From: Verrucomicrobiota bacterium
Lineage (GTDB): Bacteria > Verrucomicrobiota > Verrucomicrobiia > Opitutales > UBA2995
Direction of reading: 5' to 3'
DNA: 64,000 nucleotides
NCBI GenBank assembly: GCA_027622555.1
Contig: JAQBYJ010000019.1
Span: forward strand, 1-64,000
Shown here: positions 1 to 64,000 of the stretch, piece after piece
Numbering within the stretch: position 1 is the first letter of the stretch
Layout of the letters: each line of letters starts with the position of its first letter
Translations under genes and position numbers: made by a program
The notes under the pieces: model-generated
Database searches by the model: none
The model's input: only the letters and a program-made list of their open reading frames with translations
Told to the model about the DNA's origin: nothing

Positions 1-132
1 GTAGAGGAAGAGTAGGAGTAGGAGTAGGAGTAGAAGTAGGAGTAGGAGTAGGAGTAGGAGTAGAAGTAGGAGTAGGAGTAGGAGTAGAAGTAGGAGTAGG
101 AGTAGGAGTAGGAGTAGGAGTAGGAGTAGGAG
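1..132. repeat. Hexanucleotide GGAGTA simple repeat
   Basis: A purine-rich tandem repeat of the unit GGAGTA fills the left edge of the window. Occasional GAAGTA variants recur every few units, giving a weak higher-order period. The array runs off the window edge, so its full length is unknown. It stops about 10 bases before the stop codon of the minus-strand fucU gene and therefore lies just downstream of it. Such arrays are slippage-prone. Whether this one has any function is not visible. Confidence 0.9.
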
Positions 133-141
133 GACGATTTT

Positions 142-573
142 CTAGCAAGGCGTTACGCCCTTTTTCAAAATAATGTTCCCATACTTGGCGGTTTCTCCCG
201 TCATGACGACCGCGAAGGCGCTGCGCGCCCGGTCGTAAAAGGCAAAGCGCTCGACTCGTTCGGGTGCGGTGATATCTGGCCAGGAAGTGTGTATCGCTTT
301 CATATACCCTGTCTCGACAGTGGGATCGAGTTCATCTCCTGGGACGGCCGCCATCATGGCGAGGGGGTTGTCGACGTATTGATCCAGGATAAACAGCGGA
401 ACGATTCCTTCCAAGAGCGGTGCGATTTTGAGACCATCAGCCCGAATGACATTCTGGTTAAACGTTTCTCCCGGGAAATGAGCGTCTGCCAGGACGATCT
501 CGTCGCCATGCCCCATACGGTAAAGAGCGTTTAACAATTCAGGGCTTAATACGGGAGAGATTCCAATGAGCAT
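142..573 (-). CDS. fucU: L-fucose mutarotase (FucU/RbsD family)
   Basis: This 143-residue protein matches the RbsD/FucU mutarotase fold in length and motifs. It has the opening [10 protein letters not shown], the active-site stretch [15 protein letters not shown] (His and Asp near residues 22 and 30) and the C-terminal [10 protein letters not shown]. FucU interconverts alpha and beta anomers of L-fucose in the cytoplasm, feeding fucose isomerase. No other fucose-pathway gene is visible here, but the gene sits next to a secreted sulfatase, which suggests sulfated fucose-containing polymers (inference). Transcription runs toward the window edge and a simple repeat follows directly. The related RbsD (ribose pyranase) is less likely given the GHGDEI/DAHFP pattern. 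Confidence 0.9.
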
Positions 574-822
574 GATGACAGGTTATGTATTTTATATATT
601 GCAAGTAGGCGTTCGCTTGGTGTGGCGAAGGCTTTAAAGAAGATCGCATTCAATAGTCCTGTTTTAATCCGGGCAATCCTATCTATGGATAAATGGGGTC
701 ATTTTCGAGCTTGGTCCTGAAAGGATACTCATGAACAAAAACAGATAATTGATTTGTCTACTTCTATTGGCTGTCTGTATCCATTTTGGTTTATTGAATT
801 CAACAATCAATCTACTCTGATT

Positions 823-2604
823 ATGTCCCGATCTCTACATTGTTTTCTGTTCGCCTTGTTTTTCGCTGTTTCTGGGATGGCGACTGCTGCCAATGAGCGA
901 CCCAATGTTGTGTTTATTATGACCGATGACCAGGGTTATGGAGACATAAGTGCACACGGAAACCCGATCTTAAAGACACCGGCGATCGATGCCCTCTATG
1001 CAGAGAGCCTGCGGCTAACCAACTATCATGTGACTCCCACTTGTGCTCCGACTCGCGGTGCGTTGATGAGTGGGCATTATACGAACCGGGCAGGACCTTG
1101 GCATACGATCATGGGGCGTTCCATGTTGTTTGAAGGAGAGGCCACCTTGGGAGAAGTGTTTGGGGACTCGGGTTACGCAACAGGAATGTTTGGGAAATGG
1201 CACTTGGGAGACAACTATCCCTATCGTCCGGAAGACCGTGGCTTTCAGGAAGTAGTCAGACACGGTGGCGGTGGAGTAGGGCAAACACCGGATTTCTGGG
1301 ATAACTCTTATTTTGATGATACCTACTGGCACAATGGGACACCGCAGAAATATAAAGGCTATTGTTCGGATGTATTTTTTGATTCTGCCAAAACCTTTAT
1401 CGCGGATAGCGCAGCCAAGGGAAAACCATTCTTTGCCTACATTTGCACGAACGCACCCCATGGTCCCTTCCACGTAGAAGACAAATATTGGAAACCCTAC
1501 CAGGGGAAAGGCATCAGTGACCAAGAGGCCATATTTTTCGGTATGATTGCCAACGCCGATGAGAATGTCGGCAAGTTGCGAGCTTTTCTGTCTGAGAAAG
1601 GTTTGGCTGAAAATACCATCTTTATTTTCACCACGGACAATGGTACCGCTACTGGTGAAAAGGTCTTCAACGCGGGCATGCGTGCAAAAAAAGGCAGTCA
1701 GTATGAAGGCGGCCACCGGGTTCCCTTCTTTATGCATTGGCCCAAAGGAGGTCTGGCCGAAGGGCGCGATATCCCAGAACTCAGCGCGCATATCGACATG
1801 TTACCTACCTTTGTCGATTTGTGTGGTTTGGAGGCACCATTGGACTACGCTTTGGATGGAAGATCTTTGGCGCCACTCATTTTTCAACAACCCACGCCCT
1901 GGCCCGACCGGACTATTATCACCGACTCGCAGCGAGTTCAGGATCCCATCAAGTGGAAATCCAGCAGCGTGATGACTCGGCGCTGGCGACTCATTGATGG
2001 TAAAGAGTTATACGATATGAACATCGACCCTGGACAGAAAACCGATGTTGCCGTTAACCATCCTAACGTGGTGGCTCGTCTTCGTGGAGACTACGATGTC
2101 TGGTGGGAGAGCCTGCAACCGGCATTTGAAAAATTCGCCACTATCACTTTAGGGCACCCTTCTGACAATCCTGCTCAATTGACGGCTCATGATTGGTTGA
2201 CTGGTAACTTGGGAGTTCCCTGGCACCAGAGCGCCATTCGAGAAGCAAAGCTCGGATATGGCTATACCGGTATCTGGGCGGTAAAGATTGCCGAAGCCGG
2301 TGATTACAAACTCACTTTGCGACGCTGGCCTCGTGAGACAGGTTTGGACATGGATGCTCCGTTGGCACCGGGCAAACCAGTCGATGGCCTGAAGGCTTTT
2401 CGCGAAACTCCAGGCAAAAGCCTCAAACTCAAAACCGCTACCGTTAAAGTCGGAGATCAAACCTCAGAGAAGCAAGTCACCGGCGGGGAAGGAACTACTT
2501 TCAATATGACTTTACCCGAGGGTAAGACATTCATCGAGGCCTACTTTCATACCGAGGATGATGAGCAGTTGGGTGCTTACTATGTGATCGTGGAAAAACT
2601 GTGA
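823..2604 (+). CDS. Secreted arylsulfatase (S1 family)
   Basis: The ATG at 823 gives MSRSLHCFLFALFFAVSG followed by a probable cleavage site after TAA, a clear signal peptide; a TTG 69 bases upstream is a less likely start. The protein has about 593 residues. The metal-binding MTDDQGYGD is near residues 34-42. The formylglycine motif is CAPTR (Cys74), followed by GALMSGHY. GKWHLGD and the FTTDNG block of the catalytic domain are also present. After about residue 460 comes a C-terminal part (HDWLTGNLGVPWHQ and beyond) with no motif I can name, possibly a binding module. It should hydrolyse sulfate esters in the periplasm or outside the cell once Cys74 is converted by a maturase not seen in this window. 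It is a single transcription unit followed by a stem-loop at 2620. Confidence 0.92.
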   Translation: MSRSLHCFLFALFFAVSGMATAANERPNVVFIMTDDQGYGDISAHGNPILKTPAIDALYAESLRLTNYHVTPTCAPTRGALMSGHYTNRAGPWHTIMGRSMLFEGEATLGEVFGDSGYATGMFGKWHLGDNYPYRPEDRGFQEVVRHGGGGVGQTPDFWDNSYFDDTYWHNGTPQKYKGYCSDVFFDSAKTFIADSAAKGKPFFAYICTNAPHGPFHVEDKYWKPYQGKGISDQEAIFFGMIANADENVGKLRAFLSEKGLAENTIFIFTTDNGTATGEKVFNAGMRAKKGSQYEGGHRVPFFMHWPKGGLAEGRDIPELSAHIDMLPTFVDLCGLEAPLDYALDGRSLAPLIFQQPTPWPDRTIITDSQRVQDPIKWKSSSVMTRRWRLIDGKELYDMNIDPGQKTDVAVNHPNVVARLRGDYDVWWESLQPAFEKFATITLGHPSDNPAQLTAHDWLTGNLGVPWHQSAIREAKLGYGYTGIWAVKIAEAGDYKLTLRRWPRETGLDMDAPLAPGKPVDGLKAFRETPGKSLKLKTATVKVGDQTSEKQVTGGEGTTFNMTLPEGKTFIEAYFHTEDDEQLGAYYVIVEKL

Positions 2605-2619
2605 CGGTGGGAATCAAGA

Positions 2620-2641
2620 CCCTGTGGCAGAGACCACAGGG
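2620..2641. terminator. Stem-loop after sulfatase gene
   Basis: A perfect 8-bp stem (CCCTGTGG / CCACAGGG) with loop CAGAGA begins 15 bases after the sulfatase stop codon. No T-run follows, so a classical intrinsic terminator is not proven. A close copy with the same loop lies at 2838-2859. Confidence 0.5.
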
Positions 2642-2730
2642 TATGAAAGACTAAAACAACGAATCAAATGCTAGCTTTTATCTTATTTTTCTCATTTCTT
2701 CCAAATGACGAAGCGCACACATTTGATGTT

Positions 2731-2808
2731 CGGATCGGGAGCAAGCTCCACTCCTACAGACTACCATCGCAACTCAACTGTAGGAAGGTAGCTTGCTGCC
2801 GATTTCGG
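2731..2808. repeat. REP-like inverted pair (GTAGGA / AGCTTGCT type)
   Basis: Two inverted copies of a REP-like unit face each other with their GTAG heads inward. Reading from the head, each unit is GTAGGAgtggAGCTTGCTCCCGAT or a variant with a GTAGGAAGGTAGCTTGC core. The GTAG head plus imperfect palindrome matches the general form of REP elements mobilised by RAYT proteins; similar AGCTTGCT cores are known from Pseudomonas REPs. It lies in non-coding DNA between the sulfatase gene and a convergent gene. Confidence 0.65.
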
Positions 2809-2837
2809 GATGCTCAAACTTTCCCATCAATCACCAA

Positions 2838-2859
2838 CCCCGTGGCAGAGACCACGGGG
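2838..2859. repeat. Second copy of the CAGAGA-loop stem-loop
   Basis: CCCCGTGG and CCACGGGG form a perfect 8-bp stem around the loop CAGAGA. It is the same structure as at 2620-2641, and the REP-like pair lies between the two. The stem differs by compensatory changes (T to C on one arm, A to G on the other), which supports the hairpin being the conserved feature. Confidence 0.6.
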
Positions 2860-2947
2860 AATCACAAGTTGAAGACTGAAAAGGAGTGAAGAAAAGTTGA
2901 TGTAATCTAGAGCAGTTAAACGATAAATAGTCACAATCTTTTGATTT

Positions 2948-3043
2948 AGGTAGGGCTCGATCGCCGACTGTGTCGGGTCGTAGCGATGCGAAGCCTGAGC
3001 GAGCCGTCTTGGAATCGGCGGTTTTGGCAAAACCGCCCTACCT
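2948..3043. repeat. GTAGGGC-type palindromic intergenic element
   Basis: This 96-bp element is bounded by AGGTAGGGC and its exact inverse GCCCTACCT. An internal stem GGCGGTTTTG / CAAAACCGCC forms near the right end. The GTAGGG head resembles the second palindrome family seen at 15379, 16963, 36060 and 60045. Confidence 0.55.
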
Positions 3044-3085
3044 TTTTAAGTGCGACATGTGTGAGTTAATTTGCCTTCCATCTAC

Positions 3086-3118
3086 AAAAAATGCCCAGTG
3101 TTTTCACTGGGCATTTTT
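3086..3118 (-). terminator. Intrinsic terminator, bidirectional
   Basis: The stem AAAATGCCCAGTG / CACTGGGCATTTT with a TTTT loop is flanked by A- and T-runs on both sides. It lies about 35 bases past the 3' end of the minus-strand gene at 3155-4042 and could also stop transcription arriving from the sulfatase side. Confidence 0.85.
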
Positions 3119-3154
3119 GAATCTTAAAATCTCTTTGATTTTGCGCCGATCTGG

Positions 3155-4042
3155 CTATTTTGGATCGGTATTTTCTATCTTTTGATCTTTTAGAACTTCG
3201 ATCTCACCCATTTTAACGCGGGATTCATCTGTCACTCTTTGTTTGGTCAAGCCCTCAATGTTCTTTCCAAAATAGTCAGATGCGATGTAGTTCAATTCTT
3301 GTATGGCCTCTCCAAAAGATTGGCCCAACGTTCTTATGCTATAGCGGGTACTCCATAAGAGTTCCGCCTCCGCATTTTTGAACTTTGTGTAATCATACGC
3401 CATCAAAACGATGAAGTATCTTTCTTCGGCGAGCATAGATTTGAGGTCGTGTTCCTCACCCTGTGTAATTTTATCACTATAAGCACGCTCCATACCGAGA
3501 AGTTGGGCTTTGTAAAATTCCCCTTGTCTATTCGATGTAGCACCCGTAGCGGATGATCCCAGATTAAAGCTTGCTGAGTTAATGGCGTCGATGGTGGCGA
3601 AGTCAATCGCAGCTCCACCAGCACCAGCGCTAAATACTTCATCTGTGAGTCCAAAATCTTCCTCCGTATTGTAGCCCATAAATTCTTCGTAGGATATTTC
3701 CACATCGGTAACTCCATAATGAACGACAATTAGCAAATCTCCTTTGCTTTTATCCTTATGCATGTAGAAGCCTTCTTTTTGGAGATTTATGGCGAGATCA
3801 TTTAAAATACTCTCAAATGGAATACCCTTCATCGAAGGATCGCTGGTTAAACCCACATGGACATTCCCCTTCATAAACTGATAGGTCTGAATCTTCTTGG
3901 TAGGATCCAGGGCCCTGGCCTTGACAAAGTCTTCTGAGGCTTGCGCTTTCAGTACGACTCTGTTGGCAGCTTGAAGGTCAGTTGTTAATATCAAGCATGC
4001 CAGTAAGGTGGCCGCGAGGGTTGGATATAAGGGAGATTTCAT
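3155..4042 (-). CDS. Secreted protein of unknown function
   Basis: This 295-residue protein starts MKSPLYPTLAATLLACLILT and has a likely cleavage site after LQA, so it is exported. The middle contains LLIVVHYGVTDVEISYEEF, followed by a glycine/alanine-rich stretch (SAGAGGAAIDFATIDAINSA). The C-terminal part has AELLWSTRYSIRTLGQSFGEAI, reminiscent of small secreted or lipoprotein-like domains such as DUF4136, but I cannot assign a family firmly. The last 25 residues are charged. It is monocistronic, bounded by a terminator downstream and a promoter-sized gap upstream. It lies next to the TonB receptor gene in the same direction, but a terminator separates the two. No function can be given. Confidence 0.8.
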   Translation of the reverse strand: MKSPLYPTLAATLLACLILTTDLQAANRVVLKAQASEDFVKARALDPTKKIQTYQFMKGNVHVGLTSDPSMKGIPFESILNDLAINLQKEGFYMHKDKSKGDLLIVVHYGVTDVEISYEEFMGYNTEEDFGLTDEVFSAGAGGAAIDFATIDAINSASFNLGSSATGATSNRQGEFYKAQLLGMERAYSDKITQGEEHDLKSMLAEERYFIVLMAYDYTKFKNAEAELLWSTRYSIRTLGQSFGEAIQELNYIASDYFGKNIEGLTKQRVTDESRVKMGEIEVLKDQKIENTDPK

Positions 4043-4203
4043 TAGGATTCAATTGGGGTTATTAGAATTATTAACGTAAAGCTATCAGGGTGGGTTACAA
4101 AACATCCGTTCTTTTTGGATCTCAGGTATCGCGCATGAGCAAACTATTATTCTTCATTTTAAATTAGGATATTTTTAATCACTCAAGAAATTTATGATCG
4201 AAA

Positions 4204-4233
4204 ACAAAAAGACCCGGCGTTTCCACCGGGCCT
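4204..4233 (-). terminator. Intrinsic terminator of the TonB receptor gene
   Basis: On the minus strand, GGCCCGGTGGAAACGCCGGG forms a GC-rich stem-loop followed by a T-rich tail (TTTTTGTTTT). It begins about 28 bases after the receptor stop codon. This is a standard Rho-independent terminator. Confidence 0.88.
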
Positions 4234-4260
4234 TGGGGATTTAAAACTATTTGGTTCCGA

Positions 4261-7200
4261 TTAGAAGCGGAAGGTATTCGTCAGAAGGAACTGAGAAGGT
4301 GGATCGAAGCGAATACGAGCTACATCGCCATTAGGTTGGCGGCGAATGGTGCTGATGTCGTCATTCCTCAGGTTTTGAAGATTCCGGATATTCAGTTGAA
4401 TGGTCCAATTGATCTTATCGGTGATCTTTTTCCTATAGGCGAATGTGAGGTCGTAGTTGTAGACATCCTCATTCAGCCAGGGATTGTCCACATCAGGTTG
4501 AACGATGCCGTCCTCTCTTGGGATGAGTGGAAAACCTACAGAGTTGTCACTTTGCCACCGGGCGGCACCCCCAACTGAGAATCCTTGCAGGAATCCTTCG
4601 TTAAAGCGGTAGTTCGTTACAAAGTTAACCCGGTATCGGCGTTGTTCCTTTGTAGGTGTTCCCTCTTGTGCTTTCTGCTCCAGGTATTCCAGGACGTCCG
4701 CATTCACTTGTTCTTTTAAAGTATTTCCGGTGTTCAGTCCCATGGGATTGTTCCAGTCGAGGTCACCGAAATCTTCAATGATTGGAATCCAGAATTCATT
4801 AAAAAGTTTGGTCATCCGTGGCCCGATATTTGTCAGAACGGTTTCCGTATCGGCGAAGTTGAGGGACACCCGCCAGGCTCTGGTTGGATTCATGGTCAAT
4901 TCCCACTCAAAGCCTTTGGCTTGTATATCCTGGGTATCAGACACTCCACCTGCGGGTTGTACTTCAACAGTTCCAGAGTTGTTCAAGCGGAAATTGTATG
5001 AAGCTTTCAGATCATCGGTTAAGTAGGGTGTTATAGCATCCCTGTCGGCGATGGTTCGCTCAAAGTTCGGGGCTAATCGGGCGATAACTTCCTCGTCTGT
5101 TTCTTGGCCAATGATCACGCCCGGATCGTCTTCATCCAACTCTATCTCTCTATTTTCCTCGATGAATGACGGATCGATAACGCCGTCAGCATTAGCGTCG
5201 GCACGCTGAATATCGGCGTTTGCAGAACCCCAGTGTGTGAACATTCGTTGGATGGATCCGTTAAACACTCCCCCTAAGTTCGCGGTTGCACCCTTGAGGT
5301 CTGCATCATACCAATTGAAGCGGGAAACCACTTTGTTATCGAAGAGGAAGAGGGTGACACCCCAGTCCTTACTCAAACCTGACGGAGATTCCAGTGGTTG
5401 GCGGAATTGATCGACCCGGGTGGCAGCGGGAACAAAGTTCTCGGTCTCATTATAGTGGAACGCGATATCCACGCCACTGGGTAATTTGATCAATTGATGC
5501 GGCCAGTTTAATACGCCGCCGTAGCCGAAGATTTCAGAATCGATCTCTCTAAAAGTGGCATGTCCGCTGGTTAGATTCCAGCCCTGTTCGCTCAGGTCGG
5601 GAATTTCTTCTATTCCCATAACTTGCGCTTCCGTGTTCAACCAGGTTTTAACCTTATCGTTGCGCCATCCCATGTTAACAACCAGAAGATTGTCAAAGAG
5701 GAAAGACTGTGAATTGAACGCAACTGATTCGACCTCGGTTTTTTGAATGCGGTGATTCTTGTGCGGAGTGAGATTGGGTATTAAGTTACCGAGTTTAAAT
5801 CCTTCATTGCCGTTATCGTTAAGATCGTCGCCTGTATTTTCTCGAGTAGCATCAGGACCCATGTCCCAATAAATGTGATCGAATTCCATGCCGGCTACAC
5901 CCCGCAGGTCGAACATTGCCGGTCCAAATTCGAGGTCCTGCATCGTGAAGCTTGGGTCGGTAAAGGCAGCCAATTGTGGAGGGCCTAAATAGACTATATT
6001 ACGTATATTCCTTTGACCGTTATTTGCTATCCCCGCATCGGGATGGCCTAGATGAATGCCTGGATCCTGGTCGGCAAACGAGGAGAGTTGCCAAGGAACG
6101 AATCTCTCTTCCTCAGTATAATCATCGAGAAGAGAAGTTATCGTGTGGCTTCCCAGAATCTTGCCTAAGAAGCTCTCATCCAGTTGTTCTCTAAAGCTGT
6201 GCTTCAAGAAACCGGTGAATCGGGCTGTTTCACGATCGAAAGTGGATTCCCGGAAATTGCCATTGGTTTCAATCCAGACGCGGCCGAAGTTGGGGTTTTC
6301 AGGGTAACTGAGATCTCCGGATTCCGCGTAATTGAGGTCATTCGGTATCGGTAGTGAACGATTAATATCAAGGGTAATGCGAGCGGCCCCATTACTGAAT
6401 GCATTGAAATCCGAACGATACAAGGTCTGAAAGTCGTAGCCAAATTCAAATCCGACATTGCCATTAAACAGTACCTGTTCGAGCGAGATGTTATAGTTGT
6501 CAAAGTCCCGGGTGTAAAAATCGTTATCCCAACCCAAATTGTATTTGGAGAAGTCAAAGATTTCGAGGTCAGTCAGGCCTCTGAAGGCATTCCCTTCACC
6601 GGCGGTTTGAGAGTAATTACCATGGCCGAGCATCCAGATATGGGCCGTTCTTCCGAAGAACGTTTTTGGCTTCCAAAAAGGATTCGGGCCCGTAATCTGA
6701 TTAGCCTTCCCAGTCGTACGCCCATTCGTCTGATCCGCACCACGGATATTTCCATTAAACGTTCCAGATGGATACCGGCCGTTAGAACCATCCCAGATAA
6801 GTCCCCAACCAACACCGATAGCATTTTCTATTTCTGACCCGTGGCCAATGTCTCTGAGAGGAAGACCATCCGGATTTCGGTCTGGCCTGGAGTTTCTCTC
6901 ATTATTGGGTCCTTCGACGTGGTTGAAGTTTCTAGCGTTAGCAACCGTATCAAACGACATTCTGGGATAGTTTTCGGCTTCAAAGAAACTAGATAAGTTT
7001 TCCACCGGACCAACCGTATCCGCCGCGTTACCGTCGATACTTCCGGTTTCAAAATAAGCGCGAATGACGGTGTTGGGGCTTCCGAATGGTTGCCAGGTGA
7101 CCGTTCCGAAGTAGCGTTTGTCATCTTCGTAGGTGGGTCTCTGGCGGTTCTGGGTTCTGTCATCCAGGTATGCTACTCTTATTGCCAACTTGTCTTCGAT

Positions 7201-7842
7201 CAGGACTTTATTGTAATTGCCCGACAAGCGAACTGAGGGGCGTTTGCCGCCGCTGCCAATTCGAATTTCCACTTGCCCGGAATCATTAAAGTTGGCGCGG
7301 GTAATGCCGTTGTTGATCAAACCGGCGGGTGACCCCAAGCCGAAAAGGAAGGAATTGGCACCCCGATTGATATCGATACGCTCCGTAGTGTAAGTATCGA
7401 AAGGGATGTCGGTTTTGTAAAAGTTTCTTGTCCGGTCGGGAGCTGCCAGACCACGAACACGGGAAGTACCGTCCGGGTTGCCGCGGGCTCCACCGGTATT
7501 GACCTGACCGTCCAGGCCTTCACTAACTCCGGTAAAATTACCCAGGTTTCCTGCGACTTCCGTGCTGGTGGTGTATTGCAGGAGTTCGTCAATACCGGTG
7601 GCGCCGATATCTTCCATGAATTCAGCGGTTACCACCTGAATGGAGGATCCCACATTGCGGAGATCCGTTCTGAGACGGCCTCCGGCCATGGTTTGAGAGG
7701 CGAGGTAACCGATATCCGAATCGTCCTCAACCACAAAGGGCGAAATCTCAAAGATGTCATCTTCATTGTCATCTTCTTGAGCGAAAATGCTCAGTGGAGT
7801 CAGCAGTAATCCAAGGACAAAAAATAGTCCTTTGTGTGACAT
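4261..7842 (-). CDS. TonB-dependent outer-membrane receptor
   Basis: The protein is about 1193 residues from the ATG at 7842. That ATG is preceded six bases upstream by AGGAG and opens MSHKGLFFVLGLLLTPLSIFA, a clean signal peptide. Upstream ATGs (7884, 7983) lack a good ribosome-binding site. After the signal comes DDIFEISPFVVEDD, the TonB-box region typical of Verrucomicrobia receptors. The plug follows (RTDLRNVGSSIQVVTAEFMEDIGA, and later RGLAAPDRTRNFYKTD and RGANSFLFGLGSPAGLIN). A long barrel ends in FLLTNTFRF with a C-terminal aromatic residue. It probably imports a large substrate, possibly sulfated oligosaccharide (inference from neighbours). No SusD-like partner is present. An unusual repeat array lies upstream. 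Confidence 0.93.
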   Translation of the reverse strand: MSHKGLFFVLGLLLTPLSIFAQEDDNEDDIFEISPFVVEDDSDIGYLASQTMAGGRLRTDLRNVGSSIQVVTAEFMEDIGATGIDELLQYTTSTEVAGNLGNFTGVSEGLDGQVNTGGARGNPDGTSRVRGLAAPDRTRNFYKTDIPFDTYTTERIDINRGANSFLFGLGSPAGLINNGITRANFNDSGQVEIRIGSGGKRPSVRLSGNYNKVLIEDKLAIRVAYLDDRTQNRQRPTYEDDKRYFGTVTWQPFGSPNTVIRAYFETGSIDGNAADTVGPVENLSSFFEAENYPRMSFDTVANARNFNHVEGPNNERNSRPDRNPDGLPLRDIGHGSEIENAIGVGWGLIWDGSNGRYPSGTFNGNIRGADQTNGRTTGKANQITGPNPFWKPKTFFGRTAHIWMLGHGNYSQTAGEGNAFRGLTDLEIFDFSKYNLGWDNDFYTRDFDNYNISLEQVLFNGNVGFEFGYDFQTLYRSDFNAFSNGAARITLDINRSLPIPNDLNYAESGDLSYPENPNFGRVWIETNGNFRESTFDRETARFTGFLKHSFREQLDESFLGKILGSHTITSLLDDYTEEERFVPWQLSSFADQDPGIHLGHPDAGIANNGQRNIRNIVYLGPPQLAAFTDPSFTMQDLEFGPAMFDLRGVAGMEFDHIYWDMGPDATRENTGDDLNDNGNEGFKLGNLIPNLTPHKNHRIQKTEVESVAFNSQSFLFDNLLVVNMGWRNDKVKTWLNTEAQVMGIEEIPDLSEQGWNLTSGHATFREIDSEIFGYGGVLNWPHQLIKLPSGVDIAFHYNETENFVPAATRVDQFRQPLESPSGLSKDWGVTLFLFDNKVVSRFNWYDADLKGATANLGGVFNGSIQRMFTHWGSANADIQRADANADGVIDPSFIEENREIELDEDDPGVIIGQETDEEVIARLAPNFERTIADRDAITPYLTDDLKASYNFRLNNSGTVEVQPAGGVSDTQDIQAKGFEWELTMNPTRAWRVSLNFADTETVLTNIGPRMTKLFNEFWIPIIEDFGDLDWNNPMGLNTGNTLKEQVNADVLEYLEQKAQEGTPTKEQRRYRVNFVTNYRFNEGFLQGFSVGGAARWQSDNSVGFPLIPREDGIVQPDVDNPWLNEDVYNYDLTFAYRKKITDKINWTIQLNIRNLQNLRNDDISTIRRQPNGDVARIRFDPPSQFLLTNTFRF

Positions 7843-8004
7843 GGCTCCTAGCCAGTCGTCCAGGTGGTTGTTAGTTTGTTTCATATAGTGGTGTGGTTTA
7901 TTTGTGTGATGTAGAGGTTGATTATGGGTAATCCTGTATTTGTACTTTGCCTGGAGGAGCCACGCGGACAGATTGCGGTACAAAAACAGAGTTGAAGATT
8001 TATG

Positions 8005-8200
8005 AGGCCCTTTGTGGGAAGGGCGTGCTTTTTACAAAGTGGAAGAAAAATGGAATGTTGAAGCCCAGTGTGTGGGCGTAACTATTAAGTGAAAGAAAAT
8101 TGATTTATTGAAGCCCATTGTGGGAAGGGTGTGTCTAGTGGTTTATTAACAGTGTGGAAGAAAAGTGAATTGATGTAGCCCAATGTGGGTTGGGAGCGAC
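8005..8200. promoter_or_regulatory. Four-unit CCCA-n-TGTGGG repeat array upstream of TonB receptor
   Basis: Four copies of a short dyad, GCCCxxTGTGGG followed by a G-rich GGGxGYG tail, start near 8005, 8062, 8112 and 8177, spaced 50-65 bases. Between them the text GTGGAAGAAAA-TG is also repeated. The array lies 160-360 bases upstream of the receptor start, the right place for transcription-factor sites or a structured leader. The CCCA/TGGG symmetry would suit a dimeric regulator. No regulator gene is adjacent. Confidence 0.5.
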
Positions 8201-8995
8201 TAATTGGTATTAACTACCAAATCGAACTAGTTGTAAAGCATTTCTAAAAACTATGGGGCGTTGCGCCTTCAAAGCAACCCTGTTTTTGGCAGAAAAGCTC
8301 CGAAGTTCCAGTGGTTTCATTATTAGTTTTAAGAATGATTGCGTATTTACCGTGGAAAACGGCCATATTTGCCTGGTTTTCGGAGTATTTCGTAATGGTA
8401 GCGAAAGTTTAGCTTTTTTAGAGAAAAAACTTAACCACGAATGGACCAATTGACACAAATAACAGGTAATGATTTTGCTACCGACAGAGAAACAAACTAC
8501 TAAGAAAAATGATTTAACTACGAAAAGCGCGGAATTACGCAAAAACTGAAAGTATTTCTTTTTCACAGAATCATGGGTACAGAATCATTTATTCAGTCAA
8601 AGAATCAGACCCGAAATCCGAAACTGCATTCCCCCCCGGGAACGCCAAGCCCCAGCTTGGCATCTTTGAAGTTGATTGGTAATAAACGAACCAACCTTCC
8701 ATGATATCGGACCGCTCGGCGAGCGGTCCGCTTCAGATGAGTTTGAAAAAAAGAAAAAATGCCTGTTCGCGTGGCGGTCCCGTTCCGCCAATGGTGGATC
8801 AAGTGACTGAAAGGAACGTTGTTAAGTAAATAGTTAAGGAACTTCCGTGGCAACACACTGGATCCTGATGTGCACCGAAATAGGCGATAAGAATGTTGTG
8901 CAGTGGGCGTTGACCAAACTTTTTCATTGTCAGCGAAGCAGTTCTGGTTTTCGTAATTGTGCTGTGGCTCCTGTTCGAACTTTATTTGGTCCTTT
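8201..8995. other. Long intergenic region with stem-loops
   Basis: No convincing gene is seen in these 795 bases; the small open frames lack ribosome-binding sites and protein-like composition. The left half (8201-8620) is AT-rich and featureless. The right half holds three stem-loops: GCCAAGC-CCCA-GCTTGGC (8644-8661, inside a GGGAACGCC context also found at 63511), GGACCGCTC-GGC-GAGCGGTCC (8709-8729) and TGGCGG/CCGCCA (8772-8790). The promoter of the transporter gene presumably lies at the right end. Confidence 0.6.
8638..8662. repeat. GGGAACGCC hairpin element, copy 1
   Basis: The block GGGAACGCCAAGC, then CCCA, then GCTTGGCA forms a 7-bp stem (GCCAAGC/GCTTGGC). A second copy at 63510-63534 keeps the same frame with a compensatory change (GCCGAGC/GCTCGGC), so the fold is conserved while the sequence varies. 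Confidence 0.65.
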
Positions 8996-10327
8996 ATGAA
9001 TCGTCGGGCTTATTTTGTGGGTTGGCATGGGTTGGTTGGATTGTTGATCCTTTATACGGCGTTCCAATACCTGTTCGTGAATTCCGGTGCTGGGGACGAC
9101 TATCCTCAAAAACCGATTCAGGTGGTAGTCCCGTTCAATCCAGGAGGCGCTTCCGATACCTTCGCCCGGATTTTCCAGAAGGCAGTAAATGACTACGATC
9201 TGATGCCTCAACCGCTGGTTATTGTGAACAAAGCCGGGGGCAGTTCTACTATCGGAATTAATTATGTGCGGGATGCGCGCGATGATGGCTATACGGTTCT
9301 TTGTCTTCACGAAGCCATCATGACGGCTAAACTTACCGGTCAATCGCGTTATGGCCCGGAATCATTCGAGGCTGTGGCAGCTACCGGTGAATTCTCGCTC
9401 ATGATCCTGGTCCCGAATGAATCGCCTTACTACACTTTGAGCGAATTTATGGCCGATGCAAAAAAACGGCCGAACGAGATTATTCTAGGCTCTAATCTGA
9501 ACACGCCCACGTATTTTGCTTATTTGAATCTTGAGGCCACGGTTCCAGGGACAAAATTCCGTTTCGTATCGGCGGGAGGTGGCGCAAATCGTTTGGCTTC
9601 TCTTATTGGCGGGCACATGGATGCTGCATTTTTTTCGGTGAGTGAGTATATTAGTTTCAAGGATAATGGGTTGAGGCCATTGGCCTTGTTTGACGATAGG
9701 CGTGACCCGAGTATCCCGGAAGTACCGACAGCCAACGAATTGGGGTTTCCTGTCACTTCCACTAATCTGCACTACTGGTGGTTCCCCAAAGGTACCGATC
9801 CTGAAATTGTCCGCTATTTTAGCAAGGTGCTGGATAAGGCGATGCAAACCGACTATGTGAGAACACGCATGGATGAGTTCAAGATTTTACCTCGAGTCAT
9901 TGTGGGCGAGGAGCTTCAAGAGAAAATCGATCAGCGTATGGAATATTTTTCAAAATTCGATCCGCCCCGTATGCTCGAGTTGCCAAACGTGGTTGCTTGG
10001 ACGATAGGTGCATTACTTGTTTTTGGAGCGGGAATAATAAGGAGTTGCCTTACAACTCCTGTAGTAAAATCCGAATCAATCGAATCGATTCCGAAACGCT
10101 TTGACCTGGCGTGGAAGACGATTGCCCTGGTTGTCGTTTACGTTGCAGTAATGGCATTGGATTTTATATCATTCGTTTGGGCAACGATTCTGTTTGTGTT
10201 GATCTGTGCGACGATGCTGAACGGGCTCCAAAAAACCAAAGTGGTGTATTTGTTGGAAATTACTTTTCTGATGTCCTTCGGACTTCACTATGTGTTTACC
10301 GAAATCTTTACGGTGTCTCTGCCTTGA
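8996..10327 (+). CDS. Tripartite tricarboxylate transporter, TctC-TctB fusion
   Basis: The protein is about 443 residues from the ATG at 8996. An N-terminal hydrophobic segment (GLVGLLILYTAFQYLFV) exports or anchors it. Residues about 35-320 are a Bug/TctC solute-binding protein: YPQKPIQVVVPFNPGGASDTFAR, VIVNKAGGSSTIG, and the late PEVPTANELGFPV block. After about residue 330 come four hydrophobic stretches (VVAWTIGALLVFGAGI; TIALVVVYVAVMALDF; SFVWATILFVLICAT; YLLEITFLMSFGLHYVF), matching TctB, the small membrane subunit. In the known TTT family these are separate genes. With tctA downstream this makes a complete importer for an organic acid of unknown identity. The natural fusion is unusual. 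A TTG start 39 bases upstream is less likely. Confidence 0.85.
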   Translation: MNRRAYFVGWHGLVGLLILYTAFQYLFVNSGAGDDYPQKPIQVVVPFNPGGASDTFARIFQKAVNDYDLMPQPLVIVNKAGGSSTIGINYVRDARDDGYTVLCLHEAIMTAKLTGQSRYGPESFEAVAATGEFSLMILVPNESPYYTLSEFMADAKKRPNEIILGSNLNTPTYFAYLNLEATVPGTKFRFVSAGGGANRLASLIGGHMDAAFFSVSEYISFKDNGLRPLALFDDRRDPSIPEVPTANELGFPVTSTNLHYWWFPKGTDPEIVRYFSKVLDKAMQTDYVRTRMDEFKILPRVIVGEELQEKIDQRMEYFSKFDPPRMLELPNVVAWTIGALLVFGAGIIRSCLTTPVVKSESIESIPKRFDLAWKTIALVVVYVAVMALDFISFVWATILFVLICATMLNGLQKTKVVYLLEITFLMSFGLHYVFTEIFTVSLP

Positions 10328-10408
10328 TATGTAATGAGAAATAGACCTCTGGAGAAAATTCATGATTTCGTTGACCAAACATTCTCAATTTCGATGTGCA
10401 TTACTTTG

Positions 10409-10684
10409 TGCAGGAGCAAACTTGTTCGCGACCTTTTCCTTTGTTTCGGGTCTGCTCTGCAACTAAGTTCAAAATGTAATCATGGTCGTGAGACCATCAA
10501 AGGGTACTGGAATTGTTGTTCGGTTTACTGTCGTCTCCCGCTTAAATGGTTTCACCATCATTGCTACATTCGGTTTCGGTTAACTAAATTCAGGACCCTT
10601 GATGGCATTCGTATTTCTCCGAAACTGACTCCATGTTTCTTTAGCGCTTTGTCGACTCCAGTCGCGAACAAGTTTGCTCCTGCA
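10409..10684. repeat. Widely spaced 24-bp perfect inverted repeat between tct genes
   Basis: Positions 10409-10432 (TGCAGGAGCAAACTTGTTCG and onward) and 10661-10684 are exact inverse copies separated by 228 bases. The unit resembles a REP (xCAGGAGC-AAACTTG-TTCGCGAC). It occupies the 398-base gene-free gap between the TctC-TctB gene and tctA. I see no gene in that gap: the only open frame is cysteine-rich, without a protein-like pattern, and overlaps tctA. Confidence 0.75.
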
Positions 10685-10725
10685 TTTGCACCGTCTTTTT
10701 ACGAACAATTTTCGACTGATTCCAG

Positions 10726-12216
10726 ATGGACGGATTAGCCGAAGCCACCAATTTCCTTTTCAGCCTCCAGGGAATACTGCTTGTGGTGGTCGGAACCATT
10801 CTGGGGATTATTGTTGGAGCTATTCCGGGGTTGACCGGGGCGATGTTGATCTCGCTGACCTTGCCTCTGACTTTCAGCATGAATCCGGTCGCAGCATTTG
10901 TGCTTTTAATAAGCATGTATGTGGGAGCCGTGAGCGGAGGCTTGATAACCGCCACTCTGCTTCGAATGCCAGGAACGCCGGCTTCCATTATGACAACGCT
11001 GGACGGGTACCCTATGGCCAAATCCGGTAAGCCGGGTCGGGCCCTGGGATTGGGTATTACCGCATCGTTTGTTGGAGGATTCGTTTCCTGGCTCTTTCTT
11101 ATTACCTTGTCCGCGCCTATCGCTCTTTATTCGACTCGGTTGGGCGCCTTTGATTTTTTTGCGCTCATCCTCATGGCTTTGGTTCTCATCGCTTCAGTCG
11201 GGGGAAAATCTCTGAGTCGATCCTTCTTTTCAGCCTTTTGTGGCATTCTTGCCACTTTGCCTGGAATTGATACTGCAACCGGCAATCTACGACTCACCTT
11301 CGGATTTGAAGAACTCAATGGAGGCCTTAAGTTACTCCCTGTTTTGATAGGGCTGTTTGCTATAAGCCAGGTAATTTCAGACATCAGACAGATCGAGGAA
11401 AAGATAGAAGTGATTCCGATACACAAACGCGGCGATATGTTTTTCAAATTGAAAGATTGGAAAGATCAAGCGATCAATCTTTTGCGATCTTCAGTCATAG
11501 GCACCTGGGTAGGAATTCTTCCCGGAGTCGGAGCGAATATAGGTTCGGTAGCTGCTTACAGCGCAGCCAAGTCCATGGCCAAAGCTGAAGAGAAAGATAT
11601 GTTTGGGAAAGGTGCGGAGTCGGCAATTGTTGCTTCTGAGTCGGCCAACAATGCAACCATCGGTGGGGCTCTTATTCCGCTGATATCCTTGGGTATCCCG
11701 GGTAGTGTAATTGATGCTATTTTATTGGGTGCTTTATTGGTTCACGGTTTGCAACCGGGGCCATTGCTCTTTCAGCAAAATCCAACTATGGTCTATACGA
11801 TTATGGGCACCATGATTGTGGCGAATTTCTTTATGTTTTTCTTCATGATTTTCGCCGTAAAATACCTCGCCCGCCTTTCAATGATTCCGCGTGGTTTTTT
11901 GATGCCGGTCATCCTGGTATTTTGTATTGTTGGGTCATTTGCGCTTTCCACCCGCATGTTTGATGTGTGGACCATGATCGTTTTCGGGTTACTTGGATTT
12001 GCCTTTGAGCACTTTAAGATTCCTTTGGCGCCTTTTGTGATCGGCTTCGTACTCGCTCCTGTCGCGGAAGAAAATTTGTTAACCGGTTTAATGGCCTCCA
12101 ACGGAAGTTTTCTTCCGTTAGTTACCCGTCCCATAGCTTTACTCTTTGTGAGTATTTCTATCGTTCTTATTATTGTTCCGATTTTTCGACGATATCAGTC
12201 TGGATCAGCAAGCTGA
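10726..12216 (+). CDS. tctA: Tripartite tricarboxylate transporter large membrane subunit TctA
   Basis: This 496-residue protein is very hydrophobic, with about 11-12 transmembrane segments. It carries TctA hallmarks: GTILGIIVGAIPGLTGAM near residue 25, LLRMPGTPASIMTTLDGYPMAKSG near residue 85 and a second half-repeat with GTWVGILPGVGANIGSVAAY near residue 260. ESANNATIGGALIPLISLGIPG follows. The internal duplication of the GxxPGxxG motif is typical of the family. It forms the channel of a cation-coupled, binding-protein-dependent importer of organic acids. The substrate-binding and TctB parts are the fused protein upstream, 398 bases away across a REP-like inverted repeat. Confidence 0.93.
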   Translation: MDGLAEATNFLFSLQGILLVVVGTILGIIVGAIPGLTGAMLISLTLPLTFSMNPVAAFVLLISMYVGAVSGGLITATLLRMPGTPASIMTTLDGYPMAKSGKPGRALGLGITASFVGGFVSWLFLITLSAPIALYSTRLGAFDFFALILMALVLIASVGGKSLSRSFFSAFCGILATLPGIDTATGNLRLTFGFEELNGGLKLLPVLIGLFAISQVISDIRQIEEKIEVIPIHKRGDMFFKLKDWKDQAINLLRSSVIGTWVGILPGVGANIGSVAAYSAAKSMAKAEEKDMFGKGAESAIVASESANNATIGGALIPLISLGIPGSVIDAILLGALLVHGLQPGPLLFQQNPTMVYTIMGTMIVANFFMFFFMIFAVKYLARLSMIPRGFLMPVILVFCIVGSFALSTRMFDVWTMIVFGLLGFAFEHFKIPLAPFVIGFVLAPVAEENLLTGLMASNGSFLPLVTRPIALLFVSISIVLIIVPIFRRYQSGSAS

Positions 12217-12354
12217 CATTGCTGGTCGAAGGTTCGGTTGTGTAGATTTTTCAGGGCTAACCTGTTAAAAGGTTTCTTTAAGTAGTTAGCATAAGTTGGG
12301 ACATCTTGTTTCTTTTAAGTTGTCGAATTTGGTCGCCCTTGTTCTTTTGTGTAA

Positions 12355-13626
12355 GTGGCAGTAAGAAAGAATTCTTTGTATGACAAAATCACCAATTTTG
12401 CTTGTCCGCTTATTTTGCCCTGGTACCCTTGGTACTGGTTTCGTAATGATGAGACACTTGTTCGAAAATTGGGAAGCAGATTTGTGTGGTTCAATACGAA
12501 GAGTGGTGGCGCCAAGAATATTGTGATCTTTAAATCACTTGTCTGGCCGTTTGTTGCACTGCTCGGCCATATCATGGATTGGGCCTGTAATGCAGGAGAG
12601 GTGAAACGGGTTTTTAAGGTAGGTATAATCTCTCAGCTCGGTAAGCGATTGTGGTTTCTTTGTTGGCGAGGCTATGGACCAGTGCCCTTTTGCTGCTTCT
12701 ACTTCTACGAGTATGGAAAGCACAGCAATTACGATCGATTTTTGTCGGGTCGGGATGTCTCAAGATTAAACGTTGCGGTCGTTCGTGGGGTGGATTCCGA
12801 GGCAGTTGATAACAAATTGAGGTTTTACCTTCGATGTATGGAACTGGGGTATGCGATGGTCCCTGTATATGCCGTTTTTAAGAATGGAGGAATAGGTGAT
12901 GAGGTGACCTTCTCAAAGCTTCCCCAAGAAGATCTCTACTTTAAATTAAGCCAAGGAATGGCAGGCTATAATATTGAACGTTGGAAATGGTCGGAAGCCA
13001 CTCAGCTATGGAGCCATCTTGAACAGAGTCTCAACGAGCAATCGCTGCTGGATCATTTCAAAGCCCTTTCGGAAACAGGGACTTATATTCTTCAACCCTC
13101 GGCAAAGCATCATTCTTTCTTTGAAGGTATGTCGGAAGAAGGCGTTTGTACGCTACGAGTACTCAGCCTGTGCTCGATTGATAAAGAAATTGAGGTGGTT
13201 CATAACTACATAGCTATTCCTGTTGGCGATAGTCCCATCAACCACGGTCCGAGAGGGGGGCTTAAGGTAAAGATGAACCTTAAAACCCATTGTTTGGAAA
13301 ACCTGGTTTGGTCAACTCCAACCTTGGGAGTATCGACTACGCACCCGGTGACGGGGGAGCAAATTTTTGGAAAGCGACTGGATTGCTGGCCCGAGGTGGA
13401 AGCTTTTGTGAAAGCTGCTCACCTTGAATTTCCGGACTGCTTTTCTATTGCATGGGACATCATTTATACGCCCGACGGAATCCAAATATTGGAAGGGAAC
13501 ACGCAGTGGGGACTAATCAATGGATGTTTTATCGGGGAGTCGAATTACCCCCAATGGATCATTGAGAAACTAAAGACTAATGCTGAAAAACTTCCGTTGT
13601 TCCAATACATGGTTCGGGGTCTATGA
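12355..13626 (+). CDS. Sugar-transfer associated ATP-grasp protein
   Basis: The protein is about 423 residues. The reading frame opens at GTG 12355 directly after an in-frame stop, so the start can only be here or further inside. Residues about 230-410 carry ATP-grasp features of the sugar-transfer-associated type (PF14397-like): GTYILQPSAKHHSFF, EGVCTLRVLSL, GPRGGLKVKMNLKTH, the AHLEFPDCFSIAWDIIYTPDGI block and the metal-binding ILEGNTQWG. Such proteins probably ligate or activate a carboxylate during cell-surface or exopolysaccharide assembly; the exact reaction is unknown. It is 138 bases downstream of tctA and not obviously in its operon. The N-terminal 100 residues are tryptophan-rich and unassigned. 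Confidence 0.75.
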   Translation: MAVRKNSLYDKITNFACPLILPWYPWYWFRNDETLVRKLGSRFVWFNTKSGGAKNIVIFKSLVWPFVALLGHIMDWACNAGEVKRVFKVGIISQLGKRLWFLCWRGYGPVPFCCFYFYEYGKHSNYDRFLSGRDVSRLNVAVVRGVDSEAVDNKLRFYLRCMELGYAMVPVYAVFKNGGIGDEVTFSKLPQEDLYFKLSQGMAGYNIERWKWSEATQLWSHLEQSLNEQSLLDHFKALSETGTYILQPSAKHHSFFEGMSEEGVCTLRVLSLCSIDKEIEVVHNYIAIPVGDSPINHGPRGGLKVKMNLKTHCLENLVWSTPTLGVSTTHPVTGEQIFGKRLDCWPEVEAFVKAAHLEFPDCFSIAWDIIYTPDGIQILEGNTQWGLINGCFIGESNYPQWIIEKLKTNAEKLPLFQYMVRGL

Positions 13627-13787
13627 CCCATTGCCCTGGCAAGTCTTTGAGAAGAATATTTCAATCAGACGAACTTCATAAAAACATGTTTTGTTCGCAT
13701 TAGTAATCAATTTTCGCATTCTCCTTATCATCCATAAATAACTACCTTTCATTGAACCACTCCTTTTCTTTTCCGCTTCTTAAACTT

Positions 13788-15347
13788 ATGAAATCACTAC
13801 TTATTGTGCTGACTGTTTGGACCTTTTCGTGCCTGGCTTCCGCTAAAGATCATCCTAACATTCTTTACATCTACACTGACGATCAGTCTACGAGAACGGT
13901 TAGCGCCTATCCCGATGCTTATCACTGGACCCATACTCCCAATATTGATCGCCTGGCAGGGGAAGGTGTTCTTTTTAAAAATGCTTATATCGGATCGTGG
14001 TGTATGCCATCTCGAGCAACTTTTCTTACTGGTTTACATCAACATGCCATTGAATCCATGCGAATGGAAGGAGAGTACCCGGGATGTGAGTACGATCCTG
14101 AGCTTTGTCAGTTCTGGCCCAAATCGTTTCGGGAACAAGGCTACTATACCGCTCAAATCGGCAAATGGCATACGGGAACGGACACCGGTTATGGGCGGGA
14201 CTGGGACTACCAGGTCGTTTGGAACAGACCCCGTTATCCTGCGAATTCTCCCAACTACTATTACGACCAACTGATTGAAATCAATGGTCAGCCTCCGGTA
14301 AAGGTTCAAGGCTACTCAACAGATAACTATACCGATTGGGCGGTTGAATTTATTGAAGGAAAAACACGGGACGAAACGAAGCCCTGGTACCTGTGGTTGT
14401 GCTATGGTGCCGTGCATGGTCCGTTCACTCCGGCGGATCGTCATTTGGACGATTACCCCAATGCCGATACGCCTGACATTAAGGATATTTACCCACCCAG
14501 ACTCGGGAAACCAGCTTACGCCAACCAGTGGGAATTGTGGGAACCGGGACCCAATGGAGAGCCGATTGAAAAAAAACGGGTTGGACCTACTCCGGTTGGC
14601 ATGGTGGATACCCCTGGTCGGCCGCTGAAAGATTGGATTCGGCAATATCAGCAGGGAGTTCTTGCTATCGACGAAGGAGTGGCCCGGCTATTGCAGGCAT
14701 TGAAGGATTCGGGGCAGGATGAAAACACCATTGTGGTGTTTACATCGGACCAGGGATTCGCCTGGGGGCAGCATGGCTACAAAGGCAAGATGGCTCCTTA
14801 CCGGGCGGCGATCGCTGCACCTTTGATTGTTCGGCTTCCTCCAAAACTGGCCGATTCCAATCGCAGTCGAGGTACGGTTGTGGATACGCAAGTAGGTGGT
14901 GTAGATTTGCCGGTTACTTTGTTCTCTTTGGCCGGTTTGAAGATGCCTTGGAAAATGCATGGTCATGATCTGACTCCTCTTTTGCTAGACCCAGAAGCTC
15001 AGTGGAAACATCCCGCTGTGATGGTCCATACCGCTCGTCAGTTTGGATCGAATACACACCGTGTTCCGGGAAATGATTCACCAGAGTTATTGTTTCATCC
15101 ACCCGATGTAGGAGTTCCCTGGTATGTCATGCTGAGTCAGGGCCGTTACAAATACGTCCGAACCCTGGTTGAAGGTGAAACGGAGGAGCTGTATGATGTG
15201 ATTAGTGATCCGGATGAATTGAAAAACCTGGCCTTCGATAAGAATTATAAAAAGGTGCTTTTAGATTATCGTAAAGCGATGATTAAAGAACTCCGGCGGA
15301 CCGATGTTAAGTTTGTTAATGACATGCCCACAGTCGCTGAACATTAA
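13788..15347 (+). CDS. Secreted sulfatase (S1 family)
   Basis: The protein is about 519 residues from the ATG at 13788, which gives signal peptide MKSLLIVLTVWTFSCLASA; a TTG 36 bases upstream is unlikely. Metal ligands lie in YIYTDDQST near residue 30. The formylglycine site is CMPSR (Cys72), followed by ATFLTGLH. QIGKWHTG, VVFTSDQGFAWGQHGYKGK and the distal LYDVISDPDELKNLA are all present, so the catalytic domain is complete. It is probably periplasmic and resembles iduronate- or choline-sulfatase-like bacterial enzymes, but the substrate cannot be told. It is the first of three same-strand sulfatase genes, each separated by a GTAGGGC palindrome. Confidence 0.92.
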   Translation: MKSLLIVLTVWTFSCLASAKDHPNILYIYTDDQSTRTVSAYPDAYHWTHTPNIDRLAGEGVLFKNAYIGSWCMPSRATFLTGLHQHAIESMRMEGEYPGCEYDPELCQFWPKSFREQGYYTAQIGKWHTGTDTGYGRDWDYQVVWNRPRYPANSPNYYYDQLIEINGQPPVKVQGYSTDNYTDWAVEFIEGKTRDETKPWYLWLCYGAVHGPFTPADRHLDDYPNADTPDIKDIYPPRLGKPAYANQWELWEPGPNGEPIEKKRVGPTPVGMVDTPGRPLKDWIRQYQQGVLAIDEGVARLLQALKDSGQDENTIVVFTSDQGFAWGQHGYKGKMAPYRAAIAAPLIVRLPPKLADSNRSRGTVVDTQVGGVDLPVTLFSLAGLKMPWKMHGHDLTPLLLDPEAQWKHPAVMVHTARQFGSNTHRVPGNDSPELLFHPPDVGVPWYVMLSQGRYKYVRTLVEGETEELYDVISDPDELKNLAFDKNYKKVLLDYRKAMIKELRRTDVKFVNDMPTVAEH

Positions 15348-15378
15348 ACTAAAAATGAGTTTTTTGCCCAAAATGAAA

Positions 15379-15451
15379 CGGCACTGCGAGGACGCAGTTT
15401 CCCTGCCAACAAAGCTTAAAGGGGTAGGGCAATCGCGTCCTCGCGGTGCCG
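15379..15451. repeat. GTAGGGC-family inverted pair, copy between sulfatases
   Basis: Two 29-base arms (15379-15407 and 15423-15451) are near-perfect inverses: CGGCACTGCGAGGACGCAG and onward, against a unit headed GGTAGGGCAATCGCGTCC. Heads face inward. The same unit recurs at 16963, 36060 and 60045. It occupies most of the gap between two sulfatase genes. Confidence 0.75.
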
Positions 15452-15483
15452 CCTTTTCCTACGTCCGGCGAGACTTCTGAACT

Positions 15484-16890
15484 ATGGCACGACCCAACAT
15501 ACTTTTCTACTGCACTGACCAACAACGTTTCGACACCATCGGTGCGCTGGGAAATCCCTATGTGCAAACTCCACGCCTTGACCAGCTCGTTCAAGAGGGG
15601 ACCGCCTTTACCCACGCCTATTGTCAGAGCCCTATTTGCACGCCAAGTCGTTCGAGTTTCATGACCGGTTTGTACCCGTCACGCGTTCACAACACGCGCA
15701 ACGGTAACGACACCTGGCCCGCGGATGCGCCTCCTTTGATTTCCAAGCTGTTGGCTGACTCTGGTTATGTGTGTGGCAATGTCGGAAAGTTTCACCTCAC
15801 GAGTTCGGGTCTTCGCACCGAGCCTCGTCTCGACGACGGCTATAGCTATTGGAAATTCAGCCATGCTCCACGGGATGATTGGAAAGAGGGACACGATTAC
15901 GCGGACTGGGTCAGGGAGAAAGGGGGAGACCTCGATGCGTTGCGTGCCAGCCCGGATAACGTTCCCCCCGAGTTTCATCAAACAACCTGGGCGACCGACC
16001 GTTCGATTGAATTCATTTCCCGGAATGAGGACCAGCCGTGGTTTCTAACGGTCAATATTTACGATCCTCATCCGCCCTTTGTTCCGCCGAAAGAGTATGC
16101 CGACCGGTTTGATCCGAAAGACATGCCGGGCGCACACCATAAGGAATCAGACCGGGTCATGCACGAAAAACTGAAAGGGGCGGACTTTCAAAAAGCCTCT
16201 AAAGTATATCGAAGCCCGGCTGAGTTCGATGGCAAGAAAGAGCAAGCGCTTTATTACGCCATGATAGCCCAGATCGATGACCAGTTTGCCCGTCTCTTAC
16301 AAGCCTTGGACGATTCGGATCAGCGGAACAATACCTTAATTGTTTTCAGCAGCGACCATGGTGAAGCGTTGGGAGATCACGGGCTCATATTAAAAGGCTG
16401 CCGGTTTTATGAAGGTCTTGTCCGTGTGCCTCTTATTTTTAGTTGGCCGGGTGTCGTTCAGCAAAACGTCCAGGTCGGTGGACTTGTGGAACTGCTGGAT
16501 ATGTCAGCGACGATTCTTGATTTTGCAGGCCTCGAGATTCCCGAGTATTTTCAAGGCAACTCCCTGCGTTCACATCTCGAAGGAAAGGCCAGTGGAGAGC
16601 AGATCCGCGATTCGGTTCGTTGTGAATATTTTGATGCGGTGGATGCCCATTTCACGGACGGCAATGGAACCTTCGCAACCATGTACCGGCGAGGACAGTA
16701 CAAGTTATGCGTTTACCACGGTTTGAAACTGGGTGAACTCTATGATCTGGCATCCGATCCTTGGGAGCACAACAACCTTTGGGACAGTCCTGAGCATCAG
16801 TCCCTAAAGCATGAGCTTATTTACGAAAGCTTCGATAATCATGTGCTTTCAACCACAGACGTGGGATCCAGGCGAATAGCTCCGATGTAG
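15484..16890 (+). CDS. Sulfatase without signal peptide
   Basis: This 468-residue protein begins MARPNILFYCTDQQRFDTIG, so the catalytic domain starts at residue 3 and no signal peptide exists. Motifs: DQQ metal site near residues 12-14, formylglycine site CTPSR (Cys52) followed by SSFMTGLYPSRVH, VGKFHL, VFSSDHGEALGDHG and LYDLASDPWEHNNL. The CTDQQRFDT-type start is common in choline-sulfatase/phosphonate-monoesterase-like members. It should act in the cytoplasm on imported sulfated sugars unless exported by another route. The GTAGGGC palindromes flank it on both sides. The neighbouring sulfatases are secreted. Confidence 0.9.
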   Translation: MARPNILFYCTDQQRFDTIGALGNPYVQTPRLDQLVQEGTAFTHAYCQSPICTPSRSSFMTGLYPSRVHNTRNGNDTWPADAPPLISKLLADSGYVCGNVGKFHLTSSGLRTEPRLDDGYSYWKFSHAPRDDWKEGHDYADWVREKGGDLDALRASPDNVPPEFHQTTWATDRSIEFISRNEDQPWFLTVNIYDPHPPFVPPKEYADRFDPKDMPGAHHKESDRVMHEKLKGADFQKASKVYRSPAEFDGKKEQALYYAMIAQIDDQFARLLQALDDSDQRNNTLIVFSSDHGEALGDHGLILKGCRFYEGLVRVPLIFSWPGVVQQNVQVGGLVELLDMSATILDFAGLEIPEYFQGNSLRSHLEGKASGEQIRDSVRCEYFDAVDAHFTDGNGTFATMYRRGQYKLCVYHGLKLGELYDLASDPWEHNNLWDSPEHQSLKHELIYESFDNHVLSTTDVGSRRIAPM

Positions 16891-16962
16891 TTGGGGATTT
16901 AATTAAAAGAGTGGGGAGCCACGAAATTAGCGCAACTGATTTACGGTTTCCACAGACGAGCA

Positions 16963-17040
16963 GGTAGGGCAGGTGCGTCCCCGCATCGCCGCCGAAGGTC
17001 CCGGAAATACACGGCACTGCGAGGACGCAGTCGCCCTACC
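16963..17040. repeat. GTAGGGC-family inverted pair
   Basis: The unit GGTAGGGCAGGTGCGTCCCC begins at 16963 and its inverse (CGGCACTGCGAGGACGCAGT and onward to CCCTACC) ends at 17040. Heads face outward here, opposite to the copy at 15379. It lies between two sulfatase genes. Confidence 0.75.
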
Positions 17041-17126
17041 AATCTCGGGTTCAGGGAAATCGATGAACAAGGTTGCCAACCGTAAAAGATTTGGACACAT
17101 CTGGGAGCCTACTCAATAGTTTCCCT

Positions 17127-18545
17127 ATGCGCTGCCCGGTTTCCTTCCTGTTTGTTATTCTCTTCGGCTCGGTTTGTCACTCCGCCGAAGAAAATGTTTC
17201 ACTTCCGAACATCCTGTTCTTTTTCGCCGATGATCAGCGGCACGATACTTTGGGTATCGCCGGACATCCTATCGTGAAAACACCCACGATCGACCGCTTG
17301 GCAAACCAAGGGGTGCGCTTTACAAACATGTATGTAAGTCACTCCATCTGCTGGGTGAGCAGGACCTCTATTCTATGCGGTCTCACGGCTCGTTCTTTTG
17401 GTAAAGCGGATCAACCCGATGCTGCCCGAGCTGACGCCGTATCCACCTTGTTTACGGATAGGTTGATGGATGCGGGTTATCGGACGGGTCATTACGGAAA
17501 GTGGCACGCCAAAATGCCCAAAGGTTATAAACCGGAAGATCATTTCGACGAGTTTGAGAGCATCTTTAGAAATCCCTACTTTAAGGATCAGCCAGACGGA
17601 TCCAAACGGCACACCACCGAACTCATCGCTGATGGCGGGGTTAAATTTTTAAAATCACAACCCAAGGATAAACCCTTCCTTCTAAATCTTTGGTTCAATG
17701 TGGCCCATGCTGAGGACCGCGATAAGCGTCCGGGCATTGGTCATTTCCCATGGCCGAAAGCGGTTGATGGAATGTATGACGACTTGGTCATGCCGGAGCC
17801 GCGATTGAATGATCCAGCCATTTACGAAAATCATCCCGATTTTTTGAAAGCGTCTATCAATCGTGAACGATTCCATTGGCGGTGGGATACCCCCGAGAAA
17901 TACCAGATCAACATGCGAGCCTACCTGCGCATGATAAGTGGATTGGACAATGCCATTGCGCGCGTTTTAAAAGTTCTCGAAGACGAAGGCTTGGCTGATA
18001 ACACTATCATAGTCTATTCAGCAGACAACGGTTACTACCTGGGTGATCGAGGGTTTGCCGGTAAATGGTCGCACTACGATCAGTCATTACGCGTTCCCTT
18101 GATTGTATATGATCCAAGGCAAAAGAAAGGCGGAGGTCGGGTTGTAGATCAATTTGCCATGAATCTTGATCTGCCGGTCACGTTTCTATCCTGGGCAGGC
18201 GTTCCTGTTCCTGAACGTTATCAAGGCCTGGACCTTTCCGGAATGGTCGCTGGTGAAACTCCTGCCATTTGGCGTTCAGAGATGTTTCATGAGCATGTGA
18301 CCCTGCGGCCCCTGCTTTCGTGGGAAGGGTTGAGAGATCGCAACTATAAATATGCCCGTTATTTCGATCAGGACGGGCCTTACGAATTTCTGCACGACCT
18401 GCGAAAGGATCCGGATGAACTGGAAAATGTTGCCCATGATCCTGAATACGCTTCTGTTCTCTTCAGCATGCGACTAAGAACAGATATCAAAAAAGATGCT
18501 TACGGAGGTTCGTTGCGACCCTTCGTCGCGAACCCCAACAAATAG
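17127..18545 (+). CDS. Secreted sulfatase with CWVSR active-site motif
   Basis: The protein is about 472 residues from the ATG at 17127 (signal peptide MRCPVSFLFVILFGSVCHSA). An in-frame codon 54 bases upstream would hide the signal sequence and is rejected. The metal site is FFADDQRHD. At the formylglycine position the motif is CWVSR (Cys75), followed by TSILCGL. The usual proline of CxPxR is replaced by valine, which may change maturation by formylglycine-generating enzyme. GKWHAKMPKGYKPEDH, YSADNGYYLGDRGFAGKW and the C-terminal FLHDLRKDPDELENVA are intact. It forms a two-gene unit with the VCBS lipoprotein 26 bases downstream. Confidence 0.9.
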   Translation: MRCPVSFLFVILFGSVCHSAEENVSLPNILFFFADDQRHDTLGIAGHPIVKTPTIDRLANQGVRFTNMYVSHSICWVSRTSILCGLTARSFGKADQPDAARADAVSTLFTDRLMDAGYRTGHYGKWHAKMPKGYKPEDHFDEFESIFRNPYFKDQPDGSKRHTTELIADGGVKFLKSQPKDKPFLLNLWFNVAHAEDRDKRPGIGHFPWPKAVDGMYDDLVMPEPRLNDPAIYENHPDFLKASINRERFHWRWDTPEKYQINMRAYLRMISGLDNAIARVLKVLEDEGLADNTIIVYSADNGYYLGDRGFAGKWSHYDQSLRVPLIVYDPRQKKGGGRVVDQFAMNLDLPVTFLSWAGVPVPERYQGLDLSGMVAGETPAIWRSEMFHEHVTLRPLLSWEGLRDRNYKYARYFDQDGPYEFLHDLRKDPDELENVAHDPEYASVLFSMRLRTDIKKDAYGGSLRPFVANPNK

Positions 18546-18571
18546 TTTTTCACTTCTTCTATAGTAACCCC

Positions 18572-19783
18572 ATGAAAACAATTCTCATTTTATTCTCTTT
18601 TCTCTCACTACTGTTTCTCGGCTGTTCCAAATCCGGGGAGATCCGTTGGACGGTTAAACAACTGGCTTTGGACGCTAACGAAGGAATCGCGGTAGCCGAT
18701 TTTAATGGAGATGGATTACCCGATATCTCGGCAGGAAGAAATTGGTATCCGGCTCCCGATTACATCAGTCATCCTCTTCGTGGATTCGACGATTGGAATG
18801 GTTATGTACAATCCAATGGAGACTTCGCCTACGATGTAAATAAAGACGGGCATATGGATGTTGTTGCGGGGTCATTTCAGCCAACCGAAGTCCACTGGTA
18901 TGAAAATCCGGGACCTGCTCGCCTTTCGCTTGGGCACCAGTTTATTAAACACTTTTTAGCTGATACCGGGTTAAGCCAAAACGAAGGGTCCATGATGCAC
19001 GATATCAATGGCGACGGCATCCCTGAGTGGATCACGAATAGCTACAATGTTAAGAACGCCATGGCGATATGGTCGTTTTCCTCAGAGGAGCGGGAAGTTC
19101 AAGTGGTCAAAGACAAAAAGATGGTTACCGAAAAACAATGGGTGCCTACGCTTAAGAAACATCTCATCGGCGATTCCGGCAACGGCCATGGTCTGGCTTT
19201 TGGTGATATCAATGGTGACGGACGTGAAGACATTATGGTGGGTATGGGGTGGTACGAACGCCCCGAAGGAGACCCGCTTGGCCAGAAATGGATCTGGCAT
19301 CCCCACGGTGGTGAAAACTGGCATGCCTCGGTTCCTTGTCTTGTTCGCGACATGAACGAAGATGGAATCAATGATGTTATCTGGGGGAAAGGCCATGCTT
19401 ATGGACTTTATTGGTGGGAAGGTCAGGGTGTGGATTCGAAGGGAGAACCCCAATGGAAGGAACACCTGATCGACGATTCTTTTTCCCAGCCCCATGCATT
19501 ACATTGGGCCGATATTGATGGAGACGGTGAAGATGAGCTTATCACTGGGAAACGGGTTTTTGCCCACAATGGAAGGGACGAAGGAGGCACCGATCCATCC
19601 GTGGTTTATTACTATGATTGGAACAAATCCAGTAGCTCATTTGAACGCCATACTATCGATGACTCGGGTGTTGTTGGCATTGGTTTGCAGATCAGTACCC
19701 ATGATCTCGATGGTGATGGAGATCTAGACCTGGCGTTGGCTGGAAAGTCCGGGACCTATTTGTTGTTCAACGAAGGCAGGTAA
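18572..19783 (+). CDS. VCBS/FG-GAP repeat lipoprotein
   Basis: This 403-residue protein begins MKTILILFSFLSLLFLGCSK, a lipoprotein signal with lipobox Cys at about residue 18. The rest is a run of FG-GAP/VCBS-type repeats recognisable by calcium-loop motifs DFNGDGLPD, DVNKDGHMD, DINGDGIPE, DINGDGRED, DMNEDGIND, DIDGDGEDE and DLDGDGDLD, which predicts a seven-bladed propeller. It should sit on a membrane facing the periplasm or outside and may bind glycans or partner proteins. It follows the CWVSR sulfatase by 26 bases and probably shares its transcript. No catalytic residues are evident. Confidence 0.85.
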   Translation: MKTILILFSFLSLLFLGCSKSGEIRWTVKQLALDANEGIAVADFNGDGLPDISAGRNWYPAPDYISHPLRGFDDWNGYVQSNGDFAYDVNKDGHMDVVAGSFQPTEVHWYENPGPARLSLGHQFIKHFLADTGLSQNEGSMMHDINGDGIPEWITNSYNVKNAMAIWSFSSEEREVQVVKDKKMVTEKQWVPTLKKHLIGDSGNGHGLAFGDINGDGREDIMVGMGWYERPEGDPLGQKWIWHPHGGENWHASVPCLVRDMNEDGINDVIWGKGHAYGLYWWEGQGVDSKGEPQWKEHLIDDSFSQPHALHWADIDGDGEDELITGKRVFAHNGRDEGGTDPSVVYYYDWNKSSSSFERHTIDDSGVVGIGLQISTHDLDGDGDLDLALAGKSGTYLLFNEGR

Positions 19784-19934
19784 ATCTGCTTCATGATTGC
19801 CGGGATTGGCTTGTTTATCTATTTTTGAAATGATCCGCAGGACCCACAAGATGCATTTGCCATACAGCAGCCACACTTATTCGCTCTACCGAGTCTTATG
19901 AAACGTCGCTCAATCCAATTCCTGTTCGTTCTTT

Positions 19935-19965
19935 AACTGATACCAAATCGAATTTGGTATCAGTT
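19935..19965. repeat. Perfect 14-bp stem-loop
   Basis: AACTGATACCAAAT and its exact inverse are separated by CGA. The hairpin lies in a 335-base gap between convergent genes and may act as a bidirectional stop, though no T-run is present. I see nothing else in this gap. Confidence 0.6.
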
Positions 19966-20118
19966 ATCACCGTGGCATGTCTGATGGGCTCCTCTGCATT
20001 CTGAAACACAGTCAATCTTTTGGAGACGCAAAACGATTCTTCCAACGGTTATTTGTAAACGATGTTTCCGTTGTGGGAGGACAAGAATTTCTTCCCTGTG
20101 ATGATGTCTTTTTACCGC

Positions 20119-21120
20119 CTACCTTCTGATCTGAATCGCAAATGCCCGGCTGGGATTTTCAACCAACAGTTGATCCAAGTCTGCTTGGTTAAAACCCATT
20201 GATTGAAGTTTAGGAATCAGTTTTTCAGAGATGGCTGTGTAGGGGCGAAAACTGCCGCCATCGGGTTCTCCGGGTCGGTACCAGCCTGCGTCGTGGGAAA
20301 TGAGAACTCTATGAAGTAAGCCCGCTTCCTTTAACCTGCTTAAGCCTGTCGCCACATACTCGATACGATTGTCCGCATCGGTTACATTGTCTATGGAAAC
20401 CCATAATCCCATTTCGGCTGCTTTGATTTGATTCTCGGGAGTATCCTGAGTGGCATGCACCCAAATGAGTGTATCTGTAGCGACTCCTTCTTCCTGCAGT
20501 ATTCCGGCCATCTGAAAAATAGCGATCGTGGGTCCGGTGTGACATGCGATCGTAAGTCCGGTTGCCAGGTGGGTTCTGCACGCCGCTCTCAAAAGTTTCT
20601 CGTGCATGGCTGACAATTCAGGATCACGATCAACGCCGATCTTGATGAATCCGGGACGGATGCCCGTTCCCTCAATTCCGGTCTTGAATTCCTTGATCCA
20701 CAACTCAGCCAACTCATCGGCCGTCAGTTTCTGAATGTCCGAGGGGATAAACTTATTTTCTCGGGCCCCATAGTAGCCGGTATTGGTGATTATGTTCAGT
20801 CCTGTTTCCTCGGCCAATGACTTCAATAAAAGCGGATCGCGACCCAGGAATGCAGGCGTACATTCCACCAGACTATTGAATCCCAATGATCGTGCCTGGA
20901 GAAGGTGAGCTAAAACCTGTTTCTTCACGCTTGCACGGTCCCAGCGGTGATAACCTGTTTCTTCCGCCCCAATAAAATCCACTAAAATATGTTCGTGTTC
21001 CAAGGTCATCCCCAATTCTTGAGAGTCAATGGGGCCGCTCACAGTCATGATGGTGGCAGCGGTTAAGGAATACGAAATAAGGGTGGTGAACAGTAGGGTT
21101 AAGCTTACCGGGATTTTCAT
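20119..21120 (-). CDS. Secreted phosphotriesterase-family hydrolase
   Basis: The protein is about 333 residues from the ATG at 21120 (a GTG at 21135 is also possible) with signal peptide MKIPVSLTLLFTTLISYSLTA. It shows the full binuclear metal set of the phosphotriesterase/lactonase family: HEH (His42, His44), carboxylated lysine in FIKIGVD (Lys160), His194 in CHTG, His222 in VHATQ and Asp277 in ISHDAGW. Many members are lactonases rather than phosphotriesterases, so a sugar lactone is a plausible substrate (inference). It is the second gene of a minus-strand pair with the PQQ-like propeller 25 bases upstream. An exported version is notable, since most of the family are cytoplasmic. Confidence 0.87.
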   Translation of the reverse strand: MKIPVSLTLLFTTLISYSLTAATIMTVSGPIDSQELGMTLEHEHILVDFIGAEETGYHRWDRASVKKQVLAHLLQARSLGFNSLVECTPAFLGRDPLLLKSLAEETGLNIITNTGYYGARENKFIPSDIQKLTADELAELWIKEFKTGIEGTGIRPGFIKIGVDRDPELSAMHEKLLRAACRTHLATGLTIACHTGPTIAIFQMAGILQEEGVATDTLIWVHATQDTPENQIKAAEMGLWVSIDNVTDADNRIEYVATGLSRLKEAGLLHRVLISHDAGWYRPGEPDGGSFRPYTAISEKLIPKLQSMGFNQADLDQLLVENPSRAFAIQIRR

Positions 21121-21145
21121 CTTAAGATTCGTCACCTTTCATAAT

Positions 21146-22414
21146 CTACTTTCCTGCTAAACAATACAATTTCGAAACCGTGCGCAGATACAAACGACCG
21201 TTATCCACGATGGGTGTAGAGTGGGTGGCTTCATTAATCAAAGTACGTCCCAGTATTTCAAACGAATCGTCCGCTTTGAAAACCACCACTTCCGCTCGTC
21301 GCGATACCGCAAAAATCCGATCGTCGATTCGAATGGGTGAACTGAAAAAGGTATCACGTAAATTGCCTTTCCAGACTTCCTCACCCGTGGGGGCGTCGAT
21401 GCAGGTGGCTATGCCGCCATCACTCACCAGGAAGAGTTTATTATCCTTGGCGACGGGTGTCGGCACATAGGGTGCGGACTTCTGGATTTTATAAACCACC
21501 TCAGGTACGCCACCTTTTTTGGAGGGTGGTCGAACTGCTGCCAGGAAGTGGCCTGCATTGCCATCTCCACAGCTGGCTATGATTAAGTCGCTGACTAGAA
21601 TGGGCGACCCAATGGTTCTTTTTGGAAATAAGTCTGGTAGCTGCCAGATCGTTTCACCCGTGCGTGGATTGATCGCTGTCATTCCACTGGATGCTGAATT
21701 AAAAATTATTTGCGTCTGACCGTCCTTAGATCGATATAGTAGAGGGGTGCTGTACGAGGTCTTTCCATTTGGATCCCATGCCCGGTCAATGTCCCAAACG
21801 GTTTCGCCGGTGAATTTATTTAACGCATGAATCTTACTGGGACTCCGGCAGTCGTTTGCAATGAGGACCAAATCTTCAAATACAATAGGAGAAATACCTC
21901 CGCCGTGTTGGGTGTCGTGGGCTCCAAGGTCGCGTTGCCAAACGGCTTGGCCCTTGTGATTGACTGCAGCCAGTTGAAAGCGATTCGCATCGCTCCAGGC
22001 GACGTAGACATGTTGGGTGTCAACAGCCGGAGAGGATGATGCAAAGGTATTGAATTGGTGAAGTTTCCGGAATGCGGATTCAAAGGACAATCTCCAGATT
22101 TCTTTACCTGTTTTCGGGTTCAAACATAACAAAAGTGAATTGGGTTGGCCTGCTACGCTGCTCGTAAGGTACAAATGATCTTTCCAGATAATGGGGGAGG
22201 AGTGTCCATCACCGGGAAGCTCAATACTCCATAAATAGTCTTCCTCTGACCAACTGCTGGGAATAGTGGGAGCTGAATAAACGCCGGAGCCATCATGACC
22301 TCGAAATCGATTGGGTTTTTCACTCTCTTTCGCCGCAGCGACAGTAGAACAATAACTGGCTAGCATTAGCAAAGAACCTGCGATTACTGTTTTTGGGAAG
22401 GAACTGGTTTTCAT
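21146..22414 (-). CDS. Secreted PQQ-like beta-propeller protein
   Basis: The protein is about 422 residues from the ATG at 22414. It has signal peptide MKTSSFPKTVIAGSLLMLAS followed by YCSTVAAA, then RGHDGSGVYSA and repeated propeller blades with tryptophan-docking signatures: LNPKTGKEIWRL, LNKFTGETVWDI, INPRTGETIWQL and DAPTGEEVWKG. These outer-membrane/periplasmic propellers are structurally like PQQ dehydrogenases, but I see no clear PQQ-binding residues, so no redox reaction is claimed. It lies upstream of the phosphotriesterase-family gene in the same orientation, so the two are probably cotranscribed. Two related proteins lie at 47147 and 62081. Confidence 0.85.
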   Translation of the reverse strand: MKTSSFPKTVIAGSLLMLASYCSTVAAAKESEKPNRFRGHDGSGVYSAPTIPSSWSEEDYLWSIELPGDGHSSPIIWKDHLYLTSSVAGQPNSLLLCLNPKTGKEIWRLSFESAFRKLHQFNTFASSSPAVDTQHVYVAWSDANRFQLAAVNHKGQAVWQRDLGAHDTQHGGGISPIVFEDLVLIANDCRSPSKIHALNKFTGETVWDIDRAWDPNGKTSYSTPLLYRSKDGQTQIIFNSASSGMTAINPRTGETIWQLPDLFPKRTIGSPILVSDLIIASCGDGNAGHFLAAVRPPSKKGGVPEVVYKIQKSAPYVPTPVAKDNKLFLVSDGGIATCIDAPTGEEVWKGNLRDTFFSSPIRIDDRIFAVSRRAEVVVFKADDSFEILGRTLINEATHSTPIVDNGRLYLRTVSKLYCLAGK

Positions 22415-22563
22415 GGGAAACATTTTGGGGATAAGAAAAAGGGCAACTAGTTCTAGGTCTTTGAATACTTTTTTGAGCCGACTGATATTCCATTCAAATT
22501 GTATTCCCAACGCCTATAAAACAAGCCAATTGATAGATCATAGTTTTGATAATAAACTTTTAT

Positions 22564-24099
22564 CTACCGTGTGCCCTTGCCTGATTGAATGGAAGCCAGG
22601 TGCTCGCGCATGGTTTGGGCAATGACTGGATTATCCCGGATGACATTGGTCGCCTGATAGGGGTCTGCTCGTAAGTTGTAGAGCTGCTCTTTGGGTGCGT
22701 CCGGTTTTATTTTTCCATTTTCGAGGTCGCTGTTCACTTCGCCTGCAAAGTGGATGGCAGCAGGGCCACCGAAAAGATGGGTTCCTGCGTGGGGACTAGT
22801 GAAGCCTCCACCAGCTTGTGCGCTGATATACATCCAGTCACCAGCTCGCAGAGACAGGTGGGTACTCTTTTGAGGTGCAAGCACCAGGTGATCACGAACC
22901 CGGACTGACGTATTTTCAGTTAATGCTGGCAGAATATTGAAGCTATCTGGGGCTTCGCCATCTTGCAGCTCCCGACCCGTGACGGCGGCGAGCGTAGCCA
23001 TCAAATCGACATTGGATACCAACTGATCTGATACGCTTCCGGCGGGAATTTTTCCGGGCCAGCGAGCAATGAAGGGCACGCGGTGTCCACCTTCCCAGGC
23101 GTCAAACTTAAAGCCGAGGAGATCTCCATTTTGTTTGTGCCCCAGCTTCCAGGCATCCTGGCCTCCCAGGTTGATCATGCCACCGTTGTCACTGGTGAAA
23201 ATGACCAGTGTATTGTCCGCCAATCCTTCTTCATCCAGAGTGCGAGTCACTTCCCCAACGATCCAGTCCAGCTCGTGGACGAAGTCGCCGTAACGACCAG
23301 CCTCACTGGTGCCGCGGAATTGGGGGTGTGGAGTAAATGGGTGATGGATGTTGGTGGTGGGGAAATAGAGAAAGAACGGTTCGTCTTTGTGCTCCTTGAT
23401 CCATTTAACAGCTCTTCCTGCAAGTTCAGTTCCGACCATGGTGTCGTCAAACACAGCATGCGCAGCTTCAGCGCCACCAATCTGGTCGATTCCCATTTTT
23501 TCCAGAAAGGGTTTGGTCTTGGCTACGGTGTCGTAAACGAATGGATCGTTTTCATCCAGGCCTACCACGCGATGGTTTTCCACATAGACAAACGGCGGAT
23601 GGCTACCGACTACGGGCATGCCGAAGTAGTAATCGAAACCCAGTTCGAGTGGTCCCGGTTTGAGATCGCCATTCCAATTGGGAGTCCCTTCTCCGAAGCC
23701 CAAGTGCCACTTCCCGATGCAGGCTGTAGCATAGCCGGCATCCTTCATCACATCGGCCACCGTCTTTTTGTTCTCATCAAAAATGAGTCCCACTTTCAGA
23801 AACACGGGCGACCAGTGATCTCCTCTGAACGCATACTCACCGGTGAGAAGGCAATAACGTGACGGGGTGCAAACCGCTGAAGCGGTGTGAGCATCGGTGA
23901 AGCGCCGACCTTGTAGAGCCAACTTATCAATATTTGGCGTTCGTATCTTTGTCGCGCCGTAAACGCTCGTATCGCCGTAGCCTAGATCGTCAGCAAAGAT
24001 GACGACGACGTTGGGCGGCGAAGCCGCAAGGGTCGAGGTCACCAAGGCGAGAGGCGAGGGGATAATGAGAAGTGAAATAAAGAGTCGGAGTATTTTCAT
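22564..24099 (-). CDS. Secreted sulfatase, tandem copy A
   Basis: The protein is about 511 residues from the ATG at 24099, with signal peptide MKILRLFISLLIIPSPLALV and cleavage near TLA-ASPP. An upstream in-frame extension runs through the palindromic repeat at 24120 and is not coding. Metal site FADDLGYGD; formylglycine motif CTPSR (Cys77) followed by YCLLTGEYAFRG; GKWHLGFGE; IFTSDNGGM; GHRVPFIARWPGKIP. It is closely similar over its whole length to the gene at 24384 (roughly 70 percent by eye), so the pair is a tandem duplication. This arylsulfatase A-like subgroup often acts on carbohydrate sulfates. A REP/BIME palindrome lies 20 bases upstream of the start. Confidence 0.92.
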   Translation of the reverse strand: MKILRLFISLLIIPSPLALVTSTLAASPPNVVVIFADDLGYGDTSVYGATKIRTPNIDKLALQGRRFTDAHTASAVCTPSRYCLLTGEYAFRGDHWSPVFLKVGLIFDENKKTVADVMKDAGYATACIGKWHLGFGEGTPNWNGDLKPGPLELGFDYYFGMPVVGSHPPFVYVENHRVVGLDENDPFVYDTVAKTKPFLEKMGIDQIGGAEAAHAVFDDTMVGTELAGRAVKWIKEHKDEPFFLYFPTTNIHHPFTPHPQFRGTSEAGRYGDFVHELDWIVGEVTRTLDEEGLADNTLVIFTSDNGGMINLGGQDAWKLGHKQNGDLLGFKFDAWEGGHRVPFIARWPGKIPAGSVSDQLVSNVDLMATLAAVTGRELQDGEAPDSFNILPALTENTSVRVRDHLVLAPQKSTHLSLRAGDWMYISAQAGGGFTSPHAGTHLFGGPAAIHFAGEVNSDLENGKIKPDAPKEQLYNLRADPYQATNVIRDNPVIAQTMREHLASIQSGKGTR

Positions 24100-24119
24100 A
24101 GGGTATATTATATAGAAAA

Positions 24120-24191
24120 CTGTAGGAGGGGGTTTATCCCCCGATTGCTTCGAGGTCGTACAATGATCGGGGGATAAACCCCCTCCTACAG
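24120..24191. repeat. REP/BIME palindrome (GTAGGAGGGGG family), copy 1
   Basis: Two inverted units, each CTGTAGGAGGGGGTTTATCC followed by CCCGATTG or its inverse, are joined by a short spacer. Each unit has the GTAG head and an internal imperfect hairpin (AGGGGG-TTTA-TCCCCC), exactly the layout of REP elements recognised by RAYT proteins. It lies just upstream of sulfatase copy A. Confidence 0.88.
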
Positions 24192-24307
24192 TTTCGTAAT
24201 AAGTTATGAATAAAGGATCCAAGAGCCAACTATTTTAATATAATCAATGTGTCTTTCTATTTTTCCCGAGTTATGAGTTTTTTCATGGGGTATTGGTGTA
24301 TTAAAAT

Positions 24308-24378
24308 TGTAGGAGGGGGTTTATCCCCCGATTGCTTGGAGGCCTTCGAAAGATCGGGGGATAAACCCCCTCCTACAG
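24308..24378. repeat. REP/BIME palindrome, copy 2
   Basis: Same two-unit structure as at 24120, with the spacer GCTTGGAGGCCTTCGAAAGA. It begins 209 bases upstream of sulfatase copy A and ends five bases after the stop codon of sulfatase copy B, so it lies in the gap between the duplicated genes. Confidence 0.88.
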
Positions 24379-24383
24379 CTAAG

Positions 24384-25931
24384 TCACCCTCGTTCCGGTG
24401 CAGTGCGCTTGGCTTTTACGCATTGGTCAAGGAGGGCTTTCATTTCACGAACGATTTCGGGGTATTGATTATATAAATTTATTGTCTGAGATAGATCTTT
24501 TTCCAAGTCGTAGAGTTGAGCAGGTGGAGCGTCGGCTTTGTATATGCCGTTTTCGATATCGCTGTTCACATGCTTTGTGAGCAAATGAGCGCCAGGGCCG
24601 CCACGTTCGTAGTCGGTTTCAAGTTTTCCACTGAATCCTCCACTTCCCTGAGCGCTGATATACATCCATTTGCCTTTTCGAATGGAAAGATTCGTTTTTC
24701 TTGAGGGACTCAGGACCAGATGATCGCGAATCTGCTCCTTGGGAGATCCAGTTAAAGCAGGTAAAACGTTAAAGCTATCCGGGCCTTCGGCTTTGGCTAA
24801 GGTTTGCTCAGTCAAGGCAGCCATGGTTGCCAGCAGATCCACATTACTGATCAGTTGATCGGAAACCGAGCCAGCAGGGATCTTCCCAGGCCAGCGTGCG
24901 ATGAATGGAACACGGTGTCCGCCTTCCCAGGCACCGAATTTGAAGCCGAGTAGATCTCCGTTCAGCCGATGTCCAGCCTTCCAGGCGTCCTGTCCTCCGA
25001 CGTTGAACATACCACCATTGTCGCTGGTGAAGATAACAAGTGTACTGTCGTCCAGCCCCTCTTCCTTAAGAGTATTCATGACCTCACCAACCATCCAATC
25101 GAGTTCATGGACATAGTCGCCGTAACGGCCACATTCACTGGTGCCTACAAATCTTGGAGCCGGCGTGAAGGGATGGTGGATGTTGGTGGTAGAAAGAATG
25201 AGGAAGAAAGGATCTTCCTTGTGTTCGCGGATCCATTGGACCGATTTCTCGGTGAGCTTGGTTCCGACTTCGCGATCCTTGTAAAGCGCGTGTGCGGCAT
25301 CGGCTCCACCAATGTCATCGAGTTTTCTCTTTTCGGGAAACATCTCCGTGTTCGCCAATTGACCGTAGACGAACGGATCTTCCGGAACCAGTCCGACTAC
25401 GCGGTGGTTTTCCACATAGACAAAGGGTGGGTGGCTGTTCACTACGGGTACGCCGAAATAGTAATCGAATCCCAATTCAAGGGGACCAGGTTTCAAATCT
25501 CCATTCCAGTTGGGTGTCTCTTCGCCGAAGCCCAAGTGCCACTTGCCGATGATGGATGTTGCGTAACCCGCACGTTTCATGACATCGGCCACGGTTGTCT
25601 GATCCGGATCAATAAGTAGCCCAACTTTCAGGAACACGGGTGACCAGTGGTCTCCGCGGAACGCGTACTCGCCTGTGATTAAGTTATAGCGCGAAGGCGT
25701 GCAAACGGCCGATGCGGAATGCCCATCGGTGAATCTGCGACCCTCGATTGCCAGGCGGTCGATGTTCGGCGTCTTGAGTTTGGTCGCACCGTAACAGCCC
25801 GTGTCGCCATAGCCAAGATCATCCGCAAAGATGACCACGACGTTTGGCGGCGAAGCCGCATGTGACGAGGCCATCAGGACGAGAGGCGAGGGGATAGTAA
25901 GAAGCGCAGTAAAAAGTAGGAGTATTTTCAT
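24384..25931 (-). CDS. Secreted sulfatase, tandem copy B
   Basis: This 515-residue protein starts at the ATG at 25931, with signal peptide MKILLLFTALLTIPSPLVLM and cleavage near SSHA-ASPP. It has the same architecture as copy A: FADDLGYGD, CTPSR (Cys77) followed by YNLITGEYAFRG, GKWHLGFGEETPNWNG, IFTSDNGGMFNVGG and GHRVPFIARWPGKIP. The C-terminus (QCVKAKRTAPERG) is slightly longer than in copy A. Differences cluster in the C-terminal subdomain, which often contributes to substrate choice, so the two may act on different sulfate positions (inference). REP/BIME palindromes sit on both sides of the gene, at 24308 and 25949. Confidence 0.92.
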   Translation of the reverse strand: MKILLLFTALLTIPSPLVLMASSHAASPPNVVVIFADDLGYGDTGCYGATKLKTPNIDRLAIEGRRFTDGHSASAVCTPSRYNLITGEYAFRGDHWSPVFLKVGLLIDPDQTTVADVMKRAGYATSIIGKWHLGFGEETPNWNGDLKPGPLELGFDYYFGVPVVNSHPPFVYVENHRVVGLVPEDPFVYGQLANTEMFPEKRKLDDIGGADAAHALYKDREVGTKLTEKSVQWIREHKEDPFFLILSTTNIHHPFTPAPRFVGTSECGRYGDYVHELDWMVGEVMNTLKEEGLDDSTLVIFTSDNGGMFNVGGQDAWKAGHRLNGDLLGFKFGAWEGGHRVPFIARWPGKIPAGSVSDQLISNVDLLATMAALTEQTLAKAEGPDSFNVLPALTGSPKEQIRDHLVLSPSRKTNLSIRKGKWMYISAQGSGGFSGKLETDYERGGPGAHLLTKHVNSDIENGIYKADAPPAQLYDLEKDLSQTINLYNQYPEIVREMKALLDQCVKAKRTAPERG

Positions 25932-25948
25932 GGGGTAATGGAGATTGT

Positions 25949-26021
25949 TGTAGGAGGGGGTTTATCCCCCGATTGCTTGGAGGTCGTTCGAAAATATCGC
26001 GAGATAATCCCGCTCCTACAG
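25949..26021. repeat. REP/BIME palindrome, copy 3 (one arm diverged)
   Basis: The left arm is intact (TGTAGGAGGGGGTTTATCCC). The right arm is diverged (ATCGCGAGATAATCCCGCTC) but still ends CTACAG. It lies between sulfatase copy B and the stop codon of the RAYT gene, 28 bases from the latter. Confidence 0.82.
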
Positions 26022-26048
26022 TTTGAAAATAAATTTTGAATGTAGCGG

Positions 26049-26588
26049 TTAGGCATTTATGTTTTTCTTTCCTGCTGATCCAATCCACTCTGGCATGGGC
26101 AGATTCTTTTCTCCAGCTATATTAATCCACGACTTGGCTTCCTCCCTGCAGTGGAAATAAGGCCATTCGCTGTCAGTGGTTATCAAGCCTTTTCGATAAG
26201 GATTCATCAGCATGTATCGCAACACAGAGCCGACGGAATCTTCAGGACGCAGTCGACGATCAAAGTAACCATTCTCCCATTTTAATTCGTTTTTTCTCAA
26301 TTCCGGGGTCATTCGTCCTTTGTATAGACGAACCAGATCTTGCAAGTTTGTTTCGGTGTTTAATTCAACTAGTAGGTGAACATGATCCGGCATATGAACG
26401 ATGCCATGGACGGCCCGACATTTGTCTTTTTCGAGCGTTTTCAAATGGGTCAGACTCGATTCGAATAGTTCCTTCGAATCCAAACCCGACTGACCAGTCC
26501 TCAGACAGATGGTTAAGAAATACATCGTGTCTTGGGCGGACCATCTGCCTTTGCGTAGAGCTGCATGACCTTTTGAAGGGTCTCTCAT
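26049..26588 (-). CDS. REP-associated tyrosine transposase (RAYT)
   Basis: This 179-residue protein is a single-domain Y1 transposase of the IS200/IS605-related TnpA_REP type. Visible motifs are YFLTICLRTGQ near residue 23, HGIVHMPDHVHLLVE with the HxH metal pair (His69, His71), YKGRMT near residue 89, WENGYFDRRLRPED near residue 104 and VLRYMLMNPYRKGL, where Tyr125 is the expected nucleophile. Known RAYTs cut single-stranded REP DNA at the GTAG head. Here the gene is bracketed by two such palindromes (25949 and 26606), with two more copies within 2 kb, giving a REPtron-like arrangement. The catalytic motif is intact, so the protein may be active. It has no passenger gene or IS ends of its own. 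Confidence 0.93.
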   Translation of the reverse strand: MRDPSKGHAALRKGRWSAQDTMYFLTICLRTGQSGLDSKELFESSLTHLKTLEKDKCRAVHGIVHMPDHVHLLVELNTETNLQDLVRLYKGRMTPELRKNELKWENGYFDRRLRPEDSVGSVLRYMLMNPYRKGLITTDSEWPYFHCREEAKSWINIAGEKNLPMPEWIGSAGKKNINA

Positions 26589-26605
26589 ATTCTATAAGGT
26601 TGACA

Positions 26606-26677
26606 CTGTAGGAGGGGGTTTATCCCCCGATTGTTTGTAATCGTTTGAAAATCGGGGGATAACCCCCCCTCCTACAG
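26606..26677. repeat. REP/BIME palindrome, copy 4
   Basis: Two-unit palindrome CTGTAGGAGGGGGTTTATCC to the inverse ending CCTCCTACAG, with spacer GTTTGTAATCGTTTGAAA. It begins 17 bases upstream of the RAYT start codon and ends 25 bases from the stop of the dehydrogenase gene. With copy 3 it brackets the transposase gene. Confidence 0.88.
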
Positions 26678-26702
26678 TTTGATAATTAAAATGATCCCAT
26701 TT

Positions 26703-29700
26703 CTATTTCAGCGTTCGAATGTAGGCGAGGAGATCGGCCACTTGTTCGTGGGGTAATTGGTCAATCAACCCTTCCGGCATGGTGGAACGTCCCATGACCT
26801 GATCCAGACTTTTGATTTCGTTTTTTGGAATAAACAGTGAACCGCCTCCCATAAAACGAAGCGTGACACCGCGTTCATTTTCTTTTTCCAAATAGCCTTC
26901 CACCAGGCTGCCATCCGTTTTCTGGACGCGACGTACCGTATAGGCACCTTCCATGGCAGCGTTCGGATCCAGGATGGCGGTGAGCAAGGCTTCATGGTCG
27001 CGATAACCAGAGCCATCCAATGCAGGCGCCCATCCTGGTCCCTCAGACCCCACACTGTGGCAGGCAAGACAGATCGCGGTGAAAAGTGGTTTACCCAATT
27101 GAGGATCTCCTGACTCAGACTCGGCAATATCCATGAAGGCATCGTAAGTTTCCTGATAAGCTGCAATCTTCTCGGTTTGGCGTTGCTGAAGGAGTGTCTC
27201 AAGTCGTTTGGATTTGATCTTGTTTCCAACCATACGTTCAAGATTCCAGGTATCGATCTGGTCCTCCTTCAATATGCCTTTTTCCAACAGAGTCAGCAAG
27301 GTTTGAGAACCGGGTCTGGATGCGGATAAGGCCTTTATGAACGCGTCTCTTTGAAAGTCGCTTAAGGAACTCAGGAAAGGATTGAGCAGCTTTAAATCTA
27401 CATTTCCTTTTGCCTTAATCAGCGCGTTGATGGCGGCCAGTCGCAGGTCAAAACTCATGGATGGATTTTCGAACAGGCTTTGAAAGGCGGCTTTTGTTTT
27501 TGCTGTTGGTTCTCTTTCCAGGGCGGCGATGGCTCCAGTTAAAACCACGGTATCCGAAGCGGGAGATTCGAGCAGGTGAATGATTGAATCCTCAAAGCTG
27601 GAAATCCTATAGCCTACTGCCGCCTTCAATCCGATTGCCTGGTCGTTAAGGTCCGGTGTAGTGAGCAAATAACCCACAGCAGGTTCCAGCAATGGTTTTA
27701 ATGCTTGGGAGTCGACTTGTCCGAGAACCTGGTTGGCCGTTGTTACCAGGTGCCTGGCATTCCACAAGTTTCCGAATGGGGGTTCAACGACCTTTCGAAT
27801 GGCCGAGGTATTTAGGTTATTAATGATCTCGATAAAGGTTGGGGCATCCCAGGGCTTGGCCTGAATTGAATCCCAGAGCGCCAGAAAGTAGGGCTCACGC
27901 TTTTCCGGACTCAGAGCCTGGATGGCCCAGAAACGATGCTCGGCCGATTGTTTTTGCGAAAGTGGGCTTTCGAGATAAACGGTCAATTCGTCTTCATATT
28001 TTTCCAGTGCCACGCGGGCCAGGTAGCGTTCAAACTTGCGTTCGTAAGGTCCGCCCAAAGCTTCACCGGGAATGTCCGGCCGGCAATAGCTCAAAAGGAT
28101 GTCGATGGTTTCGTTGTTGGCTTGGCCATAATCCGCCAGGGTGCGCAATACCTGCGAGCGCACCATCACGTTCTTGTCGTTTATGAAATCTTCCAAATAG
28201 TCTGCCATACGTGACGGAGGTATATCGAAGCTGGCCAGTGACCGAATCGCCTCCCGGCGCAACTCGTCCTCGGAAGAATCGAGGAGTGTTTTCATCAGGC
28301 GGGAATCAAAATGATGGAGCCCTTCCAGGGACCATAGAGCGTGGATGCGTGTGGTGACATCCGCTCGTTTGTCCTTGGCCAGTTTGATCAACTGGGGTGC
28401 GAGTTCCTTGGCGGCACGGTCGGTAATCTGATGCCAGGCCGCACGTTTTTCCCAGAGCGATGGGCCCTTCAAATGGGAGACCAGATCCTTGGTGGGTACT
28501 TCGTAGAGGTTGGGAATCTTGCCGGGCTTTTGACTTTCGTGACGGATACGCCAGATGCGGCCGTGGGATTTGTCCCGGTCGGGGTGACTGCGGGCAAGCT
28601 CATTGTGTGAAATGATTTTGTTGTACCAGTCGGCGATGTAGAGGCAGCCGTCGGGTCCAAACTCCAGGTTCACGGGACGAAACCAATCGTCCTTCGATTT
28701 AAGCAGGTCTGGCAAATGCTCAGCCGATACGGTCCCATCGGGATTACGGACGATGCGTACGGCGTTGATGCTGCTGGTAATACAATTTGCCAGCAGCGCG
28801 ACATCTCCCCATTCGGGAGGAAAACTGTTTTCCATCCCATCGGCGAATTCCAGTCCCGAAATGCCGGTTCCCCCTACACGGAAATCGTGCAATTCAGGAA
28901 TCCAAGGCTGATAGGGACGTAGGCGGGCATTTCCAATTCCTTTATATCCGGTACCTGGCTCCATGGGAACCACCGACCAGCTTAGATCATTGGCTTCTGT
29001 TCCATAATACAGGCCATTGGCCCGCATTTGGAATCCCCAGATGTTATTTAAACCGGATGAAACCAATTCAAGCCGCGCTCCATCCATCGACATGCGTACA
29101 ATCTTGCTGTAATCTATTTGCAATGTATCTCCGCTGACCAGGGATTCTACATTGCTCCAGTTCAGAGCACCCTGACTGAAATGAATCCAGTCTCCAGGAC
29201 TGCGAATCAGCAAATGAGCCATGGTGTGGGTATCGATAAACCCGAAACCGGTCAGTGTCCTTTTCCGTTCATCTGCAAAACCATCTCCGTCAGTATCATT
29301 TAGAAAGAACAGCTCGGATCCTTGAGCCACATAGGCGCCATTCTTGTAAGGAAGAATACTTTGTGGTATGGCCAAACCGTCGGCCCACACGCGTGGTTTG
29401 GATGGATTTTTTGCGTGCGGATCGTCTATGATTAGAATCTTGTCGTCCCCCTGTTCCTTTCCTTCATAAAACTTCCGAATACGTTCGAACTCCGGATTCT
29501 TTTGCATGATATCGGGATCTTCCATCAGTTTGCGGATCTCGCCAAATTGCACGTCGGCAAAAGGATCCAGCGGATACATGATCGCAGTCTGCGTCCAGAG
29601 TCTTCCTGCGTCATCGAAGGTCAGATCGATCGGATTGACAATGCCGTCCTTCTCACTGGCCACGAGTTCTATTATAAATCCTTCTGGTAATTCAAAGCCA

Positions 29701-29834
29701 GCGAGCTCTTCTTCGGGTGTCCAGATTTCCGTTCGGAAGGAATGGGTTTTCTTGGCCGGCAGGTTTGCTGCTCCAAGAAACAGAATGCTTAGGCCCAGTG
29801 CAGTTTTAATATGGGGCAGTATTCGAGGTGACAT
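26703..29834 (-). CDS. PVC-type membrane-bound dehydrogenase with HEAT repeats and heme domain
   Basis: The protein is about 1043 residues from the ATG at 29834, with a signal-like N-terminus (MSPRILPHIKTALGLSILFL). Residues about 45-440 form a propeller of the PVC 'membrane-bound dehydrogenase' type (GFELPEGFIIELVASE, VNPIDLTFDDAGRLWTQT, LIRSPGDWIHFSQGA, FGPDGCLYIADWYNKIISH). Residues about 450-890 are HEAT-like helical repeats (MLDSSEDELRREAIRSLASF style). A cytochrome c domain follows with CLACH near residue 920, GWAPALDGSG and a late MPEGL that may supply the second heme ligand. It probably oxidises an unknown sugar or alcohol in the periplasm and passes electrons to the heme. It is last in a minus-strand run behind the ThuA-dehydrogenase gene (57-base gap). 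Confidence 0.87.
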   Translation of the reverse strand: MSPRILPHIKTALGLSILFLGAANLPAKKTHSFRTEIWTPEEELAGFELPEGFIIELVASEKDGIVNPIDLTFDDAGRLWTQTAIMYPLDPFADVQFGEIRKLMEDPDIMQKNPEFERIRKFYEGKEQGDDKILIIDDPHAKNPSKPRVWADGLAIPQSILPYKNGAYVAQGSELFFLNDTDGDGFADERKRTLTGFGFIDTHTMAHLLIRSPGDWIHFSQGALNWSNVESLVSGDTLQIDYSKIVRMSMDGARLELVSSGLNNIWGFQMRANGLYYGTEANDLSWSVVPMEPGTGYKGIGNARLRPYQPWIPELHDFRVGGTGISGLEFADGMENSFPPEWGDVALLANCITSSINAVRIVRNPDGTVSAEHLPDLLKSKDDWFRPVNLEFGPDGCLYIADWYNKIISHNELARSHPDRDKSHGRIWRIRHESQKPGKIPNLYEVPTKDLVSHLKGPSLWEKRAAWHQITDRAAKELAPQLIKLAKDKRADVTTRIHALWSLEGLHHFDSRLMKTLLDSSEDELRREAIRSLASFDIPPSRMADYLEDFINDKNVMVRSQVLRTLADYGQANNETIDILLSYCRPDIPGEALGGPYERKFERYLARVALEKYEDELTVYLESPLSQKQSAEHRFWAIQALSPEKREPYFLALWDSIQAKPWDAPTFIEIINNLNTSAIRKVVEPPFGNLWNARHLVTTANQVLGQVDSQALKPLLEPAVGYLLTTPDLNDQAIGLKAAVGYRISSFEDSIIHLLESPASDTVVLTGAIAALEREPTAKTKAAFQSLFENPSMSFDLRLAAINALIKAKGNVDLKLLNPFLSSLSDFQRDAFIKALSASRPGSQTLLTLLEKGILKEDQIDTWNLERMVGNKIKSKRLETLLQQRQTEKIAAYQETYDAFMDIAESESGDPQLGKPLFTAICLACHSVGSEGPGWAPALDGSGYRDHEALLTAILDPNAAMEGAYTVRRVQKTDGSLVEGYLEKENERGVTLRFMGGGSLFIPKNEIKSLDQVMGRSTMPEGLIDQLPHEQVADLLAYIRTLK

Positions 29835-29891
29835 CGTTTTAGGGCTTGATGATGTGGGTATGTGGCTTTGCACCACGAAATTGAAAATGTG

Positions 29892-32800
29892 CTACTCCCG
29901 TGCGACCCATTTGGCTGCGTTGATCAGGATTTTTTTGTAGTCGATGTGATCGTGGGCTCGTTCGTCATGACCTAGGGTATAGCCGACTATTCTAGCCTTC
30001 GGATGCTCGGTGATCCAGACTGCAGGGTGGCGTTCGCCAGATTTCACGCTGACGCTTGTTTCGGCGAGCACTTGAATCTTACTGGCTCCCTCAGGAGGAC
30101 CTCCCGCATTCATCATGTAAAGTTCATCGGCGAATCCAAATTCGGCAGATACGCCTTTCATGATTGGGTGACGCTTATCGACCACGCGAACGTCCATCGG
30201 GCCGAGCTTGTCGTGTCCGCGTGTGCCACCGCCTACGACCTTCATGTTGAGCTCAGGCCAATCCTTGTAACCGTACCAGGTGCCCGGGTGATGCATGATG
30301 ACGCCTTTGCCCGCGGCGATGCGATCCATAAGTGCTTTGCGGTATTCGGGAGTGTCGAAATCTGTGCGGTTGACGCTTATGATGGCGACATCGGCATTGG
30401 CCAGTTCCTTGGTCGCTTGCGCATTGTCTTCTGTGTAGTGAACGGTGAGTCCTGCTGCTTCCAGCGTTTTGGAATCGGTCTCTCCGAAGAATTTGTGAAA
30501 CTCGTGCGAGGATCCACCGCTAATGATGAGGACGGAGGTTTTACCTGCTTCCCACTCGACGGGTGTCGCCGGGATGGGGGGTGGCCACTTGGGCTTACTT
30601 TGAACGGGGGCAGAGGGCGTGGCCGGTTTGGCGGTGTTTGTTTGCTGTGCTTGTTGAGGGCTGGCTTGATTTCTAATAAAGGCTAGAATGTCGCGCAGGC
30701 CTTCGGCTCCCAGAGCTTCGAATCCTTCCGGCATTAAGCTGCGGTTGGTGTTCTCACGCTTGGCGATATTCGAGGTGGCGATTTCCCTAACTCCAGCTTG
30801 CGTTGCGAGGTTTACGGAAGACGCGTTTTCTGATGATATGATGCCGACAAAGGTCTCACCGCTCTTAGTCGTGATATTGTGAGCCAAATAGTTTTGTTCT
30901 ATGACGCGGTTAGGATCAATGATCTGGCCGAGTAGCTCTGCCGCTCCGTGGGCGCCCATTCCGTCCAGGGAGGGGCCGACCGCCGTTCCAACTCCTCCGA
31001 GCTGGTGGCAGACAGTACAGGCGGCAAATAAAACTTTTCCTTTATTGGGATCTCCAGGTTTATCCACATCAGGAAGGAGATTTGCGATTAGATCATCTTT
31101 TTCTGCAATTTCAGGAGCCACTTTATAGAGAATTATATAGGCGGCACGAGAGGTGTCACTATCCGGATGTTTCCTCATACGCGACAGGTTGCCGGGGCCA
31201 AGATCTGCGGGTGGAATCGTTCCGTCATCTATCAGCTTGAGTAATTCCTGGGTCCATTTTGGGCGCTTGATGATTTGGTCGAAAGTTTTCAACTTTAATG
31301 GACCTTGTTGAGCGATGAAGTAATCGATCAGTATCTTCCCTAAATCTGCTCCTTCCACATCTCCAATCGCCGCGAGAATACCCTCTTTTAGAGAGTCACT
31401 GCCATGGCCGTTGAGGATGGTTTTTATGGCTGGCAGTATCGCTATATCGCTACCACGGATACTGACTAAGCTTCGAGCGACCATAGCTCGTTGCGATTCA
31501 CTCAGGTTGGTTTTTTTGAGATTGTCTAGCAGTGAACGAGTGAGCGCTTTCGTTTGTGAGACGAGTTCTCCTTTGGAATCCCATCTAACAGCCATAGGCA
31601 GTACGAGCGTGCTGACTTCGTCGTCCTTAAGTAAAGATGCCAACGAAGTTTTCAGAGATCGGTTGAGTGGTGGTGGGGCTTGGGTGCTTTCGGCGAGACC
31701 TCGCAAGATTATGCCTTTCGTGGAAGCAACATTCGCTCCAGCTTGACCGCAGGCTTTGAGTAGTCGGGCTGCGTTGGCCGCGGCCTTGTTGCCGTTGAGT
31801 GCCGCAGGTGTGAGAGCGGAGGTGAAGGCCAGTAACGACGTGTTGGGATCCGTCTTGAGGGTTGCGGTCAGAACGGCCACGGCCTTGTCAACGGATGCCG
31901 ATACTAATGCGGATCGGGTCCAGTCGTCCTGGGCACTCTTCGCTTGAGCAACGATTTCTGTTGGACTCAATTGGGATGCCTTTTCGTAGCTTCTCACGGC
32001 ATCGCTTCCAACGAAACTGGGCGAAGTGCTGTCTCGTTCGAGTAGCAGACGTTGAGCCGTGCTTCGAATTTGTTCGTTCGGGCTTTGAGTCGCTTTCTTT
32101 AACGCGGCAACGTCTTTGGGATTCAATGAAGTCGGTCCTATAGCCTTGGCCTGTTTGTGCTGAACTTTCCAGATACGTCCGTAATAGTGGTCGCGATCGG
32201 GCCGGACAGCTGCGTTTGCCGGTCCGTGGGTAGGCCCACGCGTATCGTTGTGTATAACGGCTTGATTACAAAAATCCACGACATACATCGCTCCATCGGG
32301 TCCGGTCATAACGTCTATCGGACGGAACCAAAGGTTTGTACTGCGAATGAATTCCGTTTGTTCACGACCTGCTTCCTTGGTGGCTTTGTAACTGATTCCT
32401 TCTTTGGCCATGTTGAAATGGCCGATTATGTTTAGGGTCGGTTCAGTGGTGAAGTAGCTGTGATTCCATTTATCGGGCCATGCGCCTCCTTCGTAGATGA
32501 CGCAGCCTGCTCCCGCGGTATAGCGACCGACCTGGTCGATTTGCACGTAAGCTTGCTGTTCCCATTGCATGGCTGGAAAGGTTAGGGCTCCGGGGAGAAG
32601 ACCGTTGGTTCCTATGACTCCGGGCAGCTTGCCCTTGGCCAGAATGGCTTCGGGTAAAACAACGTGGAGGAGCGGATTGCCGGTGGTAGGTTGAGTGTAG
32701 AAAACTTCGCCCGCCATGGTGGTGTCCATTCCCCAGGTATTTCCACTGCGCGATGCGTATTGCTCAAAGGCGGTTCCGTCGGCTTTGAAACGAACGACTC

Positions 32801-33821
32801 CACTACCGATCGCACCGAAGTCTTGGCTGCCGTCCCCTGAGGTGACATTTTGGGAGCTTGAGTATCCATGTGTCGCATACACCCAGCCATCTGCGCCGTA
32901 ATGGAGATTATTGATGACAGCGTGAGTATCGCGGATTCCAAGATTGGTGTAGAGCTTGGTTCGCTTGTCTGCGAGGTCGTCCCCATCGGTATCTTCGAGA
33001 AACCAGATGTCGGGAGCACTAGCGGCAATGACGCCGTTTTTATGAAAGACAAAACTATTAACCAGTTCCAGTTTGTCGGCGAAGACCTTCTTCTTATCCA
33101 TGACACCGTCGCCGTCGCTATCGGTCAGGATACTAATTCGGTCGAAGGGATCGCGGTCGTAGACCCCGGGTACCAATGAACCGGAATCCATCCATGGAAC
33201 CACATTCTGTTCGCGCCTACCATTGGGATACTCGGGAGTCTCAGCAACCCAAAGGCGACCTTGGTGATCCCAATTAATTTTCATGGGATTGTTGATAAGC
33301 GGCTCGGAGGCCACGAGAGACAGTTCAAATTCCGGATGTATTTCGAGGTGCGTTGGAAGAACTTCGGGGTGGGGGACGCCACCTTCCACGTAGCGGAGTG
33401 CGTCACCCAGTTCATTGGGTTTGCAAAGTTCGTCTACGTTGTCGCGCTTGGCTGCCCAAGCGATACCGCGAAGAATCATGGTTTGAACACCCGTGTGCGA
33501 GAAATTCTTATTCCAGTGTCCGGGAATGTGAACGAAGGACCGGTAGGGTGAACCTCCTTCGAGCTGGTTTTCGTAGGTCCAGATTTGTGGCTGAATATCG
33601 TAGATGTTTACGCCTTTTCTTTTGGCAACTGCTTCAGCTGCCCGGGCTTGGGCATCCAAGTTTCCTTTACCTTTAGTGTCCTTACCCTTGGGAGTGTAGA
33701 CGGCGGCAAGGACTTTCACCTCCGGAAGCATGTCCATGTCGTAGTATATCTCGTCCTCGAGATCGAAGTTGGAAAGATCCTTGGTGATCGGACTTTCCAG
33801 ATTGGTGAAATACAAGCTCAT
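29892..33821 (-). CDS. Dehydrogenase-HEAT-cytochrome c-ThuA multidomain protein (3' part of frameshifted gene)
   Basis: This frame encodes 1309 residues. Residues 1-120 are the second half of an N-terminal ThuA-like domain (MSLYFTNLESPITKDLSNFD, VHIPGHWNKNFSHTGVQTMI). Residues about 165-560 are a PVC-type dehydrogenase propeller (EFELSLVASEPLINNPMKINW, GPDGAMYVVDFCNQAVIHND). Then come HEAT-like repeats, a cytochrome c site CTVCH near residue 950 with RSLMPEGF later, a proline-rich linker (PATPSAPVQSKPKWPPPIPA) and a second ThuA-like domain from about residue 1090 (VLIISGGSSHEFHKFF, MHHPGTWYGY, GHDERAHDH). The true N-terminus lies upstream in another frame (33818-34243). ThuA-like domains at both ends of a dehydrogenase-cytochrome are unusual. 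Confidence 0.85.
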   Translation of the reverse strand: MSLYFTNLESPITKDLSNFDLEDEIYYDMDMLPEVKVLAAVYTPKGKDTKGKGNLDAQARAAEAVAKRKGVNIYDIQPQIWTYENQLEGGSPYRSFVHIPGHWNKNFSHTGVQTMILRGIAWAAKRDNVDELCKPNELGDALRYVEGGVPHPEVLPTHLEIHPEFELSLVASEPLINNPMKINWDHQGRLWVAETPEYPNGRREQNVVPWMDSGSLVPGVYDRDPFDRISILTDSDGDGVMDKKKVFADKLELVNSFVFHKNGVIAASAPDIWFLEDTDGDDLADKRTKLYTNLGIRDTHAVINNLHYGADGWVYATHGYSSSQNVTSGDGSQDFGAIGSGVVRFKADGTAFEQYASRSGNTWGMDTTMAGEVFYTQPTTGNPLLHVVLPEAILAKGKLPGVIGTNGLLPGALTFPAMQWEQQAYVQIDQVGRYTAGAGCVIYEGGAWPDKWNHSYFTTEPTLNIIGHFNMAKEGISYKATKEAGREQTEFIRSTNLWFRPIDVMTGPDGAMYVVDFCNQAVIHNDTRGPTHGPANAAVRPDRDHYYGRIWKVQHKQAKAIGPTSLNPKDVAALKKATQSPNEQIRSTAQRLLLERDSTSPSFVGSDAVRSYEKASQLSPTEIVAQAKSAQDDWTRSALVSASVDKAVAVLTATLKTDPNTSLLAFTSALTPAALNGNKAAANAARLLKACGQAGANVASTKGIILRGLAESTQAPPPLNRSLKTSLASLLKDDEVSTLVLPMAVRWDSKGELVSQTKALTRSLLDNLKKTNLSESQRAMVARSLVSIRGSDIAILPAIKTILNGHGSDSLKEGILAAIGDVEGADLGKILIDYFIAQQGPLKLKTFDQIIKRPKWTQELLKLIDDGTIPPADLGPGNLSRMRKHPDSDTSRAAYIILYKVAPEIAEKDDLIANLLPDVDKPGDPNKGKVLFAACTVCHQLGGVGTAVGPSLDGMGAHGAAELLGQIIDPNRVIEQNYLAHNITTKSGETFVGIISSENASSVNLATQAGVREIATSNIAKRENTNRSLMPEGFEALGAEGLRDILAFIRNQASPQQAQQTNTAKPATPSAPVQSKPKWPPPIPATPVEWEAGKTSVLIISGGSSHEFHKFFGETDSKTLEAAGLTVHYTEDNAQATKELANADVAIISVNRTDFDTPEYRKALMDRIAAGKGVIMHHPGTWYGYKDWPELNMKVVGGGTRGHDKLGPMDVRVVDKRHPIMKGVSAEFGFADELYMMNAGGPPEGASKIQVLAETSVSVKSGERHPAVWITEHPKARIVGYTLGHDERAHDHIDYKKILINAAKWVARE

Positions 33822-34243
33822 AGGCGCTTCGAGGAAGCGAGTGGTACCAAAGCGCCAGGAGCCGCCGATGATGGATTTGTACCAATCGGGATCGCGCGAA
33901 ACGGCCCCGGCGTGAATAACAACCAGCCCTCCACCGCGCTTGAGAAATGATTCCAGGTTATTGCGCTGCTCGCCCTTGGTAATATTGCCGCCTCCTTCGC
34001 GTTGAGGATGAGCACGTCCGAATTGTTAAGTTGTTCCTGTGTAGGAAACTCAAGGCTGCCATCACACTGAACTCCGCGTGATTCGAGTAGCGCCGTCCAG
34101 TTTTTCAGGAATTGAGGATGCTCATGGGCGCCGGGGGCGTGTGTTTTTTCTCCTGCGCGTATAAAGACCCGAATCGGATCGGCGGATTGCAAGGTGGTTG
34201 CAAAGAGAGCCAAAGTGAAAAGAAGGAATAGGTAGTTTTTCAT
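33818..34243 (-). pseudogene. 5' fragment of the ThuA-dehydrogenase gene, separated by a 1-base frameshift
   Basis: This frame starts MKNYLFLLFTLALFATTLQS, a signal peptide, and continues ADPIRVFIRAGEKTHAPGAH, the start of a ThuA-like domain, to VLILNAKEA near 33993. After that the frame is nonsense to its end. Shifting the reading by one base from about 33988-33995 restores a natural continuation (GGNITKGEQRNNLESFLKRG, then GGLVVIHAGAVSRDPDWYKS, then IIGGSWRFGTTRFLEAP) that joins in frame to MSLYFTN of the downstream part. One G appears to be missing from a GGG run on the coding strand. The intact gene would span 29892-34243. Either the gene is inactivated or the base is a sequencing error; the downstream frame is otherwise undamaged, which favours a recent event or an error. 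Confidence 0.85.
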
Positions 34244-34306
34244 ATGGGGTACTTATCTGGAAATTGCCTTTGGAATCGATTTTCCTGCATCGGTGAAAAA
34301 TTCAGG

Positions 34307-34738
34307 TTAGCTTACCGGCGGTCGGTTGTGTTGGGCGCGTAGCTGGGTCCAGGGGGATTCTTCGGATACGTCTACGATATTGGGTTCTCCACCTTTCAAG
34401 GGGGAGAGGATGGCCAGGAAAGTTACGTCTTCATCGAAAGGGTTGTAGGTTCCGTGAACGGCGTCTTGGGGTATGAGTGCCATTTCACCGGCTTTTAAAA
34501 TGCGGTATTCGTCCTCAACCCACTGCTCGGCCTGGCCTGAGACTACGTAAATTATTTCTTCTCGAGTAGGGTGTCGGTGGAAGGGATGGGAATGGCCAGC
34601 CTCTATGGTGGCCCGCACCATCAGAAGCTCTTCAGCTCCTACAAGTTCTTGATTGGATAGCCATTCGACGGTAGCCCAAGGATCTTTCTCCTGTTTGACG
34701 TCTGCGGCTTGCATGAAACGGTTTGTTTTATCGGACAT
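34307..34738 (-). CDS. Cupin-domain protein
   Basis: This 143-residue protein has one cupin fold. Motif 1 is GHSHPFHRHPTREEIIYVVSGQ, with three histidines and a glutamate able to bind a metal. Motif 2 (GEMALIPQDAVHGTYN) carries the fourth histidine. Size and layout suit a small metal-dependent isomerase, dioxygenase or sensor; the reaction cannot be told. It lies in a probable minus-strand operon, 63 bases upstream of the ThuA-dehydrogenase gene and 57 bases downstream of the Tm-1-like gene. Confidence 0.85.
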   Translation of the reverse strand: MSDKTNRFMQAADVKQEKDPWATVEWLSNQELVGAEELLMVRATIEAGHSHPFHRHPTREEIIYVVSGQAEQWVEDEYRILKAGEMALIPQDAVHGTYNPFDEDVTFLAILSPLKGGEPNIVDVSEESPWTQLRAQHNRPPVS

Positions 34739-34795
34739 GGTTATTATAAAAGATGATAAGCATTCAAAGGATTGATACGCTATAATTGAAATGAA

Positions 34796-35998
34796 TTAGG
34801 ATTGATTTATCAGTTCTAATAATTTCTCTGCGCAGGCTTTAGCAAATTCAGGGTCGTTGATTTCGAGTTCGAAATCGATCACTTCCACTTCTGCATTTTC
34901 ACGAATGGCTTCGAACAAAGCTTTGTCGGCATCTGGGTCGTGGAAAGCCAATCCTTCTCCATTGATTTCGCTGACGGCTTTGAGTGGATTGAGGATAACT
35001 ACTGGCGCAGAGTTAGCGTTGGCTTTTTCTGCGATGATCTTACCAATCTTCGAACACTCATTCGCATTGGTTCGCATGAGTGTGACCTGGGGATTGTGAA
35101 TGTAGAAGGTACGATCGGCGAACTGCTCGGGTACTGTCTCGCGTGGACCAAAGTTTGCCATGTCGACACAGCCTGGCGCGACCACTGCAGGTACCTTGGC
35201 CTTGGTCATGGCATCCATGCGGGTTGGTCCGGCGGATAAGGTAGCTCCCACCACTTCGTCCGCCCATTCAGTGGTCGTAACGTCGAGGATGCCTGAGACC
35301 ATGCCGCTTTCGATTAGACTCTCCATTGCCTGACCGCCTGATCCGGTGGCGTGGAAGACCAGCACTTCGTAACCGGCATTTTCGAGAACTTCTTTTGCGA
35401 GGTTCACGCAGGTGGTGGTGTTTCCAAACATACTGGCTACAATGAGAGGCCTACCTGCCTCTTCATCTACCTTTGCTTCAACCATCCCGGAAATAGCGCC
35501 TGCCGCTCGGGTGAAAATCATTCGTGATATACGGTTCAATCCACTCACATCCACAATACTGGGCATCATAACAATGTCTTTCGTCCCTACGTAATGAGCC
35601 GTATTTCCGCTCGCTACCGTAGACACCATAAGTTTCGGAAATCCGATGGGAAGTGCTCGCATGGCTGCTGTTCCGATCGCTGTACCGCCTCCGCCACCGA
35701 GGGAAATAACACCGTCAATTTTCCCCGCTTCGACAAGCTGTGCCAGAAATACGGGTACGGCTTTAGAAATGGCCACCACGCATTCACCGCGGTCGTGCCG
35801 TTTCATGAGAGGAACGAGGTCAAGTCCGGTTGCTGTGGCCACGTCGTATTTGGAATAGTCGGGAGTTACTTTTGGCTCACCACCCGTTCCCACATCAATG
35901 AGTACTACCTGGTGTCCTCGATCCCGAATCCGGTCTGCGACAAATAAATGTTCGTCGGCCTTGGAGTCGAGTGTTCCTAGAATTGCGATTGTTGCCAT
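34796..35998 (-). CDS. Tm-1-like ATP-binding protein (UPF0261 family)
   Basis: This 400-residue protein starts MATIAILGTLDSKADEHLFV and has the UPF0261/Tm-1 N-terminal-domain pattern throughout: GLDLVPLMKRHDRGECVVAI, the glycine-rich GVISLGGGGGTAIGTAAMRA, MVSTVASGNTAHYVGTKDI, FGNTTTCVNLAKEVLENAGY, VFHATGSGGQAMESLIESG and TRMDAMTKAKVPAVVAPGCV. In plants and fungi this domain is fused to a TIM-barrel domain; here that partner is the neighbouring gene at 36183. The biochemical role is not established; ATP binding is known for plant Tm-1. A GTAGGGC palindrome lies in the 184-base gap between the two genes. Confidence 0.88.
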   Translation of the reverse strand: MATIAILGTLDSKADEHLFVADRIRDRGHQVVLIDVGTGGEPKVTPDYSKYDVATATGLDLVPLMKRHDRGECVVAISKAVPVFLAQLVEAGKIDGVISLGGGGGTAIGTAAMRALPIGFPKLMVSTVASGNTAHYVGTKDIVMMPSIVDVSGLNRISRMIFTRAAGAISGMVEAKVDEEAGRPLIVASMFGNTTTCVNLAKEVLENAGYEVLVFHATGSGGQAMESLIESGMVSGILDVTTTEWADEVVGATLSAGPTRMDAMTKAKVPAVVAPGCVDMANFGPRETVPEQFADRTFYIHNPQVTLMRTNANECSKIGKIIAEKANANSAPVVILNPLKAVSEINGEGLAFHDPDADKALFEAIRENAEVEVIDFELEINDPEFAKACAEKLLELINQS

Positions 35999-36059
35999 GG
36001 GGTATTTTGTCCGTGTTAGTTCTTAAATTTGTATGGGTATGAATTCCAAGATACACGAC

Positions 36060-36129
36060 CGGCACTTCGAGGACGCAGTAGCCTTACCTTGAGCTGTCTT
36101 GGTAGGGCAGAAGCATCCTGGCTCCGCCG
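36060..36129. repeat. GTAGGGC-family inverted pair within operon
   Basis: CGGCACTTCGAGGACGCAGT (from 36060) and the inverse unit headed GGTAGGGCAGAAGCATCC (36101-36129) form a pair with heads inward. It lies between two genes of the same operon-like run, where it could form an mRNA hairpin. Confidence 0.7.
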
Positions 36130-36182
36130 CCGATCGGATGAAGGCATTCCAAATGACCAGTATTGTTGAAAACATAGATATA

Positions 36183-37052
36183 TCAGCCTTTGCGCTTAAC
36201 CGGTATGGATTTGAATTCTTGTGTGATGTTTACCAGGGCCTTTTCGACTGCAATACGTTCCAGGCTGGAGGCACCCACGAATCCAACGGCATCGGTACGT
36301 TCATTAATAAACGCTGCATCGGATGGGCTGAGTATGGGGCCACCGTGACTGAGGTAAATAATGTCGTCGCGCACGGATTTTCCGGCATCGATGATTGCTT
36401 GAGTTTGGGTAGCGGCATCATCGAGAGATATCGCGGCGTCGGTTACGCCGATGGAACCGCCGACGGTGCAACCCACATGCGCAATGATGACATCCGCCCC
36501 GGCTTCGGCCATGGCTTTAGCCTCCTCGGGTTTGGCGACATAAACAATGGAAAACATATCCATCTTGCGGGCCATGGCGACCATTTCGAATTCCTTTTTC
36601 ACGCTCATGCCGGTTTCTTCAAGGGTCTGGCGGTACTGGCCATCTACGATCATGTGAGTGGGAAAATTGTTAACCCCGCTGAACCCCATGTTCTGAACCT
36701 GGAGTAACCAGTGCCACATACGGCGTCGTGGATCTGTGGCATGGACCCCGCAGATCACGGGGATCTCTTCGACCACCGGCAGCACTTCGAATTCACCAAT
36801 CTCCATGGCAATGGCGTTCGCATCACCGTAGGACATCAACCCGGCGGTGGATCCATGGCCTGCCATACGAAAGCGTCCCGAGTTATAAATGATGATGACA
36901 TCGGCTCCGCCTTTCTCTATAAACTTGGCGCTGATGCCCGTTCCTGCACCAGCGGCAATGATCGGTTCGCCTTTGCTGAGAGTATCATGCAAGCGCTCCA
37001 GCACTTCAGTTCTTGTGTAGGGGTTTCCTTTTCCTGTCCATTTATTTGGCAT
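36183..37052 (-). CDS. PEP-hydrolase-family TIM-barrel protein (Tm-1 C-terminal-domain partner)
   Basis: The protein is about 289 residues from the ATG at 37052 (MPNKWTGKGNPYTRTEVLER); an in-frame start at 37124 would add 24 atypical residues. It shows the phosphoenolpyruvate-hydrolase-like TIM barrel pattern (PF09370): EPIIAAGAGTGISAKFIEKG, ADVIIIYNSGRFRMAGHGST, LPVVEEIPVICGVHATDP, GFSGVNNFPTHMIVDG, ADVIIAHVGCTVGGSIG and VGFVGASSLERIAVEKALV. Together with the downstream UPF0261 gene it reconstitutes both halves of Tm-1-like proteins. The pair is followed by cupin and dehydrogenase genes and faced by a divergent AraC regulator, so a catabolic role is likely (inference). Confidence 0.87.
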   Translation of the reverse strand: MPNKWTGKGNPYTRTEVLERLHDTLSKGEPIIAAGAGTGISAKFIEKGGADVIIIYNSGRFRMAGHGSTAGLMSYGDANAIAMEIGEFEVLPVVEEIPVICGVHATDPRRRMWHWLLQVQNMGFSGVNNFPTHMIVDGQYRQTLEETGMSVKKEFEMVAMARKMDMFSIVYVAKPEEAKAMAEAGADVIIAHVGCTVGGSIGVTDAAISLDDAATQTQAIIDAGKSVRDDIIYLSHGGPILSPSDAAFINERTDAVGFVGASSLERIAVEKALVNITQEFKSIPVKRKG

Positions 37053-37204
37053 GTGGAGATATTTACTGCTTCTCAATCTATCCGGCAACTCCTTTTGCTC
37101 AACATGAATATATCGAATATACACATTGCAGATAATTGATAACCCCTAAATAAGCTTTTAAAATAGAAATACTATCTATTATCCTACATTGATTCGCCTA
37201 AAAT

Positions 37205-38077
37205 ATGATATTCGACTCTCAGCAATCAGTTCCTTTGGAGGATATTCAAAATCTGGCTGACTCTCAGTATCAGGTGGTCCGCTCGGATGATTCGGATAAG
37301 CGTGATTGGCTATCGGACAGCCCGATTTGTCCATTGCTTTCTCAACACCATATTGCTCATGTCGGCATTCTATGGGCTCGGTTTCCTTTTGAGCTCATGC
37401 GGACCAATCAATCTGGTTCCTATATGATGGCTTGTTTCGCAGGTGAAGGGAAGGTGCTTGTCGACGGAAACTGGAAACATCTTCGTGCAGGTGAAGCCTG
37501 TCTCCTGCCGCCCTTTGTGTTGAACACTTTTAAATGCCTTGAAGGTACGCCCTGGCATTTTTGTTGGGTGCGTTATCTTGAGTCTAGAGAAATAAAACCC
37601 ATTGTTTCCGAAAATTCTCCTGTGCTTGGATCTTACGATCATACACCGATGTTGGCAGCCATCAATGGACTGCATGCTGAGAGTAGAGGTCTAAATAATC
37701 CTGGCGCGCTGAATCACTGGATCGATTTGATTCACCAGTATGTCCTGCGCTTCGCTCAACCACACGATTACGACGATCGACTTTGGAAACTCTGGCAGCA
37801 GGTCGAGCCTCGCTTGGCTCGTAAGTGGAGTTTGGCGGAACTCTCGGATATAGCCCACCTAAGTGAGGAGCACCTGCGTCGATTATGCCGCAAACATTAC
37901 GGCAGAAGTCCCATGCAGCAATTGACCTTTCTAAGGATGCAACGGTCCAAAACCTTGCTAAGCACGACCAACGACAAAATTGAAACCATTGCCCGAGCAG
38001 TTGGTTACGAAAACCCTTTTACCTTCTCTACTTTATTCAAACGTTGGGTTGGGTGGAGTCCTTCGAAGTTTCGATAG
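37205..38077 (+). CDS. AraC-family transcriptional regulator
   Basis: This 290-residue protein has an N-terminal cupin-like sensor (residues about 50-140, with GSYMMACFAGEGKVLVDGNW and LRAGEACLLPPFVLNTF) and two helix-turn-helix motifs at the C-terminus (WSLAELSDIAHLSEEHLRRL and IETIARAVGYENPFTFSTLF), ending in GWSPSKFR. This is the classic AraC/XylS arrangement, usually answering to a sugar or its derivative. It is transcribed away from the PEP-hydrolase/Tm-1-like/cupin/dehydrogenase run, with 152 bases between the start codons, and so probably controls that run from the shared promoter region (inference). Confidence 0.92.
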   Translation: MIFDSQQSVPLEDIQNLADSQYQVVRSDDSDKRDWLSDSPICPLLSQHHIAHVGILWARFPFELMRTNQSGSYMMACFAGEGKVLVDGNWKHLRAGEACLLPPFVLNTFKCLEGTPWHFCWVRYLESREIKPIVSENSPVLGSYDHTPMLAAINGLHAESRGLNNPGALNHWIDLIHQYVLRFAQPHDYDDRLWKLWQQVEPRLARKWSLAELSDIAHLSEEHLRRLCRKHYGRSPMQQLTFLRMQRSKTLLSTTNDKIETIARAVGYENPFTFSTLFKRWVGWSPSKFR

Positions 38078-38136
38078 GTCTCTGATTACCCAAATTGTAT
38101 TTAAGCAACCCATGCGTAGCTGAATTGTGTAAACAC

Positions 38137-39219
38137 TTATTTTGACAAGGGTACCGCGTTTTCTACCCAAGCGGACGGTCGGCTGTTTTGCGCCAGGTCG
38201 TTTTCAAACGTTTCAATGTAGGCGAGCAATCGATTTGTGATGGTATCACTCCCGTCTAAAAGATTTTTTGATTCTCCAATATCGCTTTCTAGATTGTATA
38301 ACGCTTTGGGTACGCCTTCCTCGACGTGTAGTTTCCAGTTTCCAGATCTGACTGCTCTAAGATTCGTGGAACTGTGATAAAAGAATGCCTCGTGCGGTGT
38401 GGGGGCACCTTGGGTTAGAACAGGCCAGATGTCTCTGCCATCTATTACCCGGTCGGTTGGGATTTGAGCTCCAGCTAGTTTGGCAAAGGTGGGAGCAAGT
38501 CCATGGCGGTCATCAATTCATTGTTTGCCTTGCCTGCTGGGATCTTTCCCGGCCAGCGAATGACGGTGGGTTCGCGCATGCCCCCTTCAAAGGTGCTTCC
38601 TTTTTTACCCTGTAAGGGCGTGGCTTTTCCTACGGCAGGACCATTGTCGGATGTGAAAATTACCAGGGTGTTATCATCGAGCCCGTGCTTTTTTAATGTG
38701 TCCAGAAAAGTGATCCTGTCGGGGATGTTGTTGATGAATATCGTGGCTATAGGGGATACCGAAAAATTCGTCGAATCCTTGCCTGGTTGGAAGAAATTCC
38801 GGTTGGTCACCCAGGTGCCATTTCCCGAAAATGCCGGTTTTGTAACCGACCGATTTAAGCACTTCAGCTATGGTCACTTCCTCGGGGTTCAGACCTTTGC
38901 CGTCTCCGGCCAGCAATACAACGAAGTCAGTTCCGTAAGCCAGATCGACTCGTTTGGGATAGCTTCCGGTCATCAATGCTGCGCGGGAAGGCGTGCAGAG
39001 AGCTGCGGCCATATAGAAACTGGTGAGCTTCATACCTTCGGCTGCCATCTGATCTATGTTTGGTGTATAGACGTGTTCACCACCAAAACAACTGAGGTCA
39101 GCGTAACCTTGGTCGTCGGTGAAGATGATGACGAAGTTGGGAGCTCGATCTTCAACTTGGGGTCCACATCCTGACATGAACAAGGAAAGCAGAAGCAGGG
39201 GAGTGGCGAGGAATCTCAT
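38137..39219 (-). pseudogene. Degraded sulfatase lipoprotein gene
   Basis: The first segment (39219 to about 38705) begins MRFLATPLLLLSLFMSGCGP, a lipoprotein signal, then FTDDQGYAD, the formylglycine motif CTPSR (Cys75), GKWHLGD and [20 protein letters not shown]. There the normal sequence stops. About 100 residues of a usual sulfatase are missing, and the text resumes one frame over as [21 protein letters not shown] second shift near 38491 (one base lost from a CCC run on the coding strand) moves it again to the frame reading [20 protein letters not shown], which runs to the stop at 38137. The lost central part carries conserved histidine and lysine residues. The gene cannot make an active enzyme. 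Confidence 0.88.
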
Positions 39220-39436
39220 GTCGGGGTGGTTGGTATGAGTTCAATATTGGAATGGCATCCTATCAGTCGGCAATCTCAATTGCCGGAATACTATATTTCG
39301 GAAGCGAAATGGAGAATTCACCAATCCGGAGGGAGAAATCGACAGTTTTTCATTTTAAGAATGACTCGACTGTGATCGAGGATCAATTTGGTATTGAACG
39401 CTACCCTTTTTTCAAAGGGTTTTTCGATCGCCATCC

Positions 39437-41698
39437 ATGTCTATTAATCTGCTGAGAATTTTCATCTGCCTGTGTGTTTTCAATAGGATCCTACTTGCAT
39501 CCGATTCACCTATTCCCGAACGCCAGGAGATTCCTCCCTATCGTTTGGATAGGGACTACCGGCCAGAAATCACTGCCGTGCGTGTCGAAACACCGCCGAA
39601 GATAGACGGCCATCTTGATGAGGAGGTGTGGCAGACTGCCCCGCTTGCTGGCCCATTACTGCAGAATCAGCCCCAGTCGTATACCCATATGGACCAGCAG
39701 ACATTCTTTCGCGTGGCATACGACGATCACTATCTTTATTTTGCACTCTGGTGTTGGGATACGGAACCGGATAAAATTGTAGCCCGTTATATGCGTCGGG
39801 ATGATACTCTGTGGGATGATGACTCCATCACTGTAAACCTAGATACCTTCAATGATGAGCGAAATGCCTATTCGTTCATCGCGAATCCGAACGGAACTCG
39901 CCATGACGCGTTAGCCACCAACAATGCTAACTACAATTCCCAGTGGGATGGCGTCTGGGAGGCAAAAACTCAGATAACGGATTATGGATGGCAGACCGAA
40001 ATGGCTTTTCCGCTTACGACGTTTAGCTTTGATCCAGAAGCTTCCCAATGGGGCCTCAATGTGGTCAGGAGGATCAAGCGCCTGGATCAACAGGGTATAT
40101 GGTCCTCTCCGAGAAATTCTGTTCGCGGCTATTACATGTCGGAAGCAGGAAAACTCAATGGCTTAAGTGGTCTCAAACAGGGACTGGGGCTTGAGATCAA
40201 TCCATACATTCTTGGTAAGCAATCGGACGACAAGGTTCTGGGGACGGATGATTTCGATTTCGAATGGGGAGGAGACATTCGTTACCGGATCACTCCCAAG
40301 ATGAGTGCAACTTTGAGCTACAATACTGATTTTGCCGCCGCCGAGACCGATGCTAGGCAGGTTAATCTGACACGATTTTCCCTGTTCTTTCCCGAAAAGC
40401 GCAGCTTCTTTCTAGAAGATGCCGGGGTATTCAACTACGGCGGCCTGGCCGGCAGATTCAGTCGGAGGACGGGATCGAGAGCATCTCCTGTCATCCTTCC
40501 GTTTTTCAGTCGACGTATTGGCTTGAACAACAGTGGAGAGGTCGTGCCTTTGCTAGGTGCGGCCAAGCTGTCTGGTAGGATAGGAGACTACAATATAGGT
40601 GTCATCAATGCGGTAGTGGACGCCAACGGAGAGCTGAATAGCCAGAACGCTTTTGTGGGGCGGGTAAAGCGGCAGATCTTTGACCAGTCCTCAATCGGAG
40701 TCCTAGCTACACACGGTGATCCCAATTCCGAATACAATAATCTTCTGCTCGGGGGAGATTTTCAGTACCTGACGAACCAGTTCCTCAATAAATACCGACT
40801 GGAAGTGAATGCTTTTGCCATGGCCACGGATTCGGACCATCCGAATTTTGAAAGTGGATTGGCTCCTGTAGTGGGCGGTAGTGCGATTCTTCCAGCTGCT
40901 GAATTCGAAGCCGAAATGGCCTTCGCGCATGTGGATGAAAACTTTCATCCGGCTCTTGGATTTGCTCCGCGGACAGGAGTTCGAAGATACTACACAAGAC
41001 TGTTGTACAAACCCTACATAGAGTCGAAAGAGTGGCTGCGCCAGATGTATTACTCATACGAAGGAGAATATATCACGGACCTTTCCAACAAGCTTGCATC
41101 TTCCCGTCACATTTTCACACCCCTCCAACTTTTGTTCGAGTCAGGGGACGAAATCATTTTTGAAATGGAGAGTTCAGCCGACGTACCTAACAGCCAGTTC
41201 CCGATCTACAATGTCGATGGCGAAGCGGATGACGTTCTCATTCCGGCCGGAGATTATTCATGGACGCGAGGGATTCTTGCGTTTCAAACCTCCACCAGGA
41301 GAAAGCTTCAATTGAATCACGATTTTTCTTTCGGGGATTTTTATAATGGTACCAGGATTGAGAATACGTCCGAGCTAACCTATTTACCGTCCAAGCATTT
41401 TGGGGCCGTGCTCAGCTACTCTAAACAGGATGTCGAACTGCCAACCGGGGACTTTGATATAAAACTGACCTCACTTACAGCGCTGATCAATTTTACTCCC
41501 GACTTTAGTTGGTCTAACTTGGTGCAGTACGATAATGTTTCGAATACAATGGGTATCAACAGCCGGTTGGTCTGGGAATACAAACCAGGGAAGCGGGTGT
41601 TTTTGGTGCTGAACCAGAGTTATCTTGATGAAAGGACCGGCTTTGTGCGCAAGCAGATGGATACTACTCTAAAGCTTAGTTCTATCTTTAGATTTTGA
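39437..41698 (+). CDS. Outer-membrane protein with CBM9-like and DUF5916 domains
   Basis: This 753-residue protein has a signal peptide (MSINLLRIFICLCVFNRILL). Residues about 45-230 are a carbohydrate-binding family 9-like domain (VRVETPPKIDGHLDEEVWQT, FRVAYDDHYLYFALWCWD, DDSITVNLDTFNDERNAYSF). The remainder matches the DUF5916 beta-barrel pattern (FFPEKRSFFLEDAGVFNYGG, FSRRIGL, HPALGFAPRTGVRRYYTRLL) and ends LSSIFRF, with an aromatic last residue as in barrels inserted by Bam. A role in binding or passing glycans is plausible but unproven. It is a single gene, convergent with the sulfatase at 41722. Confidence 0.88.
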   Translation: MSINLLRIFICLCVFNRILLASDSPIPERQEIPPYRLDRDYRPEITAVRVETPPKIDGHLDEEVWQTAPLAGPLLQNQPQSYTHMDQQTFFRVAYDDHYLYFALWCWDTEPDKIVARYMRRDDTLWDDDSITVNLDTFNDERNAYSFIANPNGTRHDALATNNANYNSQWDGVWEAKTQITDYGWQTEMAFPLTTFSFDPEASQWGLNVVRRIKRLDQQGIWSSPRNSVRGYYMSEAGKLNGLSGLKQGLGLEINPYILGKQSDDKVLGTDDFDFEWGGDIRYRITPKMSATLSYNTDFAAAETDARQVNLTRFSLFFPEKRSFFLEDAGVFNYGGLAGRFSRRTGSRASPVILPFFSRRIGLNNSGEVVPLLGAAKLSGRIGDYNIGVINAVVDANGELNSQNAFVGRVKRQIFDQSSIGVLATHGDPNSEYNNLLLGGDFQYLTNQFLNKYRLEVNAFAMATDSDHPNFESGLAPVVGGSAILPAAEFEAEMAFAHVDENFHPALGFAPRTGVRRYYTRLLYKPYIESKEWLRQMYYSYEGEYITDLSNKLASSRHIFTPLQLLFESGDEIIFEMESSADVPNSQFPIYNVDGEADDVLIPAGDYSWTRGILAFQTSTRRKLQLNHDFSFGDFYNGTRIENTSELTYLPSKHFGAVLSYSKQDVELPTGDFDIKLTSLTALINFTPDFSWSNLVQYDNVSNTMGINSRLVWEYKPGKRVFLVLNQSYLDERTGFVRKQMDTTLKLSSIFRF

Positions 41699-41721
41699 TC
41701 AGGTCATAAAAGAGTTTATGT

Positions 41722-43200
41722 TTACCTATGCAGCGCTCCCGGAATGGTTAGACGTTCTGCCTCTACGTCTTCGAACCAGGTTTCAAGTTGGCTCAACATA
41801 TTACTTGTTTTGTCAGGGAATTTCTCTGCCAGGTCGTTTTGTTCGCCAGGATCTTCTGCGAGATTATAGAGTTCGGGTGGCTCAGGATCTGGCAGTTTAA
41901 CTCGAGGGATGGGGAGCAATTCGGTAATGGATTGCGGATCTTTTTTGTGCTGAGAGTCGGCGGCAGAAAATGCCTTAGTACGTAGTTCGTCTTCCTCGCT
42001 GACGTAGAGCTCCTTGCTGAAGTAGCGGGTTCCTTTTATCATTGGGCGCACCAGTTTCCAATCCCCGTCGCGCATCGCTGCGTTGGTGCCGATGTTCGGA
42101 ACGTAGAAGTTCCATTGCCAGAAACGTCGAGGGTCTATATCTACACTGCCGCCTAGTAGCATAGGGGAAATATCATGCCCATCGAACGCTGGGCCTTCCA
42201 ATGGATCGATGCCTGATAGACCAATGAGTGTAGGGAGCCAGTCTGTGAAATGGACGAGGTCGTCGTTCAACTGATTCGCTTTTATTCGGTCTGGATATCG
42301 AACAATCATCGGTACACGGATACCACCTTCATAGACCCAACCCTTACTTCCTCGCATGCCGCAATTGAAGCGCTCATTGAAGTTGTTCTCTCCCGGCTCG
42401 AGCTGACGGGAGGGGTTAAAAAAGGCGGGGCCATTATCACTCGTGAACAGGACGATGGTGTTTTCGTCGAGTTGTGCGTCTTCCAGGTATTGAAGGATAC
42501 GACCGACACCTTGATCCATAACTTCGATCATCGCATAAGTGGTGGCGGTGATCCGGTCAAAACCTTTGGCTTTGTATTTTTCAACTAACTCTGCTGGTGC
42601 CTGGAAGGGTGCGTGCGGGGCTGTGTAAGCGAGCTGGAGGAAAAAAGGATCCTCCCGATGTCGTTTGATAAAGGACAACGCTTCATCAGTGAACACGTCG
42701 GTCAAATAGGTTCCGTCCGATTTTCGATAAGAATCGTTAACGCGTAGAGTGTAATCATAATAGTCGGACCACCCACCACAAAATCCGACAAACTCCTGAA
42801 AGCCCCGGGCGTTCGGTTCGTATCTTCGGTCCAAAGCACCGTTGTGCCACTTGCCCACCAGTCCGGTTGCGTATCCGGAATTCTTAAACATGTCGGCCAT
42901 GGTTATTTCCCTCAACGCGATCCGGTCCAGTCCATGAAGTTCATGTTGGGTGATTGCGCCCGTGCGATGAGGAACTCTTCCTGTTACAAGTGAGGCTCGA
43001 GCCGGAGAACAGATGGGCGATGCAGAATAATGCTGGCGAAAGCAGGTGCCTTGGCCCATTAGAGTATCCAGGTTCGGAGTCTGAACAACACCTGGATTAA
43101 ACGTTCCGAAATCACCGTAACCCATATCATCGGCAACGATTAGCAGGACGTTCGGTTTCGACAAGGTCACCGCGGGTGGTTTTTTTGTATGGGTGGTCAT
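41722..43200 (-). CDS. Sulfatase without signal peptide (CSPAR motif)
   Basis: This 492-residue protein starts MTTHTKKPPAVTLSKPNVLL with no hydrophobic leader, so it is predicted cytoplasmic. Metal site VADDMGYGD; formylglycine motif CSPAR (Cys64) followed by [62 protein letters not shown] is a valid CxPxR variant. The C-terminal LYNLAEDPGEQNDLAEKFPD block is intact and length is normal. It would desulfate imported sugars if truly cytoplasmic. It is transcribed divergently from the esterase at 43300. Confidence 0.9.
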   Translation of the reverse strand: MTTHTKKPPAVTLSKPNVLLIVADDMGYGDFGTFNPGVVQTPNLDTLMGQGTCFRQHYSASPICSPARASLVTGRVPHRTGAITQHELHGLDRIALREITMADMFKNSGYATGLVGKWHNGALDRRYEPNARGFQEFVGFCGGWSDYYDYTLRVNDSYRKSDGTYLTDVFTDEALSFIKRHREDPFFLQLAYTAPHAPFQAPAELVEKYKAKGFDRITATTYAMIEVMDQGVGRILQYLEDAQLDENTIVLFTSDNGPAFFNPSRQLEPGENNFNERFNCGMRGSKGWVYEGGIRVPMIVRYPDRIKANQLNDDLVHFTDWLPTLIGLSGIDPLEGPAFDGHDISPMLLGGSVDIDPRRFWQWNFYVPNIGTNAAMRDGDWKLVRPMIKGTRYFSKELYVSEEDELRTKAFSAADSQHKKDPQSITELLPIPRVKLPDPEPPELYNLAEDPGEQNDLAEKFPDKTSNMLSQLETWFEDVEAERLTIPGALHR

Positions 43201-43299
43201 CGAAAAGTTCTTACTATTTTGATTGAGTCAGCAATCTCAATACTTTGTCCACCGTTTTGTGTATCGCAAAACCAATTCTACTTACTCTATAAATAATCT

Positions 43300-44136
43300 A
43301 TGAGACTACTTTCTGCCCTATTTCTCTTTTTTGCTGCTTCGTTAGTAAGTGCTTCGGACGAATCATTTCAGGTGACCTCTGAGGGATTCCAAGAGTATCG
43401 ATTGGTTTCCCCATTTCAGGCGGGAGATACGACACTCAGGGTTTTGTTACCCGACAATTTCGATTCGGAAACTATTTACCGTGTTCTCTACGTCTTGCCT
43501 GTCCACGAGGACGGTTTGTGCAATCACGGTGATGGACTGGTGGAAGTAAAAAAACATAACTACCACAATACGCATCAGCTGATTTGTGTAGCTCCGGCTT
43601 TTACCACCAAGCCCTGGTTCGCCGATCACGACCTAAATCCGCACAAACGGGATGAGAGTCATCTTCTGAAAACAGTGATTCCGTTTGTGGATGAGCACTA
43701 CCCTACGCAGCCTAATGCGGATGGCCGCCTATTGATCGGCTTTAGTAAGTCGGGGTGGGGTGCCATAGCGCTGATTCTTAGGAATCCCAAACTCTTCGGA
43801 AAAGCCGTGGGTTGGGACATAGGAATTCGGGCTGACACGGGACCCATTACGGAAGAGGAACGCGCGGAGCGCATAGCTCGTGAGTGGGGGACGGTTAAAA
43901 ACTTCGAAGCCAATCGCCTATCCAATCTTGTTAAAAAACGTGGCAAGGATCTCGGAGATAAAGCTCGCCTGTTTTATTATAGCACCGAAGGAACGCGTGC
44001 GATCGGCGGGGTCGAGATTCACCGGCTTCTGGTTGAGAACAATATCCCCCATCGCTACGTAATGGAACCGAACCGCAAGCATGCCTGGGACACTGGATGG
44101 ATTCCGGAGGCTGTGGAGTTTTTGGTTAGTGAGTAG
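43300..44136 (+). CDS. Secreted alpha/beta-hydrolase esterase
   Basis: This 278-residue protein has signal peptide MRLLSALFLFFAASLVSA. Strand and nucleophile-elbow patterns of the putative esterase (esterase D/feruloyl-like) group are present: RVLYVLPVHEDG, LLIGFSKSGWGAIALILRNP with Ser149 as the likely nucleophile, and a late HRYVMEPNRKHAWDTGW whose histidine can complete the triad. It probably removes acyl or aryl esters from polysaccharides in the periplasm (inference from neighbours). It lies upstream of the HigBA pair in the same direction but is separated by 108 bases containing repeats. Confidence 0.8.
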   Translation: MRLLSALFLFFAASLVSASDESFQVTSEGFQEYRLVSPFQAGDTTLRVLLPDNFDSETIYRVLYVLPVHEDGLCNHGDGLVEVKKHNYHNTHQLICVAPAFTTKPWFADHDLNPHKRDESHLLKTVIPFVDEHYPTQPNADGRLLIGFSKSGWGAIALILRNPKLFGKAVGWDIGIRADTGPITEEERAERIAREWGTVKNFEANRLSNLVKKRGKDLGDKARLFYYSTEGTRAIGGVEIHRLLVENNIPHRYVMEPNRKHAWDTGWIPEAVEFLVSE

Positions 44137-44176
44137 AAAAACCCAAGGAATTTAATTCCTCTATGAGCCGTATAGT

Positions 44177-44228
44177 TAGCGTGATATTAACGCTATGCGT
44201 AAATAAACATTGACGCTACACGTAAATA
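44177..44228. promoter_or_regulatory. Operator-like repeats before higBA
   Basis: An inverted repeat TAGCGT/ACGCTA (44177-44195) overlaps two direct repeats, ACGCTATGCGTAAATA (44190-44205) and ACGCTACACGTAAATA (44213-44228). They lie 17-68 bases before the higB start, where HigA antitoxins are known to bind their own promoter. No clear ribosome-binding site precedes the GTG start. Confidence 0.5.
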
Positions 44229-44244
44229 TAGCGAATCTTTCACT

Positions 44245-44526
44245 GTGATTAAAAGTTTCGCTGACAATGAAACACAAAAAATATGGAATCAACAGCGTTC
44301 ACGGCGACTACCTGGTAACATCCAACAGAGATCTCTCAACAAGCTCGCGATGCTCAGTCAAGCTAGTGACCTCAAAGATCTTCGAATCCCACCGTCAAAC
44401 AGACTAGAGGCTCTCTCCGGAAATCGACGTGGACAATTTAGTATACGAATCAACCAACAATGGCGCATTTGTTTCCGGTGGGAAAATGGAGATGTATACG
44501 ATGTTGAGATAACAGATTACCGTTAA
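44245..44526 (+). CDS. higB: HigB-type toxin (RelE superfamily)
   Basis: This 93-residue protein starts at GTG 44245. It has the HigB pattern: MIKSFADNETQKIWNQQRSR, LNKLAMLSQASDLKDLRIPP, RLEALSGNRRGQFSIRINQQ and WRICFRWENGDVYDVEITDY. These ribosome-dependent mRNA endonucleases cut mRNA when the antitoxin is lost. The toxin-first order, with the helix-turn-helix antitoxin 22 bases downstream, is the usual hig layout. It appears full length. Confidence 0.92.
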   Translation: MIKSFADNETQKIWNQQRSRRLPGNIQQRSLNKLAMLSQASDLKDLRIPPSNRLEALSGNRRGQFSIRINQQWRICFRWENGDVYDVEITDYR

Positions 44527-44548
44527 CCATAAAACGCCCGTTTTTATT

Positions 44549-44851
44549 ATGAGTACCAGTAAATTGAAGTTTCCACATCCAGGTATCATCCTTCGTGAAG
44601 AGTTTCTCGATGAAATGAACCTTACGCAGTATCGTTTGGCGACGGATATTGGCATTCCGCACAGTCGCATAACAGCAATCATAAAAGGAAAGCGGTCGGT
44701 TACTCCTGATACAGCTTTGCGCTTGTCTCGTTACTTTGGAACTAGCGCCGAATTCTGGCTCGGATTACAGAAAGAGTACGATTTACGTAAGGCGCGGGAA
44801 GAGCTTGGTGCCACTATTGATCAAGAGGTCGTGCCGCTAAAAATTGCCTGA
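44549..44851 (+). CDS. higA: HigA-type antitoxin
   Basis: This 100-residue protein opens with PHPGIILREEFLDEMNLTQY, then a helix-turn-helix (YRLATDIGIPHSRITAIIKG, KRSVTPDTALRLSRYFGTSA) and EFWLGLQKEYDLRKAREELG, the standard HigA/VapI signature. It neutralises HigB and represses the pair through repeats upstream of higB. The C-terminus is intact, so the module is probably functional. Confidence 0.93.
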   Translation: MSTSKLKFPHPGIILREEFLDEMNLTQYRLATDIGIPHSRITAIIKGKRSVTPDTALRLSRYFGTSAEFWLGLQKEYDLRKAREELGATIDQEVVPLKIA

Positions 44852-45019
44852 TTGAAGGAAGGAATCCAATGCTCTTAAAAATGCTACTCTCCTCTGCAAG
44901 CAACGGGGAATTATCCAGTTCTGTCATTAAGTATCCGTTTCTATGATATGCATATTGCTAGAGAAACTTTAGGCGGTGTAGTAAAAGGCTTGTATTATCC
45001 GTTCAAAAGCTGGGATAAA

Positions 45020-46084
45020 ATGATCATCCTAAACTATAGGCTGGGTTGGAACTGGGTATTGCATCTTTGGATTCTTCTATTCCCTCTCGGAATTCTTTTG
45101 GGAGAAAATCAGGTGCGGGTAGATGGCACGGATATCCTATTTGATGACCAACCCGTTAAGATTATCGGCTTACGCTGTTCTAACGCGTTAATCAGTGATT
45201 CCACAACGGAGGATCTTATCAATGTCCTGGATCTCTATCACAGTTATGGAGTAAATACCGTTTCGGTGTTTTTAATGGGATCCCGGTTTGGGGACGTCAA
45301 AGGCTATTTGCCGGACGGCAGTTTGAACCCGGTTTATAGGAACCGCTTTGAGCGAATCTTACGGGCTACTGAGGAGAAAGGCGTGATCACGATTGTTGGC
45401 TGTCTTTACTGGAGTACTTCCCGTGCGAAAGAGGATTTGTCCAGTTGGGCTCAGGAAGATGCCAATCGGGCCATTGCCAATACCGCACGTTGGTTGAATG
45501 AGAATAATTTCAGGCATGTGATTCTTGACCCCGACAACGAGGGTATGGCGGGTCGGGAAATGAAATGGAAAACCGAAGGATTTATTCTGGCGGCCAAGGC
45601 CGCTAATCCGGATTTGGTGGTAGCGAACAACACACGCCAGGAGACCCGCAGCGAAGATCTGAATATGCACTTCGGTCCGCAGAAACCCGGTAAGCCCTGG
45701 TTTGATAGTGAGTCGACACCCAAGGAGTCCGTGCCACTCAGTGGATACTGGAGTGATTTCAGTAAAGAGGCCCACGTCTCAGACGAGACCTACTATAATT
45801 ATTCCCGGATTGGTCGCTACACGAATGAAATGAAAGCGAGGCAACTGGAACAATCTCTCACTGGCATGAACGAATATAACGGAATCATGCTAGCCAGTAC
45901 CTGGTTACAATGCGCACCTGACGAAAGTGTCGGAGGACCTTTTACCAATCCTGGTGGTTTTTCAAATCTTGGTTCTAGTGACAATCTAGAGGCTCCATGG
46001 AACCAGGGCATTGATACCTTGCATCCTGACGCCGGTATCCTTTGGTGGTTGGAGTATGTGAAGGAAAATTGGGCTAACCAATAA
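45020..46084 (+). CDS. Secreted glycoside-hydrolase-like TIM barrel
   Basis: The protein is about 354 residues from the ATG at 45020, which gives a hydrophobic leader (WNWVLHLWILLFPLGILLG); an ATG at 44948 would add 24 residues ahead of it. The fold resembles clan GH-A (cellulase-like): the opening VRVDGTDILFDDQPVKIIGL, LDLYHSYGVNTVSVFLMGSR, then HVILDPDNEGMAG, whose NE pair fits the acid/base position, and later PWFDSESTPKESVPLSG, where a glutamate could be the nucleophile. I cannot name the GH family. It lies 20 bases upstream of an esterase gene and so is probably co-expressed in polysaccharide breakdown. Confidence 0.7.
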   Translation: MIILNYRLGWNWVLHLWILLFPLGILLGENQVRVDGTDILFDDQPVKIIGLRCSNALISDSTTEDLINVLDLYHSYGVNTVSVFLMGSRFGDVKGYLPDGSLNPVYRNRFERILRATEEKGVITIVGCLYWSTSRAKEDLSSWAQEDANRAIANTARWLNENNFRHVILDPDNEGMAGREMKWKTEGFILAAKAANPDLVVANNTRQETRSEDLNMHFGPQKPGKPWFDSESTPKESVPLSGYWSDFSKEAHVSDETYYNYSRIGRYTNEMKARQLEQSLTGMNEYNGIMLASTWLQCAPDESVGGPFTNPGGFSNLGSSDNLEAPWNQGIDTLHPDAGILWWLEYVKENWANQ

Positions 46085-46104
46085 CCCCGCAATCAGAATT
46101 AATT

Positions 46105-47139
46105 ATGCCTTCTCAATCTGCATCTAAGTTAATCTTATTAATTAATATCTTTCTCATGTGGGGATTGAACGTTTTTGGAGTGGATCCAGAGCCGCAGTTA
46201 ATCCCCCGGGCAGCAGAAGCGACGGATAAGCCCTATCAGCCACAGGCAATTTCACCAGGTGGGATTGTCATCCCCATTTATCCGCCGAATTCACCGTTTC
46301 TGAAACAGGACCGGGTCAGGGAAGCGGAAGTGTACGCTATGCATGAAGTGCCTGGTCGCATCCAAAGTATTGTTAACGTGCACAATCCGTCGATCGAAGT
46401 TCACACCGTCTCCAAGAACAGCAACACGGGCGTAGGAATGATTGTGTTAGCCGGTGGAGGTCACAAACGTCTGATCATTGGTTCGGAAGGAACGGACCTC
46501 GTGCCGTATTTTTTCAACTACGGGATCAATACGATTATTTTGCGCTACCGTTTGCGGGATGACGGTTACAATGCCGAGGTGGATGCCGTGAGCGATACCC
46601 TGCAAGCCATTCGCCTGGTTCGTTCACGGGCAGCGGAGTGGGGGATTGATCCGAACAAGATCGGTGCTATGGGATTCTCGGCTGGTGGAGAACCTTCGGC
46701 AAACGCTGCTTTGCAGTACCTGAAGTTCGACGCTGAAAACAATGGGCCAAACGACTCTCTTGCCGGGGTTTCCTCCCGACCTGATTTTGTGGGTCTTATT
46801 TACACCGGCCCATCAGCAATTACCAAGAGTCCTGAGACGGTCGTAATCCCCAAGGATGTTCCTCCCGCCTTCCTTGTTTCCGCCAGCTATGGAAACGCGA
46901 GTCATACCAAGTGGTCTTTCGATTACTACATGGCCATGCTCGATAAAGAGGTACCCAACATCGAAATACACATGTACGGCAACGGCTGGCATGGAGGTGG
47001 AATTACTGATCGTGGAGGCATCCCCTATGGTACCTGGCCGGACCGCTTCATCGACTGGTTTCGCGATCTTGGGTTTTTACAAAAACCAGGTGTTCGAACG
47101 AAAGCAGCTTCCGATATAGAGACCTATCTGGCGAAGTAG
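46105..47139 (+). CDS. Secreted alpha/beta hydrolase (acetyl-xylan-esterase-like)
   Basis: This 344-residue protein has a signal peptide (SKLILLINIFLMWGLNVFG). Features: GVGMIVLAGGGHKRLIIGSE with an oxyanion-type GGGH, INTIILRYRLRDDGY, AIRLVRSRAAEWGIDPNKIG, the nucleophile elbow MGFSAGGEPSANAAL (Ser192) and the catalytic histidine in YGNGWHGGGITDRG. This is the layout of bacterial acetyl esterases associated with xylan and other hemicelluloses. It follows the glycoside-hydrolase-like gene by 20 bases, likely the same transcript, and converges on the PQQ-like gene 7 bases away. Confidence 0.85.
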   Translation: MPSQSASKLILLINIFLMWGLNVFGVDPEPQLIPRAAEATDKPYQPQAISPGGIVIPIYPPNSPFLKQDRVREAEVYAMHEVPGRIQSIVNVHNPSIEVHTVSKNSNTGVGMIVLAGGGHKRLIIGSEGTDLVPYFFNYGINTIILRYRLRDDGYNAEVDAVSDTLQAIRLVRSRAAEWGIDPNKIGAMGFSAGGEPSANAALQYLKFDAENNGPNDSLAGVSSRPDFVGLIYTGPSAITKSPETVVIPKDVPPAFLVSASYGNASHTKWSFDYYMAMLDKEVPNIEIHMYGNGWHGGGITDRGGIPYGTWPDRFIDWFRDLGFLQKPGVRTKAASDIETYLAK

Positions 47140-47146
47140 CCGGCTA

Positions 47147-48736
47147 TCAATTGCCTTCACCGATACAAACAATATGCTTCAACCCACGGTGGAAGATCTT
47201 GCCTTGCGAATAGCTGGGTGAATTAAGGCTCCAGGTTTCTCCGGCGGGGCCAAGGTCGTTGATTGATACCAAAGCGGTATCATCGAACGTGCTGGCTTCT
47301 GAATCGATAACGTAGGTCATGCCGATCATGGTAGGGAAGAAGACGTATTGATTTACTGCGATCGGGCTGCCTGCTGTGACGTGACCCCAACCGTCGCCTT
47401 TTGAACGCCTGTCGTTGGCGGTTTCGATGCCTCTTGAATTGGTGCCATTGCTGGGGATGTGTTTGTCCCAGAGGATCTGATCGTGAGCTTTGGGCTGGCG
47501 AACTACCTGGATAGGAACCTGGAGGAATTCAGACTTGCCGGTCTCTGTATTCACGCGACCGATGCAATGACCTGCGTGGGTAAGGAATAAAAAATATTTT
47601 CCGACCAGTATGGGTGTTTGGTTCGTGGGCTCCGGTTTAAATTTTTCTATCACCTTCGTGAAAGGAGAATCCCGGTGTGTTTCGTATTTATTCTTTGAGC
47701 TGTTCCAAAGCCGGATGTCTGCAATTTCGAAGACCGGGAATTTGGCTGCCAGTTTTCCGGTTTGAGAATCGAGCTTAAGCAGATTGCCCGAATCAAAACC
47801 GTAGGCGTAATGCTCATTGAAGTGTGATACGGCATAGGTTGCAGTTCCTGTGGAGTCATAATTCCAGAGGTTTTCCCCGGATACTTTGGACATACTAAAT
47901 CCATAGGGAACTTCCGGAGGTTGGTGTCCACCACCTCGTCCGTGAAATATGTGTGGTTGGCCGTTGATGTATCCCAATCGCGGTGTGTTGTGAACGGAGG
48001 TTCCAGTTGACTCGGTCCAGAGTGGTTTTCCGGTCGCTGCATCAAAGCTTCGAATAAAAGTCCAAGGCCAATCTTCCGCCGGCGAATTGCGATTTCCAGG
48101 TTCGGCTTTCATCGGTCGCCGCAATGGATCATCTGCGTCACGCATCAGAACAAAGAGTAACTGATTATCGACGAGGATCGGTTCGGATTGTTTGGCATTG
48201 TGTCTTGAGCGTGATTCAAAGGATCGGGTCCAAACTACATTCCCCTCCATGTCGAGGCAGACCATGGTTCCGCCCTGGTTGATGAACCATACATGGTTTC
48301 CGTCCGTAATGGGAGTTGCGCTGGTGTTATCGGAAAACAACCCCGAGTAAGGCATTGTCTTAGGGCTGGGAATGTCCTTGGTCCAAAGAATTTCTCCGGT
48401 TTGAGAATTCAGACAATAACCAATGATATCACTTCCCTCCGCCTTTTCCAACGGAGTGCCCATTGGCAGTGGTTTATTGATGGTGAGGAATATTCGGTTC
48501 TCCCAAACGGCAATCCCGCTTTGCCCGCCTTCCGGTAACACGGTTTTCCAAAGGATGTTGGAATCGCTGCTTACACTCCATTCTGTTGGGATTTTCTGGT
48601 CTGTTGTGGTAGTCCAGGTTCCCGAGGGACCGGAGGCCATTGGCCACTGATCGTCAGCGTGTTTGATGGGAGATTGGGCCAGAGTAGAGGCACAAATCAA
48701 AAGAGTGCCGAAGCATAGGGGTATTAAAGGGTTCAC
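47147..48736 (-). CDS. Secreted PQQ-like beta-propeller protein
   Basis: This 529-residue protein has signal peptide MNPLIPLCFGTLLICASTLA. Blade motifs recur: LNSQTGEILWTKDIP, LDMEGNVVWTRSF, FDAATGKPLWTESTG, LDSQTGKLAAKF and VNTETGKSEFLQV. An HGRGGGHQPPEVPYG insert is present. It is longer than the two relatives at 21146 and 62081. A cofactor site is not evident, so calling it a dehydrogenase would be unsafe. It is a stand-alone gene transcribed divergently from the VapBC pair. Confidence 0.83.
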   Translation of the reverse strand: MNPLIPLCFGTLLICASTLAQSPIKHADDQWPMASGPSGTWTTTTDQKIPTEWSVSSDSNILWKTVLPEGGQSGIAVWENRIFLTINKPLPMGTPLEKAEGSDIIGYCLNSQTGEILWTKDIPSPKTMPYSGLFSDNTSATPITDGNHVWFINQGGTMVCLDMEGNVVWTRSFESRSRHNAKQSEPILVDNQLLFVLMRDADDPLRRPMKAEPGNRNSPAEDWPWTFIRSFDAATGKPLWTESTGTSVHNTPRLGYINGQPHIFHGRGGGHQPPEVPYGFSMSKVSGENLWNYDSTGTATYAVSHFNEHYAYGFDSGNLLKLDSQTGKLAAKFPVFEIADIRLWNSSKNKYETHRDSPFTKVIEKFKPEPTNQTPILVGKYFLFLTHAGHCIGRVNTETGKSEFLQVPIQVVRQPKAHDQILWDKHIPSNGTNSRGIETANDRRSKGDGWGHVTAGSPIAVNQYVFFPTMIGMTYVIDSEASTFDDTALVSINDLGPAGETWSLNSPSYSQGKIFHRGLKHIVCIGEGN

Positions 48737-48831
48737 AAGTCAGTTTTCGTTTTTGAACATCAATTGGGCAAATCAATTCGTAGTGGGTAAGTCTCCACGA
48801 TCTTCCAAAATCTACTCAAGTAGAGGTCTGC

Positions 48832-48860
48832 TTGACAAAAGTAAGAAGTAAAAGTAAGAC
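48832..48860 (+). promoter_or_regulatory. Probable vapBC promoter with direct repeats
   Basis: TTGACA (48832-48837) and TAAGAC (48855-48860) are 17 bases apart, fitting a sigma-70-type promoter. Two copies of AAAAGTAAG (48837 and 48850) overlap it, a likely antitoxin operator. The vapB ATG follows only six bases after the -10 hexamer with no Shine-Dalgarno, so the message may be leaderless. Confidence 0.5.
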
Positions 48861-48866
48861 TTTTTT

Positions 48867-49124
48867 ATGATTAAGTCGATTTCAGTTAAAGGACAGTTGG
48901 TTCTACCGAGCAAGTTGAGGAGAAAGTACGGGATTACGGCAGGAAGTCCGGTCAATATTTTTGATACGGGTGCGGGAATATTGATTGAGCCATTACACAC
49001 GAGCTCTTCAGATGGAAACTTCGTTAAAAAAAGCAAGATCGATGGCGGCCCTGTTCTTTCTTTCAAGAAAAAACAGATACTCGCTTCAGCGCAAGTTGCG
49101 AAGCTCCTTGAAGAATCCGAATGA
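48867..49124 (+). CDS. AbrB/MazE-type antitoxin (VapB)
   Basis: This 85-residue protein has an N-terminal swapped-hairpin AbrB DNA-binding domain: MIKSISVKGQLVLPSKLRRK, YGITAGSPVNIFDTGAGILI. A C-terminal tail (KKQILASAQVAKLLEESE) would bind the toxin. Its stop overlaps the start of the PIN-domain gene by four bases (ATGA), the typical coupling of vapBC pairs. It should repress its own promoter through the AAAAGTAAG repeats (inference). Confidence 0.88.
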   Translation: MIKSISVKGQLVLPSKLRRKYGITAGSPVNIFDTGAGILIEPLHTSSSDGNFVKKSKIDGGPVLSFKKKQILASAQVAKLLEESE

Positions 49125-49510
49125 ACTATCTACTCGACGTAAATGCGTTGATTGCTGGTGTATATGAAGATCACGAGCACTATGCCGTTATGCGAACATG
49201 GATGCTTGAAAATAAAGATCATGGTCTTCGAGTTGCGCCACTGGTTATGACGGGCTGTTTAAGGATTTTGATGACTGTTTCAGGAGAGAAGAAAATGCAA
49301 AAAATAATTTCTGCCATCGCGGCATTTAGGGAATTTTATAATATAGAAACCGTCGCAGACGATATTGAGAATGAACAACTTGGAACCTGGGTTTCAGGAC
49401 CAAAACAAGTTACCGACGCGCATTTACTGGCAATTGCCAAGCGACACGAACTGAAGTTGCTGACCTTTGATAAGAACATTCCAGGTAAAAATGTTCTCCG
49501 CCTTGGTTGA
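49121..49510 (+). CDS. vapC: VapC-type PIN-domain ribonuclease toxin
   Basis: This 129-residue PIN domain has metal ligands Asp6 (MNYLLDVNALIAG), Asp99 (VTDAHLLAIAKRH) and Asp117 (LLTFDKNI). The middle LVMTGCLRILMTVSG matches the subgroup with a GxxRI pattern at the second acidic position. VapC toxins cleave tRNA or rRNA. It is translationally coupled to the antitoxin and looks complete. A heme/VCBS lipoprotein gene follows 18 bases later and could be read from the same transcript. Confidence 0.9.
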   Translation: MNYLLDVNALIAGVYEDHEHYAVMRTWMLENKDHGLRVAPLVMTGCLRILMTVSGEKKMQKIISAIAAFREFYNIETVADDIENEQLGTWVSGPKQVTDAHLLAIAKRHELKLLTFDKNIPGKNVLRLG

Positions 49511-49528
49511 GTTCGTGAGAATATTCCA

Positions 49529-51142
49529 ATGACACCCTGTAAAACATTTGATGCTTCAACCGCTCAATTTAAAGTTCTGATTTTTCACTTTGGATTATCC
49601 CTTTTATTTATTGGCTGTGGAAAAAATGAGGAACTGGTTGAGAAATCAGTTGGTGAAGGACTCGCCCAACAATATTGTATCGCCTGCCATTCATTTCCCG
49701 AACCGGACCTGCTACCGAAAGAGAGCTGGGAATTTTTGCTAACCTATATGGGGTTCTTTCTGGGTGTTGTGGATTACTCTTATTTGGAAGGCAGCTCGGA
49801 GCGAACCATGGACGTCATTGAGGCCCGGGAGGAGTTTGTTCGTGCGGCTCATTTGTTGCCTGATACTCCCATGCTTTCCGGGGAACAATGGAAAATGTTG
49901 CGGGAGTATTATATGAGTCATGCGCCGGAAGCGGCGATCCCCCAGGTCGACAAACCGAAAGTTGTCGAGGACCTTTCTTTATTTTCGGTTAAGTCGATCC
50001 AGTACCGACAAAAGGCGGCCATCACGTCGCTCGTATCCATCGATGAAAAGAACGGATTCCTTTTGATTCATGATAGTGGTGCGCAACGGCTCACCATACT
50101 GGATAAGGATTTGGATTTTCATGATTCACACGAAGCGCCAGGTGTTTTTCTGATTGAAGCGATAACCCGGGATAACGAAATCTACCTGCTCAATATTGGT
50201 GATCTCTTCGCATCGGAAATCGGAAAATCCTATGGCGAGGTTCAGCACGCGAAGCTGCGTGGTGGCGTGCACTATGACTTAAAGATTCTTTTGGATAATC
50301 TTCATCGGCCATCAGATTTTTCTTTTGCAGATTTTCAAAATAATGGGGTGGAGGAACTTCTTGTGAGCAACTTTGGTGATTACACAGGAAACCTGTCTTT
50401 GTTTAGACGAGATCTATCGAACGGGGAGTTGTTATCTGAAGCGGAAATTCTCAGCTCTGAAGCGGGAATCGTTCAAAGCGAGGCCTTTGACTTCAATGAA
50501 GATGGATTTCTCGACATTGTAACTATGATGAGCGCAGCTCGCGAAAACGTGAGTATTTTTCTGAACCAGGCAAACGGCAGCTTTGAAAGAAATATCATTA
50601 TTGAGGGGAATCCATCTTATGGGTACACGGGGTTGGTGCTGCGCGATTTTAATAACGATGGTCGGATGGACTTGATCACACTCAACGGCGACAATGGTGA
50701 TTCTGATCCCTACAACACACTGAAACGCGATCAAGGAATTCGCATCTACCTCAATCAGGGAGATCTGAAATTCGAAGAGGCTTATTTCTATCCGATGTAT
50801 GGTGTTTACGGTGCCGAAATAGAAGACTTTGACCTCGATGGAGACTTGGACATCGCGGCCATTTCATTCCATCCGGACTTCTATCCTGAAAAACCAGAGA
50901 ACTTCGTTTTTCTCGAACAAACTGAACCGCTCACTTTCGCCCCGAAGACACACCCTGCCACCTACAATGGCCGTTGGTTAACCATGGATTCTGGTGACAT
51001 TGATGGCGATGGTGACAAAGACATCGTTCTCGGCGCAGCCTATTCTCCGGTAGGGATGATGGCTAATCATGAGGATAAATTTCTCCAGTTGGTAAAAGAA
51101 GGTCCTCCGTTATTATTCTTAGAGAACCAAACAAATGAGTAG
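49529..51142 (+). CDS. Lipoprotein with c-type heme site and VCBS/FG-GAP propeller
   Basis: This 537-residue protein has a lipobox (LSLLFIGCGK, Cys near residue 30). Next is a short cytochrome-like segment, GEGLAQQYCIACHSFPEPDL, with one CxxCH heme motif near residues 50-54 and a possible methionine ligand in PDTPMLSGEQW. From about residue 150 come VCBS-type blades with calcium loops DFNEDGFLD, DFNNDGRMD, DFDLDGDLD and DIDGDGDKD. A heme fused to a VCBS propeller suggests electron transfer at the outer or inner membrane surface, though the partner is unknown. It starts 18 bases after vapC with no clear terminator between. Confidence 0.82.
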   Translation: MTPCKTFDASTAQFKVLIFHFGLSLLFIGCGKNEELVEKSVGEGLAQQYCIACHSFPEPDLLPKESWEFLLTYMGFFLGVVDYSYLEGSSERTMDVIEAREEFVRAAHLLPDTPMLSGEQWKMLREYYMSHAPEAAIPQVDKPKVVEDLSLFSVKSIQYRQKAAITSLVSIDEKNGFLLIHDSGAQRLTILDKDLDFHDSHEAPGVFLIEAITRDNEIYLLNIGDLFASEIGKSYGEVQHAKLRGGVHYDLKILLDNLHRPSDFSFADFQNNGVEELLVSNFGDYTGNLSLFRRDLSNGELLSEAEILSSEAGIVQSEAFDFNEDGFLDIVTMMSAARENVSIFLNQANGSFERNIIIEGNPSYGYTGLVLRDFNNDGRMDLITLNGDNGDSDPYNTLKRDQGIRIYLNQGDLKFEEAYFYPMYGVYGAEIEDFDLDGDLDIAAISFHPDFYPEKPENFVFLEQTEPLTFAPKTHPATYNGRWLTMDSGDIDGDGDKDIVLGAAYSPVGMMANHEDKFLQLVKEGPPLLFLENQTNE

Positions 51143-51180
51143 AAGCGATAGTAGGGTATCGAAGGAGAATGGTCCTGGCT

Positions 51181-51408
51181 TCACTCAGCTGATGTTTCGT
51201 CCAGTTTAATGATGTAGGTTTTGTTCTGAAATTCAATGGTGTCACCCGCTACCATCTTTTTTCGTTTTCGGGTTTCAACGGTTCCGTTCACTTTTACCTG
51301 CCCTTCATTGATGACAAACTTCGCTTGACCTCCGCTTTCAACCAGGTTCTCGAATTTCAGAATTTTGCAGAGCTCCACCGGCTCTTTTGCTATCGTTACT
51401 TCTTTCAT
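51181..51408 (-). CDS. S4-domain RNA-binding protein (YbcJ-like)
   Basis: From the ATG at 51408 it encodes about 75 residues, the normal size for the YbcJ/RlbA-type S4 family; a GTG at 51459 would add 17 residues. The S4 pattern is clear: ELCKILKFENLVESGGQAKF, VINEGQVKVNGTVETRKRKK, MVAGDTIEFQNKTYIIKL. It presumably binds structured RNA, probably ribosomal. It is a housekeeping-type gene unrelated to its neighbours, between convergent VCBS and dehydrogenase units. Confidence 0.85.
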   Translation of the reverse strand: MKEVTIAKEPVELCKILKFENLVESGGQAKFVINEGQVKVNGTVETRKRKKMVAGDTIEFQNKTYIIKLDETSAE

Positions 51409-51514
51409 AGGCTTTATTTTCAAATCAAATTCTTTTGAAAGGTTGGTTTCTACAAGCACTAATGGTTTGGGAGCTTACTCCCTTTGATAGGAATGTGCTT
51501 TTGGACTGAACCGG

Positions 51515-53785
51515 CTAATTAAAGTCTTCAGCGCTATAAAGCTGGTCGCCTCGCGAAGCAGTTTCTTTTCTTATGCTCGTAACGGTTCTATCCTTAACAA
51601 GATCTGCGCTATTGCCCCAGGCGTTGCGAATATAGGTGATCACGTTGGCGATCTCCTTATCGGAAATGGTTGGATTTGATCCAAGGCCGGGCATAACAGC
51701 TTGTGGTGTGTAGGTCGTCCCACTCACAACAATGGGACCCTGTAGACCGTGCAGGAGCACTTTGATGAGTCGGTCGCCGTCACCTGTCACCCAGTCCGAG
51801 CCTGCAAGCGGTGGTCCAAGATTCAGTAAACCTTCTCCGTCCATTCCATGACATCCCATGCATACAGCCTTTCCTTCATAGACCAATTTCCCTTGGACGA
51901 AAGCGTCAAGTGCTTTTCCTTTCAAACGGATTTCTTTTACTTCATTTCTTGCCTTCCACAATTTGTCCATCTCGGTGAGAGCTACGGAGAATTGGGTGAT
52001 CGATTCCTTATTCTTTCTCAGGAGAAATGTCTGGAATGCCTCGAAGTGCCTTTCAATTCCTTTGAAAATGACCTCAACCATCAAGTCTTTATCAATTGGA
52101 TTCTCGATGATGCTAATCAGAGCCTGCCAGGCCTCTTCACTACCCAGGCGTGCCAGGCTACGTGCCTTGTAGACTTGATCATTGTCCGGTGTATCAATGC
52201 AGGTGGCAATTATCTGGTTAATTGAATCTTTCTGACATTTGGGAGCCAGTTCGAATGCCGTCATGCGTACGCTTGAGTCGTTTGAGCGAAACGCAGCATT
52301 GATGGCGGTGGCATTGACATGACACAAGCCTTCAAGTGTCCATAGTGCATGGATTTGGCCGAGAGGCTGAGTTTTATCGGTTACTATTTTGGTTATCTCG
52401 TCAGCAAGAGATACCTCACCAGATTCCACGATGAGCCGTTGTGCCGTATCGCGCCAAAAACCATTTGGGTGAGACAGGTAGGGGAGCAATTCAGCTGTAG
52501 ACTTCCCTTCCAGCGCTGGAACTTCGTTTGCGGGATTTGCTTTCCAATGAATGCTGTAGATCCGCCCTGCTAGGTTGTTATGTTTGTCGAGATCCCGGCT
52601 TTCGTACTGCTTCCGCAGGTAGGAGGTGACGTAGGCTTTGTGCTGAATCAATCCGTGGTACATATCCACAATGAGAAGCGTTCCATTTGGTGCTGTGTAG
52701 GCATTAACCGGTCGAAAGCGTTCATCGGTGGAGGTTAAGAATTCCTTTTCTCCATACGGATGCGTTCCGGATTGTTGAAACTGATTCAAGCCCGTTAATT
52801 CAATCGCCTTAACGAGATTAGAGGTAGATTCACCGGCGAATGCGTAGTTGCTAAACTGCTCAGGAAAATTGTCTCCCCGATAAACGGCCACGCCGCTCGC
52901 CCCAGTTGCGTTCACCAGTTTTCCCGCTGCATTCAGGCTACCTTCGCGGTAGGCCCGATTAGTTCCAGGATTAATCCGTGATGAGTAAACCCGATTACTG
53001 CCTACCTGATTGGCTCGCATTCTGTTTAAGAAACCTGGAGTAAACGTATCGCCTATCAGCAGGGTGCTATTTGAGTTATAGAAAAATCGTCCGACATTAT
53101 CTTTGGAGATTCCGAACTGTCCACGGTTTGAGGTTTTTTCCTTTATCCATGTGCCGTCGATTCTGCGGTAGCGGCTCGTTGAATTGGCGTTATAAAACCA
53201 GTTATCGTGACCGTATACCATACCATTGGCCTTGTGCTCCGGATTGCCACCCTTCGCATAGTCCGGATCGATCAATTCGCGTTCCCCCACCGGTTTTAGT
53301 CCGGCACGTTTGATGTAATAAAGCGCATCCCCATCATTAAAAATGACTCCGCCTTGTGAAAAAGATACAAGGCGTGGAAGAACAAGGTTGCTTAGAAAGT
53401 CCGTGGTCTTGTCTATCTGACCGTCACCGTTTGTATCTTCCAATACCCGGATGCGGCCATTCGGCGTATCCTCACCATTGCCGTCGATATCTGGCATATA
53501 GCTACGCATTTCCGCTACCCACATCCGTCCGTTTGGGTCAAAGGCGAGCGCTACGGGATTTTCAATCAGCGGCTCTACAGCCACCGGCTCTATGACAAAC
53601 CCTTCCGCGAGTTCGAATGTCTGCATCGCTTCATGGACTGAAAGAAATGGAGAAGGTGGTATAAGTTCTGCGGGAATGGGATCTATCTGAATATCTCCAT
53701 CCCCATCTTTTTTGTCTCCCAATTGGGCAAAGGCAACTGAGGGGATTATTGATAACGTCAATAGAGTGCTTATGAATTGTTTCAT
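51515..53785 (-). CDS. PVC-type membrane-bound dehydrogenase with C-terminal cytochrome c
   Basis: The protein is about 756 residues from the ATG at 53785 (signal peptide MKQFISTLLTLSIIPSVAFA). Residues about 45-440 are a propeller of the PVC dehydrogenase type (FELAEGFVIEPVAVEPLIEN, VALAFDPNGRMWVAEMRSYM, VLEDTNGDGQIDKTTDF, APNGTLLIVDMYHGLIQHKA). A shorter HEAT-like stretch follows, then a cytochrome c domain with CMGCHGMDGEGLLNLGPPLA near residue 640 and a possible Met ligand in PQAVMPGLG. It should oxidise an unidentified periplasmic substrate and pass electrons to its heme. It has no operon partner. Confidence 0.87.
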   Translation of the reverse strand: MKQFISTLLTLSIIPSVAFAQLGDKKDGDGDIQIDPIPAELIPPSPFLSVHEAMQTFELAEGFVIEPVAVEPLIENPVALAFDPNGRMWVAEMRSYMPDIDGNGEDTPNGRIRVLEDTNGDGQIDKTTDFLSNLVLPRLVSFSQGGVIFNDGDALYYIKRAGLKPVGERELIDPDYAKGGNPEHKANGMVYGHDNWFYNANSTSRYRRIDGTWIKEKTSNRGQFGISKDNVGRFFYNSNSTLLIGDTFTPGFLNRMRANQVGSNRVYSSRINPGTNRAYREGSLNAAGKLVNATGASGVAVYRGDNFPEQFSNYAFAGESTSNLVKAIELTGLNQFQQSGTHPYGEKEFLTSTDERFRPVNAYTAPNGTLLIVDMYHGLIQHKAYVTSYLRKQYESRDLDKHNNLAGRIYSIHWKANPANEVPALEGKSTAELLPYLSHPNGFWRDTAQRLIVESGEVSLADEITKIVTDKTQPLGQIHALWTLEGLCHVNATAINAAFRSNDSSVRMTAFELAPKCQKDSINQIIATCIDTPDNDQVYKARSLARLGSEEAWQALISIIENPIDKDLMVEVIFKGIERHFEAFQTFLLRKNKESITQFSVALTEMDKLWKARNEVKEIRLKGKALDAFVQGKLVYEGKAVCMGCHGMDGEGLLNLGPPLAGSDWVTGDGDRLIKVLLHGLQGPIVVSGTTYTPQAVMPGLGSNPTISDKEIANVITYIRNAWGNSADLVKDRTVTSIRKETASRGDQLYSAEDFN

Positions 53786-54036
53786 GCCTTGGTACAGCAA
53801 ACTATCAGAAAGGGGTTTATTCTGTGAATCCAAATTATTTGGCGACTTGGGATGGGTGATTTAATAGGGAGTTTCAATCTTTAATCGGTAGATGTGTTAG
53901 GATTGGATTTTGTGAAATCTGAGGATGAGTTTGGAAAGATTGTTCCATTTGGAATAGCTCTTTAGAAGTATTTCCTTGTGGGTGACTCATGCTCTTCACT
54001 TGATTGCCGGGACTTTTTTTGCTCGGTTCAAGCACT

Positions 54037-54420
54037 ATGAAGTTTGAGCATTACGCGATTAACGTCGAAGATTCCATCGCGGTCAGCGATTGGTATTGTG
54101 AACACTGCGACCTTCTAGCCGTGGTAGCCCTTGATCATATGCCTTTTACCCGTTTTCTGGCGGACGAAACAGGACATATGTTTTTGGAAGTGTATTCTAA
54201 TCCTGAAGCGCCGATGCCTGATTATTTAAATATGCATCATCTCCAGTATCATATGGCATTCTCCGTCAGGGATGCCGGAGCAGAGAAAGAACGCCTTTTG
54301 GCTGCTGGTTGCAGCTATGTTGAAGAGCGCAATCCGGTAGAAAATGTCCGCCTCATTATGTTGCGCGATCCATTTGGAATGCCCCTTCAGTTGTGTCAAC
54401 GTGCCACTACCGCACTTTGA
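54037..54420 (+). CDS. VOC-family (glyoxalase/dioxygenase-like) protein
   Basis: The protein is about 127 residues from the ATG at 54037; an in-frame codon 33 bases upstream is less likely. It has paired beta-alpha-beta-beta-beta units with metal-site positions: MKFEHYAINVEDSIAVSDWY, MFLEVYSN, HHLQYHMAFSVRDAGAEKER and the terminal LIMLRDPFGMPLQLCQR. Reaction unknown; members include lyases, isomerases and dioxygenases. It lies 138 bases upstream of the Tat-exported isomerase-like gene, in the same direction. Confidence 0.85.
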   Translation: MKFEHYAINVEDSIAVSDWYCEHCDLLAVVALDHMPFTRFLADETGHMFLEVYSNPEAPMPDYLNMHHLQYHMAFSVRDAGAEKERLLAAGCSYVEERNPVENVRLIMLRDPFGMPLQLCQRATTAL

Positions 54421-54558
54421 GGATTTCAAAAGGTAAAAAGAATGGATCCTATCCTTTAAAAGAGATGAAGAATTTTCTGTGCCACACCTAATGTATGAGC
54501 TAGGATACTTGCTCATTTCATAAATAATTTCGAGCAGATCACCACCTTACACCCCACT

Positions 54559-55497
54559 ATGGAACCCAACACTTCTTTCACTAATAAACTATCCCGACGC
54601 GAAGTTCTCACTAACGCAGGTGCATTTTTAACAGGACTCTGTGTGGTACCCTTGGCTCAGGCAATTCAACCTGTGCTTCGTTCGAGCGAGGCACCTTTGA
54701 AATTGAGCCTGGCGGCATACTCCATGCGCAGGTCTTTGCCCGATACGAGGAAAGATCCTAACGCGGTTGGTACAATGGATCTTTTGGGTTTCATCGATTA
54801 CGCCTCGACTCTGGGAATCGATGCAGTCGAGTTGACGGGTTATTTTATGCCGCATCCGCTTACGACCGAGGTGCTGAATGAGATGAAGCGACGAGCTCAT
54901 ATCCATGGGCTGGGAATAAGTGGCGGCGCCATTGGGAACAATTTTACGCATGATCCAGGGAGCGATGAAGGTCGTAGCCAAATGAAGTATACGCGAACCT
55001 GGATCGATCATTATTCAATCTTGGGTGCGCCCGTGATTCGTGTTTTTGGTGGTAAACCTGTCGGAGATGTCAGTGAAGCGAAAGCCGTTGAGAATATCAT
55101 TTCGAATTTGAAAATTGCTTGTGATTACGCTGCCGAAAAAGGCGTGATCCTTGGAATTGAGAACCATGACTTTCTAATCGAAATCGATCGATTGATGCCG
55201 ATTATTGATGCGGTCGATTCTCCCTGGTTTGGAGTAAACTTTGATTCGGGGAATATTGCGCCAACCGACGATCCTTATCGTGAACTCGCTCGCATCGCTC
55301 CATACACCGTGAATGCCCAGATCAAAACCGACATTCCTGTGAATGGGAAAAAAGAACCGTCTGACCTGGGGCGCGTCATTGGCATTTTGCGGAATGCCAA
55401 TTACCGTGGCTACATCACCCTTGAGTACGAGGGTGAGGAAGATCCAATTAAAGCCATTCCCGAATATTTGACCAAACTGCGCCGATTAATTACTTAG
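54559..55497 (+). CDS. Tat-exported sugar phosphate isomerase/epimerase-like protein
   Basis: This 312-residue protein begins with a twin-arginine signal (NKLSRREVLTNAGAFLTGLC). The rest is an AP-endonuclease-2/xylose-isomerase-like TIM barrel: LLGFIDYASTLGIDAVELTG, IHGLGISGGAIGNNF, GAPVIRVFGGKPVGDVSEAK, GVILGIENHDFLIE with a metal-binding glutamate, WFGVNFDSGNIAPTDDPY, and GYITLEYEGEEDP with the last glutamate. The periplasmic location suggests it acts on free sugars or keto-sugars made by the dehydrogenases (inference). The exact reaction is not known for this group. Confidence 0.87.
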   Translation: MEPNTSFTNKLSRREVLTNAGAFLTGLCVVPLAQAIQPVLRSSEAPLKLSLAAYSMRRSLPDTRKDPNAVGTMDLLGFIDYASTLGIDAVELTGYFMPHPLTTEVLNEMKRRAHIHGLGISGGAIGNNFTHDPGSDEGRSQMKYTRTWIDHYSILGAPVIRVFGGKPVGDVSEAKAVENIISNLKIACDYAAEKGVILGIENHDFLIEIDRLMPIIDAVDSPWFGVNFDSGNIAPTDDPYRELARIAPYTVNAQIKTDIPVNGKKEPSDLGRVIGILRNANYRGYITLEYEGEEDPIKAIPEYLTKLRRLIT

Positions 55498-55608
55498 CAC
55501 TTTCCCGAGCGCAGAAAGCTTCGATTTCGCTCGTTTCGCTTGATTCGGTATGCATACATGGAATCATCTTCTTTTAACTATTTTAGTCATCCCGATTAGA
55601 TACCAAGC

Positions 55609-57279
55609 ATGTCCAAAAACTTAAGTGACCTGACAGGCCGCAAAGGCGTCCAAGAGAATCTGTTCACCAAAATAGGTGAATTAGCCGCAAATGGCGGTGG
55701 TACGCCTTCATTGGAAGAACTGAATCGGTTAGCCGATGAATTCCTCATTGGGAAGGCCAATATCTATGGAACTGCGACCTTCTACGACTTCCTTAAACCG
55801 GAAAACCAGGGTAAGAAGGTCTATGTCTGTAACGGATCGGCCTGTTTGTGTGCGGGGACTCAGGATGGGTTAATTTCCGACCTCAAGGGGAAATTTAAAG
55901 AAGAGGAGATCGGCCACATGACTTGTTTGGGACGCTGTCACGAAAATGGTGCGTTTCATTACGATGGCAAGAATTACAGTGCCTTGGATAAGGATGGTTT
56001 TGAATCTGTATTTAAGGGCGAAGGTAAGAATCAGGATGATTATGCTGTCGGGTCTCACGGCCATGCAGTGCTGACCGCTCCCTTTGAAGGCATGGAGGTC
56101 TACGCGGATTTGTTGAAGACGGCACTGGCTAAAGATTCCGCTGAAGTCCTGGAAGAAGTGAAAGCAGCAGGAGTTCGTGGACGGGGTGGAGCTGGATTTC
56201 CCATGGGGGTAAAATGGGAATTCGCCCGCAATGCGAAAAGTGATCTGAAGTTTATTATCTGCAACGCCGATGAAGGTGATCCCGGTGCCTACTCGGATCG
56301 TTACCTCCTGGAGCAGCGGCCTCATGCGGTTCTCTTTGGAATGATTATCGGCGGCTACTGTATGGGAGCAGAGTGGGGCGTTCTTTACATTCGCGCCGAG
56401 TATCCGGAATCCTTTCCGATTATCGAATCCGCCATCGAGGACTTTCGCAGTTCCGGACTGTTAGGTCAGGACATCAATGGAAGTGGATTCAATTTCGATT
56501 TCAAGATTGTGCCGGGGCAAGGCTCTTACATTTGCGGCGAAGAAACGGCGCTGATCAGCAGCATTGAAGGTCAACGTCCTGAAGTGCGGGTGCGTCCGCC
56601 ATTTCCGGCCCAAAAGGGTTTGTTTAATAAGCCGACCATTGTGAACAACGTGGAAACGCTGGCGGTGGTGCCTTATGTCATCAAAAACGGTGGCGCTGCT
56701 TACGCTGCTTTGGGAACCGAGAAGTCCAACGGAACCAAACTGGTGAGCCTGGACAGCTATTTCAATCGACCCGGCATTTATGAGGTAGAGATGGGTACGC
56801 CACTCTCGACGGTTGTAAACGAATTGGGTGGTGGATTCAAAGAGCCGGTCAAAGCGTTACACATTGGTGGCCCCTTGGGCGGGATGGTTCCGGCAAGCAA
56901 GATCGATGAGCTGACGATCGATTTCGAATCCTTTGCATCGGGCGGGTTTTTATTAGGACACGCCTCTGTGGTTTGTATTCCCGAAACGTTTCCTATTATG
57001 ACTTACCTGGTTGAACTGATGGATTTTGCTGCTGTTGAAAGTTGCGGCAAATGTTTCCCCTGTCGTTTGGGAACCAAGCGGGCTCATGAGATGCTCGAGT
57101 CTGCCAATACGAGTAGTTACCGAATCGATACTGAACTGTTTGACGATCTTTTGCACACCTTAACCCAAGGATCGCTCTGTGCCCATGGAGGTGGCATCCC
57201 GCTTCCGGTGCGAAACGCTTTGCAATATTTTGAAGAAGAGTTGGAACCCTATTTTACCAAGGAGGTGAGCCATGTCTAA
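55609..57279 (+). CDS. NAD-dependent formate dehydrogenase, NuoE-NuoF-type fused subunit
   Basis: This 556-residue protein is a natural fusion. Residues 1-140 are NuoE-like with the thioredoxin-type 2Fe-2S cysteines in CNGSACLCAG and MTCLGRCHENGA. Residues 150-556 are NuoF-like: the NADH/FMN site GVRGRGGAGFPMGVKW, ICNADEGDPGAYSDRYLLEQ, GSYICGEETALISSIEGQRP and the 4Fe-4S set SCGKCFPCRLGTKR with a fourth Cys in GSLCAHGGG. It accepts electrons from the catalytic subunit and reduces NAD+. Its stop overlaps the next start by eight bases, indicating translational coupling. Confidence 0.93.
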   Translation: MSKNLSDLTGRKGVQENLFTKIGELAANGGGTPSLEELNRLADEFLIGKANIYGTATFYDFLKPENQGKKVYVCNGSACLCAGTQDGLISDLKGKFKEEEIGHMTCLGRCHENGAFHYDGKNYSALDKDGFESVFKGEGKNQDDYAVGSHGHAVLTAPFEGMEVYADLLKTALAKDSAEVLEEVKAAGVRGRGGAGFPMGVKWEFARNAKSDLKFIICNADEGDPGAYSDRYLLEQRPHAVLFGMIIGGYCMGAEWGVLYIRAEYPESFPIIESAIEDFRSSGLLGQDINGSGFNFDFKIVPGQGSYICGEETALISSIEGQRPEVRVRPPFPAQKGLFNKPTIVNNVETLAVVPYVIKNGGAAYAALGTEKSNGTKLVSLDSYFNRPGIYEVEMGTPLSTVVNELGGGFKEPVKALHIGGPLGGMVPASKIDELTIDFESFASGGFLLGHASVVCIPETFPIMTYLVELMDFAAVESCGKCFPCRLGTKRAHEMLESANTSSYRIDTELFDDLLHTLTQGSLCAHGGGIPLPVRNALQYFEEELEPYFTKEVSHV

Positions 57280-59992
57280 GATAGCCTACATCAACAACAA
57301 ACCTCACGAGATCGTTCCCGGCGAAACCATGATTTCGTTAGCTAGAAGAGCACTCGGTAAGGACTCGATCCCCACTTTGTGCGACGCACCCAATCTGGAG
57401 CCTTTCGGCTCGTGCCGGGTGTGCAGTGTGGATGTTGCGTTGGAAAAGAACGGTCCGACGAAGGTCTTCGCTTCCTGCCATACGCCTGTGGCAGAAGGGC
57501 AGTTCATTTACACCGATTCACCGAACATTCAGCGCTTGCGGAAAAATATCATTGAGCTGGTCCTGACGGATCACCCATTGGATTGTTTAACCTGCGAGGT
57601 AAATGGGAATTGCGAACTTCAGACAGTGGCCGCACGTGTGGGCATAACCGATGTTCGTTATCCGGAAGGTGCCACTCACCTTGATCGGGAGAAGGATCTG
57701 AGTCACCCCTACATGACTTCGGACCTGAGCAAGTGTATTAACTGCTACCGTTGCGTGCGTGCCTGCGACGAAGTTCAAGGAGAGTTTGTGTTGAGCATGG
57801 CCGGTCGCGGATTCGATAGCCGAATTATCAAAGGCATGGATGAGAGTTTTGATGACAGTCCCTGTGTGAGCTGTGGTGCCTGTTCTCAAGCCTGTCCAAC
57901 GGCGGCCATTTCGGATGTGTTCAAATCCAAATCAATCGCCAACACCCAAAAGACCCGCACGGTTTGCAATTACTGTGGGGTGGGTTGTAACCTCGAGGTG
58001 GCTACGGCTGGTGGAGAGATTAAAGGCATTCAGGCGCCTTATGACGCCGAAGTAAATCAAGGACACACCTGTTTGAAGGGTCGCTACGCATTTAAGTTCT
58101 ACGATCATCCGGATCGAATCACTTCTCCAATGATCAAGCGCGATGGCGAATTTGAAAAAGTTTCCTGGGATGAAGTCTATGATCATCTTGCGGCGAAGTT
58201 TAAATACTTCCGCGATGAATTTGGACCGGACTCCATGGCGGGCATTTCTTCTGCTCGTTGCACCAACGAAGAAAATTACCTGATGCAGAAATTCTTCCGG
58301 GTGGTTGTGGGAACCAACAACATCGATGGTTGCGCCCGTGTTTGCCATTCACCGACCGCCTTAGGCATGCAACGCACCTTCGGAACCGGGGCCGCCACCA
58401 ATTCGGTGGAGGATATCAAGTTCACCGAAGCTATCATGGTTATTGGGGCGAACCCAACCGAGGGACATCCGGTAACCGGAGCGAAACTTAAGCAATTCGC
58501 CATGACGGGTAAGACGTCGATTGTGATTGATCCACGACGGACCGAGCTCGCCCGCTATGCCACCTACCATTTGCAGCTTCGGCCAGGTACAAACGTGGCA
58601 GTCTTGAACATGATGTTGTATTACATCGTGAAGGAAGGTTTGGCGGATCAGGACTTCATTGCTGCCCGCACCGAGGGATACGAAGACTTTTGCGAAGAAC
58701 TTCTAAAGCTGGATGTGGCCGCAATGGAAGCCGTCAGTGGGGTGGATCGAGAATTGGTCCGCCAAGCCGCGATTGCCTATGCAACGGCTGAGAGAGCGAT
58801 GAGTTTTCATGGTCTGGGTGTGACCGAACATTCACAGGGAACCTTTACCGTTATGCAGATCGCGGATCTGGCTTTGATTACAGGAAATATTGGTCGACGT
58901 GGCGTTGGCGTAAATCCTTTGCGTGGTCAAAATAATGTTCAGGGCATGGCCGATATGGGAGCCCAACCCTACCAGGGTGCAGGTTACCTCGATGTGTCCG
59001 ATCCGGATGTCATCAAGCATTACGAAGCGTTTTACGGTGTGGATATGCCCACTGAAATCGGGTGGAAAATTCCACAGATGTACGATGCAGCTTTGCAGGG
59101 AAAACTAAAAGCTGTTTGGGTTATCGGTGAGGATATGGTTCAGACCGATCCGAACAGTAATCATGTGAGAAAGGCATTGGGCTCACTTGAGATGTTAGTG
59201 GTTCAGGAGATCTTTATGACCCCGACAGCATTGATGGCTGACGTGGTTTTACCTGGTGCTTCTTTCCTCGAAAAAAGTGGTACCTTCACCAATGGTGAGC
59301 GCCGGATTCAAAGAGTTAATCAAGTGGTTGAGCCAATTGGAGATTCGAAGCCCGATGGGCAAATCATTGTCGAGCTCATGAACCGCATGGGCTACCAGCA
59401 GCCCGATTATGATCCCGCAGTTTTGCTTGAAGAAATTTCTGGCATCGTTCCTTTCTTTGCCGGTGTGAAGTGGGATGAACTGGGTGATAACGGCAAGCAA
59501 TGGCCAGTGGCTGTTGGCGGCCAGGACACGCCGATCCTGCACATTGAATCCTTCAAACGCGGAAAAGGCTTATTTGTGTTTAACGCTTTTAAGGAAACAG
59601 AAGAAGTGGTAGTGAATGCCGAGAAATTTCCTTATATTCTGACCACGAACCGCAACCTGGAGCACTATAACTGTGGTGCTCAGACACGTCGGACTGCGAA
59701 TATTGAACTCGTTTCTGAGGATGTAATCTTTATTCATCCTGAGGATGCTGAGGAACACGGTATCCAGGATGCGGATATGGTTTGTGTGGAATCGGATCGC
59801 GGAAAGGTAGATATCAAAGCCAAAGTGTCGGACGAAATTAAAAAAGGCGTCCTTAGCACCACCTTCCACTTTCCGGAAATCATGGTAAACGATCTGACTT
59901 CCAGCATCTCGGATTCTATCGCGATGTGTCCCGAATACAAAGTGGTCAGCGTTCGAATCCGAAAAGCTCGTAAGGTAGGAACGAGAGCTTAA
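57272..59992 (+). CDS. fdhF: Formate dehydrogenase catalytic (alpha) subunit, Cys-type
   Basis: This 906-residue protein contains, in order: an N-terminal 2Fe-2S domain (CDAPNLEPFGSCRVCSVDVA), a His-Cys cluster (HPLDCLTCEVNGNCELQ), two ferredoxin 4Fe-4S sites (CINCYRCVRACDE, CVSCGACSQACPT), the molybdopterin-domain 4Fe-4S site (CNYCGVGCNLEV and HTCLKGR) and bis-MGD binding regions. The active site is VCHSPTALGMQRTFG, using cysteine rather than selenocysteine. The C-terminal LTTNRNLEHYNCGAQTRR matches the cofactor-binding domain. It oxidises formate to CO2 with Mo or W. With the upstream gene it forms a soluble NAD-linked enzyme. No fdhD-type accessory gene is visible nearby. Confidence 0.95.
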   Translation: MSKIAYINNKPHEIVPGETMISLARRALGKDSIPTLCDAPNLEPFGSCRVCSVDVALEKNGPTKVFASCHTPVAEGQFIYTDSPNIQRLRKNIIELVLTDHPLDCLTCEVNGNCELQTVAARVGITDVRYPEGATHLDREKDLSHPYMTSDLSKCINCYRCVRACDEVQGEFVLSMAGRGFDSRIIKGMDESFDDSPCVSCGACSQACPTAAISDVFKSKSIANTQKTRTVCNYCGVGCNLEVATAGGEIKGIQAPYDAEVNQGHTCLKGRYAFKFYDHPDRITSPMIKRDGEFEKVSWDEVYDHLAAKFKYFRDEFGPDSMAGISSARCTNEENYLMQKFFRVVVGTNNIDGCARVCHSPTALGMQRTFGTGAATNSVEDIKFTEAIMVIGANPTEGHPVTGAKLKQFAMTGKTSIVIDPRRTELARYATYHLQLRPGTNVAVLNMMLYYIVKEGLADQDFIAARTEGYEDFCEELLKLDVAAMEAVSGVDRELVRQAAIAYATAERAMSFHGLGVTEHSQGTFTVMQIADLALITGNIGRRGVGVNPLRGQNNVQGMADMGAQPYQGAGYLDVSDPDVIKHYEAFYGVDMPTEIGWKIPQMYDAALQGKLKAVWVIGEDMVQTDPNSNHVRKALGSLEMLVVQEIFMTPTALMADVVLPGASFLEKSGTFTNGERRIQRVNQVVEPIGDSKPDGQIIVELMNRMGYQQPDYDPAVLLEEISGIVPFFAGVKWDELGDNGKQWPVAVGGQDTPILHIESFKRGKGLFVFNAFKETEEVVVNAEKFPYILTTNRNLEHYNCGAQTRRTANIELVSEDVIFIHPEDAEEHGIQDADMVCVESDRGKVDIKAKVSDEIKKGVLSTTFHFPEIMVNDLTSSISDSIAMCPEYKVVSVRIRKARKVGTRA

Positions 59993-60044
59993 GCCTTTTT
60001 AGATTTTTCGGTCACTTCAGGGATTACGATGTCTAACTGTATTC

Positions 60045-60127
60045 GGTAGGGCCACAGCTTCCAGCTGTGCCGGTTAATCTTCCTGTTATACAAATCGGCA
60101 TTGCGAGGACGCAATTGCCCTGCTACC
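60045..60127. repeat. GTAGGGC-family elements after fdhF
   Basis: A unit GGTAGGGCCACAGCTTCCAG (60045-60073, itself a hairpin CACAGCT/AGCTGTG) is followed by an inverse-oriented unit CGGCATTGCGAGGACGCAAT to GCTACC (60096-60127). The second resembles the arms at 15379 and 17012. The stems of the two units differ, so this is a mixed pair. Confidence 0.65.
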
Positions 60128-60145
60128 TTTTCGCCGTGATCTCGA

Positions 60146-60367
60146 CTATCTGCTCAGCTGTTTGACAGGAAGCGGATTCTTCTTTGCTAGATGCCTTAGG
60201 ATTCCAGCACTTGATGCGGGATTTCCGTTCCGTACGATTGAAACCCGGTTAGCTGAATCAATTTCAAAACCAATTTGATCGCCTCCTCTAATGTTCAACT
60301 TGTTGCGGATCAGCTTTGGGATGGTTACGCGACCTCTTAATGTTACTTTGGTTTTGTAGGAATTCAT
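60146..60367 (-). CDS. Orphan AbrB-family DNA-binding protein
   Basis: The protein is about 73 residues from the ATG at 60367; a longer frame would overlap the nitrilase gene and read arginine-rich nonsense. MNSYKTKVTLRGRVTIPKLI, RNKLNIRGGDQIGFEIDSAN is an AbrB/SpoVT swapped-hairpin domain. The tail AGILRHLAKKNPLPVKQL could be a toxin-binding arm, but no toxin gene is next to it. It begins five bases after the nitrilase stop, so it is the last gene of the PhyH-nitrilase-AbrB run and may regulate it. Confidence 0.8.
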   Translation of the reverse strand: MNSYKTKVTLRGRVTIPKLIRNKLNIRGGDQIGFEIDSANRVSIVRNGNPASSAGILRHLAKKNPLPVKQLSR

Positions 60368-60372
60368 TGAAT

Positions 60373-61185
60373 CTACTTTCCCCAATCGGTTCCGCGTGCT
60401 AGCCTTGGAAGCGGATTTACGTCTATATACAAAATGCATTCGGCGTCTGGTCCGTAAGGGCCTTGAAGTATTTCGGTTCCGTCGGCATCGATGGCCAGCG
60501 AACATCCAACGCACTTTCTGCCTTTCCAGGGACCGTCACTTATCCAGCCCACATTGCTTGCTCCGAAAATTGCGGTGGAAAATTTCTTGGCAACAGGAAT
60601 GTAGCTGGCACGCCACACGCCTCCGTAAGGATCGACATCATTATCATGGTCCGCCGGCCTTGCCCAGGCGCAGGGAGATAAAATGACATCGGCACCCATA
60701 TAACAAAGCGAACGGGCCAGGACCTGGTCATTGGCAAAACCATCGGCACAGATCATCAGCCCAAGCGTGCCAAACTCGGTCTCGACGACATTGAGTCTGT
60801 CTCCTTGATCATAATACGGATGACCAATTTCCAGTTCGTTTAATTTGCGATGCTTCAAGAGAACCTCGCCTTCTTTGTCTATGATTACCGCAGCGTTGTA
60901 TGTTCTCTCGCCTGCCTGTTCGGTGATGCCTGCACATACATAGACCCCATTGTCTTTCGCAGCCTGGCTGAGTGCCCGGCAAGGTCCGCCTTCGGGGATG
61001 GGTTCCGCCAACTTCAAAGCGGAGGGATGCGTCCAACCGAGATCCAGGCATTCGGGTAAGAGGACAACTTCAGCTCCATGCGTGGATGCTTCCTTGATGA
61101 GTTCAATGGCATGGGCAATGTTGGCAGATTTCTCACCACCCTTCACCAGCATTTGGACCATCGCCAATTTAAATGGTTTTGGCAT
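60373..61185 (-). CDS. Carbon-nitrogen hydrolase (nitrilase superfamily)
   Basis: The protein is about 270 residues from the ATG at 61185 (a GTG at 61209 is possible). The catalytic triad is complete: Glu45 in VVLLPECLDL, Lys114 in LKHRKLNELE and Cys146 in LGLMICADGF. Members hydrolyse amides such as N-carbamoyl compounds, omega-amides or beta-ureidopropionate; the substrate here is unknown. It starts five bases after the stop of the PhyH-family gene and is followed five bases later by an AbrB-like gene, a tightly packed operon. Confidence 0.9.
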   Translation of the reverse strand: MPKPFKLAMVQMLVKGGEKSANIAHAIELIKEASTHGAEVVLLPECLDLGWTHPSALKLAEPIPEGGPCRALSQAAKDNGVYVCAGITEQAGERTYNAAVIIDKEGEVLLKHRKLNELEIGHPYYDQGDRLNVVETEFGTLGLMICADGFANDQVLARSLCYMGADVILSPCAWARPADHDNDVDPYGGVWRASYIPVAKKFSTAIFGASNVGWISDGPWKGRKCVGCSLAIDADGTEILQGPYGPDAECILYIDVNPLPRLARGTDWGK

Positions 61186-61190
61186 CGATC

Positions 61191-61928
61191 TTAGACGTCC
61201 AACAACCACCGTGCCTTCTCGGAAATGCGATCAAGAGTTTCCTGGCGGATCAATTCCTGTTGTGGGGTTTGTTGAGGTTGGTCTCGTGCGCAAAAGTAAC
61301 TGTGAATGGCGCGACGAGCCTGGTCGGTATTGTTCGTGGTTCCGCCATGCCAGATATGCGAATTAAAAACTACGGCTGTTCCTGCTGGCGCCTCGAGTAT
61401 GATTTCATCGGGGTGGGGTGCCTCAGGATCTTCCATCACTTCCTCCGGTACCTTTCCACAGAGGTGTGATCTGGGAACGAGTCGTGTCGCTCCATTCGCT
61501 ACCGAGAAATCGTTCAGCAACCAGATTGAGTTACAGACTTTAAAATCACCTGGACCAACGGCTTCTTTCCAATCGACATGCAATTTCTGTAAACCCAAGC
61601 CGGGTCTGGCAGCACGGTAATTAAGAGAAGAGAGTTTAACCTCGGGTCCCAACACATGATAAACCGCAGCGAGCAATTTCGGATGAGTATAAAGTTTGTC
61701 GAACACTCCGCCCTTGTTAACCAGGTTGGCCAGGCGATCGGCTCCAGCTTCTTTTGGATGCTTTATATGTTTGGATTGAAAGAGCTCAAAACCACCTTCA
61801 TCACCTTCCTCAACTATCAGTTCTTTAATGCGCGTTCTTAACGAACACAACTCCTCGTCGCTTAGTAGTTTCCCAAGCGATAAATAGCCTTGGCTATCCA
61901 GTGTTTCAGTTTCCGATTTTGTGAGCAT
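61191..61928 (-). CDS. Phytanoyl-CoA dioxygenase (PhyH) family protein
   Basis: This 245-residue protein is a cupin-fold Fe(II)/2-oxoglutarate oxygenase. The iron ligands are HVD in LQKLHVDWKEA and a distal His in VFNSHIWHGGTTNN; an arginine in QARRAIHSYF can bind 2-oxoglutarate. IWLLNDFSVANGATRLVPRS is a family hallmark. The substrate is unknown; bacterial members hydroxylate small metabolites, osmolytes or natural products. It leads the operon with the nitrilase and AbrB-like genes, suggesting oxidation and then amide hydrolysis of one nitrogen compound (inference). Confidence 0.9.
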   Translation of the reverse strand: MLTKSETETLDSQGYLSLGKLLSDEELCSLRTRIKELIVEEGDEGGFELFQSKHIKHPKEAGADRLANLVNKGGVFDKLYTHPKLLAAVYHVLGPEVKLSSLNYRAARPGLGLQKLHVDWKEAVGPGDFKVCNSIWLLNDFSVANGATRLVPRSHLCGKVPEEVMEDPEAPHPDEIILEAPAGTAVVFNSHIWHGGTTNNTDQARRAIHSYFCARDQPQQTPQQELIRQETLDRISEKARWLLDV

Positions 61929-62080
61929 AACAAGTCTTCGATAAGGAGTATTCTTGAAAAAAAATAACAGCCGTACTCATGAATAACTCAAATCAATTTT
62001 GTAATCCTGGAAAATGAGCGAACCCTAAGCTCCCTTCACCGTGCTGTTCTATCTCAGATGAGATGGATTCCAGTCCAGGG

Positions 62081-63346
62081 TCAAAACCCTATCGAATATA
62101 AGGTCTCTCTCCGTGCTTGCCCTTCGTAACTGGCGGCGCGTACCAGGATGCGATCGCGGGTGATAACAGGCGTCGCGAATATTTCGTTGCCTAGCTGGTT
62201 TTCTGCAACGAGCTCCAGTTTTTCGGGATTGGGCTTGATCACGAAGATCTTCCCTTCTTCGTTGGCATGGTAGATATGTCCGCCGGCCAATATCGGTGAG
62301 GAGCTCTCCGGGCCTTTCGGCAATCGCTCACGCCAGCGTAAATTTCCGTCCGCGATGTCCCAACAATGCACGACTCCGCCTTCTGCGATTCCATAGAGGT
62401 AATTGCCCACAAGGACCATCGATTGTTCGTAACATTTTACTGGATTACTCCAGAGGATCTTCTGACTTTCAACATCGATGGCCCAGGTCTCCTGGTCGGG
62501 ATAGCCGCCTGAGGCAAAAACCACTCCGTCTTTCCAGAGCACCGTATTGGCAATCAAAGGATCCCCTCCTTCAACCGACCAAAGTTCCTTTCCGTTTTCC
62601 GGATCGTAGCCAACAACCCGATCGGCACCGTTGAGCACGATTTGCTCTGTTCCGTTGATGTCGGCCAGAACCGGCGTCCCATGCGAAGAGCGCTCCGCCA
62701 GCCGAACTGTTCGCCATACTTCCTTGCCGGTGTCGCAATCGAACGCGGCTATATAACCTTCACCCTGGCTTTCGGAAGCAACCACGATATTCCCGCCAGC
62801 CAGCAATGGAGACGTTCCATACCCGAAGGCACGCTCTGGATAAAACCGGCCCACATCCTTCCGCCACAATTCTTTTCCGTTTAAATCCAATGAGAACAGA
62901 TGTAACCGATCACCCGCTACAAAAAACACGACATAGATGCGCTCGCCGTCGCTAGCCACACTTGCCGATGCGTGGGTATTTTTTTTATGGATCGTGCTGG
63001 GCAACTTTCCTTCGAGGAGAATGCTTTCCCAAAGAAGCTCGCCACTTTTGAACGAATAGCACAGTACCGATTGCGTCCCTTCATCCTCCCTGGCCGTCGT
63101 CAGAAAAATACGATCGCCCACTACAATCGGAGTCGAATGTCCTCGGCCCGGCACCGGCGTTTTCCACTGAACATGCTTGGTATCAGACCACTCGACGGGA
63201 AGCGTCTGTCCCGCTTCCGCTACTCCGATTCCATAAGGTCCCCGCCACGAAAGCCAATCACTGTCAGATGCAGCCATCGCAGGGTTATAGGTGAAAAAGA
63301 CAAGCACTGTTGCGCCAATGAGTATTCGAGGTATACAACTTTTCAT
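62081..63346 (-). CDS. Secreted PQQ-like beta-propeller protein
   Basis: This 421-residue protein has a signal sequence (MKSCIPRILIGATVLVFFTY, NPAMAA). It then shows WLSWRGPYGIGVAEAGQTLP and repeated blades: YSFKSGELLWESIL, LDLNGKELWRKDVG, FDCDTGKEVWRTVR, YDPENGKELWSVEG, IDVESQKILWSNPV and WDIADGNLRWRERL. This is the small secreted type common in Planctomycetes and Verrucomicrobia, with no visible cofactor residues. It is similar in length to the protein at 21146. It is a stand-alone gene. Confidence 0.86.
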   Translation of the reverse strand: MKSCIPRILIGATVLVFFTYNPAMAASDSDWLSWRGPYGIGVAEAGQTLPVEWSDTKHVQWKTPVPGRGHSTPIVVGDRIFLTTAREDEGTQSVLCYSFKSGELLWESILLEGKLPSTIHKKNTHASASVASDGERIYVVFFVAGDRLHLFSLDLNGKELWRKDVGRFYPERAFGYGTSPLLAGGNIVVASESQGEGYIAAFDCDTGKEVWRTVRLAERSSHGTPVLADINGTEQIVLNGADRVVGYDPENGKELWSVEGGDPLIANTVLWKDGVVFASGGYPDQETWAIDVESQKILWSNPVKCYEQSMVLVGNYLYGIAEGGVVHCWDIADGNLRWRERLPKGPESSSPILAGGHIYHANEEGKIFVIKPNPEKLELVAENQLGNEIFATPVITRDRILVRAASYEGQARRETLYSIGF

Positions 63347-63456
63347 AGGAATTTAAGTGGCTCCAAGAATCATACCGGTTCCAGAAGATGTCACGTAAAT
63401 ACCACTGCGATCCAGGCCCCGCTCGAAATCAATTAGGCCTGGTATCTTTTAGTTAA

Positions 63457-63584
63457 TTTTGAACAGGAAAACAGAGATAACGGAGGAAGACTTTAAATTC
63501 TTACACCCTGGGAACGCCGAGCCCCAGCTCGGCACATTCGGATCTATCGGTCTCTCCGTTTCCTCTGTTTTCTTGTTCAAAAAA
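63457..63584. repeat. Inverted-repeat element enclosing a GGGAACGCC hairpin
   Basis: Outer arms of about 30 bases (63457-63486 TTTTGAACAGGAAAACAGAG and onward; 63551-63584 inverse) match with few differences. Between them lies GGGAACGCCGAGCCCCAGCT with stem GCCGAGC/GCTCGGC (63516-63533), the second copy of the block at 8638. The whole may be a small non-autonomous palindromic element. Confidence 0.7.
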
Positions 63585-63600
63585 TAGATTTTATTCGTTC

Positions 63601-64000
63601 TTACACCACCGAAAATCTCCATACCCCATCAACCTCTTCTCGTTGGATTTTCTTGCTCGCTTCCAACGAGTCGAGATGAGCCATGGTTTCGGCAATAGCA
63701 AAGGTAGATTGGTGGGCATTCAACTCCCCTAAACGAAAAACGGCTTGGCTCACTCCATTGGCCGAAATACCGGCTGATTGCTCTACCGCTTCAAAGGTTT
63801 TAGCCAGTCGTTCCTTGTGATGCGCTAACATCTCAGCGATGCGCTGCTGCCAGTCATAAATCAACCACTTGTGACCGGGGTAACCGACCCGGACATCATA
63901 GTTCCGGAGCTGGCCCAGTGAATCAAGGTAGCGTTGTAACACCCCAGGCACTGTATCATGCCAATAGCCGATATTGGGTGTAATCTTCATCAGCAGTTGA
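63601..64000 (-). CDS. MBL-fold hydrolase, C-terminal part (cut by window edge)
   Basis: The frame is open to the window end, so the start lies outside. The visible 130-odd residues match the distal part of a metallo-beta-lactamase-fold hydrolase: KITPNIGYWHDTVPGVLQRY, LDSLGQLRNYDVRVGYPGHK with a metal-binding His in GYPGHK, and RIAEMLAHHKERLAKTFEAV. A winged-helix-like tail (HQSTFAIAETMAHLDSLEAS, then VWRFSVV) follows, as in LACTB2/RNase-Z-like relatives. The usual motif HxHxDH is beyond the edge. Confidence 0.75.
   Translation of the reverse strand, partial: QLLMKITPNIGYWHDTVPGVLQRYLDSLGQLRNYDVRVGYPGHKWLIYDWQQRIAEMLAHHKERLAKTFEAVEQSAGISANGVSQAVFRLGELNAHQSTFAIAETMAHLDSLEASKKIQREEVDGVWRFSVV

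Follow-up and report, generated by a model that had tools for sequence, protein, structure and literature searches.

Is a small transposase gene that lies among GTAG-headed palindromes in an Opitutales bacterium a transposon of its own, or does it belong with these palindromes? We asked this question of a window of 64,000 nucleotides (the whole stretch of DNA analysed). Our answer is that the locus is almost certainly a REPtron, in which a domesticated gene for a single-strand DNA transposase, a TnpA_REP (RAYT) of the type with short perfect palindromes, is accompanied by its cognate REPs; these surround the gene as REPINs and are dispersed through the genome. The features are collected in Table 1.

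Table 1. Features of the RAYT locus, in window positions (a dot stands for a feature without assigned strand).
Feature	Position	Strand	Remarks
Tandem sulfatase genes	22564-25931		two paralogues, 69% identical; pair conserved in congeners G001 and G002
REPIN	24120..24191	.	upstream of the first sulfatase gene; perfect 29-bp arms (24117-24145 / 24166-24194)
REPIN	24307..24378	.	between the two sulfatase genes, on the 3' side of the second; perfect 25-bp arms
REPIN	25948..26021	.	follows the RAYT stop at close range and precedes a sulfatase gene by 17 bp
RAYT / TnpA_REP gene	26049..26588	-	179 aa; matches to NF047646, PF01797 and 4er8
REPIN	26606..26677	.	precedes the RAYT start at close range; its plus-strand unit is GTAGGAGGGGGTTTATCCCCCGAT

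The protein carries both hallmarks of its class, a HuH motif and a single catalytic Tyr followed by NP: HVH occupies residues 69-71 and Tyr125 lies within YMLMNP (motif YMLMNPxR), just as the preliminary description had it. NF047646 (REP_Tyr_transpos), the NCBI model of REP-associated tyrosine transposases, scores it at 83.6 bits against a cut-off of 80, a margin of 3.6 bits, and Pfam PF01797 (Y1_Tnp) at 33.4 bits against 23. The IS200 model NF033573 reaches 28.8 bits where 55 would be needed to pass, and the possibility that the protein is really an IS200 transposase, raised at the outset, fails on this score. Among PDB entries the best sequence match is 4er8, the E. coli TnpA_REP (E 0.0017). 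The same structure tops a fold search (E 1.1e-3, TMq 0.56), where IS200 transposases rank lower. The query here was an AlphaFold model from a two-sequence input (pLDDT 61, pTM 0.61), and because of its low confidence we take the fold match as supporting evidence only. PHROGs returned nothing beyond a generic transposase match and one family of unknown function. Judged by the curated model, the motifs and the GTAG-palindrome flanks, the predicted 179-aa protein is a member of the RAYT/TnpA_REP family.

Four palindromic dimers lie near this gene, each made of two GTAG-headed units placed head-to-head, and they sit where the preliminary description had placed them. Two of them bracket the gene, at 27 bp (25948-26021) and 17 bp (26606-26677); the other two lie 1.6-1.9 kb away. 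Taken as single strands in order along the window, they fold with z-scores of -10.2, -10.4, -4.0 and -8.7, and no shuffled sequence folded as well. An Rfam search of these hairpins gave only sub-threshold matches to plant and animal miRNAs, as generic long hairpins do. The units were first thought to share one and the same hairpin. This holds for the GTAG head, which forms the outer edge in 8/8 units, but not for two minus-strand units that have diverged, one at 25995 (GCGGG-ATTAT-CTCGC; GCGGGATTATCTCGC) and one at 26651 (GGGGGGGTTATCCCCC). The hairpin itself had been drawn as AGGGGG-TTTA-TCCCCC. Its G/C run stands, but the limits of the stem do not: A6 has no partner, so that we rejected the AGGGGG/TCCCCC pairing and read the stem as GGGGG-TTTAT-CCCCC, in which T12 and A15 may pair.

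The stem has been kept as a stem while its letters changed. Among 90 TTTA-type units the main forms are GGGGG, GCGGG, GGGGC and GCGGC, each of them opposite the partner that fits it. Over distinct units 95.2% of cells are paired, both sides having changed in 18 cells, and the covariation score of 0.462 compares with 0.155 in shuffles, none of which (0/500) reaches it; sliding the stem partner abolishes the covariation. In units chosen without selecting on the loop, T13 and A15 are found in 87/87 and T12 in 84/87, and position 14 varies. The dinucleotide before GTAG is CT in 57/87 units, where the T at -1 belonged to the fetch pattern and the C did not. Common descent of the repeats could account for the loop conservation as well as recognition by the enzyme. 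On the DNA side, these REPs fit the group 3 (subclass 2.5) type, a short perfect palindrome whose conserved loop is like those that the enzyme reads.

Are these repeats confined to the window? The genome (6.0 Mb, an assembly of 238 contigs) was covered by whole-genome pattern counts and by fetched loci. The core 19-mer has 19 copies against 0 in the reversed control, TGTAGGAGSSSS has 107 against 14, and the full IUPAC 23-mer GTAGGAGSGGSTTTAYSCCSCGA has 78 against 0, which disposes of the thought that only four copies might exist. In the fetched loci, 44/56 pairs of GTAG hairpins that lie close together are head-to-head, typically with a spacer of 19-22 nt; the predominant unit of the family is thus the REPIN, two inverted REPs and a short spacer. 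By a simple ORF caller, 67/80 units lie outside long ORFs though 86% of the DNA lies inside. Copy number, orientation and intergenic bias had been proposed as the check on a REPtron-like reading. All three bear it out, as do the NF047646 score over and the IS200 score under their cut-offs. The GGGGG-TTTAT subtype is concentrated at the RAYT gene, whose four dimers hold 6 of the 20 perfect units counted.

Beyond this genome, the exact REP pattern is present in 14/388 sampled Verrucomicrobiota genomes, all of the window's order. A scan of named genomes pointed the same way: among the matches listed, contig labels read Opitutales, Opitutaceae, Opitutia, Opitutus, Lacunisphaera or Verrucomicrobia, with a Rhodobacteraceae MAG contig (JAAUPC010000196.1, L170) as the lone outlier, which may be mis-binned. 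Taken together, the two surveys would put the host in or near Opitutales.

The RAYT and the REP occur together. The nearest relative of the RAYT is found in the congener G002, of the same genus, with 58% identity over its first 106 residues, beyond which stops break the frame. One REP of the same family flanks it on each side, head-to-head. An Opitutus MAG (L205) has a RAYT 38% identical, flanked by the same REP type. In a tree of 22 rows with long branches, these three RAYTs form one group with moderate support (88/89; the G002 row is a fragment), which the Pseudomonas and E. coli rows join nowhere with support. The RAYT lineage is thus linked with the same REP in three genomes. A close-homologue scan of a collection of genome contigs with the RAYT protein gave no match. 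Within its own genome the lineage has one full-length copy; NF047646, for its part, matches 24 places in the genome, weakly or strongly. The other intact GTAG-associated RAYTs, on C127 and C72, have different flanking palindromes (GGGACCTTGGTCCC; CTGCTTTAGCTGC).

How does this locus compare with known systems? The closest parallel is the REPtron Mb of Marinomonas sp. MWYL1, a group 3 TnpA_REP (PMC8266576). TnpA_Mb needs T12, T13 and A15 and tolerates any base at 14, according to an in vitro SELEX profile; it cuts at CT or CA via Tyr125, and its REP has a 5-bp stem two bases from GTAG (PMC8266576). The Opitutales system likewise has GTAG, two unpaired bases and a perfect 5-bp stem, a T12 T13 N14 A15 loop, a catalytic Tyr at residue 125 and REPs clustered near the gene. 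It differs in its loop of 5 nt (TTTAY) against 4 in Mb, and in its phylum. The likeness, read from sequence, lies in the REP layout and the position of the Tyr. The natural loop variation of the Opitutales REP matches the SELEX profile of TnpA_Mb. A large natural REP set thus allows natural variation to be read against a published in vitro selection, and the best-understood code by which short REPs are recognised, GTAG together with a TTNA loop, would extend to an Opitutales bacterium.

The stem is familiar too. We had thought its regular G/C run unusual; in fact, the GI REP core of P. fluorescens SBW25, GGGGGCTTGCCCCC, has the same run (PMC3116915) and equals the Opitutales stem except for the loop. 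The SBW25 GI REPINs (PMC3116915) and the GTAG-1 family (PMC3733652) share the unit GT[AG]GGAGGGGG...CCCCC as well as extragenic head-to-head doublets with a short spacer. Unlike the TTTA-type loop of the Opitutales REP, the Pseudomonas loop is of CTTG type, and the head of SBW25 GI is GTGG, not GTAG. Nor can Verrucomicrobia count as new ground. A 2013 report already records GTAG repeats in the PVC superphylum and in the verrucomicrobium Opitutus terrae, along with REPtrons in most species hosting such repeats (PMC3733652). The Opitutus terrae repeats are also GTAG-type REPs of high copy number, in the same order (PMC3733652). E. coli TnpA_REP (PDB 4er8), which ranks first in the PDB on sequence as well as on fold, shares the HuH/Tyr fold and the NP motif after the Tyr; its REPs are long with a bulge in the stem, and identity in the fold alignment is 17%. 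Because GTAG repeats were reported in 2013 and the stem equals the SBW25 GI core, the locus adds a member to a known system. It is an ordinary, well-built example of what is known from Pseudomonas, Marinomonas and Opitutus relatives.

The way in which the system would work can be drawn from the TnpA_Mb studies (PMC8266576). The RAYT would bind the single-stranded REP hairpin and read its TTNA loop, and the 5' GTAG would serve as a guide for a cut at CT beside the hairpin. Cutting through Tyr125 would leave a 5'-phosphotyrosine, and rejoining of the ends would copy or move two inverted REPs with their 20-nt spacer, that is, a REPIN. New sites would be mostly intergenic and the rate low. By analogy with characterised relatives, these steps and present-day activity of the RAYT are likely.

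Could the gene be cut off from the repeats around it? One could suppose that the REPs are old remnants on which the local RAYT no longer acts, another RAYT of the genome doing so in its place. RAYT-like genes are indeed many, and the related G002 gene is broken by stops. Another RAYT could in principle serve the TTTA-type REPs, because the NF047646 cut-off is passed by 3.6 bits only and the model has 24 matches in the genome. We nevertheless hold this improbable: the other intact RAYTs associated with GTAG have palindromes of other kinds at their flanks, and the GGGGG-TTTAT subtype clusters at this very gene. A more radical separation would make the palindromes bidirectional terminators or mRNA stabilisers under selection, with the RAYT as a chance or decayed neighbour. 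The dimers do fold very stably, and among the 67 extragenic units, 40 have tandem genes on their two sides and 16 have convergent ones. Conservation, however, goes beyond the stem and takes in both the head (GTAG) and the loop (TTNA), the RAYT itself is intact, and RAYT and REP are linked in the same way in G002 as well as in the Opitutus MAG, which leaves this explanation with very little credit. A secondary regulatory role of the REPINs would not conflict with a REPtron.

The opposite error would be to tie gene and palindromes too closely, as a classical insertion sequence of IS200/IS605 type that would move in one piece and whose non-autonomous derivatives would be the dispersed dimers. The G002 gene does look like such a unit, between exactly one REP per side, head-to-head, and the left REP starts where the neighbouring gene ends and contributes the TAG that stops it. 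The RAYT loci also differ between the two genomes, each locus being without a RAYT in the other. An element of this class has its own left and right ends and multiple near-identical copies. Here, whole REPINs and not unique ends bound the gene, the lineage has a single full-length copy, its nearest relative is only 58% identical, and the IS200 score stays under the cut-off, so that we regard an insertion sequence as quite improbable.

The position of the gene is the less ordinary point of what is otherwise known biology confirmed. In G002 the order of the two sulfatase genes and of the dehydrogenase gene after them is the same; no RAYT or REP is present, and the sulfatase-dehydrogenase gap is 4 nt. 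For the G002 RAYT the reverse holds: its flanking genes are found together in this genome, with no RAYT. We rejected the claim of a clean empty site: the N-terminus of the G002 sulfatase differs, and an unrelated small ORF occupies the other site here. Either loss or gain of the RAYT could have produced the difference at the two loci. It may be, and we would lean against it for now, that the lineage is not fixed at one locus and that REP-RAYT-REP is, at least on rare occasions, mobile as a whole. The Opitutales REPtron would then be a half-domesticated transposon, in contrast with the general view of RAYTs as single-copy and vertically inherited (PMC8049555); RAYTs at novel sites were noted earlier in pseudomonads (PMC3686654). 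Two genomes of one genus with the RAYT at different places provide a starting point on whether REPtrons move.

The REPINs near the sulfatase genes may have a longer history. A degenerate REPIN is found upstream of the orthologous G001 sulfatase gene and has the spacer motif CCTCCAAGCAATCG in common with the REPIN at 25948..26021; the sulfatase-upstream REPIN may therefore predate the split. Since each sulfatase gene has a REPIN just upstream, we also considered these REPINs as passengers of the sulfatase duplication. This origin is not required because G002 has the same tandem pair without a REPIN.

Other REPs and RAYT-like genes deserve mention in their own right. The REP that ends a gene in G002 (C619; L287, 4264-4290) does so in a ThuA/ankyrin-like gene, the TAG of its GTAG head being the stop codon. 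On C127 of this genome (G000), a second RAYT at about 2628-3240 (L119) has a different REP pair on both flanks, GTAGGAGGGACCTTGGTCCC and GTGGGAGGTAGCTTGCTGCC, tail-to-tail. Two longer proteins above the RAYT cut-off are encoded on C102 (L118, near 1000-1400) and C6 (L120, near 2900-3600); the palindromes at their flanks (CTGGGAACGCCGAGCCCCAGCTCGGC; GGATCGCGAATCTCCCGATTCGC) lack the GTAG head, and relatives of the type on C102 are found at other loci of the genome too.
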